In this document: one piece after another, positions 1 to 64,000 of the stretch | Layout: each line of letters starts with the position of its first letter | How positions within the stretch are numbered: the first letter of the stretch is position 1 | Source of the DNA: an uncultured Pelagibacteraceae bacterium | GTDB lineage: Bacteria > Pseudomonadota > Alphaproteobacteria > Pelagibacterales > Pelagibacteraceae | Assembly (NCBI GenBank): GCA_902622245.1 | Contig: CACNPC010000002.1 | Span: forward strand, 62,001-126,000 | Reading direction: 5' to 3' | DNA length: 64,000 nt | Notes under the pieces: model-generated | The model's input: the letters and a program-made list of their open reading frames with translations, nothing else | Databases searched by the model: none | What the model was told of the DNA's origin: nothing | Made by a program: the position numbers and the translations under genes

Positions 1-1
1 T

Positions 2-784
2 TTATTAACTGTGGGAAATGAAATATTAGAAGCTACAATGAGCTACAGGTGCAGATGGTTTGAGTACCTATGTTACAGACCTTTATTAAAAGACTATTAT
101 AATAAAGATCCAAATATGAGACATGAGTCAGCACCAAAGCCTAGATTAACAGATGCAGATTATAGAAAAGACTATTTATCAGATAAAATTGGTGTAACTA
201 AAAGACTTGAATGGACAGAAAATAAATACTTTGTCACAACTGAGGAAGAGCCATTATTTGATGCCGCAGATATTCTAAGGTTTGGAAAGGATTTGGTTGT
301 ACAACACGGATTTACAACTAACTTAAAAGGAATTGATTGGATAAAAAGACATTTTAAGGATCATAGAGTTCATGCTGTAAATTTCCCAGGCGATCCTTAT
401 CCAATTCATATTGATGCAACCTTTACCCCAATTAAAGAAGGGTTAATTATAAATAATCCACAACGAAGACTTCCAAAAGAACAAAGAAAATTATTTGAAG
501 ATAATGGATGGGAAATTATTGATGCTGCACAACCTGCTCATAATACCCCACCACCACTTTGTTACTCTTCAGTATGGCTATCAATGAATGTTTTAGTTCT
601 TGACCCTAAAACTGTATGCGTTGAAAAAAGTGAAAAATATCAAGCTGAACAGTTAGATAAATTAGGTATGGAAGTTATCCCTGTAGAATTGAGAGATGCA
701 TATGCTTTTGGTGGAGGCCTTCATTGTTGTACAGCCGATGTTTATAGAGAAGGTACTTTAAAAGATTATTTTCCAAAACAATAA
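2..784 (+). CDS. Glycine amidinotransferase-like protein (5'-truncated by window edge)
   Basis: Amidinotransferases of this family move the amidino group of arginine to an acceptor amine; with glycine the products are guanidinoacetate and ornithine. The family triad is visible: Asp in 'DAADILRFGKD', His in 'PIHIDATF', and the nucleophilic Cys in the C-terminal 'GGGLHCCTADV'. The reading frame is open to the window edge, and the GTG used by the ORF track lies inside a conserved family stretch ('VGNEILEATMSYR'), so it is probably an internal Val and the true start lies to the left. The stop is one base before the threonine aldolase ATG, which implies co-transcription. The acceptor cannot be told from sequence; inosamine-phosphate amidinotransferases look similar. 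Confidence 0.85.
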   Translation, partial: LLTVGNEILEATMSYRCRWFEYLCYRPLLKDYYNKDPNMRHESAPKPRLTDADYRKDYLSDKIGVTKRLEWTENKYFVTTEEEPLFDAADILRFGKDLVVQHGFTTNLKGIDWIKRHFKDHRVHAVNFPGDPYPIHIDATFTPIKEGLIINNPQRRLPKEQRKLFEDNGWEIIDAAQPAHNTPPPLCYSSVWLSMNVLVLDPKTVCVEKSEKYQAEQLDKLGMEVIPVELRDAYAFGGGLHCCTADVYREGTLKDYFPKQ

Positions 785-785
785 A

Positions 786-1835
786 ATGAACGCAAAAATT
801 AATACAAAACGTAAAAGAGTAAAATTTGCTTCAGATAATGTGACAGGAGCTTGTCCAGAAGTTTTGGATGCAATTATCAAAGCAAATGATGGTATTGCTC
901 CTCCGTATGGTAACGATGAAATTTCAGGTGTGTTACAAGAAAAATTTTCTAAAATTTTCGAAAAGGATGTAATTGTTTACCCCACAGCATCAGGAACTGC
1001 ATCAAATGCTTTAGCACTTTCTGCTATTTCTCCATCATTTGGAAATATTTATTGCCATAAATTTTCTCATATCAATGTTGATGAGTGTGGAGCCCCTGAA
1101 TTTTATACAGGTGGAGCAAAACTTGTTCCATTAAACGGTAAAGACGGCAAAATAACAGTTGATGAGCTAAATGATAATATTGGAGGGTTTGGAATTGTGC
1201 ATCATACTCAACCATCTATTGTTAGCATAACTCAAGCAACAGAAACTGGTGAAGTTTATACTTTAGATCAAATTAGAAATATCTCTGAAATTGCACATAA
1301 AAAAAAATTAAAAGTACATATGGATGGTGCTAGGTTCGCTAATGCGCTTGTTTCACTTGATGTTACACCTGCAGAAATGACATGGAAATCAGGAATTGAC
1401 ATATTATCTTTTGGGGCAACGAAGAACGGATGTATAGCAGCTGAAGCAATTATTATATTTAATAAGGAATTAGTTGGCAATTTACCTTTTTTGTTAAAAA
1501 GATCCGGTCATCTATTGTCTAAAATGCGTTTTGTTTCTGCACAATTAGATGGATATATCTCAAATGATGTTTGGTTAAAAAATGCAAGACATGCAAATCT
1601 GATGGCAAAAAAATTAAGCGATGGTTTAGTTTCTAGTAATCAAGTTAAACTTGAATATCCAACTGAGGCAAATGAAGTTTTTGTTAAACTGCCAAAAAAG
1701 ATGGTTGAGCATTTAAATTCAGAAGAATATATGATGAGCAATGAGGAATTAGGCGGTAAGACGGTTAGACTTGTTACAGCTTGGAATACCAAAAGTAGTG
1801 AAGTAGAAGAGTTTCTAAAAACTATATCTAATTAA
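786..1835 (+). CDS. ltaE: Low-specificity L-threonine aldolase (PLP enzyme)
   Basis: A 349-aa PLP-dependent fold-type I aldolase that splits threonine or allo-threonine to glycine and acetaldehyde. The N-terminal 'FASDNVTGACPEV', the 'PTASGTASNALAL' cofactor loop, 'HMDGARFANAL' with the PLP-contacting Asp, and 'SFGATKNG' carrying the Schiff-base Lys are all typical, and the length is normal. It starts one base after the amidinotransferase stop. Being next to an enzyme that may consume glycine, it could supply glycine to it; that is inference. The 3' end overlaps the convergent ORF6C-like gene by 3 bases. Confidence 0.88.
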   Translation: MNAKINTKRKRVKFASDNVTGACPEVLDAIIKANDGIAPPYGNDEISGVLQEKFSKIFEKDVIVYPTASGTASNALALSAISPSFGNIYCHKFSHINVDECGAPEFYTGGAKLVPLNGKDGKITVDELNDNIGGFGIVHHTQPSIVSITQATETGEVYTLDQIRNISEIAHKKKLKVHMDGARFANALVSLDVTPAEMTWKSGIDILSFGATKNGCIAAEAIIIFNKELVGNLPFLLKRSGHLLSKMRFVSAQLDGYISNDVWLKNARHANLMAKKLSDGLVSSNQVKLEYPTEANEVFVKLPKKMVEHLNSEEYMMSNEELGGKTVRLVTAWNTKSSEVEEFLKTISN

Positions 1836-2059
1836 CTAGGATTTTCTTTTAAAAATTTAATATAGTTGATTACTTCATCAAATTTGTCATCAGGAATATC
1901 TTTATAAGTAGAATTAAATTTGTTTTTTACACATATTGCTACATGAGCATATGGATTTCTTCCTTTTGGATGATTTGGGTGATCAGGAAGTTGACCATCC
2001 AAATAATCGCCAGCTTCCTGAATAAATTTCCAGAGTTTACTTGTATTTTCCTTGTTCAT
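1832..2059 (-). CDS. Small ORF6C-like protein, 75 aa
   Basis: A 75-residue soluble protein. Its second half ('HVAICVKNKFNSTYKDIPDD' followed by 'KFDEVINYIKFL') resembles the ORF6C domain usually found at the C-terminus of phage antirepressor or regulatory proteins, where a 'kFgv-sYkdip-kkFdeai-yI' pattern is common. Here it stands alone with no N-terminal Bro/ANT domain and no phage genes around it. The ATG has no clear Shine-Dalgarno. It is the last gene of the leftward set and ends inside the stop of ltaE. Function is unknown; the family call is from pattern memory only. Confidence 0.6.
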   Translation of the reverse strand: MNKENTSKLWKFIQEAGDYLDGQLPDHPNHPKGRNPYAHVAICVKNKFNSTYKDIPDDKFDEVINYIKFLKENPS

Positions 2060-2102
2060 ACTGCTTCAAACTTTGTTTTATCTCAAAAAGTTCTAGGATT
2101 AA

Positions 2103-2696
2103 TTAGATTAATAGAGATTCAACAAATTCCCAATCTATAAGATTATCAACAAATTTATCTAAATATTCAGGTCTTCTATTTCTATAATCAATGTAATATG
2201 AATGTTCCCAGACATCACAACCAAGTATTGGTTTTAAGTTATCAATTAAAGGATTAGCAGCATTAGCTGTTTTTGTAACGACCAATTTATCATTATTTAA
2301 AGATAACCAACACCAACCTGATCCAAATTGAGTTATACCTGCTTGTTTAAATTGATCTTTAAATTTTTCAACGCTTCCAAAATCTTCTACAATTTTTTTC
2401 TCAAGTTTTGACGGAATATTCCCACCACCTTTTGGCTTCATGCACTTCCAAAAAAGATTATGGTTCCAATGCTGGCTTGCATTATTAAATATTCCAGCTT
2501 TTGAGTTATCTTTTGAGCTTTTAACAATTATATCTTCCAATGACATTTCAGCCATGTCCGTATCTTTTATAAAATTGTTTAGATTTGTTATGTAGGTTTG
2601 ATGATGTTTTCCATGATGTAATTCTAATGTTTCTTGTGACATTATTGGAGACAAAGCCTCATTAGAATAATCTAGTTTTGGTAATTCAAATGTCAT
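2103..2696 (-). CDS. sodB: Superoxide dismutase, Fe/Mn family (probably Fe)
   Basis: A cytoplasmic 197-aa enzyme that disproportionates superoxide. Metal ligands are visible as His in 'LELHHGKHHQTY', His in 'ASQHWNHNLFW', and Asp and His in 'DVWEHSYYIDYRN'. The 'FNNASQHWNH' and 'FGSGWCWL' stretches are closer to Fe-SodB than to Mn-SodA. Length is standard. There is no signal peptide. It lies downstream of an exported MsrB and a 61-aa protein on the same strand, an oxidative-damage group. The 64-base upstream spacer holds a 14-base palindrome. Confidence 0.95.
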   Translation of the reverse strand: MTFELPKLDYSNEALSPIMSQETLELHHGKHHQTYITNLNNFIKDTDMAEMSLEDIIVKSSKDNSKAGIFNNASQHWNHNLFWKCMKPKGGGNIPSKLEKKIVEDFGSVEKFKDQFKQAGITQFGSGWCWLSLNNDKLVVTKTANAANPLIDNLKPILGCDVWEHSYYIDYRNRRPEYLDKFVDNLIDWEFVESLLI

Positions 2697-2727
2697 AGTT
2701 ATTTTTTATAATATTTTCTTGTAAATA

Positions 2728-2741
2728 AACTTAATTAAGTT
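2728..2741. promoter_or_regulatory. 14-base perfect palindrome upstream of sodB
   Basis: AACTTAATTAAGTT reads the same on both strands and lies about 30 bases upstream of the sodB ATG, between the 61-aa ORF and sodB. It could be an operator. It is short and AT-only except for one C/G pair, so chance cannot be excluded. Confidence 0.25.
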
Positions 2742-2760
2742 GACGCAATTAAATACAAAA

Positions 2761-2946
2761 TTAGCTTTCTAAAGCGTTTTCTTCTCTCATAAGAATAGGT
2801 CGACCATCTTGAGCAGTGTTTAAAGGTATAATCTTACCATTGTATCTTGCGCATAACGTAGGTGCACTTCTCACTTGTTCTCCCAAATTTACTTCTAAAT
2901 CTGCTATAACTAATTCAACCCCTTTCAATATACTCAATATCTTCAT
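2761..2946 (-). CDS. Unrecognised 61-aa protein between msrB and sodB
   Basis: I do not recognise this protein. It begins 'MKILSILKGVELVIADLE', has one Cys ('PTLCARYNGK') and no obvious membrane segment. Support for a real gene comes from a strong Shine-Dalgarno (GGAGG four bases before the ATG), from its position 12 bases after msrB on the same strand, and from filling the gap before sodB. Its neighbours suggest a redox-related role, but that is guilt by association only. The plus-strand ORF over the same region is a shadow. Confidence 0.6.
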   Translation of the reverse strand: MKILSILKGVELVIADLEVNLGEQVRSAPTLCARYNGKIIPLNTAQDGRPILMREENALES

Positions 2947-2958
2947 TATTCCTCCGTT

Positions 2959-3417
2959 TTATGATGATGGCTTAAATATTAAACACAAGCCGTTATTACA
3001 ATATCTCTTTCCTGTCGACCCAGGACCGTCTTCAAAGACATGTCCGTGATGAGCACCACATTTTGCACAATGGTATTCAATTCTTTTCATGCCAAAGCTG
3101 TAATCAACCTTAGTTTTAAAAGCTCCAGGAAGCGCCTCTGTAAATGATGGCCAACCAGTTCCACTATCAAATTTCGAGCTAGACTTAAATAGTTTAGCTC
3201 CACAATTTGCACAGTGATAAAAACCTTCTCTTTTCTCATAATTAAGAGGGCTTGAGAATGGTCGTTCGGTTGCTTCCTCAAACATTATTTTTTTTTGGGC
3301 TTCTGTTAAATTTTGATTAATTATTTTTTTGGTTTCAGCTAATGAAATTTTGTATGGAAAAATACTGTATAATAATGATCCAAATATAGATAATTTTATA
3401 AATTTTCTTTTGTTCAT
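2959..3417 (-). CDS. msrB: Peptide-methionine (R)-S-oxide reductase with signal peptide
   Basis: This enzyme reduces methionine-R-sulfoxide in damaged proteins. The MsrB core is complete: first zinc CxxC in 'HCANCGAKLF', 'GTGWPSF', second zinc CxxC with 'CAKCGAHHGHVF', and the catalytic Cys in 'GKRYCNNG'. Unlike the usual cytoplasmic enzyme it has an N-terminal basic and hydrophobic leader (roughly residues 1-27, 'MNKRKFIKLSIFGSLLYSIF', ending near 'SLAETKK'), so it is predicted to act in the periplasm. It is followed by the 61-aa gene and sodB. Confidence 0.93.
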   Translation of the reverse strand: MNKRKFIKLSIFGSLLYSIFPYKISLAETKKIINQNLTEAQKKIMFEEATERPFSSPLNYEKREGFYHCANCGAKLFKSSSKFDSGTGWPSFTEALPGAFKTKVDYSFGMKRIEYHCAKCGAHHGHVFEDGPGSTGKRYCNNGLCLIFKPSS

Positions 3418-3483
3418 AACTTTCTTAATAGATCAATATTACTTTATTTGAATGAGATATTTTGACAGTTTCGATTTTAAATT

Positions 3484-3510
3484 GGTAGCTCCATAATTAA
3501 TGAAGCTACC
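3484..3510 (-). terminator. Stem-loop after the GYD-domain gene
   Basis: GGTAGCT pairs with AGCTACC, extended by CAT/ATG after one mismatch, around a 5-base AATTA loop. It starts 7 bases past the GYD gene stop. The T tract is weak on both strands, so it may act as a transcript-end stabiliser rather than a strong intrinsic terminator. It is the clearest hairpin in the left third of the window. Confidence 0.55.
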
Positions 3511-3517
3511 ATTAAGA

Positions 3518-3841
3518 TTATTGTCCAGGCACTTTATAGCCACTCGATACTTTTGTTGCATGATTTGCAATTTCATTCATTGGTGTTTCTTCACAAATGG
3601 CGATATTTTTAAGTGCACCACTTCCCTCAGTAGCCATTTTTATAGCAGCCATTTGCTCAAATGTACCATGGGTTTCAACCATAAAGTCATAGGGTCCTCT
3701 CAAATATGTGTAAGATTTCATTTCAGCACCAACACTTTCAGAACACTTTCTAGCAGCCTCAGATCTATCTGATCCAGGATCTTTTAAAAAACCTGCGAAT
3801 GCTTTCTCTGTAAAATTTCCCATTAAAAAAAATTTAGCCAT
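3518..3841 (-). CDS. GYD-domain protein
   Basis: A 107-aa protein of the GYD family (PF08734), small ferredoxin-like-fold proteins of unknown activity. The family-type 'RGPYDFMVETHGTFEQMAA' carries the G-[PY]-YD motif, and the N-terminal 'MAKFFLMGNFTEKAFAGFL' is typical. The start is well supported by AGGAGG six bases upstream. It lies upstream of the msrB group and is followed by a stem-loop, so it is probably its own transcription unit. Confidence 0.82.
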   Translation of the reverse strand: MAKFFLMGNFTEKAFAGFLKDPGSDRSEAARKCSESVGAEMKSYTYLRGPYDFMVETHGTFEQMAAIKMATEGSGALKNIAICEETPMNEIANHATKVSSGYKVPGQ

Positions 3842-3911
3842 AGATACCTCCTTTAAATGTATTATAGCACTTAAAATAATTTTTTTAATATTTTATTGAT
3901 TAATAAAAAAT

Positions 3912-4568
3912 TTATTCTCTTCCAATTTCCAATAATTGTGGTGGTTCAAATACTCCACTTTGTATTTCACTGTTTGATATATTTATCATGGATTTTGCAA
4001 CAATTTCTGCATTAATCGATTTATATTTTTTTAAATCTCCAACTAAAATTGGCGATATACATTTCATAGCAAAAATACCTATTTTTTCTCCAAGTCTTTC
4101 CTCATTTCTTTTTCCAATTAAAAATGAAGGTCTAATTACAATAAATTTTTTAAAGTTTAGTTCTTTTAATTCTTCTTCAGCCATACCTTTATTTTTTAAA
4201 TATAAATTTGTTTTTTTTGAACTGGCACCCAATGAAGAAATATAAGTAAAATTTTGTACATTATTATCACTACAAATTTTTCCAATAGTTAAAGGTAAAT
4301 TATACTCTATGTTTATATAATCTTGTTTGTTAGGTGTTTTTTTTCTTGTAGTTCCAATACAAAAAAAACAATCATCACCTTTTATTTCTGACTTAATATT
4401 TTCTAATTTCGTAAAATCTGTTTGAACAACTTCTATTTTGGGATCGATTTTTGAAGTAGAAGATCTTACAAAAACCTTAATTTTTTTATATTTTTGATCA
4501 TCAGCTAACAATTTAAGTAATATTCCACCAATTAATCCAGTTGAGCCGAATATTAATGCTGTTTTCAT
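3912..4568 (-). CDS. NAD(P)-binding protein, HTATIP2/NmrA-like
   Basis: A 218-aa Rossmann-fold protein of the atypical short-chain dehydrogenase group. The N-terminal dinucleotide motif 'IFGSTGLIGG' is intact, a 'FFCIGTTRKK' strand follows, and 'YISSLGASSKKTNLYLKNKG' contains the Ser and Lys that align with the TIP30/YwnB-like subgroup. The substrate is unknown. It lies 15 bases downstream of the MFS transporter gene on the same strand and may be the last gene of that unit. Confidence 0.75.
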   Translation of the reverse strand: MKTALIFGSTGLIGGILLKLLADDQKYKKIKVFVRSSTSKIDPKIEVVQTDFTKLENIKSEIKGDDCFFCIGTTRKKTPNKQDYINIEYNLPLTIGKICSDNNVQNFTYISSLGASSKKTNLYLKNKGMAEEELKELNFKKFIVIRPSFLIGKRNEERLGEKIGIFAMKCISPILVGDLKKYKSINAEIVAKSMINISNSEIQSGVFEPPQLLEIGRE

Positions 4569-4583
4569 AATTTTGAACTTACA

Positions 4584-5876
4584 CTAAATTTTCTTAAATT
4601 CGTTTAAATTATTTGGTTCATCTATTGGTTCAGTTGAAGGATTAAGTTCTATACCGGCTGGAGTAATAGTTTGAGGCATAGGTACAAATTGTGAATCTGG
4701 GTTATCGCCAGACTCTCTAACTTGCATTCTATATATTCCAAATAAACCAATAAATGAATGAAATATAATTAAGAAAATAAAAAATCCATTTTCTCCTAAA
4801 AATTCCATAAATAATGAGCACATAAAAGGACCGCAAATTGCACCTAGACCAAAAACAAATTGTAATCCTGCTCCTGCTGCTACAAATTTTTCTTTTGGTA
4901 TAAAATCATTTGTGTGTGCAAAAATTAATGCAAACATTGGCAGACTACAAAAAGAAAAACACATTATACAGATATAAAAAAATAATTTTGATGTAGCTAA
5001 ACCTGCAGGCATATACATTTGACCCGAAGAAATAATCGCCAAAAAACAAAATAAAGCTGCTCCAAATGTTGTATAAATAATTACAATTCTTCTATCCAAA
5101 ACATCTGATAATTTTCCAATTGGCCATTGAGATATAGCTCCAGATATAGCAAATAAAAATGTTACTATTGATACTTCTAAAATACTAAAATTCATCGATG
5201 TAGCATAAACTGCAATCAATGAGAAAACAGCTGAATGTGATATTCCAATTAAAAACGAACTTACAACACCAAATGGTGATGATTTATAAACTTCCTTTAG
5301 CTTCATGCCTGATATTTTTTTAAAGTTTGGAGCTTTTCTTTTCGTTAATAATATTGGAACAAGAGACAATGACATAAATAAAGATATCAGTATAAAAGGT
5401 TGAAAGTTTTCTGGTTTACTAAAGTTTATGAAAAACATTCCAATCGCCATAGAGGCATACATAACAATCATGTAGATTGATAAAACACTACCTCTATTCT
5501 TATTTGTAGATCTATCGTTTAACCAGCTTTCAGCAATTGTATAAAGACAAACCATGCTAAATCCAGAAATCATTCTAAGCACAAACCATGAAATAGGATT
5601 TACAAAAATAGAGTGTAACAAGACCACAATTGAAGTGACAGAAGCAAAAGCTGCGAATACTCTAATATGTCCAACTCTATGAATTAATGATTGTATAATT
5701 TTTGCTCCAATAAAATATCCAACAAAATATCCAGAAAATAAAAAACCTGTCGAGGATAGACCAAAATTTTCTTTAACTGCTCTAACACCTAAAAGAGTAC
5801 CTTGAAAACCATGAGCTAGCATTATAAATGCCATACCCATAAAAAGAGCCCAAGAGTTTTTTATAATTTTGTTCAT
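4584..5876 (-). CDS. MFS transporter, YcaD-like
   Basis: A 430-aa inner-membrane protein with about 12 hydrophobic segments in two halves. Family features include 'FLFSGYFVGYFIGAKII' in TM2 and the cytoplasmic 'ESWLNDRSTNKNRGSVLS' loop of YcaD-like MFS proteins. The C-terminal 40 residues are a Pro/Asn-rich cytoplasmic tail. The substrate is not predictable. The ATG follows an inverted repeat directly and lacks a visible Shine-Dalgarno, so translation may depend on the upstream gene or on RNA folding. Confidence 0.82.
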   Translation of the reverse strand: MNKIIKNSWALFMGMAFIMLAHGFQGTLLGVRAVKENFGLSSTGFLFSGYFVGYFIGAKIIQSLIHRVGHIRVFAAFASVTSIVVLLHSIFVNPISWFVLRMISGFSMVCLYTIAESWLNDRSTNKNRGSVLSIYMIVMYASMAIGMFFINFSKPENFQPFILISLFMSLSLVPILLTKRKAPNFKKISGMKLKEVYKSSPFGVVSSFLIGISHSAVFSLIAVYATSMNFSILEVSIVTFLFAISGAISQWPIGKLSDVLDRRIVIIYTTFGAALFCFLAIISSGQMYMPAGLATSKLFFYICIMCFSFCSLPMFALIFAHTNDFIPKEKFVAAGAGLQFVFGLGAICGPFMCSLFMEFLGENGFFIFLIIFHSFIGLFGIYRMQVRESGDNPDSQFVPMPQTITPAGIELNPSTEPIDEPNNLNEFKKI

Positions 5877-5909
5877 AAAATTAGCGGTGTTTATGGGCGA
5901 TCTAATTTT
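5877..5909 (-). promoter_or_regulatory. Inverted repeat abutting the MFS start codon
   Basis: AAAATTAG and CTAATTTT form an 8-base stem with a 17-base loop. On the transcript the stem ends at the base before the MFS ATG, covering the place a ribosome-binding site would occupy. It could be a translational gate, or a weak terminator for the upstream EamA gene. It is AT-rich, so stability is modest. Confidence 0.3.
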
Positions 5910-5946
5910 AAATCAAGACAAATTTGTGACAAAAAGAAAAATAATT

Positions 5947-6813
5947 TTATTTAGAAGAAGATTTTAATTTTAGATATGAGTGAACAGCTATAGTGAATAT
6001 AATTACAAGTCCACCAACTATTGTCTCTATACTCGGCTGTTCTTTGATAACTAACCAAACCCAAATGGGTCCTAAAATGGTCTCTAGAAGAAAAAACAGA
6101 TTCACTTCCTCGGCAGGTATAAATCTTGGAGCAATCGTCACCAAAACGAATGGTATTGCTACACACAAAATACACATTAAAGGTATATAAATCAGGTCTT
6201 TTTCAACTAACTCATAACTTTCAACGAAAAAGAGAGCAAATAGAGCTACTGTAAGCTTACCAACAACTGCTGAAGGTAGTAAATCTCTATCTTTTGCTGA
6301 CCTTATTATTACCGCGTTGGTGGCGAGTCCAAAAGCTGTAGTTATACCCATAAGATCACCAAATAAGTTACCCATCTCTAGAGAGTCGTAAAATATATAT
6401 ATTACAGCAACTAAAGTAATGGCTATAGCTACCCAAGTCTTCTTATCGGGAACCTCTTTTAAAAATATTGCACCAAGGATTGCCGAAAGCATGGGTGCCA
6501 TTGCAATCATTATTAATGTATTTGCTACATTTGTATTTTGGATTGAAATTATAAATGTGATGTTACAAATCGAAAAACTTATAATATAAAAAATACCAGC
6601 ATAACCAACATTCAAAAATGCTTTAATAAAGTTTTTTTTATAAAATATAAGAAGTCCAATTAATACAGCTACAAATGGTATCGCACCTCTATAAAACAAT
6701 AATCCCCAAGTATCTATAGAAGATAATCTTATAAAAAGTGAATCTGGTGTGATAAACATCACAGCTATAAATGCAAGAGATGATCCTTTTTGCTGATTTG
6801 ATATGTTTTTCAA
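5947..6813 (-). CDS. EamA/DMT-family transporter
   Basis: A 288-aa protein with ten predicted membrane helices and the two EamA repeats; 'FIPAEEVNLFFLLETILGPIWVW' is the diagnostic C-terminal repeat. The ORF start is a TTG placed directly after the gshB TAG, in the same frame, so no start further upstream is possible. The next Met would cut TM1, so TTG is preferred. The close coupling to gshB hints at co-expression with glutathione synthesis, but the substrate is unknown. Confidence 0.82.
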   Translation of the reverse strand: MKNISNQQKGSSLAFIAVMFITPDSLFIRLSSIDTWGLLFYRGAIPFVAVLIGLLIFYKKNFIKAFLNVGYAGIFYIISFSICNITFIISIQNTNVANTLIMIAMAPMLSAILGAIFLKEVPDKKTWVAIAITLVAVIYIFYDSLEMGNLFGDLMGITTAFGLATNAVIIRSAKDRDLLPSAVVGKLTVALFALFFVESYELVEKDLIYIPLMCILCVAIPFVLVTIAPRFIPAEEVNLFFLLETILGPIWVWLVIKEQPSIETIVGGLVIIFTIAVHSYLKLKSSSK

Positions 6814-7737
6814 CTATAAACCTTTCCAAAAAGTCTTAGCCAAGTTTATCTGAGATAAATCAAAGTATGTTTTTATACCTGTTGGTGATGTTACATTTAT
6901 ATCTCCATTTAACTTTCCATCAATAAAGTCTATTCCTGCAAAGTAAATTCCGTCTTTCTTAATTTTTTTTGCAATTATATTTGAAATTTTTAGCTCTTTA
7001 TTACTTAAAAATGCGATTTTAGGTTTTGCACCTTTGCTCATATTGCTCAATATTGATCCTGATTTTGGAACTCTAGATATAGCTCCGCAAACCTTACCAT
7101 TTATAATAAAAACTCTTTTATCTCCAAACTTAATTTTATTTAAAAATTTTTGACACATAATGTGACCGTGTTTTTTCAATATTTGCTTTATTTTAAGTAA
7201 ATTAAGCTTCCCTGAAATAAGATTTATATCATTACCACCATAGCTATGAATAGGTTTAATTATTATCTTTTTATGTTTTTTGAAAAATTTTTTAATTTCA
7301 ATCAAATCTTTAGTAAATATTGTATCCGCCATATAGTTTTTAAAATTTAAAGAATAAAATTTTTCTGAAATATTTCTTACTGAAGTAGGATCATTAATAA
7401 TTTTTGTTTTATCTTTGATTCTATCTAGCATTAATGTTGTAGAAATATATTCCAAGTTAAAAGGTGGATCCTGTCGGATTAAAATATATTTTGCAAAGGA
7501 TAAGTCTAATTTTGATTTTTTTATAATTTTATAAAATTTCTTTTTTGAATAATCAATTTTAATAAAATATCCTTCACTTACAGTTTTTCCTCTTATATTC
7601 GATAAATTTTCTGGATAATAATAAAATAATTTATAACCCTTGTTTTGAGCTTCATTAGCTAAAAAAATAGTAGTATCTGTTTTGATATTTATTTTTTTTA
7701 AATTATCACCTTGTATAGCAACAATTTTATTGGTCAT
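6814..7737 (-). CDS. gshB: Glutathione synthetase
   Basis: This ATP-grasp ligase joins gamma-glutamylcysteine and glycine to make glutathione. Family landmarks are 'IRQDPPFNLEYISTTL', 'KPIHSYGGNDINLI' (ATP lid), 'GDKRVFIINGKVCGAISRVP', and the C-terminal 'DINVTSPTGI', where E is more usual in place of D. The preferred start is the Met at residue 4 of the ORF ('MTNKIVAIQGD'), which leaves an 11-base overlap with gshA. At 307 aa the length is normal. It is paired with gshA immediately upstream. Confidence 0.92.
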   Translation of the reverse strand: MTNKIVAIQGDNLKKINIKTDTTIFLANEAQNKGYKLFYYYPENLSNIRGKTVSEGYFIKIDYSKKKFYKIIKKSKLDLSFAKYILIRQDPPFNLEYISTTLMLDRIKDKTKIINDPTSVRNISEKFYSLNFKNYMADTIFTKDLIEIKKFFKKHKKIIIKPIHSYGGNDINLISGKLNLLKIKQILKKHGHIMCQKFLNKIKFGDKRVFIINGKVCGAISRVPKSGSILSNMSKGAKPKIAFLSNKELKISNIIAKKIKKDGIYFAGIDFIDGKLNGDINVTSPTGIKTYFDLSQINLAKTFWKGL

Positions 7738-9022
7738 ATAAATCATTCAAATTTTCGGAATTTGAATACTTACTTATTATATTATCAGCATTTGTTTTTT
7801 TATTTTTTACAATTTTTTCTAAGTGATCTAAAAACTTTACTTCACTTAATTTTTTTCTATTTAAAAAGTCTCTCTTTTTTAATCCTGATTTTGATATGTC
7901 TAATAGTCTCTCTGCCCAATACGAAATATCCTTGCCCATCAAATTAGTTTTCAAGCCGTTTTTAGGGGCTTTTTTATAAGCTGAAAGCACTTCATTAGCT
8001 TCCCAATTTTTAATTAAATCTAAAGCTTCTTCAAGATTTCCATAAAGTAATCCAGTGAATAGGGCAGGACCAGCACATAAACACTCCCATCCACACGCAT
8101 CCATTGATCTTAATTCGATATATTGTTTTAATCTGTTTTCTGTAAATATTGTTCCTAAATGTGTATCAAGATCGTTAGTACTAGGAATTTTATTTCCAAT
8201 TTCTTTAATTTTTCCATTCATAAAGTTTCTAAATAAATATTTTTTTCCAGATATATAATTACCTTCACTTTGTAAAAATAAGATTGGATAATTCATAATA
8301 TAATCTGCATATTTTTCAAAATTTACATCTTTTAAAAAAAACTCAGGCAATCCACCTCTAGATGTTTCTTGCCAAACTTTAGATCTGTAAGATAAGTATC
8401 CACTATTACTTTTTTCAACAATAGAGGAATTTGCAAAAAGTCCGATAGATATTGGAACTAAATTATTTGCCAACTTAAATTTTTTTATAAAATCTTCTTC
8501 TGAGGTATAATCTAAATTTAATTGCGTACCTGCAGTTTTATACATCATATCCAAACTTAGTTTTCCTCCAACAGGCATATCTTTGGTCATAACCTCATAC
8601 CTTTTTTTTGGATTATTAGGTATATCCTCAAGTTTAGATATTGGATCATATCCAGCGCTTACTATTTTAAAATCTAATTTTTCAATTACCTGATTTAACT
8701 CAAATAAATATTCATGAGATTCAGCACAAGCTTCGTGAATATTATTTAATTTTGCTCCAGATAGCTCTATTTGATTACCAGGCTCTAAAGTAATACTTTT
8801 ACCATTCTTAGTTAACGCTATTGGATTTTTTTCCTCAAAAATAGGTTTCCAGCCAAACTCATATAAATTTTCAAACATTTTCTTGATTTTGGAATAATCA
8901 ATTCTCGTATTTGTTTTTTTATCAAAAATAAATTTTTCATGCTCAACTCCAATCTTCAAATTAGATTTATCCTTTGAGCCTGACTTAAAATGTTCTATTA
9001 TTTGTTCCTTTGTTTCTATCAT
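7727..9022 (-). CDS. gshA: Glutamate-cysteine ligase, plant/alphaproteobacterial type
   Basis: This enzyme catalyses the first step of glutathione synthesis, making gamma-glutamylcysteine from glutamate, cysteine and ATP. At 431 aa it matches the GCS2/plant-type family rather than the enterobacterial form: 'KIGVEHEKFIF', 'TLEPGNQIELSGA', 'RYEVMTKDMP', and 'RSKVWQETSRGGLPEFF' are characteristic. It begins one base inside the stop of the DUF255 gene and overlaps gshB, giving a tight three-gene run. Confidence 0.92.
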   Translation of the reverse strand: MIETKEQIIEHFKSGSKDKSNLKIGVEHEKFIFDKKTNTRIDYSKIKKMFENLYEFGWKPIFEEKNPIALTKNGKSITLEPGNQIELSGAKLNNIHEACAESHEYLFELNQVIEKLDFKIVSAGYDPISKLEDIPNNPKKRYEVMTKDMPVGGKLSLDMMYKTAGTQLNLDYTSEEDFIKKFKLANNLVPISIGLFANSSIVEKSNSGYLSYRSKVWQETSRGGLPEFFLKDVNFEKYADYIMNYPILFLQSEGNYISGKKYLFRNFMNGKIKEIGNKIPSTNDLDTHLGTIFTENRLKQYIELRSMDACGWECLCAGPALFTGLLYGNLEEALDLIKNWEANEVLSAYKKAPKNGLKTNLMGKDISYWAERLLDISKSGLKKRDFLNRKKLSEVKFLDHLEKIVKNKKTNADNIISKYSNSENLNDLYDQ

Positions 9023-10971
9023 TAGCTTATATTGTTTCTTTTTAGATAATCTTCAATTTCCTTTATATTACTTAATTTGTTAGAGCAAGTTTGATTTTTA
9101 CATATAACAATTTTTGGCTCTTTTACTTCATTATCTAGATATTTAAATGTAGCTCTTGTAAAAAATTTTTTTTGCAAATACTTTTTTATATTAGGATCTA
9201 AATTTTGCTTTCCATGAATTGTAAAAGATATACTTTCATTACAAATATCCAATGATTTTACAAAACTAAACATTTGTGCAAAGTTTGAGTTTAAAACTTG
9301 GTGGAAACTTTTTTTTAAAATATCAATTTTTTCAAACCATATTTTATCGCTAGTTATAATATATATTTTATTACATAAGTTTAAATATACGCTATTTCCA
9401 TTTGGTATATTATTATCATTTAGATCTACTGGCTGAACAAATAGGTCATTATCTAATATTTTATTTTTTTGCATTAATCCTGATTTTTTATCAAAGAAGT
9501 ATTCCCAGGTTTTTATTAAAATATCTTTTGCTTTTTCGATGTATTTAACGTCACCATCTAATTCATAAACAGTTATCAAAAGACTAGCATAGTATACGTA
9601 ATCTTCCAAAAAAGCGTCAATCTCCGTGTCTTGATAGCAATGGAAAATTTTGTCTGACAAATACTTTTCCAATATCTTTATACTAACAAGAGTATTTTGT
9701 TTTAGTTCTTCATTATCAGTTACCAGCGATGAAAGAAGAAGTGTTTCTAATAAAAAACAATTTTGATCAGTTTGAGATTTATCATCAAATAATGGTTTAA
9801 TACGTTTATTTCTTTGATCTAATAACGTTTTTTCTGTATTTGAGATTTCTTTAATCTCATCATCGGAAAGTTTATTATGAGTTTCTATTAAAATAATATT
9901 ACCTTCAAAATTTCCCTCTTCAGTTAAATTATATTTTTTTGCAAATAAATTAAATTTAGAACCCAGAGTATTTTTTAATTCTGCATAATTCCATACATAA
10001 TATTTTCCTTCAACACCATCGCTATCGGCATCATATGCAGACCCATAAAGATCAAAATCATTTTTAAATTCTGAATTAATAAAATCTATAGTCTGCTCTA
10101 ACTTTTTCTTATAATAAAGATTATTTGTTTTTTGAAAGAACTTATTTAACAATCCTATATATTGAATATTATCATAAAGCATTTTTTCGAAGTGAGGGAT
10201 GATCCAATTTTCATCAACAGTGTATCTTGCTATACCTCCAGCTAGATGATCATACATTCCTTTTGAAGAAATATTGTATAGTAAAGTTTCAACAGGTTTA
10301 AAGTATTCTCCTTTTCCTGTTTTTAAATAAAAATAAAACATTGCATCAAATAAATAAAATTGGGGAAACTTAGGAGCTCCCTTGAAACTCCCATTATCTT
10401 TATCAAGGTGCTGTATAATTTTTTCTAAAAATGGCTCTAATGGTTGATTTAATACTGCTGATCTTTGATTAATTTTACCGAATATTTCTTGCATTTGGGT
10501 CGCTTGATCGAGAATTTTTTCTCTATTCTTATTATATACGTCAGAAACATTATTTAGAACTTTTTGAAAATCTGGTCTTCCATGCATTTCTTTTGGTGGG
10601 AAATAAGTTCCACCAGTAAAAGGAACTCCATTTTCATCAAGAAACATCGATAAAGGCCAACCTCCTTGTGTTCCTGTTAAAATAGATAAACTTCTTTGAA
10701 AAACATAATCTAAATCAGGTCTTTCTTCTCTATCAACTTTAATGTTTATAAATTTTTCATTCATTATTTTAGCTGTTTCATCATCTTCAAAACTTTCATG
10801 AGCCATCACATGACACCAATGACAACTCGCATATCCAACACTAAGAAATATTGGTTTTTTTTCTTTTTTTGCTTGTTCTAAACTTTCTTTATTCCAAGCA
10901 AACCAGTTAACTGGATTATCTTTATGTTGTTTTAAATACAGACTTTTCTCTTCCTTGAGTTTATTATTCAT
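9022..10971 (-). CDS. YyaL/Spermatogenesis-associated 20-like protein (DUF255 thioredoxin domain)
   Basis: A 649-aa cytoplasmic protein. The N-terminal thioredoxin-like DUF255 domain holds 'SVGYASCHWCHVMAHESFED' with a CHWC redox-type motif, then 'VDREERPDLDYVF' and 'GGWPLSMFLDENGVPF'. The rest is an (alpha/alpha)6 glycosidase-like fold, with 'YDADSDGVEGKYYVW' typical of the family. The biochemical role is not settled. The neighbouring gshA-gshB pair is consistent with thiol-redox work, which is inference. Confidence 0.85.
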   Translation of the reverse strand: MNNKLKEEKSLYLKQHKDNPVNWFAWNKESLEQAKKEKKPIFLSVGYASCHWCHVMAHESFEDDETAKIMNEKFINIKVDREERPDLDYVFQRSLSILTGTQGGWPLSMFLDENGVPFTGGTYFPPKEMHGRPDFQKVLNNVSDVYNKNREKILDQATQMQEIFGKINQRSAVLNQPLEPFLEKIIQHLDKDNGSFKGAPKFPQFYLFDAMFYFYLKTGKGEYFKPVETLLYNISSKGMYDHLAGGIARYTVDENWIIPHFEKMLYDNIQYIGLLNKFFQKTNNLYYKKKLEQTIDFINSEFKNDFDLYGSAYDADSDGVEGKYYVWNYAELKNTLGSKFNLFAKKYNLTEEGNFEGNIILIETHNKLSDDEIKEISNTEKTLLDQRNKRIKPLFDDKSQTDQNCFLLETLLLSSLVTDNEELKQNTLVSIKILEKYLSDKIFHCYQDTEIDAFLEDYVYYASLLITVYELDGDVKYIEKAKDILIKTWEYFFDKKSGLMQKNKILDNDLFVQPVDLNDNNIPNGNSVYLNLCNKIYIITSDKIWFEKIDILKKSFHQVLNSNFAQMFSFVKSLDICNESISFTIHGKQNLDPNIKKYLQKKFFTRATFKYLDNEVKEPKIVICKNQTCSNKLSNIKEIEDYLKRNNIS

Positions 10972-10986
10972 TTTTTCTTTTAAAAA

Positions 10987-11544
10987 TTAGTGATGATAAA
11001 AAGGTTTTCTATCAAATATCTTTTTCACCATTGGTTCAAACTCTTCTAAAGACATAGATTTGTATTTAGGATCAAAAGAAGACTGGTCATATTTTTCACA
11101 AAAATCAACTGTATCTTGATAATATTTGTGGTCCTTGAATTTATCCCTAGCGTTTCTATCACCCCCTAAATGATGAGCACTGTAATAAGTTTGAAAAAGT
11201 CCATGATGAAGTATTATCCAATATGTTTTTTCTGAAACATAAGGTCTGATTATTGAAGCAGCATATTGAGAATGATTCATGGGCGCCAAGTCATCCCCTA
11301 TGTCATGAAGTAAAGTTGCTACAACCATCTCCTCACTTTCTCCATTCTTGTAAGCTCTTGTTGCTGCTTGCAAGGAATGTTCTAATCTAGTTATTTGATA
11401 GCCTTCAAGTGTTGTAGTTTGACTTGCAAGATATTTGAGCAATCTATCCGCTGTCTTACGTTCAAAATTTTTTTCATATTTTTCTAATAATTCATAATCT
11501 TCTTTTGAACCATTTTTCATTTCAGTAAAATTTACTTTCTTCAT
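10987..11544 (-). CDS. HD-domain protein related to PhnZ/MIOX-type diiron oxygenases
   Basis: A 185-aa HD-domain protein. Candidate metal ligands are H56 ('LEHSLQ'), H80-D81 ('LLHDIGDD'), H91 ('MNHSQYAA'), H113/H114 ('ILHHGLF') and a late Asp near 153 ('EKYDQ'). The 'RLEHSLQAA...LLHDIG' core resembles PhnZ, a mixed-valent diiron oxygenase that cleaves 2-amino-1-hydroxyethylphosphonate, more than HD phosphohydrolases. The Tyr-x-x-Glu substrate motif of PhnZ is not visible, and no PhnY-like dioxygenase lies nearby, so the substrate is open. It overlaps purF by one base. Confidence 0.7.
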   Translation of the reverse strand: MKKVNFTEMKNGSKEDYELLEKYEKNFERKTADRLLKYLASQTTTLEGYQITRLEHSLQAATRAYKNGESEEMVVATLLHDIGDDLAPMNHSQYAASIIRPYVSEKTYWIILHHGLFQTYYSAHHLGGDRNARDKFKDHKYYQDTVDFCEKYDQSSFDPKYKSMSLEEFEPMVKKIFDRKPFYHH

Positions 11545-12986
11545 TAATTGCTCGATCCTGTACTTAATAATGATAATTGTGTAACTTTATCTTCTCCAAG
11601 TTCATCAATTATTTTTACTGGATAATCGCCAGTAAAATGATGATCAGTTAACTGAGGATACGCGTCATTTCTCTTATCAAAACCCATTCCTCGATATAAG
11701 CCATCTAAAGTTAAAAATTTAAGCGATTGTGCTTTAATGAATTCTTTTATTTCATCTACTGATTTATTTGCTGCTAATAATTCTTTTTTTGTAGGTGTAT
11801 CAACTCCATAAAAATCCGGGTATTTTATTTCTGGACTAGCTATCCTAACATGTATCTCTTTAGCACCATTATCATATAACATTTTTACAATCTTTGATGA
11901 AGTAGTCCCTCTAACTAAAGAGTCGTCAACCAAAATAATTTTTTTATTTTTTATAACTGAAATATTTGCATTTAATTTTAATTTAACTCCTAAACTTCTA
12001 ATCTGCTGTGACGGCTCTATAAAAGTTCGACCAACATAATGATTTCTTATCAGACCTAAATCAAAATTTATTTTTTTTTCTTCTGCGTAACCTAATGCAG
12101 CCGCATTTCCAGAATCTGGTACAGGCACAACCAAGTCAGCATCTAAATTATCCTCTTTTGCTAATTCAGCTCCAAATCTTTTTCGATATTCATAGGCCGT
12201 CTTGCCATTCAAAATACTATCTGGTCTTGAGAAATAAATATATTCAAATACACATGGTCTCACTTTTTTTTGAGGAAATGGCTTAATGCTTTTTAATTCA
12301 TCATTTTCTACATAAACAATTTCACCATTTTCAACTTCTCGAACAAACTTTGCTCCGATAATATCAAAGGCACATGTCTCAGATGCAAAAACATAAGAGT
12401 TTTTTAATTTTCCAATAACCAGAGGTCTTATTCCATGAGGATCTCTTACCCCAATAAGAGTATTTTGTGTCATCATAACTAATGCATATCCCCCTTGAAT
12501 TTGAAATAGAGCATCAATAACTTTATCAATTGTCTTTGGTCTTTTTGATTTGGCTATAAGTTTTACTATCGTTTCTGTATCTGATGTTGTGTAAAAGATT
12601 GAGCCTTCTTCAACCATTTTATTTCTAAGTGTTATCGCATTCGTTAGATTTCCATTATGCGCAACTCCAATTCCTCCTGAATTAGTATCAGCAAAGAATG
12701 GTTGTACGTTTCTTAAAGCGGTTCCGCCAGTTGTAGAATATCTGTTATGACCTATCGCATAATTTCCTGGTAAATTTTTTAAGACTTTTTCGTCATTAAA
12801 ATTGTCACCAACTAAACCAAATCTTTTTTCAGAGTGATATTTTTCTCCATCAAATGATACAATTCCACAACCCTCTTGCCCTCTATGTTGTAACGCATGA
12901 AGTCCTAAAGCAGTTAAAGTTGATGCTTCTGGTGTATTGCTTATACCAAAGACAGCACATTCCTCTTTTAATTTAGGATTATACAT
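11544..12986 (-). CDS. purF: Amidophosphoribosyltransferase
   Basis: First committed step of purine synthesis: PRPP plus glutamine gives phosphoribosylamine. The Ntn glutaminase domain starts at the Cys of 'KEECAVFGI' after a short propeptide, so I place the start at the tenth codon of the ORF ('MYNPKLKEE'), giving about 480 aa. 'GHNRYSTTGG' and 'VAHNGNLTNA' are glutaminase motifs, and 'IILVDDSLVRGTTS' is the PRPP loop. It overlaps cvpA by 8 bases, the same cvpA-purF order as in many proteobacteria. Confidence 0.95.
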   Translation of the reverse strand: MYNPKLKEECAVFGISNTPEASTLTALGLHALQHRGQEGCGIVSFDGEKYHSEKRFGLVGDNFNDEKVLKNLPGNYAIGHNRYSTTGGTALRNVQPFFADTNSGGIGVAHNGNLTNAITLRNKMVEEGSIFYTTSDTETIVKLIAKSKRPKTIDKVIDALFQIQGGYALVMMTQNTLIGVRDPHGIRPLVIGKLKNSYVFASETCAFDIIGAKFVREVENGEIVYVENDELKSIKPFPQKKVRPCVFEYIYFSRPDSILNGKTAYEYRKRFGAELAKEDNLDADLVVPVPDSGNAAALGYAEEKKINFDLGLIRNHYVGRTFIEPSQQIRSLGVKLKLNANISVIKNKKIILVDDSLVRGTTSSKIVKMLYDNGAKEIHVRIASPEIKYPDFYGVDTPTKKELLAANKSVDEIKEFIKAQSLKFLTLDGLYRGMGFDKRNDAYPQLTDHHFTGDYPVKIIDELGEDKVTQLSLLSTGSSN

Positions 12987-13524
12987 CTTGAACTTTTTCC
13001 TTAGCATCATCATATTGTTTTTGATTTGGAAATACCTTTATAAGATAGATACTACCTTTTTCAACTAAAGGAAATGTTAACGAATCTTTTAAATTTAATG
13101 GCCATTTTTTGCTATCGTAGATAATGTCTACAGCTGCGAATAAACAAACAATCAAAATATAGCTTTTAGCGATTCCAAAGAAAAAGCCAAAAACCTTATC
13201 GATTGAACCCAATCCAGTGTAAGTAACAACTTTACTAATCGCCTTATTTGCTAAAAGAATAAAAAATATTATTAATATAAACAATATTACACCAACAATT
13301 ATATCAAGAACATATTCGCTATCTAAAATACCTTCAAAATATGGTTTTACTTTAGGAAACAAATAAATTGTTAAAATATATGCCAATACCCATTTAGCAG
13401 CTGATAATAAACTTAAAACAAAACCTTTTCTAGACCCTTGAATTAAAAAATAAATTGTTAATACAAAAAAAATATAATCAAATAATGTTACTTGTACTAA
13501 AAAATCCTGAATAGCTTCAATCAT
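12979..13524 (-). CDS. cvpA: CvpA-family membrane protein
   Basis: A 181-aa inner-membrane protein with four or five hydrophobic segments and the CvpA signature 'GSRKGFVLSLLSAAKWVLAY' early and 'GSIDKVFGFFFGIAKSYIL' in the middle. CvpA proteins are linked to colicin V production and envelope homeostasis in enterobacteria; the activity here is unknown. It sits between the RND exporter (1-base overlap) and purF. Confidence 0.88.
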   Translation of the reverse strand: MIEAIQDFLVQVTLFDYIFFVLTIYFLIQGSRKGFVLSLLSAAKWVLAYILTIYLFPKVKPYFEGILDSEYVLDIIVGVILFILIIFFILLANKAISKVVTYTGLGSIDKVFGFFFGIAKSYILIVCLFAAVDIIYDSKKWPLNLKDSLTFPLVEKGSIYLIKVFPNQKQYDDAKEKVQDV

Positions 13525-15899
13525 TAATTGAATGGTTTAATTTTAAGCAATAAAGAAGGCAAAAGTGTTAAAACGGAAACCATTGCAAGCAACATAGCAA
13601 TACCTGTGAATACGCCAAAGTAAATTGTAGGTATAAAATTTGACATTACTAAAATTGAAAATCCAAAAACTATTGTAATTGAAGTATTTAAAATAGCTTT
13701 ACCGACTGTTGAATGACACAATTTCAATGTTTTGTTATAATTCCTTAATTTAAAATATTCTTCTTTAAATCTGTAAATATAGTGAATACTATTATCTACA
13801 GCTATACCTATTGTTATGGCAGCTATTGTTATTGTCATCATATCAAGTGGTATTCCTAAAAGTCCTATCAACCCTAATATAAAAAAAGCTGCAATAAAAT
13901 TAGGTATAACACCTATTAAAGCTAATTTTAAATTTTTGAAAAGAATAATAAACATTATAAATATGCCGAGCATAACAAATCCTAGGGTCAAAATTTGAGA
14001 TTTAAATAAACTTTGTAAAAGATTATTAAAAAGGATTAATACTCCTCCTAATTTAAACTCATCTTTTTTTAATTCTAATTTATTTTCAAGATCAGAATTA
14101 ATTTTAATCAATAAATCATTCCTCCTTAGATTATCTAATGAGTCTTTTATCCTTAAGCTTATTCTAGCTTCAGAGTCTTTTATTGAGATATAAGGATCTA
14201 CAATTTCTTTTTTTATATTATCGGGTATTTTTGTGTACAACACTCCCATTTCTAATGAGCCTAGTTCTTTATTATTATTAAGTTGAGTGGCAACATCAAT
14301 AATCGAGGAAAACGATAGAACTTTTCCTACTGGCTCTAGAGAATCTAAATAATTGTGAACTTTTTTTATTTTGTTAATTTTATCTTTAGTAAACCAATAT
14401 TTATCATCATTTTCATCCTCATCTCCCCAATCATCTTCTTCATCATCAGATTTTTGACTATCTTCTACTTGTTTTGGAAATTTCAAAATTACCTCAAGAG
14501 GTGTTGTGCCTCCTAACTTTTCATCGATAAGTTTCATTCCCTTGTAAATTTCTGTATCTTTATCAAAATAATTTATGAAACTATTTTCTACTTCAAGTTT
14601 TGAAATTCCAAATAAACTAAGAAATATAATTACTATAGTCGTTCCAAATATAGCATTTTGATTTGAAACAGAAATTTTACTAAAAAAACTGGTTATTGAT
14701 GAACCCTTTTCTTCCTTCAATGAAATTTTGCTAAATTTTAATAAATTAATTAATGTTGGTAGAAGACTAAAAGTAATAAGAAAAGATACTATAAGACCAA
14801 AAGTCATCATAAATCCAAAATCTATTATTGGTTTAATATCACTGAACACCAATGATAAAAAAGCAAATATGGTCGTCAATGCTGTATACAAAATAGGCCA
14901 AAACATTTTACTCGTTGTCAAAGATATAATCTTAAATTTATTTAATTTTGGAAATTGTTTTGAAAGCTGAAGATACCTAGTGCTAATATGAATATTCATA
15001 GCCATTGTTAATATTAACATTAAAGCTATAAAATTTGACGAAATAACTGTAACTTTCCATCCCAAGAGACCCAAAAGTCCAGTCATTATTATTACTGAAA
15101 AAAAACAACTACTTATTGGAACAATTACCCATATTAATCTTCTAAAGACGTACCATAGTGTGGCAATAATAAATAAAAAAACTCCTAGACCAAAAACTAT
15201 TATATCACTTTTTATAAAAGTCATCATGTCATCAGCAATCATAGGTATACCACCTAAATGAATTTTACTATTTGAACTAAAATTTTTTATTACTTGCCTT
15301 ATTTCTAAAATATTTTTATGATTTTGTTTTTTTAATTTATCTTTATATAACTCTTCTTCTTTTTTACTTTTAAATTCTTTAATTTTTTCTTTTGGTTTTA
15401 AATAAACTATAATACCAGAAGTTTTGCCATCTTCACTGATAACAAAATTTCTGAATACAGGACTGTTCAAAATTTCACTAAATCCTCTTTCTTTGTCAAT
15501 TCCTTGTGACCTTAGTGTTGAGTAGTTTTGCAGTCTCTCAATAAGTGGCTCATCAGAACTGTTTAATAAAGGAATATCTAGAAGTGTAATTACACTATGT
15601 ACCCACTTAAGTTGTTGTATCTCTTTTTTTAAATTAATGAGATTTAAAATTGAGATATCATCAATCATGCTCAATTTTGGTGTATAGGTAAGAACTAAAA
15701 ATTCTTTAGCACCATATCTATCATTTATCTCGTTTAGGTATTTTAAGTCAGGATCCCCTTCAATTAATAATGTCTCAGAAGAAGCATCAAGTCTAAAGTT
15801 TTTGGAATAATATCCAAAAAAACATAGGCTGATTAATAATATAATTAAAATTAATCTCGGTTTTTTTAAAACATTATTTTGATAAAATTTGGCTAACAT
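13524..15899 (-). CDS. MMPL/RND-superfamily exporter
   Basis: A 791-aa protein with a TM1 plus periplasmic loop plus TM2-6 arrangement, duplicated. The C-terminal half has 'AITIGIAVDNSIHYIYRFKEEY', the RND helix pattern with a membrane Asp used for proton relay. The family includes hopanoid and lipid exporters and sterol-sensing-like proteins. A striking acidic run of about 20 residues ('SDDEEDDWGDEDENDD') interrupts the second periplasmic domain. There is no adaptor or outer-membrane channel gene alongside. The substrate is unknown; a lipid is a reasonable guess from the family. Confidence 0.8.
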   Translation of the reverse strand: MLAKFYQNNVLKKPRLILIILLISLCFFGYYSKNFRLDASSETLLIEGDPDLKYLNEINDRYGAKEFLVLTYTPKLSMIDDISILNLINLKKEIQQLKWVHSVITLLDIPLLNSSDEPLIERLQNYSTLRSQGIDKERGFSEILNSPVFRNFVISEDGKTSGIIVYLKPKEKIKEFKSKKEEELYKDKLKKQNHKNILEIRQVIKNFSSNSKIHLGGIPMIADDMMTFIKSDIIVFGLGVFLFIIATLWYVFRRLIWVIVPISSCFFSVIIMTGLLGLLGWKVTVISSNFIALMLILTMAMNIHISTRYLQLSKQFPKLNKFKIISLTTSKMFWPILYTALTTIFAFLSLVFSDIKPIIDFGFMMTFGLIVSFLITFSLLPTLINLLKFSKISLKEEKGSSITSFFSKISVSNQNAIFGTTIVIIFLSLFGISKLEVENSFINYFDKDTEIYKGMKLIDEKLGGTTPLEVILKFPKQVEDSQKSDDEEDDWGDEDENDDKYWFTKDKINKIKKVHNYLDSLEPVGKVLSFSSIIDVATQLNNNKELGSLEMGVLYTKIPDNIKKEIVDPYISIKDSEARISLRIKDSLDNLRRNDLLIKINSDLENKLELKKDEFKLGGVLILFNNLLQSLFKSQILTLGFVMLGIFIMFIILFKNLKLALIGVIPNFIAAFFILGLIGLLGIPLDMMTITIAAITIGIAVDNSIHYIYRFKEEYFKLRNYNKTLKLCHSTVGKAILNTSITIVFGFSILVMSNFIPTIYFGVFTGIAMLLAMVSVLTLLPSLLLKIKPFN

Positions 15900-15924
15900 T
15901 CACTATTAGCTTTTATAATTTAAT

Positions 15925-17340
15925 TTAATTATTTTGAATATCTTTAAATTTAGTGAACATTGCCTCAAATTCGAGCATTACATTGCCAGTTGGACCATGT
16001 CTTTGTTTTTGAATTATCAACTCGGCTAAATGTGAGACTTCGTTCATTTTTGCTTGCCATTCGGCATGTTCCACAGTTGCGGGCCTTGGCTCTTTTCCTT
16101 GTAAATAATATGCCTCTCTATAAACAAACATAACTACATCAGCATCTTGCTCTATTGATCCAGACTCTCTAAGGTCCGATAATTGAGGTTTTTTGTCATC
16201 TCTTTGCTCAACAGCCCTTGATAACTGAGAGAGTGCCAGAACTGGAACTGCCAGTTCTTTTGCAAGAGCTTTTAGGCCTTGGGTTATTTCAGATATCTCT
16301 TGGACTCTTCCATTGTTTTGATTTGATGCGCGCATCAATTGAATATAGTCAATAATAACCATATCTAATCCATAAAGTCTCTTAATTCTTCTTGCTCGAT
16401 TGCTTAAAGCAGCAATTGTAATTGCAGGTGTTTCGTCAATGTATAATGGTAATTCTGATATATCTTTTGAAGTTTCAATAAATTTATCAAATTGTTCTTC
16501 ATTTATTTTTCCTCTTCTTATGTCATTTGATTTTATTCTTGATTGTTCGGCTAGTATCCTAGTTGAAAGCTGTTCGGAAGACATTTCAAGTGAAAAAAAT
16601 GCAATTGAGCTTTTATCTCCACTTTCTTGAATTTTTTTAGCAGCGTTAAATGCAATATTTGTTGCTAATGCAGTTTTTCCCATTGATGGTCTTCCAGCAA
16701 TAATTACTAGATCAGATTTGTGTAATCCTCCCAATCTATCATCCAAATCTCTGAGACCTGTAGGCACTCCAACTATACCCTCTTCATTTTTATAGGCATT
16801 TGATGCCATTTCTATAGTTTGTCTCATTGCCTCATCAAACTTGATTAATGAAGAGCTAAAAGATCCTTTTTCTGCTAGATCAAATAATGACTTTTCATAC
16901 TTCTCGATTATTTTTTGACCATCAGTTCCCAAATCGTTTAGTTTTGCTATGTCTATCACTTCTCCAGATATTTTTATTAATTCTCTTTTTACAAATAGAT
17001 CAAATATAAGTTTGGAGTATTCAATAGCTTGTCTTGCTGAAGTTGAAAATTTAGTTATTTTCACTAAATATTCAGGTATATTCAAATCATCTTTTTCTTT
17101 TTCAAAATAATTTTTTAATGTTATTGGATTTGCTAAAAGACCTCCATAAATTAATTTTTCTAATGCTTCAAATATTTTTTTATGAACAGGATCATAAAAA
17201 TTTTTACTAGATATTATTAAGCTTACCTCGTCAAAAATTTCATTTGCTAAAAGTATGGAGCCTATTACTGATTGTTCAGCCTCTATGTTGTTTGGTAATT
17301 CATCTACTTTTGATTTGATTATATTTAAGGATTGAGACAT
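15925..17340 (-). CDS. dnaB: Replicative DNA helicase
   Basis: The hexameric 5'-3' helicase of the replication fork. The N-terminal DnaB domain begins 'LPNNIEAEQSVIGSILL'; the RecA-like domain has Walker A 'AGRPSMGKTALATN' near residue 215, 'FFSLEMSSEQLSTRIL', 'IDYIQLM' as Walker B, and 'QLSDLRESGSIEQDADVVMF'. Length is 471 aa with no intein. It lies downstream of rpsF-rpsR-rplI, the widespread bacterial order. Confidence 0.96.
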   Translation of the reverse strand: MSQSLNIIKSKVDELPNNIEAEQSVIGSILLANEIFDEVSLIISSKNFYDPVHKKIFEALEKLIYGGLLANPITLKNYFEKEKDDLNIPEYLVKITKFSTSARQAIEYSKLIFDLFVKRELIKISGEVIDIAKLNDLGTDGQKIIEKYEKSLFDLAEKGSFSSSLIKFDEAMRQTIEMASNAYKNEEGIVGVPTGLRDLDDRLGGLHKSDLVIIAGRPSMGKTALATNIAFNAAKKIQESGDKSSIAFFSLEMSSEQLSTRILAEQSRIKSNDIRRGKINEEQFDKFIETSKDISELPLYIDETPAITIAALSNRARRIKRLYGLDMVIIDYIQLMRASNQNNGRVQEISEITQGLKALAKELAVPVLALSQLSRAVEQRDDKKPQLSDLRESGSIEQDADVVMFVYREAYYLQGKEPRPATVEHAEWQAKMNEVSHLAELIIQKQRHGPTGNVMLEFEAMFTKFKDIQNN

Positions 17341-17407
17341 GAGAAATTTTATTTATTTTTTTTAGAAATAACAAAGAAAATTACCAATTGGGGAAAAAAA
17401 TGTATAA

Positions 17408-17866
17408 TTATTGATTTTCTTCTTGCGCTAATACTTTAATGCTAATTTTTGATTGAATATCTGAATGTAAATTTATTAAAACTTTAAATGAGCCTAAAGA
17501 CTTAATTTCTTTGCTAGGTTGTATATATGAAGGATTGATTTCAATATTCTCTGTTTTGTTAATAATTTTCGAAATTTCTGTCGGTTTGACTGAACCATAA
17601 AGCTCTCTATTTTCAGTGCTCAACTTTTTTATCACGTACTCTTTGTCTCTTATTTTCTCATCAATTTTTCTTGCTTCATTTTTCTTGTCTAAATCTTTTT
17701 TACTCAATTCATTTTTTATTTTTTCTACTTCTTTAATATTTTCTTTAGAAGCAAAAAGAGCCTTTTTTTGTGCAATTAAAAAATTTCTTGCGAATCCTCT
17801 TTTAACATCAATAATTTCGCCAATTGATCCAACTTTCCTCACATTTTCTAATAATATTACTTTCAT
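17408..17866 (-). CDS. rplI: 50S ribosomal protein L9
   Basis: A 152-aa protein with the L9 N-terminal rRNA-binding domain ('MKVILLENVRKVGSIGEIID', 'KRGFARNFLIAQKKALFA'), a long lysine-rich connecting helix and a C-terminal domain with 'GSVKPTEISKII'. It follows rpsR by 2 bases and is third in the rpsF-rpsR-rplI-dnaB run. The length is normal. Confidence 0.95.
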   Translation of the reverse strand: MKVILLENVRKVGSIGEIIDVKRGFARNFLIAQKKALFASKENIKEVEKIKNELSKKDLDKKNEARKIDEKIRDKEYVIKKLSTENRELYGSVKPTEISKIINKTENIEINPSYIQPSKEIKSLGSFKVLINLHSDIQSKISIKVLAQEENQ

Positions 17867-17868
17867 AA

Positions 17869-18138
17869 TTATATCAGAGCTAAATTTCTTGCTCTTTTTA
17901 TTGATAGCGACAAATCTCTTTGTTTTTTTTGACTGACTGAAGTAATTCTCGACGGTAGTATTTTTCCATTTTCAGATATATATCTTTTAAGTAATTTAAT
18001 GTTTTTGTAATCAACAACCGGAGCACCCTTGCCAGTCAATGGACATTTTTTTTTAAATTTATATTTTTGATTTTGAAATACGCTTAGTTTTGAAAAATTA
18101 TTTTGCGTGCTTTTCTTTTTTAAATTTCTTTTTTTCAT
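17869..18138 (-). CDS. rpsR: 30S ribosomal protein S18
   Basis: An 89-aa basic protein; '[20 protein letters not shown]' and '[20 protein letters not shown]' are S18 core motifs. The N-terminal 30 residues are a basic extension. It overlaps rpsF by 4 bases. Confidence 0.95.
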
Positions 18139-18485
18139 ATTTTATTACTCGATTTCAACGTATCATCGCTTTTTTTGAAATAATCAGTCTCAAGGTCTAA
18201 TTTTTTAAATTTGACTGTAAGGAACCTCAGTAAATTTTTATCAAGCTTTTCGTTTTTTTCTAATTCTTTAATTGTTTTACCATCAGCTTCTAGTTTGAAA
18301 TGAAGATAATTTCCTTTTTTATTTTTCTTAATTAAATAAGACAAATGCATCAATCCCCAACTTTCAAATTTTAAAATATTACCATTATTACTCTCAATTA
18401 TTTTGGTATATTTTTCTTGAATTTGCTTTATTTGACTTGGTGAAACGTCTTGTCTAGCTATTAATGTGTGCTCGTAAAAGTTCAT
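18135..18485 (-). CDS. rpsF: 30S ribosomal protein S6
   Basis: A 116-aa protein with the S6 features '[17 protein letters not shown]', '[21 protein letters not shown]' and a charged C-terminal tail. It is the first gene of the long leftward cluster. The 83-base divergent spacer to fabD must hold both promoters. Confidence 0.95.
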
Positions 18486-18568
18486 ATAATTTTATAGAAA
18501 AACTGAGGATATACTATTATACATTTTTAATTACAATACAAAAAAACACTTATTTTATAAACTTTTTT

Positions 18569-19504
18569 ATGTTTTCTATTATATTTCCAGGTCAAGGCTC
18601 TCAATTTGTAGGTATGATTAAGGAGTTTTACGATAATTTTGATTATGTTAAAAATTATTTTACACAAGCAGATGAAATATTAAAAAAAAAAATAAGTAAG
18701 ATTATTTTAGAAGGACCAAAACAAGAACTAGATCAAACAGAAAATACTCAACCAGCAATTTTTTTAGCTAGTTACTCCATATTTAAAGTTTTAGAAAAAG
18801 AAATTAATTTTAAAGTAAATAACGCAAAATTTTTTGCAGGTCATTCATTGGGAGAATACACAGCTCTTTGTTGTTCGGGTGCAATAAATTTCGATCAAAC
18901 TGTATCATTACTAAAAGATAGAGGCAGATCAATGCAAAGCGCAGTTCCAAAAGGTGAAGGGGGGATGATGGCTGTGCTTGGTGCGAATATTGATGAAGTT
19001 AATAAGATGTTAAATAATATTGATGAAAATTTAATTTGTTATATTGCTAATGATAATTCAATCGGTCAAATAGTATTAAGCGGTAGAAATAAGTCACTTG
19101 ATTTTTTTGGAAGCGAGCTACAGAAAAAAAAAATTAAATTTATAAAATTACCAGTAAGTGCTCCATTCCATTGTCCATTAATGCAAAAAGCAACAATTGA
19201 AATGAAACAAAAAATAGCAAAAACTGAATTTAAAAAACCTTGTGTAGATATTGTATCAAATGTTACAGCACAGCCTTTAAATAATCCTGATGAAATTAAA
19301 AAACTTCTTATAGATCAGATAGAAAAACCAGTTAGATGGCGTGAAACTGTTTATAATATGATAAACGCAGGAATTAATCAATTTATAGAGATTGGTCCAG
19401 GAAAAGTTTTGTCTGGACTTATTAAAAGAATAGATAGAAATGTTAAAATAAATCAGGTAAATAACTTAATCGACGCTAATAGTTTACTTAATGATAGATC
19501 TTAA
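18569..19504 (+). CDS. fabD: Malonyl-CoA:ACP transacylase
   Basis: Loads malonyl units onto acyl carrier protein for fatty-acid synthesis. 'FPGQGSQFVGM' at the N-terminus, the nucleophile Ser in 'FAGHSLGEYTAL' and the catalytic His in 'SAPFHCPLM' are visible. The ORF in the track starts 35 codons earlier with a leader that overlaps rpsF; the Met in 'MFSIIFPGQG' is the family-typical start and is used here. The 3' end overlaps fabG by 14 bases. Confidence 0.95.
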   Translation: MFSIIFPGQGSQFVGMIKEFYDNFDYVKNYFTQADEILKKKISKIILEGPKQELDQTENTQPAIFLASYSIFKVLEKEINFKVNNAKFFAGHSLGEYTALCCSGAINFDQTVSLLKDRGRSMQSAVPKGEGGMMAVLGANIDEVNKMLNNIDENLICYIANDNSIGQIVLSGRNKSLDFFGSELQKKKIKFIKLPVSAPFHCPLMQKATIEMKQKIAKTEFKKPCVDIVSNVTAQPLNNPDEIKKLLIDQIEKPVRWRETVYNMINAGINQFIEIGPGKVLSGLIKRIDRNVKINQVNNLIDANSLLNDRS

Positions 19505-20228
19505 AAATTTAAATGTATTATTAACAGGAGCCACGGGAATTATTGGTGGTTCAATTTTACAAAAATTAAATCAAGTAAATGCAAATATTATTGCAACTGG
19601 AACAAACCCATTAAAATTACAAAAAATCGAAGAACAATATAGTAACATCACAATTAAAAAATTTGATATTTCAAATCATTCAAAGATAGAAAGTTTTGTA
19701 GATGAGTGTAATGAAATATTTAATGGCAAATTAGATGTTTTAATTAACAATGCAGGCATCACATCAGATAATTTATCCATAAGAATGAAAGATGATGAAT
19801 GGAACAAGGTTATAAATTTAAATTTAAGTTCATCTTTTTTCCTTAGCAAACATACAATAAAAAAAATGTTAAAAAATAAAAATGGAAAAATAATAAATAT
19901 TACATCTATAGTTGGTCACACAGGTAATGTAGGTCAGTCAAATTATGCAGCTTCAAAAGCTGGGTTGATTGGAATGTCAAAAAGTTTGGCTTTAGAATAT
20001 GGTAAAAAGAATATCAAAGTAAATTGCGTTTCTCCAGGTTTTATAAAATCAGAAATGACAGACAAAATTAGTGAGGATTTCAAAAAAATTTTAGAGGGAA
20101 AAATAGCCTTAGAGAGATTAGGGCTTCCCGAAGATGTTGCTAATACTGTTATTTTCTTGAGTTCTAGTTTGTCAGACTATATCACAGGTGAAACAATACA
20201 TGTTAATGGTGGAATGTATTTTAGTTGA
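19491..20228 (+). CDS. fabG: 3-oxoacyl-[ACP] reductase
   Basis: A 245-aa NADPH-dependent SDR that reduces beta-ketoacyl-ACP. It has the cofactor motif 'LLTGATGIIGG', 'INNAGITSDN', the Ser of 'NITSIVGHTGNV', and the catalytic 'YAASKAG'. The C-terminal 'SDYITGETIHVNGGMYF' is standard. It sits in the fabD-fabG-acpP run with normal length. Confidence 0.95.
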   Translation: MIDLKNLNVLLTGATGIIGGSILQKLNQVNANIIATGTNPLKLQKIEEQYSNITIKKFDISNHSKIESFVDECNEIFNGKLDVLINNAGITSDNLSIRMKDDEWNKVINLNLSSSFFLSKHTIKKMLKNKNGKIINITSIVGHTGNVGQSNYAASKAGLIGMSKSLALEYGKKNIKVNCVSPGFIKSEMTDKISEDFKKILEGKIALERLGLPEDVANTVIFLSSSLSDYITGETIHVNGGMYFS

Positions 20229-20275
20229 CAAAATAATATAAATATTTATTAAGAATTTTAACTAAAGAGGAAAAA

Positions 20276-20515
20276 ATGTCAGATGATATTTCAGGTAAAG
20301 TAAAAAAAATTGTAGCAGATCACTTAGGGATTGATGAAGCGAAGGTAACAGATGAATCTAGCTTCATTGACGATTTAGGTGCTGATAGTTTAGATACAGT
20401 AGAGTTAGTAATGGCTTTTGAAGAAGAATTTGGTTCAGAAATTTCAGATAGTGATGCAGAGAAGATACTTACTGTAGGTGATGCAGTAAAATTTATAGAA
20501 AACAAAGCAAACTAA
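20276..20515 (+). CDS. acpP: Acyl carrier protein
   Basis: A 79-aa acidic four-helix protein. The phosphopantetheine Ser is in '[19 protein letters not shown]'. An AAAGAGG Shine-Dalgarno lies upstream. It shuttles acyl chains through fatty-acid synthesis and follows fabG. Confidence 0.97.
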
Positions 20516-20527
20516 TTCTAAATCTAA

Positions 20528-21151
20528 ATGTCCAGCTTTAAAAAAGGTGGAATGTATATTCTTTCTTCACCATCTGGTGCAGGGAAAACCACATTAGTAA
20601 GAAAAATTTCAAAAAATAGGAATTTCTCTGTCTCAATTTCACATACCACAAGATTACCTAGACCTAATGAAAAAGATGGTAAAGATTATTACTTTGTATC
20701 AAAAAATAATTTTAGAAAACTTATAAAAAAAGGTGAATTTCTTGAACATGCAAAAGTTTTTGAAAATTACTACGGTTCTTCAAAACATCTAATTATTAAA
20801 AAACTTAAACAAGGAAAGAATATTATTTTTGATATAGATTGGCAAGGCACAAGGCAAATTAGAAATAAAAAATTAAATTATAAGTTACTTACAATATTTG
20901 TACTGCCCCCAACAAAAGAAGAGTTAATAAAAAGATTAATTAAAAGAGAAAAGAAAAATTTAAAAACAGTAAAGAAAAGAATGAAAGAATTTAAAAAAGA
21001 CTTATCTAGATGGAAAGAATATGATTTTGTAGTTATTAATGATGATTTAAACACCTGTTACAATAAAATTATGAATAAAATTAAAAATAAAAGAAAAACT
21101 TTGTTAGATCGTAAATTTATTGAAAAACATGTTAAAAGTTTAATGACTTAA
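20528..21151 (+). CDS. gmk: Guanylate kinase
   Basis: Phosphorylates GMP to GDP. P-loop 'LSSPSGAGKTTLVRK', GMP-binding 'SHTTRLPRPNEKDGKDYYF' and 'DIDWQGTRQI' are present; length 207 aa. It is 12 bases after acpP and overlaps the 3' end of the convergent rsmA by 12 bases. The C-terminal third is unusually rich in Lys. Confidence 0.94.
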   Translation: MSSFKKGGMYILSSPSGAGKTTLVRKISKNRNFSVSISHTTRLPRPNEKDGKDYYFVSKNNFRKLIKKGEFLEHAKVFENYYGSSKHLIIKKLKQGKNIIFDIDWQGTRQIRNKKLNYKLLTIFVLPPTKEELIKRLIKREKKNLKTVKKRMKEFKKDLSRWKEYDFVVINDDLNTCYNKIMNKIKNKRKTLLDRKFIEKHVKSLMT

Positions 21152-21922
21152 ATCTTCATACATTTTACAGATCTCAAGATATTTTTCTTTTGATAAATTT
21201 TGTGGTCTTAAATCTAAATTTATATCAAGCTTTGTTGCAATATTTTCAAAATTAGTAAAAAGTTGTTTCATTGGTTTTCTTATCATTTTGCGTCTTTGGT
21301 TAAAAAAAACATTAGTGATGTGTTCAAGATTTTTTGGATTATTTAAACTTTCAAATTTTAATTTTGGTTCAAGAGTTATTAATGAGCTCCATACTTTTGG
21401 TTTTGGGTAAAAAAATTTAGCATCAATATCCATTATTTTGTATTTATTCATTTTCCACGATGTTAGTATGGATAATCTTCCATAGTTTCTTGTATTTTCT
21501 TTAGCTAAAATTCTATCAGCAACTTCTTTCTGAAAAATAAAAATAAATTTTTTGAATCTATTATTTAAATTTTTAGTCCTAATAAAAGAAACCAAAATTT
21601 TAGTCGAAATATTGTATGGTAAATTACCAAATACTTTTACCGGCAAATCAAAATTAATTTTGTCGAAATATTTTAAAATATCTTCATTCACCACCTCAAC
21701 TTTATTAGTAAATTTTTTTTTTAATAATATGGACAGGTCTTTATCTTTCTCAACAACTATTAAGTATTTTGGATTTTTTTCTAATATTTTTTCTGTTAGA
21801 TTTCCAGTTCCAGGACCTATTTCTAAAACTATATCTGAGTCTGATATATCTCCACAGTCAATAATCTTTGATAAAATATTTTTATCTTTTAAAAAATTTT
21901 GACCCAAACTTTTTTTTGGCAT
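21140..21922 (-). CDS. rsmA: 16S rRNA dimethyladenosine transferase
   Basis: Dimethylates the two adjacent adenines near the 3' end of 16S rRNA (KsgA). The N-terminal 'KKSLGQNFLKDKNIL', SAM motif 'LEIGPGTGNLTEKIL' and catalytic 'FGNLPYNISTKIL' are complete. 'FNQRRKMIRKPM' is the family C-terminal motif. It directly follows the pdxA stop with no gap, as in the lptD-surA-pdxA-rsmA order of many proteobacteria. Confidence 0.95.
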   Translation of the reverse strand: MPKKSLGQNFLKDKNILSKIIDCGDISDSDIVLEIGPGTGNLTEKILEKNPKYLIVVEKDKDLSILLKKKFTNKVEVVNEDILKYFDKINFDLPVKVFGNLPYNISTKILVSFIRTKNLNNRFKKFIFIFQKEVADRILAKENTRNYGRLSILTSWKMNKYKIMDIDAKFFYPKPKVWSSLITLEPKLKFESLNNPKNLEHITNVFFNQRRKMIRKPMKQLFTNFENIATKLDINLDLRPQNLSKEKYLEICKMYEDLSH

Positions 21923-22888
21923 TTAATCGTGTAACTTTGAAATAAATCTCATTGCGTAAAAAAATGAAGAGGGATCTGATTTATTTTTTCCTAACATTCT
22001 AGAGTTTGGTCCATGATCTGGAGAAATTCTCAAAAATGGTAACCCCAATGTTAAATTTATTGCATTAAAATTGTAGAGTGTTTTTATAGGAGTAAGAACT
22101 TGGTCATGATACATGCCAATTACAATATTAAATTTTTTCAAGTTATCTTTTAAAAAAAATGTGTCAGCAGCAAAGGGCCCTTTGATATTTACACCTTTTT
22201 TTTTTAGTATTTGAATTACAGGACTTATAATTTTATCTTCTTCGCTAAACTTATCAACAGTTTCACAGTGAGGATTTAAGCCTAAAATAGCAAAATTAGC
22301 TCTCTTCTTTAATTTTTTTTTATAGAAATTATTTATGGTTATAACGTTATTCAATATTTTTTTTTTTGTTATATTTTTTGTTACATTTTTTAAAGGAATA
22401 TGAGTAGTGATAGGTGATACTGCAAGTTTGTGATTATAAATCAGCATAACTTCATTTTTTGATTTTGTTTTTTTAGATATATACTCTGTCATTCCTAAAT
22501 ATTTTTTTTTTAAGAAGGTTTTCTTTGAAATTGGGCCATTAATTAAAAAAATTTTATTCTTATTGGTTTTAACTATCTCTAATGCTTTATCAAAAGACTC
22601 TGTAAGGTATTTATTTGATTTAATACTAATTTTATCAAATATTTTTTTATAATTAAATTTAATATTGATTAAATTTAGACAATTTTTTTTTGCATCATTT
22701 AAGTTGTCTATTTTATAAATTTTGATTTTATATTTGAGTCTTGATAACTGGCCCTGTATTAATTTGTAATTTCCAATTAGCACAATTTTTAATTTCTTAT
22801 TTACATTTCTTGAAAAATATTTTCCAAAAATTTCAGAAAAAGTGCTATATGGCTCTCCAACTACAATAAGAATTACCTTATTTTTCAT
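21923..22888 (-). CDS. pdxA: 4-hydroxythreonine-4-phosphate dehydrogenase
   Basis: An NAD-dependent, divalent-metal enzyme of pyridoxal-phosphate synthesis (DXP-dependent route). 'GPISKKTFLKKKYLGMTEYI', 'ILGLNPHCE', the metal-binding 'GMYHDQVLTPIK' and C-terminal 'TLGLPFLRISPDHG' identify it. Length 321 aa. The first half is lysine-rich and divergent but keeps the motifs. It overlaps surA by 11 bases. Confidence 0.92.
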   Translation of the reverse strand: MKNKVILIVVGEPYSTFSEIFGKYFSRNVNKKLKIVLIGNYKLIQGQLSRLKYKIKIYKIDNLNDAKKNCLNLINIKFNYKKIFDKISIKSNKYLTESFDKALEIVKTNKNKIFLINGPISKKTFLKKKYLGMTEYISKKTKSKNEVMLIYNHKLAVSPITTHIPLKNVTKNITKKKILNNVITINNFYKKKLKKRANFAILGLNPHCETVDKFSEEDKIISPVIQILKKKGVNIKGPFAADTFFLKDNLKKFNIVIGMYHDQVLTPIKTLYNFNAINLTLGLPFLRISPDHGPNSRMLGKNKSDPSSFFYAMRFISKLHD

Positions 22889-23804
22889 CTATTAATGTAT
22901 TTTGTTTTAGTTTTTTAAAATACAGAAGAGAAAATTGGTTCAACTGTCTGTTTCTTTCATATCTAATCAACTCCTCAAGCTCTTTATTAAAATTTATGGT
23001 TTGTTTCATTTCTTTTTTATCATTAATTTTCAGAACCAAATATCCATTTGGATATTTTAAAGGTTTTGATATTTCGTCTACTTTCATTTTAAGCAAAATT
23101 GAGTTTAAATCATCTGATAAGAGTGTCTCTTTTATCCATCCAATTTCACCACCTTTTTTTGAGCTATCAGATATACTGTATTTAAAAACTGCCAATTTAA
23201 AGTTATTTAGTTTTATATAATCAAATATCTCTTTATATTTTTTATTTAATTTTTCGTTTTTATCAATTTCAAACAATAGCTCTGATAGATTATACTCATA
23301 CTTTTTATTACTTAATATTTTTTTTTTCAGTTGTTGCGATAATTTTATTTTATCTATTTTTACCAGTGGGTTAAATTTACTAAATATTAATTGGTTCCAC
23401 AGTCTTTCATATTTCATTTTTAAAATAATTTTATCATAGTTAATTTTATTCTCTTTTAACAAATTAACTAATTCAGTCTCATTTTTAACATTTACATAAT
23501 CAATTAAACTTTTTTTTATTTGACTTGTAATTTCTTCGTTTTCTAAATTTCTAAAAACAGTATCCAATTCTTTTTTTTTTATAATCTCTCTTATTAGTGA
23601 ATTTTCAGCTATTTTAGAAATTTCATCTTTTGAAATATTTTTTAAGTTTGGTCTAAGAAAGGTGATGTATCTTTTTTCCTCTAATATATCTATATTTGTA
23701 ATAATTTGATTTTCAATTTTATATTTAATTTTAATATTTGAATGTGCATAAAAAGAGTAAAATAAAAAAAATATTAAACATATTATAAAATTTATTTTCT
23801 TCAT
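22878..23804 (-). CDS. surA: SurA-like periplasmic chaperone/peptidyl-prolyl isomerase
   Basis: About 308 aa with an N-terminal signal peptide ('INFIICLIFFLFYSFYAHS'), a SurA N-domain and one parvulin domain ('GGEIGWIKETLLSDDLNSIL' and 'PNGYLVLKIND'). E. coli SurA has two parvulin domains; one is common in alphaproteobacteria. It escorts outer-membrane proteins, including LptD, whose gene is directly upstream. The first codon in the ORF track is TTG; the ATG one codon later is used here. Confidence 0.85.
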   Translation of the reverse strand: MKKINFIICLIFFLFYSFYAHSNIKIKYKIENQIITNIDILEEKRYITFLRPNLKNISKDEISKIAENSLIREIIKKKELDTVFRNLENEEITSQIKKSLIDYVNVKNETELVNLLKENKINYDKIILKMKYERLWNQLIFSKFNPLVKIDKIKLSQQLKKKILSNKKYEYNLSELLFEIDKNEKLNKKYKEIFDYIKLNNFKLAVFKYSISDSSKKGGEIGWIKETLLSDDLNSILLKMKVDEISKPLKYPNGYLVLKINDKKEMKQTINFNKELEELIRYERNRQLNQFSLLYFKKLKQNTLIDEK

Positions 23805-23809
23805 CAAAA

Positions 23810-26203
23810 CTACTTACCAATAAGACTGCCTACATTTGGTACACCAATTTCTGTAAATGGAATTATTTTTATCAAAAAAGATAGACTTTTATTAGGCTCT
23901 AAGTTTCCATCTCTGTAAAAAGATTTGTTATAATTTAAATTTAAAGAAATACAATCTGTTTGGTAAGTATAAATTAAATCATAATATTCTGTGAAGTCTT
24001 GTTTTAAATCTTTTGTCACTTCAAAATTAAATTTACTATTATTATTAATTTGATAACTACTATTATTTTTTATACTTTCTTTATTTCCAATGTCATTATC
24101 CTCTGTATAATAGGAAAAATTAGTTATAAAATTATTAACTCCATACTCTAGGTTTACTTGTTCTAAATTTGAATACTCTAAGTCCTTATCATATGAAAAT
24201 GAGTATCCAATTCTCAAATCATTATTAATGTTATAATTAAAATCACCAAATATATCAGATCTAGTTTTATTTAACTTTGATTTTCTCGGAAGTTTAATAT
24301 TTTCTGTGGGTTTCAATACGTTTGCAAATCTAAAATCTAAAATATTATTCCCTAAATAATCTGTTTTTTTATACTCGAGACCTAGACTTAATGACTCACC
24401 GCCCTCTACTTGATAGTTAGTACCAATCCTATTCAGATCAAAAGCGCTATCATAATTCAGAATTATATCTTTAGCTGATAAGTCTGTATTTCCATTAGGA
24501 CTGTATCTAAATGATACTCTTGGAGTTAAATAATTAATATAATCATTTTTGATTTGTCTAAGTGGTAATGCCGAAGATAACTTAATAGTACCAAATAAAT
24601 CATAATTACCATTTTCTTCAAAATTTTGAGAATTATCTGAGTAACTATTAGAATTTTTTAATAAAAGATTATAATTAGTTGAAATTCCTTTAGAATTAAT
24701 AAATTCATTTGATTTAAATAGAAAATCATTTGTAATTACTGCCTCAGTTTTATTTGTGTCATAATTTTTATTATATCCATATGAATAGAAATCAAAATAT
24801 CCATTGTAATCTTTTGGTATGTCAATACTTCGAATAAAATTAAAGTCTGGAAAGATATATTGATATCTATCGTGGTAATTTCTATTTAAATCTTCATAAA
24901 CTTTGAGGGAACTATTTAAATTAGACTTATCAAAACTCCAATTAATATCTAGATTTGAGAGTAAAACATTTTCATCTTTTATTAATTTTGAATTCTTTTT
25001 TAAATTATGATTTTTTAAGTAATTATCTCCCTCAACATCTTGTAAGTTAAATGAATAAGTGGTTTTATCATTTATATTTCCAACTTGATTATAAAAAAAA
25101 TGTCCTTTTGTACCAGCATTTCCAACTAAAAAACTAAAATCACTTAAAATTTTTGAATTTTGAAGAGCTTGTCTATACTCATTTTGTAATAAAAAACTAT
25201 TGTCAGAATAGTATCTTGGATTAAAAGTTATATCTTTATCTATATCTATTATTTGAAAGTAAGGAATATCAATAGAAGTTCCCAGACTTTCTGAACTTGC
25301 ATAAGAAGGTGTTAAAAAACCAGATTTTCTTTTTATAGTTGGATCTGGGTGGTTAAAATATGGCAAGTAAAAAACTTTATAGTCAAATAATTTTAACCAT
25401 GAGTTTTTATATTCAAATATCTTTTTTTTCTTATCATGCCTAAATTCCTCACTATTTAATTCCCATCCTCTGCATTTTTTTTTATCAATATTGCATGTAC
25501 TAAATGCTGCATTATATAATTTTAATTCATCATTATTTGAATAAGCACTTCTACCTTTTAAAATAGGATCGTTTTTATCATTACCAAAATAAGATTTTTT
25601 AAAATTTATCTTTATTTCTTTACCAGCTATTTCTTTATTTTTTAAATTTATTGCCAAATCCTCAAATAAATAAATATTTTTATCTTTATCTATAATCTCC
25701 GAACTGGTCGACTTTATTATTTCATTACTAATTTCAAATATGAATTTATCTGGAAGTTTATATATATTTTTATCACTGTCATACACTTCAGTTTTTTGAT
25801 CGCTATAAATTATTTGTTTTCCCCGGTTATAATAAACGTCACTACTTTTTATAATATATTCTTTTTTAATATTAAAATTAGTTGATCCTTTGCTATAAAC
25901 TAAATTATTTAATCTCTCGTAAATAATTTTATCACCTTCAATTATAATATCCTTTGCAGTATCATTAAATAAAACCTTACCAGTAAATATTATAATATTT
26001 TTTTTCTTGTCATATTTTACATTTTTTGAATTTATATAAATATTTTTATTTGGTATTGAAGTATTCGAGTTATAAGCAAAAATAATATTTCCATTATCTT
26101 TTATTTCCATATTTGATGCCTCAAATTCTACTTCTTCAGCAAACAATTTCTGAATTAAAATAAAAAATAAACAAATGAATATAATTAAATTTTTAATTTT
26201 CAT
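23810..26203 (-). CDS. lptD: LPS-assembly protein, outer-membrane barrel
   Basis: A 797-aa protein that inserts lipopolysaccharide into the outer leaflet. It has a signal peptide (about residues 1-22, 'LIQKLFAEE'), an OstA-like beta-jellyroll region up to roughly residue 220, then a beta-barrel with alternating aromatic strands. Landmarks are 'LPYFNHPDPTIKRKSGFLTP', typical of LptD, and Cys residues at 'STCNIDKKKCRGWEL' and near the C-terminus ('TDCISLNLNY') that could form the inter-domain disulfides. It overlaps lptG by 11 bases. Confidence 0.93.
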   Translation of the reverse strand: MKIKNLIIFICLFFILIQKLFAEEVEFEASNMEIKDNGNIIFAYNSNTSIPNKNIYINSKNVKYDKKKNIIIFTGKVLFNDTAKDIIIEGDKIIYERLNNLVYSKGSTNFNIKKEYIIKSSDVYYNRGKQIIYSDQKTEVYDSDKNIYKLPDKFIFEISNEIIKSTSSEIIDKDKNIYLFEDLAINLKNKEIAGKEIKINFKKSYFGNDKNDPILKGRSAYSNNDELKLYNAAFSTCNIDKKKCRGWELNSEEFRHDKKKKIFEYKNSWLKLFDYKVFYLPYFNHPDPTIKRKSGFLTPSYASSESLGTSIDIPYFQIIDIDKDITFNPRYYSDNSFLLQNEYRQALQNSKILSDFSFLVGNAGTKGHFFYNQVGNINDKTTYSFNLQDVEGDNYLKNHNLKKNSKLIKDENVLLSNLDINWSFDKSNLNSSLKVYEDLNRNYHDRYQYIFPDFNFIRSIDIPKDYNGYFDFYSYGYNKNYDTNKTEAVITNDFLFKSNEFINSKGISTNYNLLLKNSNSYSDNSQNFEENGNYDLFGTIKLSSALPLRQIKNDYINYLTPRVSFRYSPNGNTDLSAKDIILNYDSAFDLNRIGTNYQVEGGESLSLGLEYKKTDYLGNNILDFRFANVLKPTENIKLPRKSKLNKTRSDIFGDFNYNINNDLRIGYSFSYDKDLEYSNLEQVNLEYGVNNFITNFSYYTEDNDIGNKESIKNNSSYQINNNSKFNFEVTKDLKQDFTEYYDLIYTYQTDCISLNLNYNKSFYRDGNLEPNKSLSFLIKIIPFTEIGVPNVGSLIGK

Positions 26204-27275
26204 TGATTTTCAAAATTCCAATATTACAAATTAAAAATAGTATTAAAAGTGGTAACCACACAGATAAATATAAAGGCAAAACACCATTATTACCTAAAAC
26301 ACTAGAAAAATAATTAAGATAATAAACTACCACTGATACAAAAATACCAAAAATACTTAAAAAAAATTTTGATTTTACTTTCTTAAGTTTATTAATTATG
26401 ACAAAACCAAGAATAGTCATGAGGATATAAAAAACTGGCATACTGTAAGTTTTATTTAAGTGAATTTTAATATCTGTGTTAGAATATCCAATTTTTAGAT
26501 AATTACTTGATAACTTGTGAAGCTCATAAATATTTAAAGAGCTCAAATTTGAAAATAAATTTGAAATTATTTCTCCATTGAATGAAGAGTTATAAACATA
26601 ACTTTTCAAATCTTTGGTAACACCATTTTGATTTAATATTGAAACATTATTCAATTGCCAATTTTTTGAGACAACATTAGCTTTTTTTGCAATTATTGTG
26701 CTCTTAGTTTCGTAATATTTGCTAGCTTCAGTTATTGTAACATCTTGCAAAATATTTTTATCAAATTTTTCTGCATGTATAATATACATATTTTGATCAA
26801 TTTCTTCTTTGATCCACAACCCTTCATCATTCACAACAGCTAAAAATTCATTTGTATTTGAGAATCTATTTTTTAAATCTAAATACTGACTTTTTAATTC
26901 TGATGATAAAGAATAATAAAAAAGTAGAAGAAATAAACCTAATAAAGCCGATATAGATGTTAATAAAATTACAATTTTAAAATTACTAATTCCATTGGAA
27001 TTTAAGATCTCAAGTTCTTTTTTGTCATTTAAATTCAAATAAAAAAATTTAACAGTTATAAGAAATATGAATGGAAACATTTCAAAAATCATTGAAGGCG
27101 CATTTAATAAAGATAAGTAAACTATATGAAATAAATCAGCATTATATTTTTCAGCAAATCTTATTTCTTCAAAAAAATTAATAATAATTACAATGCAAAA
27201 AAACACGAATGTAATATAGACAAACAATGTTATAAATATCGAAGTTAAATAAGTTTGATATTTTTTTAGAGTCAT
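26193..27275 (-). CDS. lptG: LPS export ABC transporter permease LptG
   Basis: A 360-aa YjgP/YjgQ-family permease with about six membrane helices and a central periplasmic beta-jellyroll. 'APSMIFEMFPFIFLITVKFF' and 'KKELEILNSNGISNFKI' are family motifs. Together with LptF and the ATPase LptB (not in this window) it extracts LPS from the inner membrane. LptG rather than LptF is inferred from its position next to lptD; it overlaps lptF by 4 bases. Confidence 0.87.
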   Translation of the reverse strand: MTLKKYQTYLTSIFITLFVYITFVFFCIVIIINFFEEIRFAEKYNADLFHIVYLSLLNAPSMIFEMFPFIFLITVKFFYLNLNDKKELEILNSNGISNFKIVILLTSISALLGLFLLLFYYSLSSELKSQYLDLKNRFSNTNEFLAVVNDEGLWIKEEIDQNMYIIHAEKFDKNILQDVTITEASKYYETKSTIIAKKANVVSKNWQLNNVSILNQNGVTKDLKSYVYNSSFNGEIISNLFSNLSSLNIYELHKLSSNYLKIGYSNTDIKIHLNKTYSMPVFYILMTILGFVIINKLKKVKSKFFLSIFGIFVSVVVYYLNYFSSVLGNNGVLPLYLSVWLPLLILFLICNIGILKINEN

Positions 27276-28405
27276 AAATAAGTTAGATTAAATTTAGATT
27301 TTATTAAGATATATGTATAAAAAATTAAAATTGATATTATTGGCAATAATATAAAAACTATTTCTATAGAAACTTGTGAAGTAATAAATTTATAACTTAA
27401 TTCTGAAAAAATTATTATTATAAAACCTATAATAAATAAAAAAGATTTAAAATAATTTTGAAAATAGGATATTTTTGGTTTTAATATAAGCAAAGAACTT
27501 ACCAAAGATAAAATTATTATATATATAGGGTTTATAGATCTTTTAAAAATTTCTTCGTAGATAGCTTTAATTTCAAAAGAGTAATCTTCTTGACCACATC
27601 TTAATTTTGTATCCTTCCTTTTTGTGATAAATATTTCTAGACAATTTATTAAAAATACGCTTTCTGTTTCATCTAATTTTTTTTCTTTTCTAGTTTTATT
27701 CTCAAATTTAGATAATTCATATATTGTTTCTTTAAATCCTAGATTAAAACTTCCCTTATTGTTAACATTCGTAATTTCTCCATTTAATAGCTTAAAACTA
27801 AATCCAGTTTTTTTTTTGATTAACTTACCCTCACTTGCTACAATAATTTTACTCTCATTATCGTTTATTTTCTCTTTAATATATATTCCTTTCAAAAATC
27901 CTTTATCATCACTTTTTTCAACAAATAGTGTCAAGTTATCCATAACATTAGAGAATTTTCGTTCCTGAATAAGTTTAGGAAAAAATTCTATTGATGAATT
28001 TTTTAAATATTCTTGCGCAAGATTTTGTGTAAAAGGGACAAAGAAAAGATTAAAAGTCAATTGAAGTAATACAAAAAAAATTGATAACTTTGCTATGAAG
28101 TTTATAAATGATATTTTTCTTATTCCGTTTGTCCAAAATATTAAAATTTCGTTATTTTCTTCGTAACGGTTAAGTACAACAAACAATGTTAAAAAATAAG
28201 TAAAAATTATCAGTTTACTAAAAATTTTTGGTATATTTAAAATTGAATATAATAAATATACTCTTATTGAATGACCTTGTTCGGATATAATATCAAGTAA
28301 ATTTACTCCTTGTATAACCCATACAATTAAAGTTATAGCTGTTGAGGATAATAAAAAAAAAGCCAAAATATCTAATGATAATTTACGAAAAATTAATTTA
28401 TTCAT
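27272..28405 (-). CDS. lptF: LPS export ABC transporter permease LptF
   Basis: A 377-aa YjgP/YjgQ-family permease paired with LptG. 'DIISEQGHSIRVYLLYSIL' and 'YEENNEILIFWTNGIRKISF' match the family's first transmembrane and coupling-helix regions. It has about six transmembrane segments. It is the first gene of the lptF-lptG-lptD-surA-pdxA-rsmA unit. The 54-base spacer to the divergent pepA must hold promoters for both. Confidence 0.87.
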   Translation of the reverse strand: MNKLIFRKLSLDILAFFLLSSTAITLIVWVIQGVNLLDIISEQGHSIRVYLLYSILNIPKIFSKLIIFTYFLTLFVVLNRYEENNEILIFWTNGIRKISFINFIAKLSIFFVLLQLTFNLFFVPFTQNLAQEYLKNSSIEFFPKLIQERKFSNVMDNLTLFVEKSDDKGFLKGIYIKEKINDNESKIIVASEGKLIKKKTGFSFKLLNGEITNVNNKGSFNLGFKETIYELSKFENKTRKEKKLDETESVFLINCLEIFITKRKDTKLRCGQEDYSFEIKAIYEEIFKRSINPIYIIILSLVSSLLILKPKISYFQNYFKSFLFIIGFIIIIFSELSYKFITSQVSIEIVFILLPIISILIFYTYILIKSKFNLTYL

Positions 28406-28459
28406 TGAAATTACTAATTTAATAAATATACAACAATATCTACAAAATATTTCAAAAAA

Positions 28460-29896
28460 ATGAAGCTAAAATTAGAATTTGTAAATAAACTGAATAAAGT
28501 AACCAAAGATAACGAAGTTATTCTATTAAAAGATAAAAATACAAAAAATAAAATACTAAAATCATTAAACAAATCATTGTTTTCGAATAATTTATTTATC
28601 GAGAAAAAATTTATTACTCAGAATTTAAATGACAAAACGTATATTTTTGTAAATTGTATGAAGTCTAAAACTTCAATAGATTATGAAAAACTTGGGTCAG
28701 ATTTATATATTTTTTTAAAAAATAACAAAATTGAGAAATCATATTTATTGTCAAATACATCCCATCTCACAAATATTCAATTAGAAAAGTTTTTACATGG
28801 TGCACAACTTAAATCGTATGAATTTGATTTATATAAAACTGACAAATCAAAAAGTGTAATTAACCAACTTTTTATAGTTGGAGAGCAATCAAAAAAAACT
28901 AATTTGTTAAGATATAAATTGAATGCTCTATTAGAAGGAGTTTTTCTTACGAGAGATTTAGTATCTGAACCAGGAAATGTTCTTCACCCAGATGAATATG
29001 CTAAACGAATAACAAAGTTAAGAAAACTTGGACTAAAAGTTACTGTATATGATCAAAAAAAATTAAAAAAATTAGGTATGAATGCTTTATTAGGTGTTGG
29101 CCAGGGAAGTATTAGAGGATCTTATTTAGTTACTATAGAATGGAACGGCGCTAGAAATAAATCTAAACCTTTAGCATTTGTTGGAAAAGGTGTGTGCTTT
29201 GATACTGGTGGTTACTCCCTTAAACCAGCAAAATTTATGGAAGATATGACATATGATATGGCTGGCTCAGCAACAGTAGTTGGATTAATGAAGACGCTAG
29301 CTTTAAGAAAAGCAAAAATTAATGCCGTGGGAGTTGTCGGTCTAGTAGAAAATATGGTTAGCGGCAATGCACAAAGACCAGGTGATATTGTAAAATCATA
29401 TAGCGGTAAAACAATTGAAGTATTAAATACTGATGCAGAAGGAAGGTTAGTTTTAGCTGATGCATTAACTTTTACTGAAGAAAAGTTTAAACCTCAATTT
29501 ATTATTGACCTAGCAACATTAACTGGTGCAATAATTGTTTCTCTTGGCTCAGAATATGCTGGCTTATTTTCAAATAGTGATAAATTATCTAAACGTTTAA
29601 TTGATGCTGGTGAAAGTGTTGAAGAGAAGCTTTGGAGAATGCCTTTAAACGATAACTTTGATAAATTAATAAATTCTAAAAATGCAGACATGCAAAATAT
29701 TAACTATATTGGTGGAGCTGGATCTACAACAGCTGCACAATTTTTACAAAGATTTATCATTAATAAAACTCCTTGGGCTCATTTAGATATTGCAGGTATG
29801 GCATTTTCAAAATATGGTGGGGCACTAAACTCAAGTGGTGCAACTGGTTACGGAGTTAGATTATTAAATAAATTAATTGAAAGTTATTATGAGTAA
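28460..29896 (+). CDS. pepA: Leucyl aminopeptidase (M17)
   Basis: A 478-aa cytosolic dimetal aminopeptidase. The C-terminal catalytic domain has 'KGVCFDTGGYSLKP' (metal ligands), 'DMAGSATVVGLM' and the family signature 'NTDAEGRLVLADAL'. The N-terminal 160 residues are divergent and AT-rich, as is usual. It is placed divergently from lptF, the conserved proteobacterial neighbourhood (lptF-pepA). It overlaps ndk by 8 bases. Confidence 0.94.
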   Translation: MKLKLEFVNKLNKVTKDNEVILLKDKNTKNKILKSLNKSLFSNNLFIEKKFITQNLNDKTYIFVNCMKSKTSIDYEKLGSDLYIFLKNNKIEKSYLLSNTSHLTNIQLEKFLHGAQLKSYEFDLYKTDKSKSVINQLFIVGEQSKKTNLLRYKLNALLEGVFLTRDLVSEPGNVLHPDEYAKRITKLRKLGLKVTVYDQKKLKKLGMNALLGVGQGSIRGSYLVTIEWNGARNKSKPLAFVGKGVCFDTGGYSLKPAKFMEDMTYDMAGSATVVGLMKTLALRKAKINAVGVVGLVENMVSGNAQRPGDIVKSYSGKTIEVLNTDAEGRLVLADALTFTEEKFKPQFIIDLATLTGAIIVSLGSEYAGLFSNSDKLSKRLIDAGESVEEKLWRMPLNDNFDKLINSKNADMQNINYIGGAGSTTAAQFLQRFIINKTPWAHLDIAGMAFSKYGGALNSSGATGYGVRLLNKLIESYYE

Positions 29897-30299
29897 TATT
29901 GAACAAACTTTATCTATAATTAAGCCTGACGCAGTTGAAAGAAATCTTCAAGATCAAATTAAGAAAGAATTTATAAATAAAGGATTTGAAATAATTAAAG
30001 AAAAAAAAATTCATATATCTAAAGTGGAAGCTGAAAATTTTTATAAAGTACATGAGTCTAAACCATTTTATAATGATTTATGTGCTTATTTATCTTCAGG
30101 ACCTATCATTGTGATGACTTTGCAAAGAGAAAATGCAGTTATGGAAAATAGAAAACTAATGGGAGCAACAAATCCAGTGGATGCTGATGAGGGCACTTTA
30201 AGGAAAAAATACGGTATTTCAATTGATAAAAACTCTGTTCATGGCTCAGATAGCATAGAAAATGCAAAGATTGAATTAGATTTTTTTTTTAATAATTAG
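29889..30299 (+). CDS. ndk: Nucleoside diphosphate kinase
   Basis: Transfers phosphate from ATP to other NDPs. It has 'TLSIIKPDAVERNL' at the N-terminus, 'GATNPVDADEGTLRKKYG' and the active-site His in 'NSVHGSDSIENA'. The start is set at the Met of 'MSNIEQTLS', the fifth codon of the ORF track entry, giving 136 aa. Overlaps pepA upstream and the convergent purN downstream by 11 bases. Confidence 0.95.
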   Translation: MSNIEQTLSIIKPDAVERNLQDQIKKEFINKGFEIIKEKKIHISKVEAENFYKVHESKPFYNDLCAYLSSGPIIVMTLQRENAVMENRKLMGATNPVDADEGTLRKKYGISIDKNSVHGSDSIENAKIELDFFFNN

Positions 30300-30867
30300 T
30301 TAATAATCTAATAATTGCTTTTGGGTATAATTTATGCTCGATTTTTAAAACTTTTTTTTCTAAACTTTTTCCACTATCTGATTTTAGAATTTTTACTTTT
30401 TTTTGTAATATAATTTTACCAGAATCTAATTTTTTATTAACAATATGAACTGTAGCTCCAGAGTATTTGTCTTTATTTTGAACTGCTCTATTGTGTGTAT
30501 TTAGTCCTTTGTACTTAGGCAGAAGAGAAGGGTGAATATTAAGTATAGTTTTATTGAATTTTTTTATAAATTTACCTGAAAGTATTTTCATAAATCCAGC
30601 TAAACAAATCAAATCAATATTATTTTTCTTTAATAATTTTAATAAACGATCTTCAAAACTTTTTCTATTAGAATATTTAATAACAATATTATTGATATTG
30701 GATTTATTTGCATAATTTAATCCTTTTGCAAATAAATTATCAGAGACAACTAGAACAATTTTAATTAAAGATTTTTTAGTTTTTGAGTATTTAATTAATG
30801 ATCTTAGATTACTACCTCTACCACTTATTAATACTGCGGTATTTTTTTTACCAGATGACTTTTCCAC
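30289..30867 (-). CDS. purN: Phosphoribosylglycinamide formyltransferase
   Basis: Folate-dependent step 3 of purine synthesis (GAR to FGAR). 'LISGRGSNLRSLI' at the N-terminus, 'NIHPSLLPKYKG' with the catalytic His, and 'GATVHIVNKKLDSGKI' identify it. The start codon is GTG and lies inside purM (20-base overlap); no alternative ATG fits the conserved N-terminus. Length 192 aa. Confidence 0.93.
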   Translation of the reverse strand: MEKSSGKKNTAVLISGRGSNLRSLIKYSKTKKSLIKIVLVVSDNLFAKGLNYANKSNINNIVIKYSNRKSFEDRLLKLLKKNNIDLICLAGFMKILSGKFIKKFNKTILNIHPSLLPKYKGLNTHNRAVQNKDKYSGATVHIVNKKLDSGKIILQKKVKILKSDSGKSLEKKVLKIEHKLYPKAIIRLLTNY

Positions 30868-31873
30868 TCAACTTTACTTTTTCTGAATTTTTTTTCACAA
30901 TTTTTCCTATAATATATGGTCTATATTTTTTTGGAAAAAATTTAATCAACTTTTTGTAGTTTGAACGATTCACTATTAAACAAAAACCTACACCACAATT
31001 GAAAGTTTTTAACATTTCTTGATCGCTAACACCTTGACTTTTTAGCCATCTAAATATTTTTAATGATTTTATTTTTTCTAATTTTATTTCAGCACAATAA
31101 TTATCTGGTATTATTCTTTTAATATTATCTTTTAAGCCACCTCCCGTAATATTTGCACAAGCATTTAAATATTTTTTTTTAATTAATTCTAAAACATGCA
31201 TTACATATATTTTTGTTGGTACCAATAATTCTTTTTTTAAAAATGAATTTTTTTTCAGATTAATTTTTTTTTTTTTTATAATATGTCTTACTAAAGAATA
31301 TCCATTTGAGTGAAGGCCACTGGAAGGTATTGCTAGCACTAAATCTTTTTCTTTTATTTTATTTAATAATATTTTATCTTTATCTACTATACCTAAAGAA
31401 AATCCCGCAATATCAAATTTCCCTTTAGAATACGTTCCAGGCATTTCTGCAGTTTCTCCACCAACTAGCTCACAGTCAGCTAATTTGCAGCCTTTAATTA
31501 TTCCTTTAATTATATTTTTCAATTTTTTTGTATCGATTTTTTCGACTGATATATAATCTAAAAAAAGCAAAGGTTTTGCTCCTTGAACTATTATGTCATT
31601 TACACACATAGCCACAAGATCCACACCAATTGTATCAAATTTACCCAGTAGATTTGCAATTTCAATTTTAGTACCAACTCCATCTGTACTAGTTACAAGA
31701 TATGGTTTCTTTAAATTACTTGGCAGTTTTGTAATTGCTCCAAATCCACCAATATTCTCAAAATGACCACTTTTTTTTGATTTTTTTGTACTTGAGGATA
31801 TAAATTTAATAAATTTATCTGCTTTTTTTATGCTTACACCACTTTTCTCATATGTGAAATTTTTCGATCTCAT
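30848..31873 (-). CDS. purM: Phosphoribosylformylglycinamidine cyclo-ligase
   Basis: Forms AIR from FGAM in purine synthesis. The N-terminal 'TYEKSGVSIKKAD' is a diverged form of the family 'YKDAGVDI', followed by 'STDGVGTKIEIA', 'CVNDIIVQGAKPLLFLDYI' and 'LVGGETAEMPGTY'. Length 341 aa. It is co-oriented with purN. The start is only 9 bases from the divergent DUF2066 gene start. Confidence 0.95.
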   Translation of the reverse strand: MRSKNFTYEKSGVSIKKADKFIKFISSSTKKSKKSGHFENIGGFGAITKLPSNLKKPYLVTSTDGVGTKIEIANLLGKFDTIGVDLVAMCVNDIIVQGAKPLLFLDYISVEKIDTKKLKNIIKGIIKGCKLADCELVGGETAEMPGTYSKGKFDIAGFSLGIVDKDKILLNKIKEKDLVLAIPSSGLHSNGYSLVRHIIKKKKINLKKNSFLKKELLVPTKIYVMHVLELIKKKYLNACANITGGGLKDNIKRIIPDNYCAEIKLEKIKSLKIFRWLKSQGVSDQEMLKTFNCGVGFCLIVNRSNYKKLIKFFPKKYRPYIIGKIVKKNSEKVKLSGKVIW

Positions 31874-31882
31874 GTTTAAATT

Positions 31883-32959
31883 ATGTTTTTAATTAAAAAT
31901 AAAATTAATATTTACTTATACTTTTTTTTTTTACTTTTCATTTTAGTTTTTATCAAGTTTTCCACAACTATAGCGCTTGCAGACAATTACACAGTTAAAA
32001 ATATTAAAATTAAAGAACAATACGACATAAATTTTAACAAAGAAAAAGTAATAAATAAGGGCTTCGAAAAAGGATTTAAAACATTAATTTATAGAATTGT
32101 AGAAAGTAAAGATAAAAAATTATTTAAAAATATACCAAGCAATAAAATTAGTTTATTGATTGATAATTTTTCGATAACAAATGAAAAATTTGTAAACAAC
32201 AATTATGAGTTTGATTTTGAGGTTAAGTTTGACAAAAAAAAATTATTATCATTCATTAGAGAAAAAAATGTTATTTCTTCTGTCCCAAAATATACAGATG
32301 TTCTTTTTATACCAATTTTAATTGATACACAAAGTAACGAAATAAAGTTTTTTGATCAAAATTATTTTTATAATAATTGGAACAATATTAATAAAAATTA
32401 TTTTTTATTAAATTATAATTTACCAGATGAAAATATCGAAAATTTTCGTCTTTTTCAAAGAATAAAAAATAACATTGAGGACAATGATTTATCTGAGATT
32501 ACAAATAAGTACAACTTTGAAAATATTTTTGTTGTAATATTTTACAAAAATAAAAAAAACTTACAAATATTTTCCAAAATTAGCTTTTCAAATTCAAATT
32601 TCAAGTTTAATTTAAATCAAAAAAATATCAATTACAAAGATAATAAAATATTAGATCAAATTATTTTAAATTTAAAAAATTTATACGAAGACAAGTGGAA
32701 GCTAATTAATAAAATCAATACCTCAATTACAATACCTATAAAAATTTCAATAAAAAACAATAATTTCATAACTTCTGACAAATTAGAAAATATATTAAAT
32801 CAATCAGATTTTGTATATGAATATGAAGTAGAAAAAATGAATAGTGAAGAGATTATATATAAAATAATTTATAATAACAATCCTGAAAAATTTCTAAATA
32901 CTTTAAAAGTAAATGATATAAATATAAATTCATCTAGTGATATTTGGAATATAGAATGA
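31883..32959 (+). CDS. DUF2066-like exported protein
   Basis: A 358-aa protein with an N-terminal signal peptide (hydrophobic stretch 'IYLYFFFLLFILVFIKF', likely cleavage after 'TTIALA'). The mature part is Asn/Lys/Ile-rich, with 'ALIYRIV'-like and 'YEFDFEVKFDKKKLLSFI' segments reminiscent of DUF2066 proteins, which often sit next to hda/purM in proteobacteria. The function of the family is unknown. Its stop overlaps the hda start (ATGA). The family call leans on gene order as much as on sequence. Confidence 0.6.
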   Translation: MFLIKNKINIYLYFFFLLFILVFIKFSTTIALADNYTVKNIKIKEQYDINFNKEKVINKGFEKGFKTLIYRIVESKDKKLFKNIPSNKISLLIDNFSITNEKFVNNNYEFDFEVKFDKKKLLSFIREKNVISSVPKYTDVLFIPILIDTQSNEIKFFDQNYFYNNWNNINKNYFLLNYNLPDENIENFRLFQRIKNNIEDNDLSEITNKYNFENIFVVIFYKNKKNLQIFSKISFSNSNFKFNLNQKNINYKDNKILDQIILNLKNLYEDKWKLINKINTSITIPIKISIKNNNFITSDKLENILNQSDFVYEYEVEKMNSEEIIYKIIYNNNPEKFLNTLKVNDININSSSDIWNIE

Positions 32960-33615
32960 GGGAATTAAATCAAAAACTCTTAGACTTTGGAATTACTGAA
33001 AGTTTTGATGAAAATGATTATTATGTTTCTAAAAGTAATTATTTTGCAAAAAATATTATAGAAGCTTGGCCTAAATGGGAAAAAAAAATTGTCAACTTAA
33101 CTGGAGATAAATACTCTGGTAAAACACACTTATCAAATATATTTAAAAAGAAAAGTAACGCATTATATTTATATAGTAATAAAATCGACGATAAGATTTT
33201 AAAAAAAATTAAGCTTTCAAACAATGTAATAATTGAAGACCTAGATGAAAGTTTTGACGAAAAACTTCTTTATTCTTTATTTAACTTAGTTGAACAAGAT
33301 AATAAATATTTGTTGATCTCTTCAAAAAAACCAATAGATACAATGAAATTTACACTTCCTGATTTATTATCAAGATTAAAAAACTGCATAATAGCAAAAA
33401 TAGAGCAACCAGACGATGAGTTGATTTATGCAATAATTTTAAAAAGTTTCTCTGATAGGCAAATTAAGTTAGATAACAAAATTATAGATTATATTATAAA
33501 AAGAATTGCTAGATCATATAGCAAAATGCATGAATTTATATATAAGATTGATGAATTTAGTTTAAAGAAAAAGAAATCTATTAATTTTAAAATAATAAAA
33601 GAGATAATAAATTGA
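32956..33615 (+). CDS. hda: DnaA-homologue regulatory protein Hda
   Basis: About 219 aa with a DnaA-like AAA+ fold: Walker A 'LTGDKYSGKTHLSNIF', Walker B-like 'NVIIEDLDES' and sensor region 'YLLISSKKPIDTMKFTLPDL' followed by 'LLSRLKN'. It lacks the DnaA DNA-binding domain. Hda promotes ATP hydrolysis on DnaA to limit re-initiation. The start is put at the internal Met ('MRELNQKLLDF') that overlaps the previous stop as ATGA, four codons in from the ORF track start. It is followed by aspS with a TTGA overlap. Confidence 0.85.
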   Translation: MRELNQKLLDFGITESFDENDYYVSKSNYFAKNIIEAWPKWEKKIVNLTGDKYSGKTHLSNIFKKKSNALYLYSNKIDDKILKKIKLSNNVIIEDLDESFDEKLLYSLFNLVEQDNKYLLISSKKPIDTMKFTLPDLLSRLKNCIIAKIEQPDDELIYAIILKSFSDRQIKLDNKIIDYIIKRIARSYSKMHEFIYKIDEFSLKKKKSINFKIIKEIIN

Positions 33616-35393
33616 GTAAATACAGAACACACACTTGTGGAGAACTAACTTTAAATAATAAAGATCAAACAATAAAGTTATCAGGCTGGATAAATAAGAA
33701 AAGAGATCATGGAAATCTATTATTTTTAGATTTAAGAGATCACTATGGACTAACTCAATGTGTAATTGATGAAGGTAAAAAAATTTTTAAAGAAATAGAA
33801 AAACTTCCATTAGAAACTGTACTACAAGTTGAAGGTAGGGTTTTAGCAAGAGAAAAAGATACAATTAACAAAAATTTAAATACTGGAGAAATTGAAGTAG
33901 GAATTGAAAAATTTAAAATACTTGCAACAACTAAGGAATTACCGCTACCTGTTTTTTCAGATCAAGAATATTCTGAAGAAATTAGATTGAAGTACAGATT
34001 TTTAGATTTAAGGAGAAATAAAATTCATAATAATATTATTTTAAGATCTAAAATTATTTCATTTATTAGATCTGAAATGCAAAAATATGGTTTTCTAGAA
34101 TATCAAACACCTATTTTAACTTCGTCTAGCCCAGAAGGTGCTAGAGACTTTTTAGTACCAAGTAGACTAAACCCGGGTAAGTTTTATGCTCTACCTCAAG
34201 CGCCACAGCAATTTAAACAATTAATCATGGTGTCTGGTTTTGATAAATATTTTCAAATTGCGCCGTGTTTTAGAGATGAGGACGCAAGAGCTGATAGAAG
34301 TCCAGGAGAGTTTTACCAACTTGACTTAGAAATGTCTTTTGTAGAACAAGAGGATGTATTTATAATAGTTGAAGAGTTATTTGTAAATTTATTCAAAGAA
34401 TTTTCTTCTAAAAAGTTACTACATGAGAAATTTCCAAGAATCCCTTTTGATGAGGCTATGCTTAAATATGGAACTGACAAACCAGATCTTAGGAACCCTT
34501 TAGAAATAGCAGATATTACTGAAATTTTTAAAAGAGATGATGTCAACTTTGAAATATTTAAAAAATTAGTAATTAAAGGATCGATAGTTAGAGGAATTGT
34601 TACAAAAAATACATCTGAAAAACCAAGAAGTTTTTTTGATGGAATTGATAAATGGGCAAAAGATGAAGGATCGTCTGGTCTTGCATACTTTTCTATTGAA
34701 AATTCTGAAAAATTGAGTGCCAAAGGACCTGTAGGAAAATTTTTTTCTGAGGAATCCCTAAAAGAGATAATGACAAAAATGAATGCTGAGGTAGGTGATA
34801 CAATATTTATGTCTTGTGGAAATAAAGTCGAAGTTGAAAAATTATTAAGTAATGCAAGGAATAGAATAGCAAATGAATTAAATTTAATTGATGAAAATGT
34901 CTTTTCATTCTGTTGGGTAGTTGATTATCCAATGTTTGAAATGGATGAAAATACAAAAAAGATTGAATTTAGTCATAACCCATTTTCTATGCCTCAAGGT
35001 AATACCGATAACTTAGATCTTTCAGAACCCCTAAAACTTAAAGCTTTTCAATATGATATTGTTTGTAACGGAATTGAATTATCTTCTGGAGCAATCAGAA
35101 ACCACAAACCAGATTTAATGTATAGATTATTTGAAATCGCTGGCTACTCAAAAGAAAAAGTGAACGAGAAATTTAGTGGCATGATTAATGCTTTAAGCTA
35201 TGGAGCACCTCCCCATGGTGGTATTGCTCCTGGAATAGATAGAATTGTGATGTTATTAGCAGAAGAAAAAAATATAAGAGAGGTAACTATGTTTCCAATG
35301 AATCAAAATGCCCAAGATTTAATGATGAATGCACCATCTGAAGTAGACGAAAAACAACTGAAAGAACTTTATATTTCAAAAAGAAAAAAATAA
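33612..35393 (+). CDS. aspS: Aspartyl-tRNA synthetase
   Basis: A 593-aa class IIb synthetase: N-terminal anticodon-binding OB fold ('KLSGWINKKRDHGNLLFLDL'), motif 2 'APCFRDEDARADRSPGEFYQ', bacterial GAD insert, and motif 3 'GGIAPGIDRIVMLL'. The start is TTG inside the hda stop (TTGA). If the genome lacks an asparaginyl-tRNA synthetase this enzyme would be non-discriminating; that cannot be told here. It converges on the NrdJ-like gene with no gap. Confidence 0.95.
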   Translation: MSKYRTHTCGELTLNNKDQTIKLSGWINKKRDHGNLLFLDLRDHYGLTQCVIDEGKKIFKEIEKLPLETVLQVEGRVLAREKDTINKNLNTGEIEVGIEKFKILATTKELPLPVFSDQEYSEEIRLKYRFLDLRRNKIHNNIILRSKIISFIRSEMQKYGFLEYQTPILTSSSPEGARDFLVPSRLNPGKFYALPQAPQQFKQLIMVSGFDKYFQIAPCFRDEDARADRSPGEFYQLDLEMSFVEQEDVFIIVEELFVNLFKEFSSKKLLHEKFPRIPFDEAMLKYGTDKPDLRNPLEIADITEIFKRDDVNFEIFKKLVIKGSIVRGIVTKNTSEKPRSFFDGIDKWAKDEGSSGLAYFSIENSEKLSAKGPVGKFFSEESLKEIMTKMNAEVGDTIFMSCGNKVEVEKLLSNARNRIANELNLIDENVFSFCWVVDYPMFEMDENTKKIEFSHNPFSMPQGNTDNLDLSEPLKLKAFQYDIVCNGIELSSGAIRNHKPDLMYRLFEIAGYSKEKVNEKFSGMINALSYGAPPHGGIAPGIDRIVMLLAEEKNIREVTMFPMNQNAQDLMMNAPSEVDEKQLKELYISKRKK

Positions 35394-36215
35394 TTATTTT
35401 TTTCCTTTAAGGTTTATTCTTATATCTGATAAATCCACGAGTTTCTTTTTATAATCGTTTCTAACAAATCCTTTGCTTGTAATATCTTTTACAAGTTTAA
35501 TTAGTTGATTCTGATCCTCACTATCTTGACTTTCATTTGTGTCAGAATTGCCAGTTATAGATGGGGTGTGAGCTAAATCTTCTCTATTTAAATAGGAAAT
35601 TGCTAGCTCTCTAAAAATATAATCTAATATTGAGCTTGCGCTCATTATTCGATCATTTCCGTAAACTTTACCAGAAGGTTCAAATTTTGTATCTAAATAT
35701 GCATTTACAAATTCATCTAGCGGAACTCCATATTGAAGGCCTAATGATATTGCTATTGCAAAATTATTCATAAGAGCCTTTACTAACTCACCTTCTTTAC
35801 TGGTATCGATAAAAATTTCTCCTATTTTACCATCTTCATATTCACCAGTATGTAAATATACTTTGTGATCACCTATCGAGGCTTTTTGGATATAACCTTT
35901 TCTTCTATCAGGCATACTAATTCTTTTACCTATATTATCAGTTATATTTTTTTTAAAACTCTCATCGATTGGTTTAGATTTTTTACTATTTTTAATATCT
36001 TGATTACTAATTTGTTGTGAAACAATTTCTACTTTATTACTTTTGGTATCTTGAAGGTTTTTTGTTTTTCTATTATCTAGTTTGACATCGATAATTTCAA
36101 ATTTTCCATCGTCATTTTTTTCCAAATTGCTGAGATTTTCCTCATTTATATCATCTAAATAATGAGATACTTTAAAGCTACATGTGTAATATGTTTCAAC
36201 TAAATATTTTGCCAT
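35394..36215 (-). CDS. Stand-alone NrdJ C-terminal (TSCPD-type) domain protein
   Basis: A 273-aa protein. Residues about 103-215 closely match the C-terminal region of class II (B12-dependent) ribonucleotide reductase NrdJ: '[20 protein letters not shown]', '[20 protein letters not shown]', '[20 protein letters not shown]', then a '[16 protein letters not shown]' stretch. The catalytic alpha/beta-barrel is absent. The N-terminal 100 residues begin '[20 protein letters not shown]' and are charged and low-complexity; the C-terminus lacks the redox CxxC/zinc ribbon of full NrdJ. Split NrdJa/NrdJb pairs are known in Pseudomonas, but no NrdJa is in this window. A regulatory role is possible. Confidence 0.8.
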
Positions 36216-36279
36216 TATTATCCTATTTGTAAATTGAATCTTGATAAGATTTATGTATATACATTTTTTAATTATAGTC

Positions 36280-36299
36280 TAATTGTAAATTTACAATTA
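36280..36299. promoter_or_regulatory. 20-base perfect palindrome in a divergent promoter region
   Basis: TAATTGTAAATTTACAATTA is self-complementary over 20 bases. It lies in the 107-base spacer between the NrdJ-like gene (leftward) and NDUFA12 gene (rightward). A second 12-base palindrome, ATGTATATACAT, is at 36253-36264. Operator function is plausible for either gene. AT-rich palindromes of this size are expected a few times by chance across the whole window, but not often in 107 bases. Confidence 0.4.
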
Positions 36300-36322
36300 T
36301 AAATTGAAATAATTTAAATAAA

Positions 36323-36679
36323 ATGATTAAAGAAATTTTTACTTGGTGGAACAATCAAACATTTGGCACAAGGATAAATACAATTTTATTTGGAAAATTA
36401 GTCGGTGAAGATAATTCAGGTAATAAATATTATGAGAGTAAGTCAGGAAAAAGATGGGTTATTTACAACGGGGAAGTTGAAGCATCAAAAATACCAAGCG
36501 AATGGTATTCATGGATGCATCATACAGCAAATAAAATTGAAAACAGTCACGAATTAGACAAATATAGCTGGCAAAAAGAGCACATATCTAATCAAACAGG
36601 AACAGTAAATTCTTATCATCCAAAAAAAAATAAAAGTAAAAATGCTTCAAACAAAAAATACACTTCTTGGAAAAGCTAG
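36323..36679 (+). CDS. NDUFA12-family complex I accessory subunit
   Basis: A 118-aa homologue of the mitochondrial B17.2/NDUFA12 subunit of NADH:ubiquinone oxidoreductase, found in alphaproteobacteria. 'FTWWNNQTFGTRINTILFGK', 'VGEDNSGNKYYESKSGKRWV' and 'IPSEWYSWMHHTANKI' are the family pattern. It sits beside the DUF2155 gene, a common alphaproteobacterial pairing, which supports the lineage assignment. The Nuo operon itself is not in the window. Confidence 0.92.
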   Translation: MIKEIFTWWNNQTFGTRINTILFGKLVGEDNSGNKYYESKSGKRWVIYNGEVEASKIPSEWYSWMHHTANKIENSHELDKYSWQKEHISNQTGTVNSYHPKKNKSKNASNKKYTSWKS

Positions 36680-37049
36680 AGTTTATATACTTGTTTTTAT
36701 TACTTATTATTTGTTAATGATTAATTCTTTGAGTGAAAATCACTTAAGAACGGAAAATTTCGCTGTTTTAACAATATTAGACAAAGTAAACTCTCAGAGT
36801 GATATCATAGAGATTGAGGTTGGGAAGGAATATAAATTTAAAAATCTATCTATAAACATTCTTAAATGTAATAATTCAAAATTTGATGATGATCCAGAAG
36901 TTACAGCATACATGCAAGTAAGAGATACAGTAAACATAGATGAGAACAAAGTGTTCATTTTTAATGACTGGACATTTGCATCATCTCCATCAATTAGACC
37001 ATTTGATCATCCTGTTTATGACATATGGTTAAAAAGGTGTTACTCTTAA
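36642..37049 (+). CDS. DUF2155-domain protein
   Basis: A 135-aa protein with an N-terminal hydrophobic segment ('ARVYILVFITYYLLMINSLS') likely acting as signal or anchor. The DUF2155 core is visible: 'NFAVLTILDKVNSQSDIIEI', 'FKNLSINILKC', 'VFIFNDWTFASSPSIRPFDH' and 'PVYDIWLKRC', with two Cys. Function is unknown. The first ATG overlaps NDUFA12 by 38 bases; a later Met in the hydrophobic segment would spoil the leader, so the first is kept. It converges on accC. Confidence 0.85.
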   Translation: MLQTKNTLLGKARVYILVFITYYLLMINSLSENHLRTENFAVLTILDKVNSQSDIIEIEVGKEYKFKNLSINILKCNNSKFDDDPEVTAYMQVRDTVNIDENKVFIFNDWTFASSPSIRPFDHPVYDIWLKRCYS

Positions 37050-38383
37050 AGTAATTTCTCCTTGTCAAGCCAGCTTACATTAAAATCTGAATTCAAAAAT
37101 TTTTCATGGTTTAAGAGTATTTTATGTAAGTCTATTGTAGTTTTTATACCCTCAATAACAAATTCATCCAAAGATCTCCGCATTCTTTGAATTGCTTCAG
37201 TTCTATTCCTTCCGTGACATATAACTTTACAAATCATGCTATCATAATAAGGAGTTACCTTGTACCCTTGGAATATTGCCCCATCCACTCTAGTTCTAAA
37301 ACCTGAAGGTTGATGACACATAGTAATTTCTCCAGGTGAAGGTTGAAAATTTTTACTCACATCCTCTGCATTTATTCTACACTCAATTGCGTGACCTCTT
37401 GGCTTAATATCTTCTTGTTTTAAAGCAGTATTACCATCATATGCAATCCAGATCTGTTCTTTTATTAAATCAATTCCTGTTACTACTTCTGTTACTGGAT
37501 GTTCAACTTGTATTCTTGTATTCATTTCTAAAAAATAAAATTTTCCATCTTCAAAAATAAATTCTACTGTACCGGCTCCTTTATATCCAATTTGACTTAC
37601 CATTTTGACAGTTTTCTCAAAAAGATCTTTTCTTATCTGATCATTTAGTAAAGGGCTGGGAGTTTCCTCAATTAACTTTTGATGTCTTCTTTGTATTGAA
37701 CAATCTCTCTCATGAAGATGTACAGTTCTATTTTTACCAGATAATACTTGAACTTCGATATGTCTTGGATTTTGAAAAAATTTCTCAATATATACTTCGT
37801 CGTTACCAAAAAATTTTTTTGCCTCAGTTTTAGCGGTCAAAAATAAGTTTTCAAATTCATCCTCTTTTGTAACAACTTTCATACCTTTTCCACCACCACC
37901 ACCAGCTGCCTTTATCAAAACTGGATATCCAATTTGTTTACATATTTTTTTTGCTTCATTAAAATCAGATACACCACCGTCAGAACCTTCAATTACTGGA
38001 AGACCATATTTTTTTGCAATTTTTTTTGCTTCAATTTTATCACCCATCATTTTAATTAATGAAGATGATGGACCAATGAATTTAATTTTGTTCTCTTCAA
38101 GAATTTTTGCAAATTCATAATTTTCAGATAAAAAACCATAACCTGGATGAACAGCTTCAGAATTTGTCAATTCAATAGCTGACATAATAGCTGGAATATT
38201 TAAATAACTACTTATCGCTTGATGAGGTCCAACACATATGCTCTCATCAGCTAGTCGCACGTGCATACTGTTTTTATCAACATCAGAGTGAATGGCGACA
38301 GTTTGTATGCCCCATTCTTTACAGGCTCTGATAACTCTAACAGCTATCTCACCTCTATTCGCAACAAGAATTTTTTTGAACAT
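37046..38383 (-). CDS. accC: Acetyl-CoA carboxylase, biotin carboxylase subunit
   Basis: Carboxylates biotin on BCCP, the first half of malonyl-CoA synthesis. ATP-grasp features: 'ILVANRGEIAVRVIRACKE' N-terminus, 'HPGYGFLSENYEFA', glycine-rich 'KAAGGGGGKGMKVV', 'RDCSIQRRHQKLIEE' and 'FLEMNTRIQVEHPVTE'. Length 445 aa. It lies 2 bases downstream of accB and feeds the same pathway as fabD-fabG-acpP. Confidence 0.96.
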   Translation of the reverse strand: MFKKILVANRGEIAVRVIRACKEWGIQTVAIHSDVDKNSMHVRLADESICVGPHQAISSYLNIPAIMSAIELTNSEAVHPGYGFLSENYEFAKILEENKIKFIGPSSSLIKMMGDKIEAKKIAKKYGLPVIEGSDGGVSDFNEAKKICKQIGYPVLIKAAGGGGGKGMKVVTKEDEFENLFLTAKTEAKKFFGNDEVYIEKFFQNPRHIEVQVLSGKNRTVHLHERDCSIQRRHQKLIEETPSPLLNDQIRKDLFEKTVKMVSQIGYKGAGTVEFIFEDGKFYFLEMNTRIQVEHPVTEVVTGIDLIKEQIWIAYDGNTALKQEDIKPRGHAIECRINAEDVSKNFQPSPGEITMCHQPSGFRTRVDGAIFQGYKVTPYYDSMICKVICHGRNRTEAIQRMRRSLDEFVIEGIKTTIDLHKILLNHEKFLNSDFNVSWLDKEKLL

Positions 38384-38385
38384 TA

Positions 38386-38808
38386 TTACTCAATTATTGC
38401 AATGGTATGTCCATATTCAACAGGCTGACCATCTTCAACACAAATTTTTTTTATAGTACCTGAAATTGGAGATGGTACATGATTCATGGTTTTCATGGCT
38501 TCAACAATCATGATTGTATCACCTTTGTTAATTTTTTTGCCAACCTCTACAAACTTTTTACCGCCTGGTTCTGGCGCTAAGTAAGCTGTTCCAATAATAG
38601 GTGATGGAACTTCAGTTCCACTAGTATTGTTTGGTTTTATATTTTCTGATTTTATTTCTGAATTTATTTCTTTAACTGCAGCTATATTCGCTCCTGATGA
38701 TTTTGATACTTTTACTTTTATATCTTTTTCAGTGTATTCTATCTCAGTAAGATTAAACTCTTTTAAATATTCGGTGAGTTCTTTAATTATATTTTTATTT
38801 ATTTTCAT
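38386..38808 (-). CDS. accB: Biotin carboxyl carrier protein
   Basis: A 140-aa carrier. The biotinylated Lys is in 'VEAMKTMNHVPSP' (family EAMK[LM]MN; T in place of the hydrophobic residue). The N-terminal 70 residues are a helix plus a flexible linker, then 'PSPIIGTAYLAPEPGGKKFV' opens the biotinyl domain. It overlaps the 3' end of aroQ by 14 bases, as in the common aroQ-accB-accC order. Confidence 0.95.
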   Translation of the reverse strand: MKINKNIIKELTEYLKEFNLTEIEYTEKDIKVKVSKSSGANIAAVKEINSEIKSENIKPNNTSGTEVPSPIIGTAYLAPEPGGKKFVEVGKKINKGDTIMIVEAMKTMNHVPSPISGTIKKICVEDGQPVEYGHTIAIIE

Positions 38809-39238
38809 TTAACATTTCATGCATAGAATTTATGGCCAAAATATATCCATTTATTCCTAATCCACAAATTATCCCCGTGACAACACCACTTATTACAGAT
38901 TTATGACGAAATTCCTCTCTTTTATATATATTTGATATATGAAGTTCAATTATCTTGCCTTTAAATACATCTAGAGCATCTCTTATTGCCACTGATGTGT
39001 GACTATATCCTCCTGCATTAATTATAATCCCATCATAATCTTTTCTTGCATTTTGTATTAAATCTACAATTTCGCCTTCGACATTCGATTGTTTCATTTC
39101 AAAAATTAAATTTAATTCTTTCGATTGTTTCTTGCAAATATCCTCTAGGTATTTATAGTCTTTGCTACCATATTGTGATTGTTCTCTCTCACCTATTAGA
39201 TTAAGATTAGGACCATTAATGATTAATATTTTACTCAC
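38795..39238 (-). CDS. aroQ: 3-dehydroquinate dehydratase, type II
   Basis: Dehydrates 3-dehydroquinate in the shikimate pathway. 'ILIINGPNLNLIGEREQSQY', 'INAGGYSHTSVAIRDAL' and 'IIELHISNIYKREEFR' are type II motifs. The ORF in the track is 201 aa, but its first 54 residues lie antisense to thiS and do not fit the family. The GTG giving '(V)SKILIINGPNLN' at 39238 is chosen, giving about 147 aa. The gap to the divergent thiS is 16 bases. Confidence 0.92.
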   Translation of the reverse strand: MSKILIINGPNLNLIGEREQSQYGSKDYKYLEDICKKQSKELNLIFEMKQSNVEGEIVDLIQNARKDYDGIIINAGGYSHTSVAIRDALDVFKGKIIELHISNIYKREEFRHKSVISGVVTGIICGLGINGYILAINSMHEMLNENK

Positions 39239-39254
39239 AAAGTCCTTATAATCT

Positions 39255-39473
39255 ATGAATATTAAAAATAAAATAAAAATAACTGTAAATGGCAAACAAA
39301 TGCAAATTACTCCTAAATTTTCACTGAAGAGCCTAATTAATAAATTAAAAATGCCAATTAATAAAATAGCTATAGAACTAAACAAAAAAATTATAGACAA
39401 AAGAAAGATTTCTAAAATTCAATTAAAAAAAGGTGATAAAATAGAAATTGTTCATTTTATCGGTGGTGGATAA
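39255..39473 (+). CDS. thiS: Thiamine biosynthesis sulfur carrier ThiS
   Basis: A 72-aa ubiquitin-like carrier ending in the required Gly-Gly ('VHFIGGG'), which is converted to a thiocarboxylate for thiazole formation. 'ITVNGKQMQI' at the N-terminus is typical. The stop overlaps the thiG ATG (TAATG). No TPP riboswitch fits in the 16-base upstream gap. Confidence 0.9.
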   Translation: MNIKNKIKITVNGKQMQITPKFSLKSLINKLKMPINKIAIELNKKIIDKRKISKIQLKKGDKIEIVHFIGGG

Positions 39474-40246
39474 TGATTGATAAAAAATTTAAGATAGCAA
39501 ACAAGATTTTTAAGTCACGTTTGATAGTTGGAACTGGTAAATATAAAAGCTTCAGCGAATGTGCTAAAGCCATTAAGACTTCTGGAGCAGACATAGTTAC
39601 AGTTGCAGTTAGAAGAGTAAATATATCTAACAAGAATAAAGCTAGATTGATGGATTATATAGATCCAAAAAAAATAACATACTTACCAAATACAGCTGGA
39701 TGTTTCACAGCAGAAGACGCAATTAGAACTTTAAGATTAGCAAGAGAAATAGGTGGATGGAAATTGGTAAAACTAGAGGTATTAGGTGACAAAAAAAACC
39801 TTTTTCCTGAGATGATTGAAACTCTAAGATCTACGGAACTACTAACAAAAGAGGGTTTTAAAGTAATGGTTTATTGCAATGATGATCCATTAATGGCAAA
39901 ACGATTAGAAAACGCTGGAGCTGTTGCAATTATGCCTTTAGCTGCTCCAATTGGCTCAGGACTTGGAATTCAAAATAAAGTAAATATTAGAATTATAAGA
40001 AAACAAACAAAATTACCTTTAATTATTGATGCAGGAATAGGGCAAGCATCTGATGCAACAATTGCAATGGAATTGGGTTGCGATGGGGTACTTATTAATA
40101 CTGCTATTGCTAAAGCAAGAAATCCATTTCAAATGGCTGAAGCAATGAAACTTGCAGTTATTTCGGGCAGAAAATCATTCTTATCAGGAAGAATTAGTCC
40201 AAATTTGTTTGGCGAAGCATCAACAACTAATAAAGGAATTATTTAG
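39473..40246 (+). CDS. thiG: Thiazole synthase
   Basis: A 257-aa TIM-barrel enzyme making the thiazole phosphate of thiamine from DXP, dehydroglycine and ThiS-thiocarboxylate. 'KSRLIVGTGKYKS', 'TAGCFTAEDAIRTLRLAREI', the Lys in 'KLEVLGDKKNLFPE', 'NAGAVAIMPLAAPIGSG' and 'DAGIGQASDATIAMELG' are all present. It converges on the RNase E/G gene with an 8-base overlap. Confidence 0.95.
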   Translation: MIDKKFKIANKIFKSRLIVGTGKYKSFSECAKAIKTSGADIVTVAVRRVNISNKNKARLMDYIDPKKITYLPNTAGCFTAEDAIRTLRLAREIGGWKLVKLEVLGDKKNLFPEMIETLRSTELLTKEGFKVMVYCNDDPLMAKRLENAGAVAIMPLAAPIGSGLGIQNKVNIRIIRKQTKLPLIIDAGIGQASDATIAMELGCDGVLINTAIAKARNPFQMAEAMKLAVISGRKSFLSGRISPNLFGEASTTNKGII

Positions 40247-42005
40247 TTTTTTTTTTATAAAATTTCTTTCGAAATTTTCTTTTTTTAAAAATTTTTCTAC
40301 TCTTACTTTGAATAATATTATCTTCTTTTTTGGTATCAATTTTTATAACTTCAAGCCTCTCAACTTTCTCAATTTTATCTAAAACTTTCTTAGTTTTAGA
40401 TTTAAACTCAATTATATAATCTTCTAAGTTTAAATCATTATTTGTATTGATATTAACTTTTGCTTTATGTTTTTTCTCAAAATATTTTACAACTTCTTGG
40501 TAGTTATCATTGATGTGTTTCTTGATTTTATCATTTATAGTTAATTCAACTAATTTAGCGTTGTGCTCTAATGACTTTATTTCTATTAGTTTGAGAATTT
40601 TTAAAACAAATGTTTCATCAGTTAGCTTCATATGCCACTTCACATTACTTTCCCTTAGTCTTTGTCTTGACATTTCGAGTAATCCAAAATTACTAATTCT
40701 ACCAATTTGTATCCTTGCCCTATCATTTCTACATTTTTCTTTAAGTTTTCTTTCAACTTGTCTTCTATTGTTAAAATTTAACATATCTATAAAATCAATT
40801 ATTATAAGCCCTGACAAATCTCTAATTTTTATTTGTCTGGCTATTTCTTCTGCAGCTTCAACATTTGTGTCATATGCCGTGCTTTCAACATTTTTTTGTT
40901 TTATTGATTTACCTGAATTTACATCTATTGATACTAGCGCTTCAGTTGGATTTATTACTAAATACCCGCCAGAAGTCAGTTTTACTTCTGTCTCGAAAAT
41001 TTCAAATAATTTTTTTTCAATGTTTTCTTTAAAAAAAAGAGGAACTTTATCTCTATATTTTTTTACTTTTTTTAATTGATTTGGCATCATTAATTTCAAG
41101 TAATTTTTTGTCTTTTGATATCCTTCATTACCTTCAACAAATATATTTTGTGTATCATCATCATACATATCCCTTATGCATCTTTTTATAATATCACTTT
41201 CTTGATGAATTAAAGATGGAGCAATTGAATTTAATGCGTTATCTTTTATTTGATCCCAAACTTTAATTAAATTTTTTAAATCCTTCTCTATTTCATTTTT
41301 TGTTTTGTTTGATCCCGCTGTTCTAACTATAATTCCCATCTCTTTTGGAATAGTTATTTCATTTAATATATTTCTAATTTTTTTTCTTTCTCCTGGATTA
41401 AATATTTTTCTAGAAATTCCCCCACCTTTGGCTGTGTTAGGCATTAAAACTATGTATTTTCCAGCAATGGAAATAAAAGTACTAAGCGCTGCACCCTTTA
41501 AACCTCTTTCATCTTTTAACACTTGAACCAAAATTACTTGATTTGGTTTTATTACTTCTTGGATTTTGTATCTTTTTGATGGAAATTTTTTTTGAGTATT
41601 TATTTTATCTTTTTCATCGTCCTCTTTTTTTTCAACAGGATCATCAATTTTGATTTCCTCTTTACCTTCAAGAATTTTATCTTCTATATTTTCACTTTCT
41701 TTTGAAAGCTCCTCTCGAACCTTCTCTTCTTCTTGTTTTATTTTTTCTAAATCGCTTAAAGGTAGCTGATAATAATCAGACTGGATGTCATTAAAAGATA
41801 GAAAACCATGTCTTTCTCTTCCAAAGTCAACAAACGCTGCTTGTAAAGAAGGTTCAATTCTACTTACTTTTCCGAGATAAATATTATTCTTGATTAAAGT
41901 GTTATTTATACTTTCATATTCATAGTCTTCGATATGATTATTACTTTTAAGAACAACTCTTGTCTCATTAGGATGCGATGCATCGATATATAAATTTTTT
42001 GACAT
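40239..42005 (-). CDS. rne: Ribonuclease E/G family endoribonuclease
   Basis: A 588-aa single-strand endoribonuclease for mRNA turnover and rRNA/tRNA processing. The N-terminal S1-like domain ('YLGKVSRIEPSLQAAFVDFG') has an acidic insert; the 5'-sensor and DNase I-like region has 'VSIDVNSG' and 'LIIIDFIDM' with the catalytic Asp residues, and 'LEMSRQRLRES' follows. The CPxC zinc-link normally found right after this is missing. The C-terminus is a short basic tail without a degradosome scaffold, so RNase E versus G naming is uncertain. Confidence 0.87.
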   Translation of the reverse strand: MSKNLYIDASHPNETRVVLKSNNHIEDYEYESINNTLIKNNIYLGKVSRIEPSLQAAFVDFGRERHGFLSFNDIQSDYYQLPLSDLEKIKQEEEKVREELSKESENIEDKILEGKEEIKIDDPVEKKEDDEKDKINTQKKFPSKRYKIQEVIKPNQVILVQVLKDERGLKGAALSTFISIAGKYIVLMPNTAKGGGISRKIFNPGERKKIRNILNEITIPKEMGIIVRTAGSNKTKNEIEKDLKNLIKVWDQIKDNALNSIAPSLIHQESDIIKRCIRDMYDDDTQNIFVEGNEGYQKTKNYLKLMMPNQLKKVKKYRDKVPLFFKENIEKKLFEIFETEVKLTSGGYLVINPTEALVSIDVNSGKSIKQKNVESTAYDTNVEAAEEIARQIKIRDLSGLIIIDFIDMLNFNNRRQVERKLKEKCRNDRARIQIGRISNFGLLEMSRQRLRESNVKWHMKLTDETFVLKILKLIEIKSLEHNAKLVELTINDKIKKHINDNYQEVVKYFEKKHKAKVNINTNNDLNLEDYIIEFKSKTKKVLDKIEKVERLEVIKIDTKKEDNIIQSKSRKIFKKRKFRKKFYKKKTK

Positions 42006-42086
42006 AATATTGCTGATTTTTTCATAAGTTAATTTAATAAATTCTGTGCCTTAAGAATAACAAATTCGCAAGATATTTAAACTAAA

Positions 42087-44423
42087 ATGCAAAAGTTCTT
42101 TAAAAGATTGCTAATATTTGGATTATTGTCATCACTTCTAATATTATTATCAATAATATCTATTCTTTGGGCATATTCTAATAAATTGCCTGATTATAAA
42201 TATCTTAAAAGTTACAAACCTCCAGTATCAAGTAAGTTATATTCAGGAAACGGAGTGCTAGTAAGCGATTTTTCATCTGAAAAAAGAATTTTTGTTCCAT
42301 ATTCTGCAATATCTCAAACCGTGATAAATGCTTTTTTATCTGCGGAGGATAAAAACTTTTTTGACCATCCAGGAGTAGATGCTAAAGGAGTAATAAGAGC
42401 AATTAAAAATAACATATTTAATCTACTTTACTCAAAAAGATTAGAAGGTGCCTCTACTATTACCCAACAAGTAGCAAAAAACTTTCTTTTAACCAATGAA
42501 GTAAGTATTGATAGAAAAATAAAGGAAGCAATATTAGCTTTTAGAATTGAACGTGTTTTATCAAAAAAAAGAATTCTAGAGCTTTATCTAAATCAAATTT
42601 ATCTTGGCGAGGGTAGCTATGGTATAGCATCAGCTAGTTTAAGATATTTTAATAAACCAATAAGTGAACTCAATTATGGAGAGGCTGCACTTCTAGCTGC
42701 TCTTCCAAAAGCACCAAGCAAATATAATCCATATAAAAACAAGGAGTTAGCAAAATTTAGAAGAAACTTAGTATTAAATAATTTATTAGATAATGGATTC
42801 ATTGATCAAAAACAACACTCTAAATTAATTAACTCTAAAATTAAATTACAAAAGAGAAAAAGAATTTACCTAGAAGATTCTAGATATTATGTAGAAGATG
42901 TTAGAAAAGATGTAATTTATAAATATGGATATGATAAAGTATATAAACAAGGATTTAACATCAAGACACCTTTGGATTTAGAATTACAAAAAATTGCAAC
43001 ACAATCACTTAGGAATGGTTTGCAAGAATTTGATAAGAGAAAAGGATGGAGAGGCCCTCTATCAAATATAAAAAAATACAAAAATTGGAAAAAAGATCTT
43101 AAAGACTTAAATTTAGAAAAATCTTTAGGATGGGAATTAGCTGTTGTTACAAGAATTGATAAATTTGAAACAGTCATTGAAACACAAAATGATGATAATG
43201 GAACAATTAATTTTAATGATATTGATTGGACGCGAAATGAATTCAAAAAACTATTCAAAATTGGTGACATAATTTATGTCAAGAAATTATCTGATGGAAA
43301 CTATAGTTTAAAACAACTTCCAAGAGCTAACGGAGGCATTGTTGTGATGGATCCATATAGCGGGAGAGTATTAGCATTGTCAGGTGGATTTAGTTTTAAA
43401 AAAAGTGAATTTAATCGCGCCTCACAAGCAAAACGACAACCCGGGTCAGCTTTTAAACCCTTTATATATGCTCTTGCTTTAGAAAATAATTTTTTACCAA
43501 CAACATTAGTATTAGACGCACCTATAGTATTAGATCAAGGAAATGATTTAAAAATGTGGAAACCGGAAAATTATGGTAAAAAATTTTATGGTCCATCAAC
43601 ATTGAGAACTGGAATTGAAAAATCAAGAAATCTGATGACTGTAAGAATAGCTCAAGAACTCGGAATAGAAAAAATTATCAATTTTTCTAAAAAATTAAAC
43701 ATCTATGAAAATCCTGATGAACTAATGTCAGTATCTTTGGGTTCAGCCGAGACTACTTTGCTAAAAATTACTAGCGCATATTGCTCTTTTTTAAATGGGG
43801 GAAAATTAGTTAATCCAATATTAATTGATAGAATTCAAGATAGTGAGGGAAAAACAATCTTTAATAATGAAAAAAGATATTGTGAAAACTGTGATTTAAT
43901 CTCATACAAAGGTAAAAGTAAACCAATCATTAAAAATAAGTATCAACAAATTTTCTCACCTCAAACAGCTTATCAAATGACCTCAATGTTAAAAGGTGTT
44001 ATTGATAGAGGAACTGGCAAAGGTTTAAGAGATTTAAAACTTGAGTTAGCTGGAAAAACTGGAACAACTAATAAAAATACCGATACCTGGTTTATAGGTT
44101 TTACATCAAATTTAGTAGTAGGTGTTTACATTGGTTATGATAATCCTCAAAGCCTTGGAAAATTCGAAACAGGATCTAAAACTGCAATGCCAGTGTTTAA
44201 AGAATTTATAAAAAAAACTGCTAATACATTTAATGCAAGACCATTTAAAGTTGCAGAAAATATAAAAATGATGGTAGTAGATTCAAAAACTGGAAAAAGA
44301 GCTAACTCTAAAACAAAATTATCAATTATCGAATCTTTCAAATTAAATGATAATAAATCTGATATTTTTTCGAATAAAATTGATAGTGGATTTAATACTA
44401 CAAATATATTAAAATTTTATTAA
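42087..44423 (+). CDS. mrcA: Penicillin-binding protein 1A
   Basis: A 778-aa bifunctional peptidoglycan synthase. It has one N-terminal transmembrane helix (about residues 8-30), a GT51 glycosyltransferase with 'SAEDKNFFDHPGVDAKGV' and 'EGASTITQQVAKNFLL', an OB-like insert, then a transpeptidase with SxxK 'RQPGSAFKPFIY', SxN 'IEKSRNLMTV' and KTG 'LAGKTGTTNKNTD'. The stop overlaps the prfB start (TAATG). Confidence 0.95.
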   Translation: MQKFFKRLLIFGLLSSLLILLSIISILWAYSNKLPDYKYLKSYKPPVSSKLYSGNGVLVSDFSSEKRIFVPYSAISQTVINAFLSAEDKNFFDHPGVDAKGVIRAIKNNIFNLLYSKRLEGASTITQQVAKNFLLTNEVSIDRKIKEAILAFRIERVLSKKRILELYLNQIYLGEGSYGIASASLRYFNKPISELNYGEAALLAALPKAPSKYNPYKNKELAKFRRNLVLNNLLDNGFIDQKQHSKLINSKIKLQKRKRIYLEDSRYYVEDVRKDVIYKYGYDKVYKQGFNIKTPLDLELQKIATQSLRNGLQEFDKRKGWRGPLSNIKKYKNWKKDLKDLNLEKSLGWELAVVTRIDKFETVIETQNDDNGTINFNDIDWTRNEFKKLFKIGDIIYVKKLSDGNYSLKQLPRANGGIVVMDPYSGRVLALSGGFSFKKSEFNRASQAKRQPGSAFKPFIYALALENNFLPTTLVLDAPIVLDQGNDLKMWKPENYGKKFYGPSTLRTGIEKSRNLMTVRIAQELGIEKIINFSKKLNIYENPDELMSVSLGSAETTLLKITSAYCSFLNGGKLVNPILIDRIQDSEGKTIFNNEKRYCENCDLISYKGKSKPIIKNKYQQIFSPQTAYQMTSMLKGVIDRGTGKGLRDLKLELAGKTGTTNKNTDTWFIGFTSNLVVGVYIGYDNPQSLGKFETGSKTAMPVFKEFIKKTANTFNARPFKVAENIKMMVVDSKTGKRANSKTKLSIIESFKLNDNKSDIFSNKIDSGFNTTNILKFY

Positions 44424-45521
44424 TGGATCAGGAAATACTAAATATTAAATCAGAAATAGAAAAAATAAATCAAAGAATAAAGGAGTTTCTTTGAAAAGAC
44501 TAAGATTTCAGAAAAAATAATTAATTTATCAAATTTAATAGAAAAACCAGACTTTTGGCATGACAAAAAAAATGCTGAAAAAGTTTTACGTGAAAAAACT
44601 AATTTAGAAAAATTATTAAATAATTACGAAACAACATCAAATGAAAGTAAAGATTTATTTGATATTTATGATTTAGCTATTGAGGAACATAACGATGAAA
44701 TGATTAAAGAGACAATCTCAAATATAAAAATACTCTTTAATAAAATTAAACAAATTGAAATAAGATGTTTTCTATCAAATGATAATGATACATTTGATAG
44801 TTACCTAGAGTTTCACGCAGGTGCTGGTGGAACTGAAAGTCAAGACTGGGCTGATATGTTAAGAAGAATGTATATGAAGTGGGCAACTAAAAAAAACTTC
44901 AAAATCGAAATTATAAGCGAACATAAGGGTGATGAAGCAGGCATTAAATCTTCAATAATTAAAGTAAGTGGAGATTTCATAAACGGATTATTAAAAAATG
45001 AATCTGGAATACATAGACTTGTTAGAATTTCTCCCTTTGACTCTGGTGCTAGAAGACATACAAGTTTTGCCAGTGTTTGGGTATACCCAGTTATATCTGA
45101 AAATATTGATGTTGAAATTTTAGAAAAAGATTTAAGAATAGATACATACAGATCTAGTGGGGCAGGAGGCCAACATGTAAACACAACAGATAGCGCAGTA
45201 AGAATAACGCATCTACCTACAAAAATTGTGGTACAATGTCAAAATGAAAGGTCACAACACAAAAACAAAGAAACTTGTATGAATATGTTAAGAGCAAGAC
45301 TTTATGATTATGAGTTAAAAAAAAAAGAAAAAGAAAATGAAAATCTCGAAAATTCAAAGTCAGACATTGGATGGGGTCATCAAATCAGATCATATGTATT
45401 ACATCCTTATAAAATGGTAAAGGATAATAGAACTAATTTTGAGAGTTCTAGTCCTGAAAAAGTATTAGATGGCGAAATAGATAATTTTTTAGAAAGTTCA
45501 TTATATAAATTAAATGCGTAA
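44423..45521 (+). CDS. prfB: Peptide chain release factor 2, with programmed +1 frameshift
   Basis: Releases peptides at UGA and UAA. The gene is split over two frames: an ATG at 44423 opens 23 codons ending CTT, then an in-frame TGA at 44492-44494. Slipping +1 continues as GAA AAG ACT, in frame with the 44700-45521 entry of the ORF track. Joined length is about 365 aa, the family norm. The second frame has the peptidyl-hydrolysis motif 'GAGGQHVNTTDSAVRI' and 'RISPFDSGARRH' containing the SPF stop-codon reader. The internal ATG at 44700 is not the real start. Confidence 0.95.
44481..44496 (+). promoter_or_regulatory. prfB +1 programmed frameshift signal
   Basis: AGGAG, three spacer bases, CTT, then TGA and A. 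This matches the conserved RF2 autoregulatory site (internal Shine-Dalgarno three bases before CTT-TGA). Slow recognition of the UGA when RF2 is scarce lets the ribosome slip by one base into the main frame. Confidence 0.95.
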
Positions 45522-48096
45522 AATAATTTCTCTAACTATAATATCAATAATAACCATCTTAATCACAATTTTAATATTTTTAACAACAGCAGGAATTAAA
45601 ACTGATAATTTAAATAGTTTTATAATTGAAAAAGTTAACGAGATTGATCCGAAGATAAAATTAAAATTAAATAAAGTAAATTTTAAATTAAATCCATCTA
45701 ATTTTAAATTCGAGATTTCTACTTTGGAACCACAAATATTAATTAATGAAAAAAAAGTTGACTTAGAAATTATAAAGTCTGATTTAAATCTTTTAGACTA
45801 TTTTAATAATAAAAATCCAATTTCTGAAATTTCTATAATTTCCAAAGAAAGCAATATTGATCAATTTACTGATTTTATTAATGAATATGACTTTAATTTA
45901 GCTAGAAATTTAATTTTAAAACAAATTAAAAAGGGAAAAGTAAAAATAATTTCCAATATAAATTTTAATGAAAACAATCCTAAAAATATTAAATATATTA
46001 TAAATGGATACGTAAAAGATGTAGAAATAAAATTACTCAACGAATCAAAAATTAAAAATATTAAATTTAATTTTTTTGTAGATCAGGATTTTATAAACTT
46101 AAATAAAATAGAATTAGTATTTGATAAAATCTTTGTTTCTTCAGAAAAGGTAAATATAAAAAAAATTGATAATTATTTCGATATTTCAGGAAATTTTAAA
46201 ACAAACAAAACTAAAATAAATTTAAAAAATTATACAAAATTAATTAATACTAATTTAGACTTAATAGATGATAGACCTATAAATCTAAGTTCAGAGAATG
46301 AATTATCATTTAAAATTAATAAAAAACTTAATATTAAAGATTTCAGTATTATATCAAAATTAAATTTCGATGAGTTATTTACTAAATCAAAATATCAAGA
46401 TTTGATATATTTTAAAAATGGGAATATTTTAATTAATTACATTAAAGAAGAATTAAAAGTTGATATAAATAGCAAGTTTTTATTTCAAAATAATATCTAC
46501 AACAATAATAAAACAAAAAATTTAATTAATATAATTTATAAAAAAAAACAAAACAAAAATGCTTCAGTCAATATAGATTTAAGTAATACAAAAAGCACAA
46601 TTAACACTAAAGAATTCAAAAAATTTGTCCAATTTAAAAACTTCACTCTTCAAGACCAAGATATCACATTTGCATCAGAAAATTTAATAAATTTCAAATT
46701 AAATAAAAAAAATGAAATACAAAATTTTAATATTAAATCTAAATTAAATTCTGAAAGTATTTTGGTTGACTATAAATCACAAAGAATAAAGAAATATTTT
46801 AGTGATTTCAAAGATCAAATAAAATTTAGTAATAGTAATTTAAATTTAGATTATAAAAACAAAAAATTTAAATTTAACCTAAAAAGCAAATATTCTATCA
46901 GTAATATAAATGAAAATATTTCTTTAAATGTCGAAAAAAAAGATAATAAGTACTTTTTTGATTTAGATTTAGACCTAGATAGCGCAGAAATAGATCTTGA
47001 GGAATTAGATTATAAAAAAAAAGCAGATATAAAATCTAAATTGAATATAAATGGAATTTACAAAGATAATAAAGAAATAATTTTCAAAAATATAGATTTT
47101 AATGAAGAAGAAAAAAGTATTAATGTTGAAAATCTTGAAATAGGAAAAAACGATAAAATTAAAAGTTTAGATTTATTTAAAATCGATATAATCAACAAAA
47201 ACGAAAAAGAAAATAAATTAGAATTCAAGAAAGTTAATAACAATTATTACTTAACTGGCAGTCAATTTGATGGATCTAAAAATATAAAAAATTTATTAGA
47301 TAATTCGTCTAAATCGATTTTTTCAAGTTTCAAAAATTTGAATACTAATATTTATTTAGATATTGGAAAATATTTTATTGATAGTTTTTCTTATTTATCA
47401 AATATTAAAGGTGAAATCCAATTAAAGAATAGCAAAGTATTTAGCTCAAATATAAATGCAAAACTAAATAATAAGAAAAAATTTGCTTTAAGCATTTTTA
47501 CTAATGAAAAGAATCAAAAAATTACCAATTTAGAAATCGAGGAACCAGAACCTTTCATTAAAAATTTTAAATTTATAAAGGGTTTTAAAGAGGGTAAATT
47601 AATATACGAGGCACTTAATTATGAGGGTAAAACAAAATCAAATTTAAAAATTATCGATTTTAAAGTACAAGAAGTACCTGTTCTTGCAAAGCTTCTTACA
47701 TTGGCATCCCTGCAAGGAATAGCTGATCTTCTTACAGGTGAAGGTATACGATTTACCGATTTTGAGATGGACTACGAGACTTTAGGAGATAATACCAAAA
47801 TTAAAGAGATGTATGCCATAGGCCCAGCAATTTCGCTTATGATGGAAGGCTATATTGTAAAAGATGAATTAACAAGTTTGAAGGGAACACTTGTGCCAGC
47901 AACAACTGTTAATAAAACAATTTCAAAAATACCTATGTTAGGGGAAATATTAGTTGGAAAAAAAATTGGTGAAGGTGTTTTCGGTGTAAGTTTTAAAATT
48001 AAGGGACCTCCTAAAAAACTTAAAACTTCTGTCAATCCAATCAAAACTTTAACTCCAAGATTTATTACAAGAACTTTGGAGAAAATTTCTAACTAG
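45514..48096 (+). CDS. AsmA/YhdP-like membrane-anchored protein
   Basis: An 860-aa protein with one N-terminal membrane helix (about residues 5-27) and a very long Lys/Asn/Ile-rich repetitive beta region. The C-terminal 150 residues are better conserved and YhdP/AsmA-like: 'VPVLAKLLTLASLQGIADLL', 'GEGIRFTDFEMDYE' and 'KIPMLGEILVGKKIGEGVFG'. Such proteins are bridge-like lipid carriers between inner and outer membranes. It overlaps prfB by 8 bases and shares its unit with mrcA. The middle region looks low-complexity, partly from AT bias. Confidence 0.8.
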   Translation: MRKIISLTIISIITILITILIFLTTAGIKTDNLNSFIIEKVNEIDPKIKLKLNKVNFKLNPSNFKFEISTLEPQILINEKKVDLEIIKSDLNLLDYFNNKNPISEISIISKESNIDQFTDFINEYDFNLARNLILKQIKKGKVKIISNINFNENNPKNIKYIINGYVKDVEIKLLNESKIKNIKFNFFVDQDFINLNKIELVFDKIFVSSEKVNIKKIDNYFDISGNFKTNKTKINLKNYTKLINTNLDLIDDRPINLSSENELSFKINKKLNIKDFSIISKLNFDELFTKSKYQDLIYFKNGNILINYIKEELKVDINSKFLFQNNIYNNNKTKNLINIIYKKKQNKNASVNIDLSNTKSTINTKEFKKFVQFKNFTLQDQDITFASENLINFKLNKKNEIQNFNIKSKLNSESILVDYKSQRIKKYFSDFKDQIKFSNSNLNLDYKNKKFKFNLKSKYSISNINENISLNVEKKDNKYFFDLDLDLDSAEIDLEELDYKKKADIKSKLNINGIYKDNKEIIFKNIDFNEEEKSINVENLEIGKNDKIKSLDLFKIDIINKNEKENKLEFKKVNNNYYLTGSQFDGSKNIKNLLDNSSKSIFSSFKNLNTNIYLDIGKYFIDSFSYLSNIKGEIQLKNSKVFSSNINAKLNNKKKFALSIFTNEKNQKITNLEIEEPEPFIKNFKFIKGFKEGKLIYEALNYEGKTKSNLKIIDFKVQEVPVLAKLLTLASLQGIADLLTGEGIRFTDFEMDYETLGDNTKIKEMYAIGPAISLMMEGYIVKDELTSLKGTLVPATTVNKTISKIPMLGEILVGKKIGEGVFGVSFKIKGPPKKLKTSVNPIKTLTPRFITRTLEKISN

Positions 48097-49316
48097 ATTA
48101 CTATTTTGTAGTGTTTTTTCTTACCAATTGAGAGTTTAATAAAATTATTTTTTTTTAATAACTCACTAGAAATTTTAAATTTATCATCAGAAATGATTTC
48201 ATTATTGATTTTGATACCGTTGGATTTTATTAATCTTCTAATTTCACTCTTAGATAATTTTTTATCAATAATTGAAACTAAATTGACTATATCAAAACCC
48301 ATATTAGGGATATCTATTTTTGTATCTGGTAAATTTTCTCCTGATGAATTTTCCGAAAAAGAATTTTTCGCTATTTTTTCTGCTTCAGCAGCCTCGTTAG
48401 CACCATGAAGAATTGATGTAGCCTCATTCGCTAAAATAATTTTTTGTTCATTTATATTTTGATTACTTATCTCTTTAATTTCACTTAAACTTAAATCTGT
48501 AAACATTTTAAGAAATTTTAATACATCTTTGTCATCGATATTTCTCCAAAATTGCCAATAATCAAATACTGAAAATAATTTTTTATCTAACCAAATAGCT
48601 CCACTTTCTGTTTTTCCCATTTTAGCGCCTGATGCCAAAGTTATAAGTTCTGTTGTTAAACCATAAACTTCACTAGATGAATATCTTTTAATTAATTCAA
48701 CCCCATTAACTATATTGCCCCATTGATCTGATCCCCCAATTTGTAATAAACAATTCTCCGTTTTATTTAATTCTAGAAAATCGTAGGCTTGTAAAATCAT
48801 ATAATTAAATTCCATATAACTTAATGATTGCTCTCTTTCCAACCTAAGCTTAACACTGTCAAAGCTTAACATTTTATTTATCGTAAAATGTTTTCCTATA
48901 TCTCTCAAAAAAGAAATATAGTTTAAATTTTTTAACCAAGAATAGTTGTTAACAAAAATTGGAGCTACCTTTTCATCTTGTGTTTCTAAAAATTTCTTTA
49001 GTATGCTCTCTATACTTTTAATATTTTTTTCTATTTCATTTTCTTCTAAAATTTTTCTAGTTTTATCTTTTCCAGATGGATCTCCTATTCTTGTAGTTCC
49101 TCCACCGAGCAAAACAATTGGTTTATGTCCATGTTTTTGCATTAATCTTAAACACATAATTTGGAGTAAGCTACCTACGTGTAAACTTTGAGCTGTACAA
49201 TCAAAGCCTATATATCCTTTTAAACTCTCTTCATTTAGTTTCTTTGAAAGAGCTTTTTCGTCTGTGCATTGATAAAAATATCCTCTATCTTTAAATTCTT
49301 TTAAAAATTCATTCAT
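48093..49316 (-). CDS. tyrS: Tyrosyl-tRNA synthetase
   Basis: A 407-aa class I synthetase. HIGH-like 'SLHVGSLLQIM', tyrosine-binding 'QIGGSDQWGNIVNG', and a KMSKS-type loop 'SGAKMGKTESGA'. The C-terminal S4-like RNA-binding domain is present ('SEIRRLIKSNGIKINN'). It is a lone gene converging on the AsmA-like gene. Confidence 0.95.
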   Translation of the reverse strand: MNEFLKEFKDRGYFYQCTDEKALSKKLNEESLKGYIGFDCTAQSLHVGSLLQIMCLRLMQKHGHKPIVLLGGGTTRIGDPSGKDKTRKILEENEIEKNIKSIESILKKFLETQDEKVAPIFVNNYSWLKNLNYISFLRDIGKHFTINKMLSFDSVKLRLEREQSLSYMEFNYMILQAYDFLELNKTENCLLQIGGSDQWGNIVNGVELIKRYSSSEVYGLTTELITLASGAKMGKTESGAIWLDKKLFSVFDYWQFWRNIDDKDVLKFLKMFTDLSLSEIKEISNQNINEQKIILANEATSILHGANEAAEAEKIAKNSFSENSSGENLPDTKIDIPNMGFDIVNLVSIIDKKLSKSEIRRLIKSNGIKINNEIISDDKFKISSELLKKNNFIKLSIGKKKHYKIVI

Positions 49317-49363
49317 AAGTGGTACTTTTAATATACATATTTAAATAAAAATAATAATCAATA

Positions 49364-50461
49364 ATGGATAATTCTTTTATAGCACTAGGTTTAATGAGCG
49401 GTACATCTCTTGACGGTATTGATGCTAGTATTATCAAATCAGATGGCGAAAATAATTTAGATATAATAGATAATAGGTATCTTAATTATCCTGAAGAATT
49501 TAGAAAAAAACTTTCTACATTCATTCTAAATATAAACAATAGAGAAGATATAGATGAAAATATTAGTACTTATAAATCTTTAGAAAGAGATCTCACTCTG
49601 TATCATTCAAAAATATCAAAGAAAATATTAAGTGAAAATAATTTAAAAGTTCAATTAATTGGTTTTCATGGACAAACAATAATCCATAAACCTAAAGATG
49701 GATATTCTATACAAATGGGAGATGCAAATTTACTCTCTCAAGAATTAAAAGAAAAAGTAATTTATAACTTTAGAGCTAACGATATTAAAAATGGCGGGGA
49801 AGGGGCTCCTTTAACCGCGATTTATCATAAACTTTTATTAAAAAAATTTCATATAAATAGTCCTACATTAATTTTAAATATAGGAGGAATTTCAAATTAT
49901 ACTTATTCTTTTAAAAATATTTTAGCCTCAAAAGACATTGGCCCTGGAAATGTATTAATTGATGAATACTTAAAAAAAACAAAAAGAATAAACTATGATC
50001 GAAATGGAGATATAGCGTCATCTGGAAACATAAATATTGATATTATTAATCAATTTTACGAACATGAGTTTTATAATGTACAGGAAAAACATTCTTTTGA
50101 CAGGAAAGAATTTGATTTTAGCTTTGTTAAAGGTTTAGAATTTGAAGATGCCGTAGCTACATTGACATATTTTACAGCATTAGTAATTTCGCAAAATATA
50201 AAAAAAAATTTTAATAATGAAATAGAAATTATTTTATGTGGCGGAGGTAGGAAAAATTTAACATTAGTTAATCATATAAAAAAATTATTGAAATATAAAA
50301 TTAAATTAATTGATGAATTTAATATAGATGGTGATTTTATAGAGTCTCAAGCATTTGCATATTTATCAATTAGATCATATCTTAAAAAAATAATTAGTTA
50401 TCCTAATACGACTAATGTTTTAAGTCCTGTTACAGGTGGTGAAATTAAAATAAATTATTAA
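49364..50461 (+). CDS. anmK: Anhydro-N-acetylmuramic acid kinase
   Basis: Opens and phosphorylates 1,6-anhydro-MurNAc to MurNAc-6-phosphate in cell-wall recycling. 'LGLMSGTSLDGIDASII', 'GFHGQTIIHKP', 'NFRANDIKNGGEGAPLTAIY' and 'LNIGGISNYTY' are the family motifs. Length 365 aa is normal. In many alphaproteobacteria it lies opposite tyrS, as here. It overlaps the convergent hydrolase gene by 4 bases. Confidence 0.93.
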   Translation: MDNSFIALGLMSGTSLDGIDASIIKSDGENNLDIIDNRYLNYPEEFRKKLSTFILNINNREDIDENISTYKSLERDLTLYHSKISKKILSENNLKVQLIGFHGQTIIHKPKDGYSIQMGDANLLSQELKEKVIYNFRANDIKNGGEGAPLTAIYHKLLLKKFHINSPTLILNIGGISNYTYSFKNILASKDIGPGNVLIDEYLKKTKRINYDRNGDIASSGNINIDIINQFYEHEFYNVQEKHSFDRKEFDFSFVKGLEFEDAVATLTYFTALVISQNIKKNFNNEIEIILCGGGRKNLTLVNHIKKLLKYKIKLIDEFNIDGDFIESQAFAYLSIRSYLKKIISYPNTTNVLSPVTGGEIKINY

Positions 50462-51123
50462 TATAAAGCAGTTTCTTTTTTTATATATTTGTTAAGACAT
50501 TTAATTAAAGTTTCATCTACTTTTGAAAAAAAATGATTGGCCTCTGATACAATATCAAATTCTACTTTAATTCCTTTCTGAGCACTCAATCTTTTATTTA
50601 ATTCATTAATATCATCAAAAGGCACAAGTTCATCTTTTTTTCCATGTATTATAAGACCAGAAGTTGGGCATGGGGATAAAAATGAAAAATCATATACATT
50701 TGGCTGTGGTGATATAGCAATAAATCTGTTAATTTCTGGTCTTCTCATTAACAATTGCATTGCAATCAATGAACCAAAAGAAAATCCTGATATCCAACAT
50801 TGTGAGTTATCAAAATTCTCTCTTTCTAACCAATCTAATGCAGCTGCAGCATCAGCTAATTCTCCTTGACCATTATCGAATTCACCATCACTTTTTCCAA
50901 CACCTCTAAAATTTACTCTGCAAACTGAAAAATTATTGTCTACAAAAGTTTGAAAAGTATCGACAACAACTTTGTTATTCATTGTACCTCCATATTGAGG
51001 GTGTGGGTGGAGCACTAAAGCAATAGGAGAAGTATTTTTTTTACTTTTAAAATATTTTGCTTCTAGTCTACCTGCAGGACCAGGAATAAAGATTTCTGAA
51101 ATTTTTGTATCTGTAGATGGCAT
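50458..51123 (-). CDS. Alpha/beta hydrolase, COG2945-type
   Basis: A 221-aa hydrolase. 'VLHPHPQYGGTMNNKVV', 'RVNFRGVGKSDGEFDNG' and the nucleophile elbow 'ISGFSFGSLIAM' (Ser) are present, with likely acid in 'HGKKDELVPFDD' and His in 'EANHFFSKVDE'. The triad is complete. The substrate is unknown; relatives are described only as predicted dienelactone-hydrolase-like. It is divergent from iscR across a 129-base spacer. Confidence 0.85.
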   Translation of the reverse strand: MPSTDTKISEIFIPGPAGRLEAKYFKSKKNTSPIALVLHPHPQYGGTMNNKVVVDTFQTFVDNNFSVCRVNFRGVGKSDGEFDNGQGELADAAAALDWLERENFDNSQCWISGFSFGSLIAMQLLMRRPEINRFIAISPQPNVYDFSFLSPCPTSGLIIHGKKDELVPFDDINELNKRLSAQKGIKVEFDIVSEANHFFSKVDETLIKCLNKYIKKETALY

Positions 51124-51204
51124 TGATTATCAGTCTCAAAAAAAAATTATATTTTTCTATCAAAATTAAGCGACAAAATGCAAGCTTTTTAAATATTCTC
51201 AATC

Positions 51205-51232
51205 TTGACTAATTTAGTCAGGTATATATAAA
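51205..51232 (+). promoter_or_regulatory. suf operon promoter with IscR-type operator
   Basis: TTGACT (51205-51210) and TATAAA (51227-51232) form a sigma-70-like -35/-10 pair with 16-base spacing, about 20 bases before the iscR ATG. TGACTAATTTAGTCA (51206-51220) is a perfect 15-base palindrome overlapping the -35, followed by GGTAT. This resembles the E. coli type 1 IscR site. Negative autoregulation by [2Fe-2S]-IscR is the likely reading. Confidence 0.75.
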
Positions 51233-51252
51233 GCCCGTGAATTGCGGAAAAT

Positions 51253-51675
51253 ATGAAATTGTCAAGCAAAAGCAGATACGCTGTAATGGCATTAGCTGAT
51301 ATAGCAAGGTTTAAAAACAATGAGCCAATATCTCTGAGAGATATATCTATCAGGCAAGGAATATCCTTAGTTTATCTAGAACAATTATTTCTAAAATTAA
51401 AAAAAAATGAAATTGTAAAAAGTATTAGAGGAAAAAAAGGTGGATACACTTTAAATAAAACTCCCAGTGATATTAAAATTTCAGATATTCTTTCTGCAGT
51501 AGAAGAAAAAGTAAAAACTATTGGTTGTCAAAAGCATTCAAAAAAAGGATGCAACGGAAAATCTGCTAAATGTATAACCCATAATCTATGGGATGAATTA
51601 GAAACACACATTAACGTATTTTTTCAAGAAAAAAATCTTGGAGACCTTATAAATAAGACAGAAAATAGATTGTAA
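51253..51675 (+). CDS. iscR: Rrf2-family Fe-S cluster regulator IscR
   Basis: A 140-aa winged-helix regulator. '[19 protein letters not shown]' and '[20 protein letters not shown]' form the DNA-binding part; a cluster-binding Cys set is at '[20 protein letters not shown]' followed by His, with spacing C-x7-C-x6-C slightly longer than in E. coli IscR. It heads the suf operon and probably senses cluster status to tune it. The stop overlaps the sufB ATG. Confidence 0.9.
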
Positions 51676-53111
51676 TGAGAGATAAACAAATAGAAAATTT
51701 AAAAGATTATAAATATGGTTTTTCAACTGATATTGAAAGTTTTAAAGCTCCCAAAGGTTTAAACGAAGAAGTTATAAGATTTATATCAAATATAAAAAAA
51801 GAACCTGACTGGCTACTTCAATGGAGATTAAAAGCTTTTGAAAGATTAAAAGTATTGGAAGAACCTGATTGGCAAAAGCCAAAATATCCTAAAATAGATT
51901 ATCAGGATTTATACTATTATTCTGCACCTAAAAGTTTTAAAGAAAAACCAAAAAATTTAGAGGATTTAGATCCTAAATTGCTCGAAACTTATAAAAAATT
52001 AGGAATACCTTTACAAGAACAAAAAAGATTAAATGGTATTGCTGTTGATGCAGTATTTGACTCTGTATCTGTTGCTACAACTTTTAAAGATACATTAACA
52101 GAAAAAGGAATTATTTTTTGCTCCATTTCTGAAGCAATACAAAAACATCCAGACTTAGTTAAAAAATATTTAGGTTCAGTTATACCAATTACTGATCACT
52201 TCTTTGCTACATTAAACTCAGCAGTTTTCACTGATGGATCTTTTGTATACATACCACCAAATGTAAAATGTCCAATGGAACTCTCAACATATTTTAGAAT
52301 TAATGCGTCTGATACTGGACAATTCGAGAGAACTTTAATTATCGCTGATAAAGGTAGTTATGTAAGTTATCTAGAGGGATGTACAGCACCGATGAGAGAC
52401 GAAAATCAATTACATGCTGCAAATGTAGAATTAATTGCTTTAGATGACGCAGAGATTAAATATTCTACAGTACAAAATTGGTATCCTGGAGATAAAGATG
52501 GAAAAGGAGGTATATATAATTTTGTAACTAAAAGAGGATTGTGCAAAGGCAAAAATTCAAAAATTTCATGGACACAGGTAGAAACAGGTTCTGCAATAAC
52601 ATGGAAATATCCAAGTTGTATTTTAAAAGGTGATAACTCAATAGGTGAGTTTTATTCAATTGCAATAACAAATAATCATCAGAAAGCTGACACTGGAACT
52701 AAAATGATTCATTTAGGAAAAAATACAAAAAGTAAAATTATTTCAAAAGGTATCAGTGCAGGTAAATCAGATATGACTTACAGAGGTTTGGTAGATATTT
52801 CAAAAAATGCATTCAATTCTACAAATTATACTCAATGTGATTCATTATTAATGGGTAATAAATGTGGAGCACACACAGTTCCTTACATTAAGAATAAAAA
52901 TTCAAATTCAAATATTGCTCATGAAGCGACCACCTCTAAAATTAGTGAAGATCAACTACATTATTGTCAACAAAGAGGTCTAAATCAGGAGGAAGCCGTA
53001 GGATTGATTGTTAATGGTTTTTGCAAAGAGGTATTGCAACAATTACCAATGGAATTTGCTGTGGAAGCTCAAAAATTAGTAGGAATAAGTTTAGAAGGAA
53101 GCGTTGGTTAA
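51675..53111 (+). CDS. sufB: Fe-S cluster assembly protein SufB
   Basis: A 478-aa scaffold of the SufBC2D complex on which [Fe-S] clusters are built. '[20 protein letters not shown]', '[20 protein letters not shown]', 'YLEGCTAPM' and C-terminal '[20 protein letters not shown]' are typical. Length is normal. TAATG coupling to iscR; sufC starts at the base after its stop. Confidence 0.96.
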
Positions 53112-53846
53112 ATGTTAAAAATTAATAATTTAAATGCAAAAATACAGGAAAAATCCATATTAAGTGGTTTTAATTTAGAAATAAAACCCGGGGAGGTTCA
53201 TGCAATAATGGGACCTAATGGATCAGGAAAAAGCACTTTATCAAATATTCTATCAGGTAAAAAAGGATACGATATATCAGGAGAAGTAATATATGAAAAC
53301 AATAATTTATTTGATCTTGAAACAGAGGAAAGAGCGCACAAAGGTATCTTCTTAGCATTCCAATATCCATTGGAAATACCCGGGGTTAACACAAATATTT
53401 TTTTAAAAACATCTTTAAATTCAATCAGAAAAGCTAGAGGCGAAAAAGAATTGGATGCTTTAGAATTTTTAAAATTAGTTAAAGAAAAAGCAAAAGAGCT
53501 TAAATTTGATGAAGAAAAATTAAATCGCCAATTAAACGTAGGTTTTTCAGGAGGTGAAAAAAAGAAAAATGAAATTTTACAAATGTCAATTTTAAATCCA
53601 AAATTATCCATATTGGATGAAACAGATTCGGGTTTAGATATCGATGCACTTAAAATTGTTGCAGATGGTGTTAATGCGTTGAGAAAAAAAAATAATTCAT
53701 TTTTAATAATTACGCACTATCAAAGATTACTTGATTATATTAAGCCTGACTTTGTACATGTGCTTATGGGTGGAAAAATTATTAAATCAGGAGGTCCAGA
53801 ATTAGCTTTAGAGTTAGAAAAAAAAGGATACGAAAATTTCAATTAA
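53112..53846 (+). CDS. sufC: Fe-S cluster assembly ATPase SufC
   Basis: A 244-aa ABC-type ATPase. Walker A 'GPNGSGKSTLSNIL', signature 'FSGGEKKKNEILQM', Walker B/D-loop 'LSILDETDSGLDIDALK', H-loop 'IITHYQRLL'. It powers conformational change in SufBCD. It is tightly packed between sufB and sufD. Confidence 0.96.
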   Translation: MLKINNLNAKIQEKSILSGFNLEIKPGEVHAIMGPNGSGKSTLSNILSGKKGYDISGEVIYENNNLFDLETEERAHKGIFLAFQYPLEIPGVNTNIFLKTSLNSIRKARGEKELDALEFLKLVKEKAKELKFDEEKLNRQLNVGFSGGEKKKNEILQMSILNPKLSILDETDSGLDIDALKIVADGVNALRKKNNSFLIITHYQRLLDYIKPDFVHVLMGGKIIKSGGPELALELEKKGYENFN

Positions 53847-55091
53847 ATGGAACAAAAATTAAAAACAGATTTTGATAAATTTATAAGCACTTCTAATTTC
53901 TCAAACCAAGAGATTAAATTAAAAAAAGAAGCTCTCAATAATTTTTTGAAAAATGGATTTCCTAGTAGAAAATTAGAAAACTGGAAATTTTCAGATATTA
54001 ACCAAATAATTAAAAAAAATATTGGAGAACTAACATTTTATAATGATTACAAAATTGAAAATGAAATTAATGACGATATTTTTATAAAGGAAATTGAACA
54101 TAATAAAATTGTTATTGTTAACGGTAAAGTTGAGCGATTGAGTTTCGAATATGAAGAGAGCGATAAAATTAATTTAACGACTTTAGAAAATTTTAACCAA
54201 AACCCAAATGATGATAATTCTCTTTTAAGTCTAAATAATTCTTTTTCAAATAAAATAAATAATATTTTAGTTAAAAAAAATTATTCATTAAAGAAACCTT
54301 TAATAATATATCAAATAACTAATGAAAAAGTGAGTAATACCAATATTAATTTTCAATTAAACTTTGATTTAGAAGAAAGCAGCTCAATAAAAATTATTAA
54401 TTTCTCTGATGACAATTCAGAAAAAAATTTCATTAATAATTTATTTCACTTTAATCTAGATAAAAATGCAATTCTTAAGAATTATAAAATAGATAAAAAA
54501 AATAATACAAATATCAAGTATGATTATTCTAGTATCATTCAAAAAGAAAATAGTATTTCTGAAACTTTTATATTTTCCTCTGGATCAAATTATGTAAAAA
54601 ATGAAGTCAACTGTAATCTTGAAGGTAAATATTCATCAGCATTTATTAATGGAATACATTTATTGTCTCAAAATAAACACCACGAAATAAGAACTAAGAC
54701 TGACCATTTATACGAAAACACGAAAAGTTATCAATTAATAAAAAGTGTAATTGATGACACTTCAAAGTCTGTCTATCAAGGGAAAATATATGTGGATTCT
54801 AAAGCTCAAAAAACTGACGGTTATCAATTAAGTAAAGCGGTACTTTTAAATGAGCAAGCAGAATTTAATGCAAAGCCTGAACTAGAAATTTATGCTGATG
54901 ACGTTAAATGTTCTCATGGTTCTGCATCAGGTAGTTTAGATGAAGATTCTATTTTTTATTTAATGTCTAGAGGATTAGACAAAAAAACTGCAAAAGAATT
55001 ATTAATTAACGGTTTTCTTTTAGATGTTGTTGAAAAAATTACAGATGAAGAAATTAAAAAATTATTAAAAAATATGATTGGATTAAATTAA
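53847..55091 (+). CDS. sufD: Fe-S cluster assembly protein SufD
   Basis: A 414-aa SufB paralogue that completes the scaffold. The N-terminal 'GFPSRKLENWKFSDINQI' and C-terminal 'DDVKCSHGSASGSLDEDSIF' followed by 'YLMSRGLDKKTAKELLINGF' are SufD hallmarks. The middle is diverged and Asn-rich. It starts at the base after sufC and overlaps sufS by one base. Confidence 0.93.
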   Translation: MEQKLKTDFDKFISTSNFSNQEIKLKKEALNNFLKNGFPSRKLENWKFSDINQIIKKNIGELTFYNDYKIENEINDDIFIKEIEHNKIVIVNGKVERLSFEYEESDKINLTTLENFNQNPNDDNSLLSLNNSFSNKINNILVKKNYSLKKPLIIYQITNEKVSNTNINFQLNFDLEESSSIKIINFSDDNSEKNFINNLFHFNLDKNAILKNYKIDKKNNTNIKYDYSSIIQKENSISETFIFSSGSNYVKNEVNCNLEGKYSSAFINGIHLLSQNKHHEIRTKTDHLYENTKSYQLIKSVIDDTSKSVYQGKIYVDSKAQKTDGYQLSKAVLLNEQAEFNAKPELEIYADDVKCSHGSASGSLDEDSIFYLMSRGLDKKTAKELLINGFLLDVVEKITDEEIKKLLKNMIGLN

Positions 55092-56308
55092 TGAATATAG
55101 ATGATATAAAAAAAGAATTTCCAATTTTTGACGATAAAATTCAAAATAATGATTTAGTATATTTAGATAGTGCTAATTCATCTCAAAAACCAAGAATTGT
55201 TGTAGATAGAATTTATGACTTTTATACAAAAGAGTTTTCTAATGTAGGTAGAAGTGTTCATTATTTGGCAGTTGCTGCTACCAATTTATATGAACAAACA
55301 AGGGTCTCAGTTCAAAAATATATTAACGCTAAAGATAAAGATGAGATCGTATTTACTAAAGGAGCTACTGAAGCAATAAATTTAGTCGCCAACACTTTTG
55401 GTCAAAAGTATTTGTCTGAAGGAGATGAAGTATTGTTGACTGAACTCGAGCATCATTCAAATTATGTGCCTTGGCATTTTCTCAGAAAAGCAAAAAATAT
55501 TAAAATAGAATTTGCTGAAATTAATGATGATGGTGAAGTAACATTAGAAGCTATAGAAAAAAAAATTACAAACAAAACGAAGATAATTAGCGTAAGTCAT
55601 TTGTCAAATGTAACAGGTGCAATATTACCAATCAAAGAAATTGTGAAATTAGCACATTCAAAAAATATACCTGTTCTAATTGATGGTTGCCAAGGAGCTC
55701 CACACTTAAAATTAGATATGCAGGACATTGATTGTGATTTCTATGCAATATCTGGACATAAAATGTATGGACCAACTGGAATAGGTGTTCTATATGCTAA
55801 AAAAAAATGGCTTGAAGATTTACCTCCATACCAAGGTGGAGGAGGTATGATAAATGAGGTTAAAAAAGAAGGCATTACTTATGGTGAATTACCTAATAAA
55901 TACGAGGCTGGCACAATGGCTACAGCTCAAGTTATAGCTTTTAACGAGTCTATAAAATTCATGGAAAAAATTGGCATTCAAAATATTGAGAAACATGAAA
56001 AAGAACTACTAGACTACGGATTAGAAAAGTTAAAAAAAAATAATTCAGTTAATATTATAGGAAATCCAAAAGAAAAGGGTGGAGTTATATCATTTACTAT
56101 TGAAGGTGTTCATCCGCATGATATTGCAACCATTCTTGATGAGGATGGAGTAGCTATTAGAGCAGGGCATCACTGCTGTCAAATATTACATGATAAATTA
56201 AACTTACCTGCAACTGCTAGAGCTTCATTTGGTGTTTATAACACAAAGGATGATATTGATAAACTTGATGAAGCAATAAATAAATGTAAAAAAATTTTTA
56301 ACTTATAA
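55091..56308 (+). CDS. sufS: Cysteine desulfurase SufS
   Basis: A 405-aa PLP enzyme releasing sulfur from cysteine as a persulfide. PLP Lys in 'YAISGHKMYGPTGIGVLYAK'; persulfide Cys in 'RAGHHCCQILHDKL', the group II (SufS-type) short loop. 'ELEHHSNYVPWHFL' and 'SHLSNVTGAILPI' are also typical. It hands sulfur to the SufU-like protein encoded next. Confidence 0.95.
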   Translation: MNIDDIKKEFPIFDDKIQNNDLVYLDSANSSQKPRIVVDRIYDFYTKEFSNVGRSVHYLAVAATNLYEQTRVSVQKYINAKDKDEIVFTKGATEAINLVANTFGQKYLSEGDEVLLTELEHHSNYVPWHFLRKAKNIKIEFAEINDDGEVTLEAIEKKITNKTKIISVSHLSNVTGAILPIKEIVKLAHSKNIPVLIDGCQGAPHLKLDMQDIDCDFYAISGHKMYGPTGIGVLYAKKKWLEDLPPYQGGGGMINEVKKEGITYGELPNKYEAGTMATAQVIAFNESIKFMEKIGIQNIEKHEKELLDYGLEKLKKNNSVNIIGNPKEKGGVISFTIEGVHPHDIATILDEDGVAIRAGHHCCQILHDKLNLPATARASFGVYNTKDDIDKLDEAINKCKKIFNL

Positions 56309-56772
56309 TGGACTTAAAAGATTTATATCAAGAGATAATACTAGATCATGGAAAAAATCCAAGGAATTTAGGAAAGTTCGACAATTATAATAAAGACGCG
56401 AAGGGTAATAACCCTTTATGTGGTGATAACGTTCATGTTTATCTTAGATTAAATGAAAATAAAAAAGTCGAAGATATTGCATTTGAGGGGCATGGCTGTG
56501 CTATTTCAATGGCATCAGCATCAATTATGACTGATATGGTTAGAGGCAAAGAAGAGAAAGAGGTAAAAGAAATTGTAACTGATTTTTTAGGAATGATAAA
56601 AGAAAAAGATTCTTTAGAAACTAATATTTTAAAAGATGACGAAAAAACTAAATTAATGAGTTTATCTGGTGTTAAGCAATACCCTATGAGAGTAAAGTGT
56701 GCAACTTTATCTTGGCATACTCTCACATCAGCATTAAATAATTCAGATCAAATTGTAAAAACAGAAGAATGA
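56308..56772 (+). CDS. sufU: SufU-type sulfur acceptor/scaffold protein
   Basis: A 154-aa IscU-fold protein with three conserved Cys: 'NPLCGDN', 'GHGCAISMASASIM' and 'VKCATLSW'. The roughly 65-residue distance between the second and third Cys marks the SufU subtype, which carries an insertion relative to IscU. SufU relatives bind zinc and accept persulfide sulfur from SufS, replacing SufE. No sufE is present in this operon. It is coupled to sufS (TAATG) and sufT (ATGA). Confidence 0.9.
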   Translation: MDLKDLYQEIILDHGKNPRNLGKFDNYNKDAKGNNPLCGDNVHVYLRLNENKKVEDIAFEGHGCAISMASASIMTDMVRGKEEKEVKEIVTDFLGMIKEKDSLETNILKDDEKTKLMSLSGVKQYPMRVKCATLSWHTLTSALNNSDQIVKTEE

Positions 56773-57071
56773 AAATGGATCTTAAAGAAAAAGTAATTGC
56801 TGAAATAAAAAAAATTTATGATCCTGAGATACCTGTTAATATATACGAATTAGGATTGATATACGATATTATCGTTAATAATTCAGAAGTTAAGGTTAAA
56901 ATGACTTTAACCACACCAAATTGTCCAGTAGCTGAAAGTTTGCCTAAAGAAGTTAAAGACAGTATATTAGAAATTAAAGAAGTTTCAAAAGTAGATCTTG
57001 ATTTAGTCTGGGAACCACCATGGGATAAATCAATGATGTCTGAAGCTGCAAAACTTGAATTAAATTTATGA
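56769..57071 (+). CDS. sufT: SufT/MIP18-family Fe-S maturation protein
   Basis: A 100-aa DUF59 protein. 'KIYDPEIPVNIYELGLIYDI' and 'TLTTPNCPVAESLPKEVKDS' with the conserved Cys identify the family, followed by 'VDLVWEPPWDKSMMSE'-like ending. It assists maturation or delivery of clusters. The start could be the first or third codon (both ATG). It overlaps both neighbours by 4 bases. Confidence 0.9.
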   Translation: MKMDLKEKVIAEIKKIYDPEIPVNIYELGLIYDIIVNNSEVKVKMTLTTPNCPVAESLPKEVKDSILEIKEVSKVDLDLVWEPPWDKSMMSEAAKLELNL

Positions 57072-57403
57072 CAAAACAAATTATAACATTAAGCGATAAC
57101 GCAGCTCAAAGAATAAAAGAAATTATGTCTAATGCTGAAAAAGACTCTTTAGGAGTTAGAGTTGGAGTTAAGTCAGGTGGGTGCGCAGGGATGTCTTATG
57201 TTATGGAGTACACGAAAGAAGCAAACCCAAATGACGAAGTAGTAGAAGATAAAGGTGTGAAAGTCTTCATAGACTCTGCAGCGGTAATGTATTTACTTGG
57301 AACAGAAATGGATTTTAAAAAAGAAAAATTTTCTTCACAATTTGTATTTAATAACCCGAATGAAACGGAGAGATGTGGATGTGGAGAATCCTTTAAAATA
57401 TAG
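57068..57403 (+). CDS. sufA: A-type Fe-S carrier (SufA/HesB family)
   Basis: A 111-aa carrier with the three A-type Cys: 'SGGCAGMSYVMEY' and C-terminal 'RCGCGESFKI'. It transfers clusters from SufBCD to apo-targets. It is the last gene of the iscR-sufBCDSUTA run. No clear terminator follows before the mini-gene at 57463. Confidence 0.94.
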   Translation: MTKQIITLSDNAAQRIKEIMSNAEKDSLGVRVGVKSGGCAGMSYVMEYTKEANPNDEVVEDKGVKVFIDSAAVMYLLGTEMDFKKEKFSSQFVFNNPNETERCGCGESFKI

Positions 57404-57462
57404 TATTTAATATACGCATATCAGCATTGCGTTTATTGCATATCTATGATAGAATCATTGAT

Positions 57463-57627
57463 ATGAACACTTTTGAGCATAAAAACCTGATTAACTCTGA
57501 AGTTAAAACTCAAAAAAGAAAATCTTTATTCAGAAGTTTAATTAAACCAGTAGAAGCGGGCGCTCATGGCACCCTCAACTACGTGGTTAAAAAAGGTTTA
57601 GGAAAAAATAAAATAGCTAAAAAATAA
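57463..57627 (+). CDS. Unrecognised 54-aa basic protein with a GC-rich internal segment
   Basis: I do not recognise this protein. From the ATG at 57463 it reads 'MNTFEHKNLINSEVKTQKRK' and ends in a Lys-rich tail. Thirteen codons before the tail use 8 G/C third positions (GCG, GGC, GGC, ACC, CTC, AAC, TAC, GTG), unlike anything around it. That stretch folds into a two-stem hairpin, so the locus may be a small RNA or have dual function. There is no Shine-Dalgarno. A TATGAT at 57445-57450 could be a -10 box. The ORF track start 12 codons earlier has no extra support. Confidence 0.45.
   Translation: MNTFEHKNLINSEVKTQKRKSLFRSLIKPVEAGAHGTLNYVVKKGLGKNKIAKK
57545..57588 (+). ncRNA. Candidate structured RNA element (two-stem hairpin)
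   Basis: AACCA-GTAG pairs with CTAC-g-TGGTT (9 pairs with one bulged G). Inside a 4x4 internal loop (AAGC/TCAA) lies a second stem, GGG-c-GC with GC-a-CCC, closed by a TCATG loop. The GC content is far above the surroundings. The element sits in the mini-gene 3' of the suf operon and just past the convergent glnA end. It matches no RNA class I can name. Confidence 0.4.
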
Positions 57628-57638
57628 AAAAGCTATTT
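57611..57638. terminator. AT-rich inverted repeat between convergent mini-gene and glnA
   Basis: AAATAGCT pairs with AGCTATTT around a 12-base A-rich loop, spanning the 3' ends of the 54-aa ORF and glnA. Its location between convergent genes suits a bidirectional terminator, but it is weak and lacks a good T run. Confidence 0.35.
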
Positions 57639-59043
57639 AACAACTATAGTACATATCAAACTCAATAGGATGAGGTGTATGTTCAAAGTTGTGTATCTCC
57701 TCAAATTTAAGAGCAATATAAGCATCAATTTGATCGTCAGTAAATACTCCACCTTGAGTTAAAAACTTTCTATCTTTATCTAAACTTTCCATTGCTTCTC
57801 TTAATGATCCGCAAACAGTTGGAACTTTTTTAACTTCCTTCTCTGATAAAGCGTAAAGATCTTTATCAAAGGATTTGCCTGGATCAATTTTATTTTTGAT
57901 GCCGTCAATTCCCGCCATTAACATAGATGCAAATGTTAAATATGGATTACCAGATGCATCTGGAAATCTAATTTCACATCTTGCCCCTTTTTTGCTTAGA
58001 GTTATCGGAATTCGACAAGATGCCGATCTGTTTCTTGCAGAATAAGCAAGCAACACTGGAGCTTCAAAACCTGGAATTAATCTTTTATAACTATTTGTTG
58101 TAGCATTTGAAAACGCATTAATAGCCTTAGCATGTTTAAGTATTCCACCAATATAATAAAGTGCAGTTTGTGACAAACCTGAATATTTATTTCCAGAAAA
58201 AACTGGAGTTTTTCCTTTCCAAACTGATTGGTGAACGTGCATTCCTGATCCATTATCACCTTTTACAGGTTTAGGCATAAACGTAGCAGTTTTACCAAAT
58301 GAATGTGAAACCATTTGAACTACATATTTGTATAATTGAACATTATCGGCTTGATCAACTAATGTGCCAAAAAGCATTCCAAGTTCGTGCTGACTTGGAG
58401 CAACTTCATGGTGATGTTTTTCAACTGTGATACCTACGTCTCTTAAACCTTTTAGGTATTCACCTCTTATATCCTGAGCACTATCTACTGGAGGAACTGG
58501 AAAATATCCACCTTTAACTCCAGGTCTATGACCCATATTCCCATTTTCATAACTTTTTCCAGAATTATATGGTCCTTCTGTACTATCTATCGAAAAACTT
58601 GTTTCGTTCATGTCGTTTTTGATTTTTACATCATCAAAAACAAAAAACTCTGGCTCTGGACCGAAGTAAGCTTTATCACCTATACCAGTCTTCTTTAAAT
58701 AAGCTTCAGCTTTCTTCGCTATCCCTCTTGGATCTCTTTCATAAGGATTTCTTTTAATTGCATCTAATATGTCGCAAAATAAAACAAGAGTATTATGAGA
58801 TGTAAATGGATCAACGATTTGTCTATTTAAATCTGGTTTTAATATCATGTCAGATTCATTTATCGCTTTCCATCCAGCAATAGATGATCCATCAAAAAAT
58901 ACACCATCGGTTAACATGTCCCCATCGACTACCGATGCATCCATAGTTAAGTGCTGTAATTTACCTCTTGGGTCTGTAAATCTTAAATCGACAAACTCAA
59001 TTTGCTTGTCTTTCATCATTTTTAGAACTTTGCTTGCGCTCAT
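57637..59043 (-). CDS. glnA: Glutamine synthetase, type I
   Basis: A 468-aa enzyme that assimilates ammonia into glutamine. 'FVDLRFTDPRGKLQHLTM', 'YFGPEPEFFVFDDV', 'GSGMHVHQSVWKG' and 'NRSASCRIPIT' are GSI-beta motifs. 'KDLYALSEKE' holds the Tyr that would be adenylylated by GlnE. The start is backed by AGGAG six bases upstream. No sigma-54 -24/-12 box or recognisable riboswitch is in the upstream spacer, and no ntrBC follows it. Confidence 0.96.
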   Translation of the reverse strand: MSASKVLKMMKDKQIEFVDLRFTDPRGKLQHLTMDASVVDGDMLTDGVFFDGSSIAGWKAINESDMILKPDLNRQIVDPFTSHNTLVLFCDILDAIKRNPYERDPRGIAKKAEAYLKKTGIGDKAYFGPEPEFFVFDDVKIKNDMNETSFSIDSTEGPYNSGKSYENGNMGHRPGVKGGYFPVPPVDSAQDIRGEYLKGLRDVGITVEKHHHEVAPSQHELGMLFGTLVDQADNVQLYKYVVQMVSHSFGKTATFMPKPVKGDNGSGMHVHQSVWKGKTPVFSGNKYSGLSQTALYYIGGILKHAKAINAFSNATTNSYKRLIPGFEAPVLLAYSARNRSASCRIPITLSKKGARCEIRFPDASGNPYLTFASMLMAGIDGIKNKIDPGKSFDKDLYALSEKEVKKVPTVCGSLREAMESLDKDRKFLTQGGVFTDDQIDAYIALKFEEIHNFEHTPHPIEFDMYYSC

Positions 59044-59124
59044 ATAATCTCCTGTAGAATTAAATATCTGGGTTAATTACCAATATTGTTATAATAAAGA
59101 ATACATATAATGAGGATATCACCT

Positions 59125-59181
59125 ATGCAATTTAAACATATAATTATGCCAATAATTTCAGTACTTTTTTATCAATCATAA
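59125..59181 (+). CDS. Possible 18-aa leader ORF upstream of ybaK-like gene
   Basis: ATG at 59125 is preceded by GAGG at a 9-base spacing and opens 'MQFKHIIMPIISVLFYQS' then TAA, ending 7 bases before the ybaK-like ATG. TATAAT boxes at 59090-59095 and 59106-59111 could drive it. It might couple translation to the next gene. An ORF this short is easily chance. The rest of the 59044-59188 spacer shows only the glnA ribosome-binding site. Confidence 0.25.
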   Translation: MQFKHIIMPIISVLFYQS

Positions 59182-59188
59182 GTTGAAT

Positions 59189-59668
59189 ATGACTTTACTA
59201 AATAAAGAACCAGTTAAAAGAGCAGAGAACTGTCTTAAAGAGTTTGATGAAAAGTTATCAGTAGTAGAATTAGAAAATTCAGCAAAAACAGCATTAGATG
59301 CAGCAAATTCATTAAATTGTGAAGTAGGAGCAATTGTTAAAAGTCTACTTATTAAGATAGAAAATGATTTTTTACTTTGTTTAGTTTCTGGTGACAAAAG
59401 ATGTTCGTTAAATAAATTAAAAAAAATTTCTGAAAAAAAAAATGTAAGAATGGCTTCTGCTGACGAAGTTAAGTCTCAAACAGGATATACAATTGGAGGT
59501 GTATCTCCTGTAGGTCATATAAATAAAATTCAAATATTTATAGATAATTCTTTAAGTAGGTTTAAAGATATTTTTGCTGCAGCTGGTCATCCTAATGTGA
59601 TTTTTAAGATCAATTATGAAAAATTAATTCAAATTACAAAAGGTGATGTGAAAGATATTACAGAATGA
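59189..59668 (+). CDS. YbaK/EbsC-family aminoacyl-tRNA deacylase-like protein
   Basis: About 159 aa of the YbaK/ProX family, which hydrolyses mischarged tRNAs such as Cys-tRNA(Pro). 'EVGAIVKSLLIKIENDFLLC' carries the conserved Lys, then 'SGDKRCSLNKLKKIS' and 'QTGYTIGGVSPVGH' are family motifs. The ORF track starts at a TTG; the ATG two codons later ('MTLLNKEPVKRAEN') is preferred. It overlaps the next transporter gene by 4 bases. Confidence 0.87.
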   Translation: MTLLNKEPVKRAENCLKEFDEKLSVVELENSAKTALDAANSLNCEVGAIVKSLLIKIENDFLLCLVSGDKRCSLNKLKKISEKKNVRMASADEVKSQTGYTIGGVSPVGHINKIQIFIDNSLSRFKDIFAAAGHPNVIFKINYEKLIQITKGDVKDITE

Positions 59669-60552
59669 AGCAAGCTAATTTAACAGATTATTTTTTATTA
59701 ACATTATTATCAATAATTTGGGCATCTGCTTTTTTTAATATAAAAATTGCAACAGAGTCGTTCGGTCCAATTACAATTGCTTTTTTGAGAGTATTTTTTG
59801 GATCTATACCAGTATTAATTTTATGTTTTTATAAAAAAATAGTAATTGAAGCATTTTCAAAAGATTGGCATTGGTTCATGTTAATAGGACTAATCAATTT
59901 AGTTATACCATTCTTTTTAATTGCTTACGGGGTAAAATCTGTGCAAAGTAATTTGGCAGCAATTTTGATGTCTACTACTCCTTTGAGCTCTACTATATTA
60001 GGTCACTTTTATACAAAAAACGAAAAATTTAATATTGCCAAAACTATAGGAATATTAATAGGATTTGCAGGAATTGTTTATTTATTTTCTGATAATATTT
60101 TAATCGATGAAAATAATTTTCTTTCAGCAATATTAATTTTAGTAGGATCAACATGTTATGTAATAGGTGGAGTTTTAACACTTAAAATTAGTAAGAAAAA
60201 AAATGAAAATGTTACTGGATCAATATTAATTTGGGCAACTCTGATTTTATTTCCTTTGATGTGTTTATTAGAAACTCCTTGGGAAAATACCCCATCATTA
60301 AATTCAACTATGTCAGTAATTTATCTTGGTATAATACCAACAGGAGTTGCGTGGCTTTTAAGGTTTAAAATTTTGAAAAATAATGGTTTAATTTTTCAAT
60401 CTCAAGTCTCATACTTAATCCCAATCTTTGGAATTATTTTAGGCTATATATTTTTAAATGAATTAATAACTTATAAGGTATTAATATCTTTATTGGCAGT
60501 AGTTGTAGGAATTTATTTTGTTAGAAAAGCAGATACAAAAATTATGATTTAA
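59665..60552 (+). CDS. EamA/DMT-family transporter
   Basis: A 295-aa inner-membrane protein with about ten helices. 'LLSIIWASAFFNIKIATESF' and 'ITIAFLRVFFGSIPVLIL' open the first EamA repeat; 'SYLIPIFGIILGYIFLNE' closes the second. ATGA coupling to the ybaK-like gene. The substrate is unknown. The 3' end overlaps the convergent methyltransferase gene by 11 bases. Confidence 0.88.
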   Translation: MKQANLTDYFLLTLLSIIWASAFFNIKIATESFGPITIAFLRVFFGSIPVLILCFYKKIVIEAFSKDWHWFMLIGLINLVIPFFLIAYGVKSVQSNLAAILMSTTPLSSTILGHFYTKNEKFNIAKTIGILIGFAGIVYLFSDNILIDENNFLSAILILVGSTCYVIGGVLTLKISKKKNENVTGSILIWATLILFPLMCLLETPWENTPSLNSTMSVIYLGIIPTGVAWLLRFKILKNNGLIFQSQVSYLIPIFGIILGYIFLNELITYKVLISLLAVVVGIYFVRKADTKIMI

Positions 60553-61462
60553 GTGAAGATATAGAGCTAATATGCTCTGGATTTGTCTCACAACACCCAC
60601 CTAAAATTGTTGCCCCACCTTCTATGAATTTTTTTGATAAATTATAAAATGCATTTGCATCAAAATTATCTCTTTTTCCTAAAGATTGATTCGGATTTAC
60701 TCCAATTTCATTAGGTTTCGCTGTATTAAATGTCTGAATTGGGCCTGGTTCATCAACTCCCCACAAATTTATTTTAAATCCAAATGGAACTTTACAATTA
60801 AAAAATTTATCTAACACTAGTAATGATATTTCTGGAGAAACACATGCACAAACTACACCGAGTGTATTTTCATGTTTAATAATTTCAATTAATTGCTCAA
60901 TTTTTTCTTTTGAAGGTAGGTCGCCATTTTTTTTTAAATGTATTCCAATTAAAATTTTTTTGTTTAACTTTTTAGATACATTAAGAGCAGCTTTAACTTC
61001 ATTAGTGCTGCTAATAACGTCTAAATATAAAAAATCAGTAAATTCACTTAAAATATCTGCTTGTTCAAACATATCTTCCTCTATTAATTTGATATCCCGA
61101 TTATCAGTTATATAAGTGTCTCTTTGGCTTGGAATTGATCCAGCTACTAATACTTTTTTCTTTGATAAATCTTTAGCTTTGATTGCAAGTTTACATGCAA
61201 TTTCGTTTAATTTTTTGAATTGATTACCAACATTATTTTCTATTAATCTAAATTTTCTACAACTAAAAGTGTTTGTAACTATAACATCTGAGCCTGAGTT
61301 GATATATGATAGATGAGTATCAATTAACATTTGATGATATTTTTCATCTAATAAAGCGCTAGCAGACCATAAGGTCCCCATAGATACCATTCCTTTTTCA
61401 AGTAATAATTGACCCAAGCCGCCATCTAATATTCTTATTTTTTTAAAAAAATTGTTATCCAT
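60542..61462 (-). CDS. Homocysteine S-methyltransferase-family protein
   Basis: A 306-aa TIM-barrel enzyme of the MmuM/BHMT/MetH-N family. 'ILDGGLGQLLLEKG' at the N-terminus and three candidate zinc Cys, one in 'VVCACVSPE' and two in 'ILGGCCETNPEHI', are present. It would methylate homocysteine to methionine using a methyl donor such as S-methylmethionine or a betaine; the donor is not predictable. It is coupled by an 8-base overlap to an EamA transporter that could bring in a substrate. Confidence 0.87.
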   Translation of the reverse strand: MDNNFFKKIRILDGGLGQLLLEKGMVSMGTLWSASALLDEKYHQMLIDTHLSYINSGSDVIVTNTFSCRKFRLIENNVGNQFKKLNEIACKLAIKAKDLSKKKVLVAGSIPSQRDTYITDNRDIKLIEEDMFEQADILSEFTDFLYLDVISSTNEVKAALNVSKKLNKKILIGIHLKKNGDLPSKEKIEQLIEIIKHENTLGVVCACVSPEISLLVLDKFFNCKVPFGFKINLWGVDEPGPIQTFNTAKPNEIGVNPNQSLGKRDNFDANAFYNLSKKFIEGGATILGGCCETNPEHISSISSLKS

Positions 61463-62315
61463 TTTTTTTATCTCTTGTAGCTATAAATACTCCAACAGTT
61501 GTTATTAAAAAACCAATTATGTCACTAAATGTTAATTGTTCATTTAAAAATATCCATGCCATCACTGCTGAAGTAGGAGGTACTAAAAAAAATAAAGTAG
61601 TAGTTTTGCCCACAGTACCTCTTTTGATTAAAAACATAAGAATAGTAAAAGCCCCAAATGAAACTAATATAATTTGGTGAGACATACCTAATATAAAACT
61701 AGTTGTAAAATTTATATAAGCATTTTCAAATATAAACATTAACACTAGATTAAAAAGGCAACCACCAATTGCTTGATATGCATTGTTAACTGACAAAGCT
61801 AAATTTCCACTTAATTTTTTTTGCCACAATGTTCCAGCCGTTATTGCAAATAAAGCTAAGACTGTAGCTAACAATCCTAAAGGAGGAATTTCTTTTCCAA
61901 AATCAATACCTAAGACAGTGACAGAACCAACGAAACCTAAACTGATACCTACCCACTGTTTCCAAGATATTTTTTCTCCAAAAATTGGACCTGATAAAAT
62001 ATTTGTCAAAATTGGTTGAAGTGTAACTATTAAAGCCACAATTGCAGCTGGCATCCCAATTGAAAATGCATACCAACATCCACCTAAATAAATTCCATGA
62101 AATAAAATACCTGTTGAAAAACTTTCAATAATATTTTTTAATTTTCCAAGAATTTTATCATTACTGAAATAAGCAAACACGAGAAAACCAATTGTTACAA
62201 TCCCAAATCTAAATGCTAAAGCTGCAAATGGAGAAGCGTTTTGAACAATTTCTTTCCCAGATATGAATGCCGATGACCATAATAATATAAAGAGCAAAGG
62301 AAATGATTTTGTCAT
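61455..62315 (-). CDS. EamA/DMT-family transporter
   Basis: A 286-aa protein with ten membrane segments; 'LLFILLWSSAFISGKEIVQN' and 'VPPTSAVMAWIFLNEQLTFS' are the EamA repeat signatures. It is upstream of, and overlapping, the homocysteine methyltransferase gene, and 23 bases downstream of the ABC ATPase gene. The link with sulfur-amino-acid metabolism is inference. Confidence 0.88.
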   Translation of the reverse strand: MTKSFPLLFILLWSSAFISGKEIVQNASPFAALAFRFGIVTIGFLVFAYFSNDKILGKLKNIIESFSTGILFHGIYLGGCWYAFSIGMPAAIVALIVTLQPILTNILSGPIFGEKISWKQWVGISLGFVGSVTVLGIDFGKEIPPLGLLATVLALFAITAGTLWQKKLSGNLALSVNNAYQAIGGCLFNLVLMFIFENAYINFTTSFILGMSHQIILVSFGAFTILMFLIKRGTVGKTTTLFFLVPPTSAVMAWIFLNEQLTFSDIIGFLITTVGVFIATRDKKNG

Positions 62316-62338
62316 GGTAAAGATATATGGCGTAATAT

Positions 62339-63136
62339 CTAATTTTTGTTGTGAATTCTATCCATTTCTTGAAGCTCGACTTCAAGTTTGTCTAATTCTT
62401 CACCACCAGCCATCATACTAAGAAGTTTTTCTCTAGAAATATCTTTTTTTTGGAACGTTCCCATGCTTTTGCCTCGGTTAAGCACAGTGAAACTATTACC
62501 AACAGGGTAAGCATGATGCACATTATGAGTAATTAAAATTACAGCCAATCCCTCAGATGCAGCCTTTACAATATATTTTAATACCATTGATGCTTGATGA
62601 ACTCCTAAAGCAGAAGTTGGTTCATCTAAAACTAAAACTTTTGCTCCAAAATATATAGCTCTTGATATTGCTAGGCATTGTCTTTCACCACCAGACATAG
62701 TTCCAACTGCCTGAGATGGATCTCTAACATCGATACCTATCTGTCCCATTCTATCTGCCGCTATCTTATTTGCTTTATCCACATCAAAAGTTTTAAAGAA
62801 AGGAATACCTTTTTGAGGCTCTCTTCCCATAAAAAAATTTCTAGTAACACTCATTAAAGGAACTAATGCTAGATCTTGATAAACTGTTCCTATACCAATA
62901 TCTAAAGCATCTTTGGGTGAGTCAAAAACAATTTTATTATCCTCAAATATAATTTCTCCTTCATCTGGTTTATGAACACCTGCTAAAGTTTTAATTAAAG
63001 TCGACTTTCCAGCTCCGTTATCTCCAAGCAAACACATAATCTCACCTTTTTTTAATCTCATAGTGACATCCTTAAGCGCTATTACCTTCCCAAAAAACTT
63101 ACTAATATTATTAAATTGAACGAGATAGTCAGACAT
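62339..63136 (-). CDS. Sugar-type ABC importer ATP-binding protein
   Basis: A 265-aa single-domain ATPase of the carbohydrate (CUT2) class, like FrcA. Walker A '[16 protein letters not shown]', signature '[16 protein letters not shown]', Walker B '[18 protein letters not shown]'. Canonical RbsA has two ATPase domains in tandem; this one has one and would dimerise. It overlaps the permease gene by one base. The substrate-binding protein gene is presumably beyond the right edge. Confidence 0.9.
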
Positions 63137-64000
63137 TATTTACTCTCAGTAACTTTCTTTCTGATATAGTTATTAAACACTACAGCTATCAACATCATTG
63201 CTCCTAAGAAAACTTTAAACCAATCAGTGTCAACATCTGTATAAAATATTCCCATAGATACAGTCCCAAATATAATTGCACCAAAAGCTGCACCTATTGC
63301 AGATCCATATCCACCTGTTAAGAGACAACCACCAACAACAGCAGCTGCAATAGCTTCTAGTTCTTTTAAAGTACCTCTCATAGTATCTGCAGAACCCGCA
63401 TCTAATACTTGAATACAAGCAAAAATAGTAGAAGCGACTGCTGTACCGATAAATAGACTTATTTTTACTCTTCCAACAGGCACACCCACATTTGTTGCTC
63501 CAACCTTATCGCCTCCAGATGCAAAGATCCAATTACCGTATCTTGTTTTCATCAATATCCATGTTGCAAACAATGTTAATGCAATAAACCAAATAACTGA
63601 TGGAGGTATTCCAGTTGCAAGAGGAGTTCCATCAGTTCTTAGTTCAATCAAATTTAATGATCCCAACCAAGTAAAAAGCCATTTAAAAGTATCTGTAGCA
63701 AATAACCATGCTAATGGATCATCTTCAATTAATACTCTTAGTCCTGGAACTTGAGTTCTTCCAGTAATCAATCTTGTTATTGCTAATGTCAAACCTCTTA
63801 AAATAAAAAGCATTGCAAGTGTTACAATAAAAGATGGCAAACCAGTTTTAACAACCATTATGCCATTAAAGTATCCAACTAATACTGCCATAGCGAAAGC
63901 AAAAACTATGCTCATCCATAATGGCCAACCCCAATAAATTGCAGGTATTGCGATACAAATTCCAGCAAAGCCAATCATTGATCCAATTGACAAATCAAAT
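63136..64000 (-). CDS. Sugar-type ABC importer permease (5'-truncated by window edge)
   Basis: The RbsC/FrcC-type inner-membrane permease paired with the ATPase. '[20 protein letters not shown]' and '[20 protein letters not shown]' are family motifs. The frame stays open to the window edge; the TTG used by the ORF track falls inside the conserved '[13 protein letters not shown]' stretch and encodes an internal Leu, so the true start lies to the right. A long extracellular loop separates the middle helices. The sugar or polyol carried cannot be assigned. Confidence 0.9.

Follow-up and report, generated by a model that had tools for sequence, protein, structure and literature searches.

The GC-rich hairpin examined here, which lies in a 64,000-nucleotide stretch of DNA (hereafter the window) from a SAR11 genome of 1.34 Mb and 98% completeness, almost certainly serves, before anything else, to encode part of a conserved small protein. 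We consider, with good confidence, that the locus is best explained as a conserved small-protein gene with a clade-specific hairpin in its coding sequence. An earlier note had proposed a functional RNA structure, or a dual coding/RNA element, nested in a 54-codon mini-gene, and its sequence and coordinates for the 44-base segment proved correct. Evolution has demonstrably preserved the protein and no new RNA, since the hairpin belongs to one clade of marine SAR11 bacteria and sits inside a well-conserved gene. The features of the locus are collected in Table 1.

Table 1. Features at the sufA–glnA junction, in window coordinates
Feature	Position	Strand	Details
SufA-type Fe-S assembly protein, upstream neighbour	57068..57403	+	NCBIfam: TIGR00049 passes the cut-off, TIGR01997 misses it by 1 bit
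Putative operator, GCATATC direct repeats	57416-57422, 57438-57444	+	Spaced by 22 bp, one on each side of the -35
Predicted sigma-70-type promoter	57427..57455	+	TTGCGT 57427-57432, 17-bp spacer, TAGAAT 57450-57455
54-aa small-protein gene	57463..57627	+	Protein MNTFEHKNLINSEVKTQKRKSLFRSLIKPVEAGAHGTLNYVVKKGLGKNKIAKK
GC-rich two-stem hairpin	57545..57588	both	Codons 28-42 of the small gene; minus strand more stable
Part of the small protein coded by the 44 bases, its most conserved stretch			KPVEAGAHGTLNYVV
Region of the 54-aa small protein			KPVEAGAHGTLNYVVK
A/T-rich stem, sequence and fold	57603..57638	-	AAATAGCT...AGCTATTT, then TATTTTTT in the glnA direction
glnA, type I glutamine synthetase, convergent neighbour	57637..59043	-	NCBIfam TIGR00653, 645 bits

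A small-protein gene between sufA and glnA

The mini-gene was borne out more strongly than the earlier note had claimed. In a sample of 399 genomes from the genus, which includes many incomplete assemblies, 249 have a homologue, and 64 named contigs carry one. In the alignment, which includes proteins down to ~40-50% identity, 12-13 columns are invariant, V30, A34, G36, T37, Y40, K43, K44 and G45 among them, and dN/dS was 0.10 in the window's own clade and 0.14 and 0.08 in two other clades. By this comparison of sequences, the gene is protein-coding and under purifying selection. No match was found when Pfam and NCBIfam were searched with the protein, and nothing significant came from solved structures, searched by sequence and by fold, or from a viral fold library compared with the protein model. 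The model itself (pLDDT 82, pTM 0.49) consists of a single long helix with three short strands.

The position of the gene is fixed: sufA on the same strand, the small gene and glnA on the opposite strand follow in this order at 132 of 134 loci, and NCBIfam matches confirm the identity of both neighbours. The earlier note had likewise placed the segment at the end of the suf operon facing the end of glnA. The A/T-rich stem overlaps the glnA stop codon and is a possible terminator of glnA, as read from its sequence and fold. At two loci, L013 and L098, probably from one genome, the small gene has lost its start to a 43-bp deletion and its stop region to another, which also takes away an arm of the A/T-rich stem; the remaining frame and the hairpin are still present.

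The gene also appears to have its own promoter. The predicted -10 element ends 7 nt upstream of the ATG (57463), and 78 of 113 distinct sequences upstream of the gene combine a TTGC -35 with a TANNNT -10 at a spacing of 16-17, the -10 ending 6-8 nt before the ATG, an arrangement that shuffled sequences gave in 1.8% of cases (17-bp form). A Shine-Dalgarno-like motif was seen in just one of the 113. With the -10 only 7 nt from the start codon, a leaderless mRNA is predicted, and the mRNA of the small gene is probably translated in this form. Two CATA motifs lying exactly 22 bp apart (CATA-N18-CATA) recur in 104 of the 113 regions. The operator motif has a single match in the window, where none was expected; the long operator/promoter motif was matched in 8 of the 10 genomes searched, with at most one copy per genome. 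A regulator therefore probably occupies the two GCATATC repeats of the putative operator. Taken together, the small gene has a fixed chromosomal site and its own conserved, possibly regulated promoter.

The hairpin and its distribution

The anatomy described in the earlier note, an outer stem of 9 pairs with a single bulged G, an internal loop, a GC stem and a 5-nt loop, was reproduced. The minimum free energy was -17.2 kcal/mol on the plus strand (z -2.4) and -21.8 kcal/mol on the minus, glnA-sense strand (z -3.8). In the inner stem, 17:27 is a C.A mismatch when the plus strand folds, and the minus strand forms a G.U pair there. On each strand this is the strongest 44-nt fold in the 64-kb window. 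When the segment was synonymously recoded with the codon usage of the window, folds as strong appeared at P 1e-4 (1 of 10,000) on the plus strand and in 0 of 20,000 recodings on the minus strand; with GC matched as well, the values were P 0.005 and 0 of ~10,400. The minus-strand z ranks second among the 4620 coding segments of the window, and the one segment that outranks it folds weakly and has a very narrow spread, which leaves this excess in effect the largest of all. The recoding nulls and this ranking indicate that the hairpin is a real observation, beyond chance. The enrichment in GC-ending codons also holds, with a corrected count of 8 in 14 whole codons and not 13. High GC by itself is reached at four places in the window, so the segment is not unique in this respect; it is present as a single copy in the genome.

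One other very strong fold (-16.0 plus, -19.2 minus) was observed at 1969-2022, between two convergent genes, and it had no Rfam match. The idea that hairpins are a common device at convergent gene ends was rejected after the examination of 9 junctions (P 0.10, or 0.21 leaving out the hairpin locus).

Within the window's own clade (63 loci), the mean minus-strand z is -8.4, and GC3 is 0.54 within the hairpin versus 0.16 in the rest of the small gene. The other host sequences average z -0.9 on the plus and -1.0 on the minus strand, with a GC3 of 0.20; in most other SAR11 clades z is near 0 although the protein core is kept there. Forty-five distinct phage segments average z -1.1 (plus) and -0.3 (minus), and only one of them has a good fold of its own. 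Several members of the KEV clade fold better than their recoded versions (z -3 to -5.7). Conservation of the hairpin in that clade was nevertheless rejected, since RNAalifold gave no credible consensus structure for it and a two-sided change occurred in 1 pair, which is not above shuffles. In the hairpin clade itself (clade A), the 26 distinct sequences contain 0 pairs with a two-sided change, and 17:27 stays unpaired on the plus strand in 25 of the 26, even though the commoner codon GGT would pair.

Diversity at GC-ending third positions is 0.049 in the hairpin, versus 0.257 in sufA and 0.190 in glnA (permutation P 0.001), a point against pure neutrality, which does not predict such a reduction. 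It is unevenly spread over the two arms: third-position diversity is an ordinary 0.113 in the 5' arm and 0.027 in the 3' arm, 0.013 from the hairpin to the end of the gene, probably in part due to AAA lysine codons, and 0.024 over the last 15 glnA codons. Across the 63 loci, diversity thus stays low (0.013-0.027) without a break over 57569-57684, which takes in the 3' arm, the rest of the small gene and these codons. The observed synonymous variants did not significantly spare the fold in comparison with random ones (P 0.28 plus, 0.10 minus). Selection on a stem would be expected to act on both arms, yet the 5' arm is ordinary, and these data do not show selection on pairing. We conclude that a sequence constraint acts on the 3' arm and beyond, one that AAA-rich codons do not fully explain.

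Readings of the hairpin

Neither a structure that functions as RNA nor an RNA class is supported by these results. The Rfam search that the earlier note had called for gave 0 hits in 64 kb, and that note had likewise been able to name no matching class; within 57350-57700, hits were at chance level and none reached the gathering threshold. Most other clades lack the hairpin, and in its own clade no pair changes on both sides. The outcome that the note itself had set against its proposal is largely what was found, namely no covariation together with a conserved protein at dN/dS ~0.1. As for a dual coding/RNA element, a clade-level nucleotide constraint persists on the 3' arm only, so that a dual role is conceivable, though unproven and at best clade-specific. 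In a screen of "Ca. Pelagibacter ubique" for GC-rich conserved segments, structured RNA candidates were proposed in this same group (PMC2704228); unlike the hairpin studied here, they came from intergenic regions only, with conserved coding sequence left out, and the main text mentions neither glnA nor suf.

Among the alternatives, the one with most in its favour treats the minus-strand hairpin as a clade-limited 3'-end element of the glnA mRNA, serving as an exonuclease block, a weak terminator or the seed of a 3'UTR small RNA. The minus strand does fold best (-21.8), with its G.U in place of the C.A mismatch, the hairpin lies 49-92 nt beyond the glnA stop, and the low diversity is continuous from the 3' arm into the end of glnA. 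There is also a precedent in GlnZ, a small RNA derived from the glnA 3'UTR in Enterobacteriaceae (PMC9731577). The likeness is one of arrangement, a possible structured RNA just past glnA on the glnA strand; in contrast to GlnZ, the present hairpin lies inside an opposing gene, is clade-limited, and comes with no Hfq match and no U-tract. On the minus strand no U-tract follows it (UAAUUAAACUUC), and the arrangement of an intrinsic terminator, a GC stem running directly into a U-tract, was not found in the tail UAAUUAAACUUCUGA; it is the A/T-rich stem with its U-tract that comes before the hairpin, and a terminator scan did not report the hairpin. Moreover, no Hfq match was found in the source genome, 98% complete as it is, most other clades lack the hairpin despite identical gene order, and the 5' arm shows no special conservation. 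We therefore regard such a 3'-end element as unlikely. Its more specific version, an Hfq-independent regulatory RNA at the glnA 3' end of one SAR11 clade, antisense to the core of the small protein, seems more doubtful again; if true, a single 44-bp stretch would do protein and RNA duty together. Our literature search found no paper on a glnA-adjacent small RNA, or on the small gene, in SAR11.

A plus-strand role, in which the hairpin would tune the translation or decay of the small mRNA, appears slightly less probable still. The plus-strand fold is the best of the window and keeps P 0.005 once GC is matched, but its 17:27 non-pair persists where a commoner codon would close it, variants do not spare the fold (P 0.28), and it is missing from most other clades and from phages. 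Palindromic elements of the Rickettsia type exist in many genomic copies and are inserted in frame into genes. A GC-rich in-frame hairpin in an AT-rich alphaproteobacterial gene recalls them, yet this one has a single genomic copy. Since hairpin-less clades carry homologous residues at the same positions of a gap-free protein alignment, nothing was inserted, and this origin was ruled out, a mobile or repeated element being barely conceivable here.

The reading as a conserved small-protein gene remains preferred, and the hairpin is probably a clade-specific, secondary feature rather than a functional RNA. The 44 bases code for the part that is most conserved in a small, basic protein which SAR11 genomes stably retain. 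Part of the palindrome comes from the G-A-x-G-T core and the Val...Tyr pair of this protein, and GC-ending codons complete it in one clade, as a clade-specific overlay. On this reading the hairpin is not an RNA family but either a quasi-palindrome that is inherited and neutral, or an element of minor weight at the 3' end of the glnA transcript.

Phage relatives and a possible role

A homologue at L140:849-1040, a phage-type copy amid small phage-like genes on one contig from a SAR11 assembly, was the starting point that led to the phage records; this copy may stem from an infecting or integrated phage. The small protein matched the profile of phrog_32989 (3.6e-7; residues 15-53 against profile positions 16-54 of 54), a family of small pelagiphage proteins in PHROGs of the same length as the host protein, and phrog_32989 was also found independently in the genome (6.1e-7). 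Agreement did not extend over the full length with the MRDTK N-terminus: the window's clade starts with MNTFE and, among host clades, only another one starts with MRDKK or MRDTK. By profile comparison, the small protein is a phrog_32989 homologue over its C-terminal two thirds, and the function of the family is given as unknown in PHROGs. The common C-terminal core is K-x-V-x-x-[GN]-A-[NH]-G-T-x-x-Y-x-[VI]-K-K-G.

Twenty-seven phage records contain homologues, and 26 of these bear the name of a Pelagibacter phage; at least 137 IMG/VR stretches carry one as well. The translated phage proteins share the core and start with MRDTK (one with MRDNK). In six phages inspected the small gene is annotated as hypothetical, and in four of these maturase or terminase genes lie within ~3 kb, a lysozyme gene being also near in one. 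Whereas the host copies occupy the fixed sufA/glnA site with their own promoter, the phage copies stand among other small genes, and neither the hairpin nor the host promoter was found with them. Elsewhere in the class, the family was detected in only 2 of 289 sampled genomes, both of the source genus. Distant homologues (RSKAKEKRER...NGTSGY..KNGPNKGK; L141:808-1032, L142:815-1018) come from a different family of the order and stand amid other genes. The tree rests on too few columns to give the direction of transfer between phage and host.

The protein carries 13 Lys/Arg versus 3 Glu (net charge ~ +10). As it is so strongly basic, it might act by binding nucleic acid or a nucleic-acid machine, a suggestion we make tentatively. 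Its binding partner, in cell and phage alike, would then be either nucleic acid or some protein complex of the host. Being common to SAR11 and its phages, it is a candidate gene for taking over or controlling the host.

Taken together, the hairpin is an example of a strong coding-sequence fold that resembles an RNA without covariation. What was suspected to be an RNA becomes a concrete, unnamed protein target in one of Earth's most abundant bacterial groups, and one that many phages infecting SAR11 carry as well.
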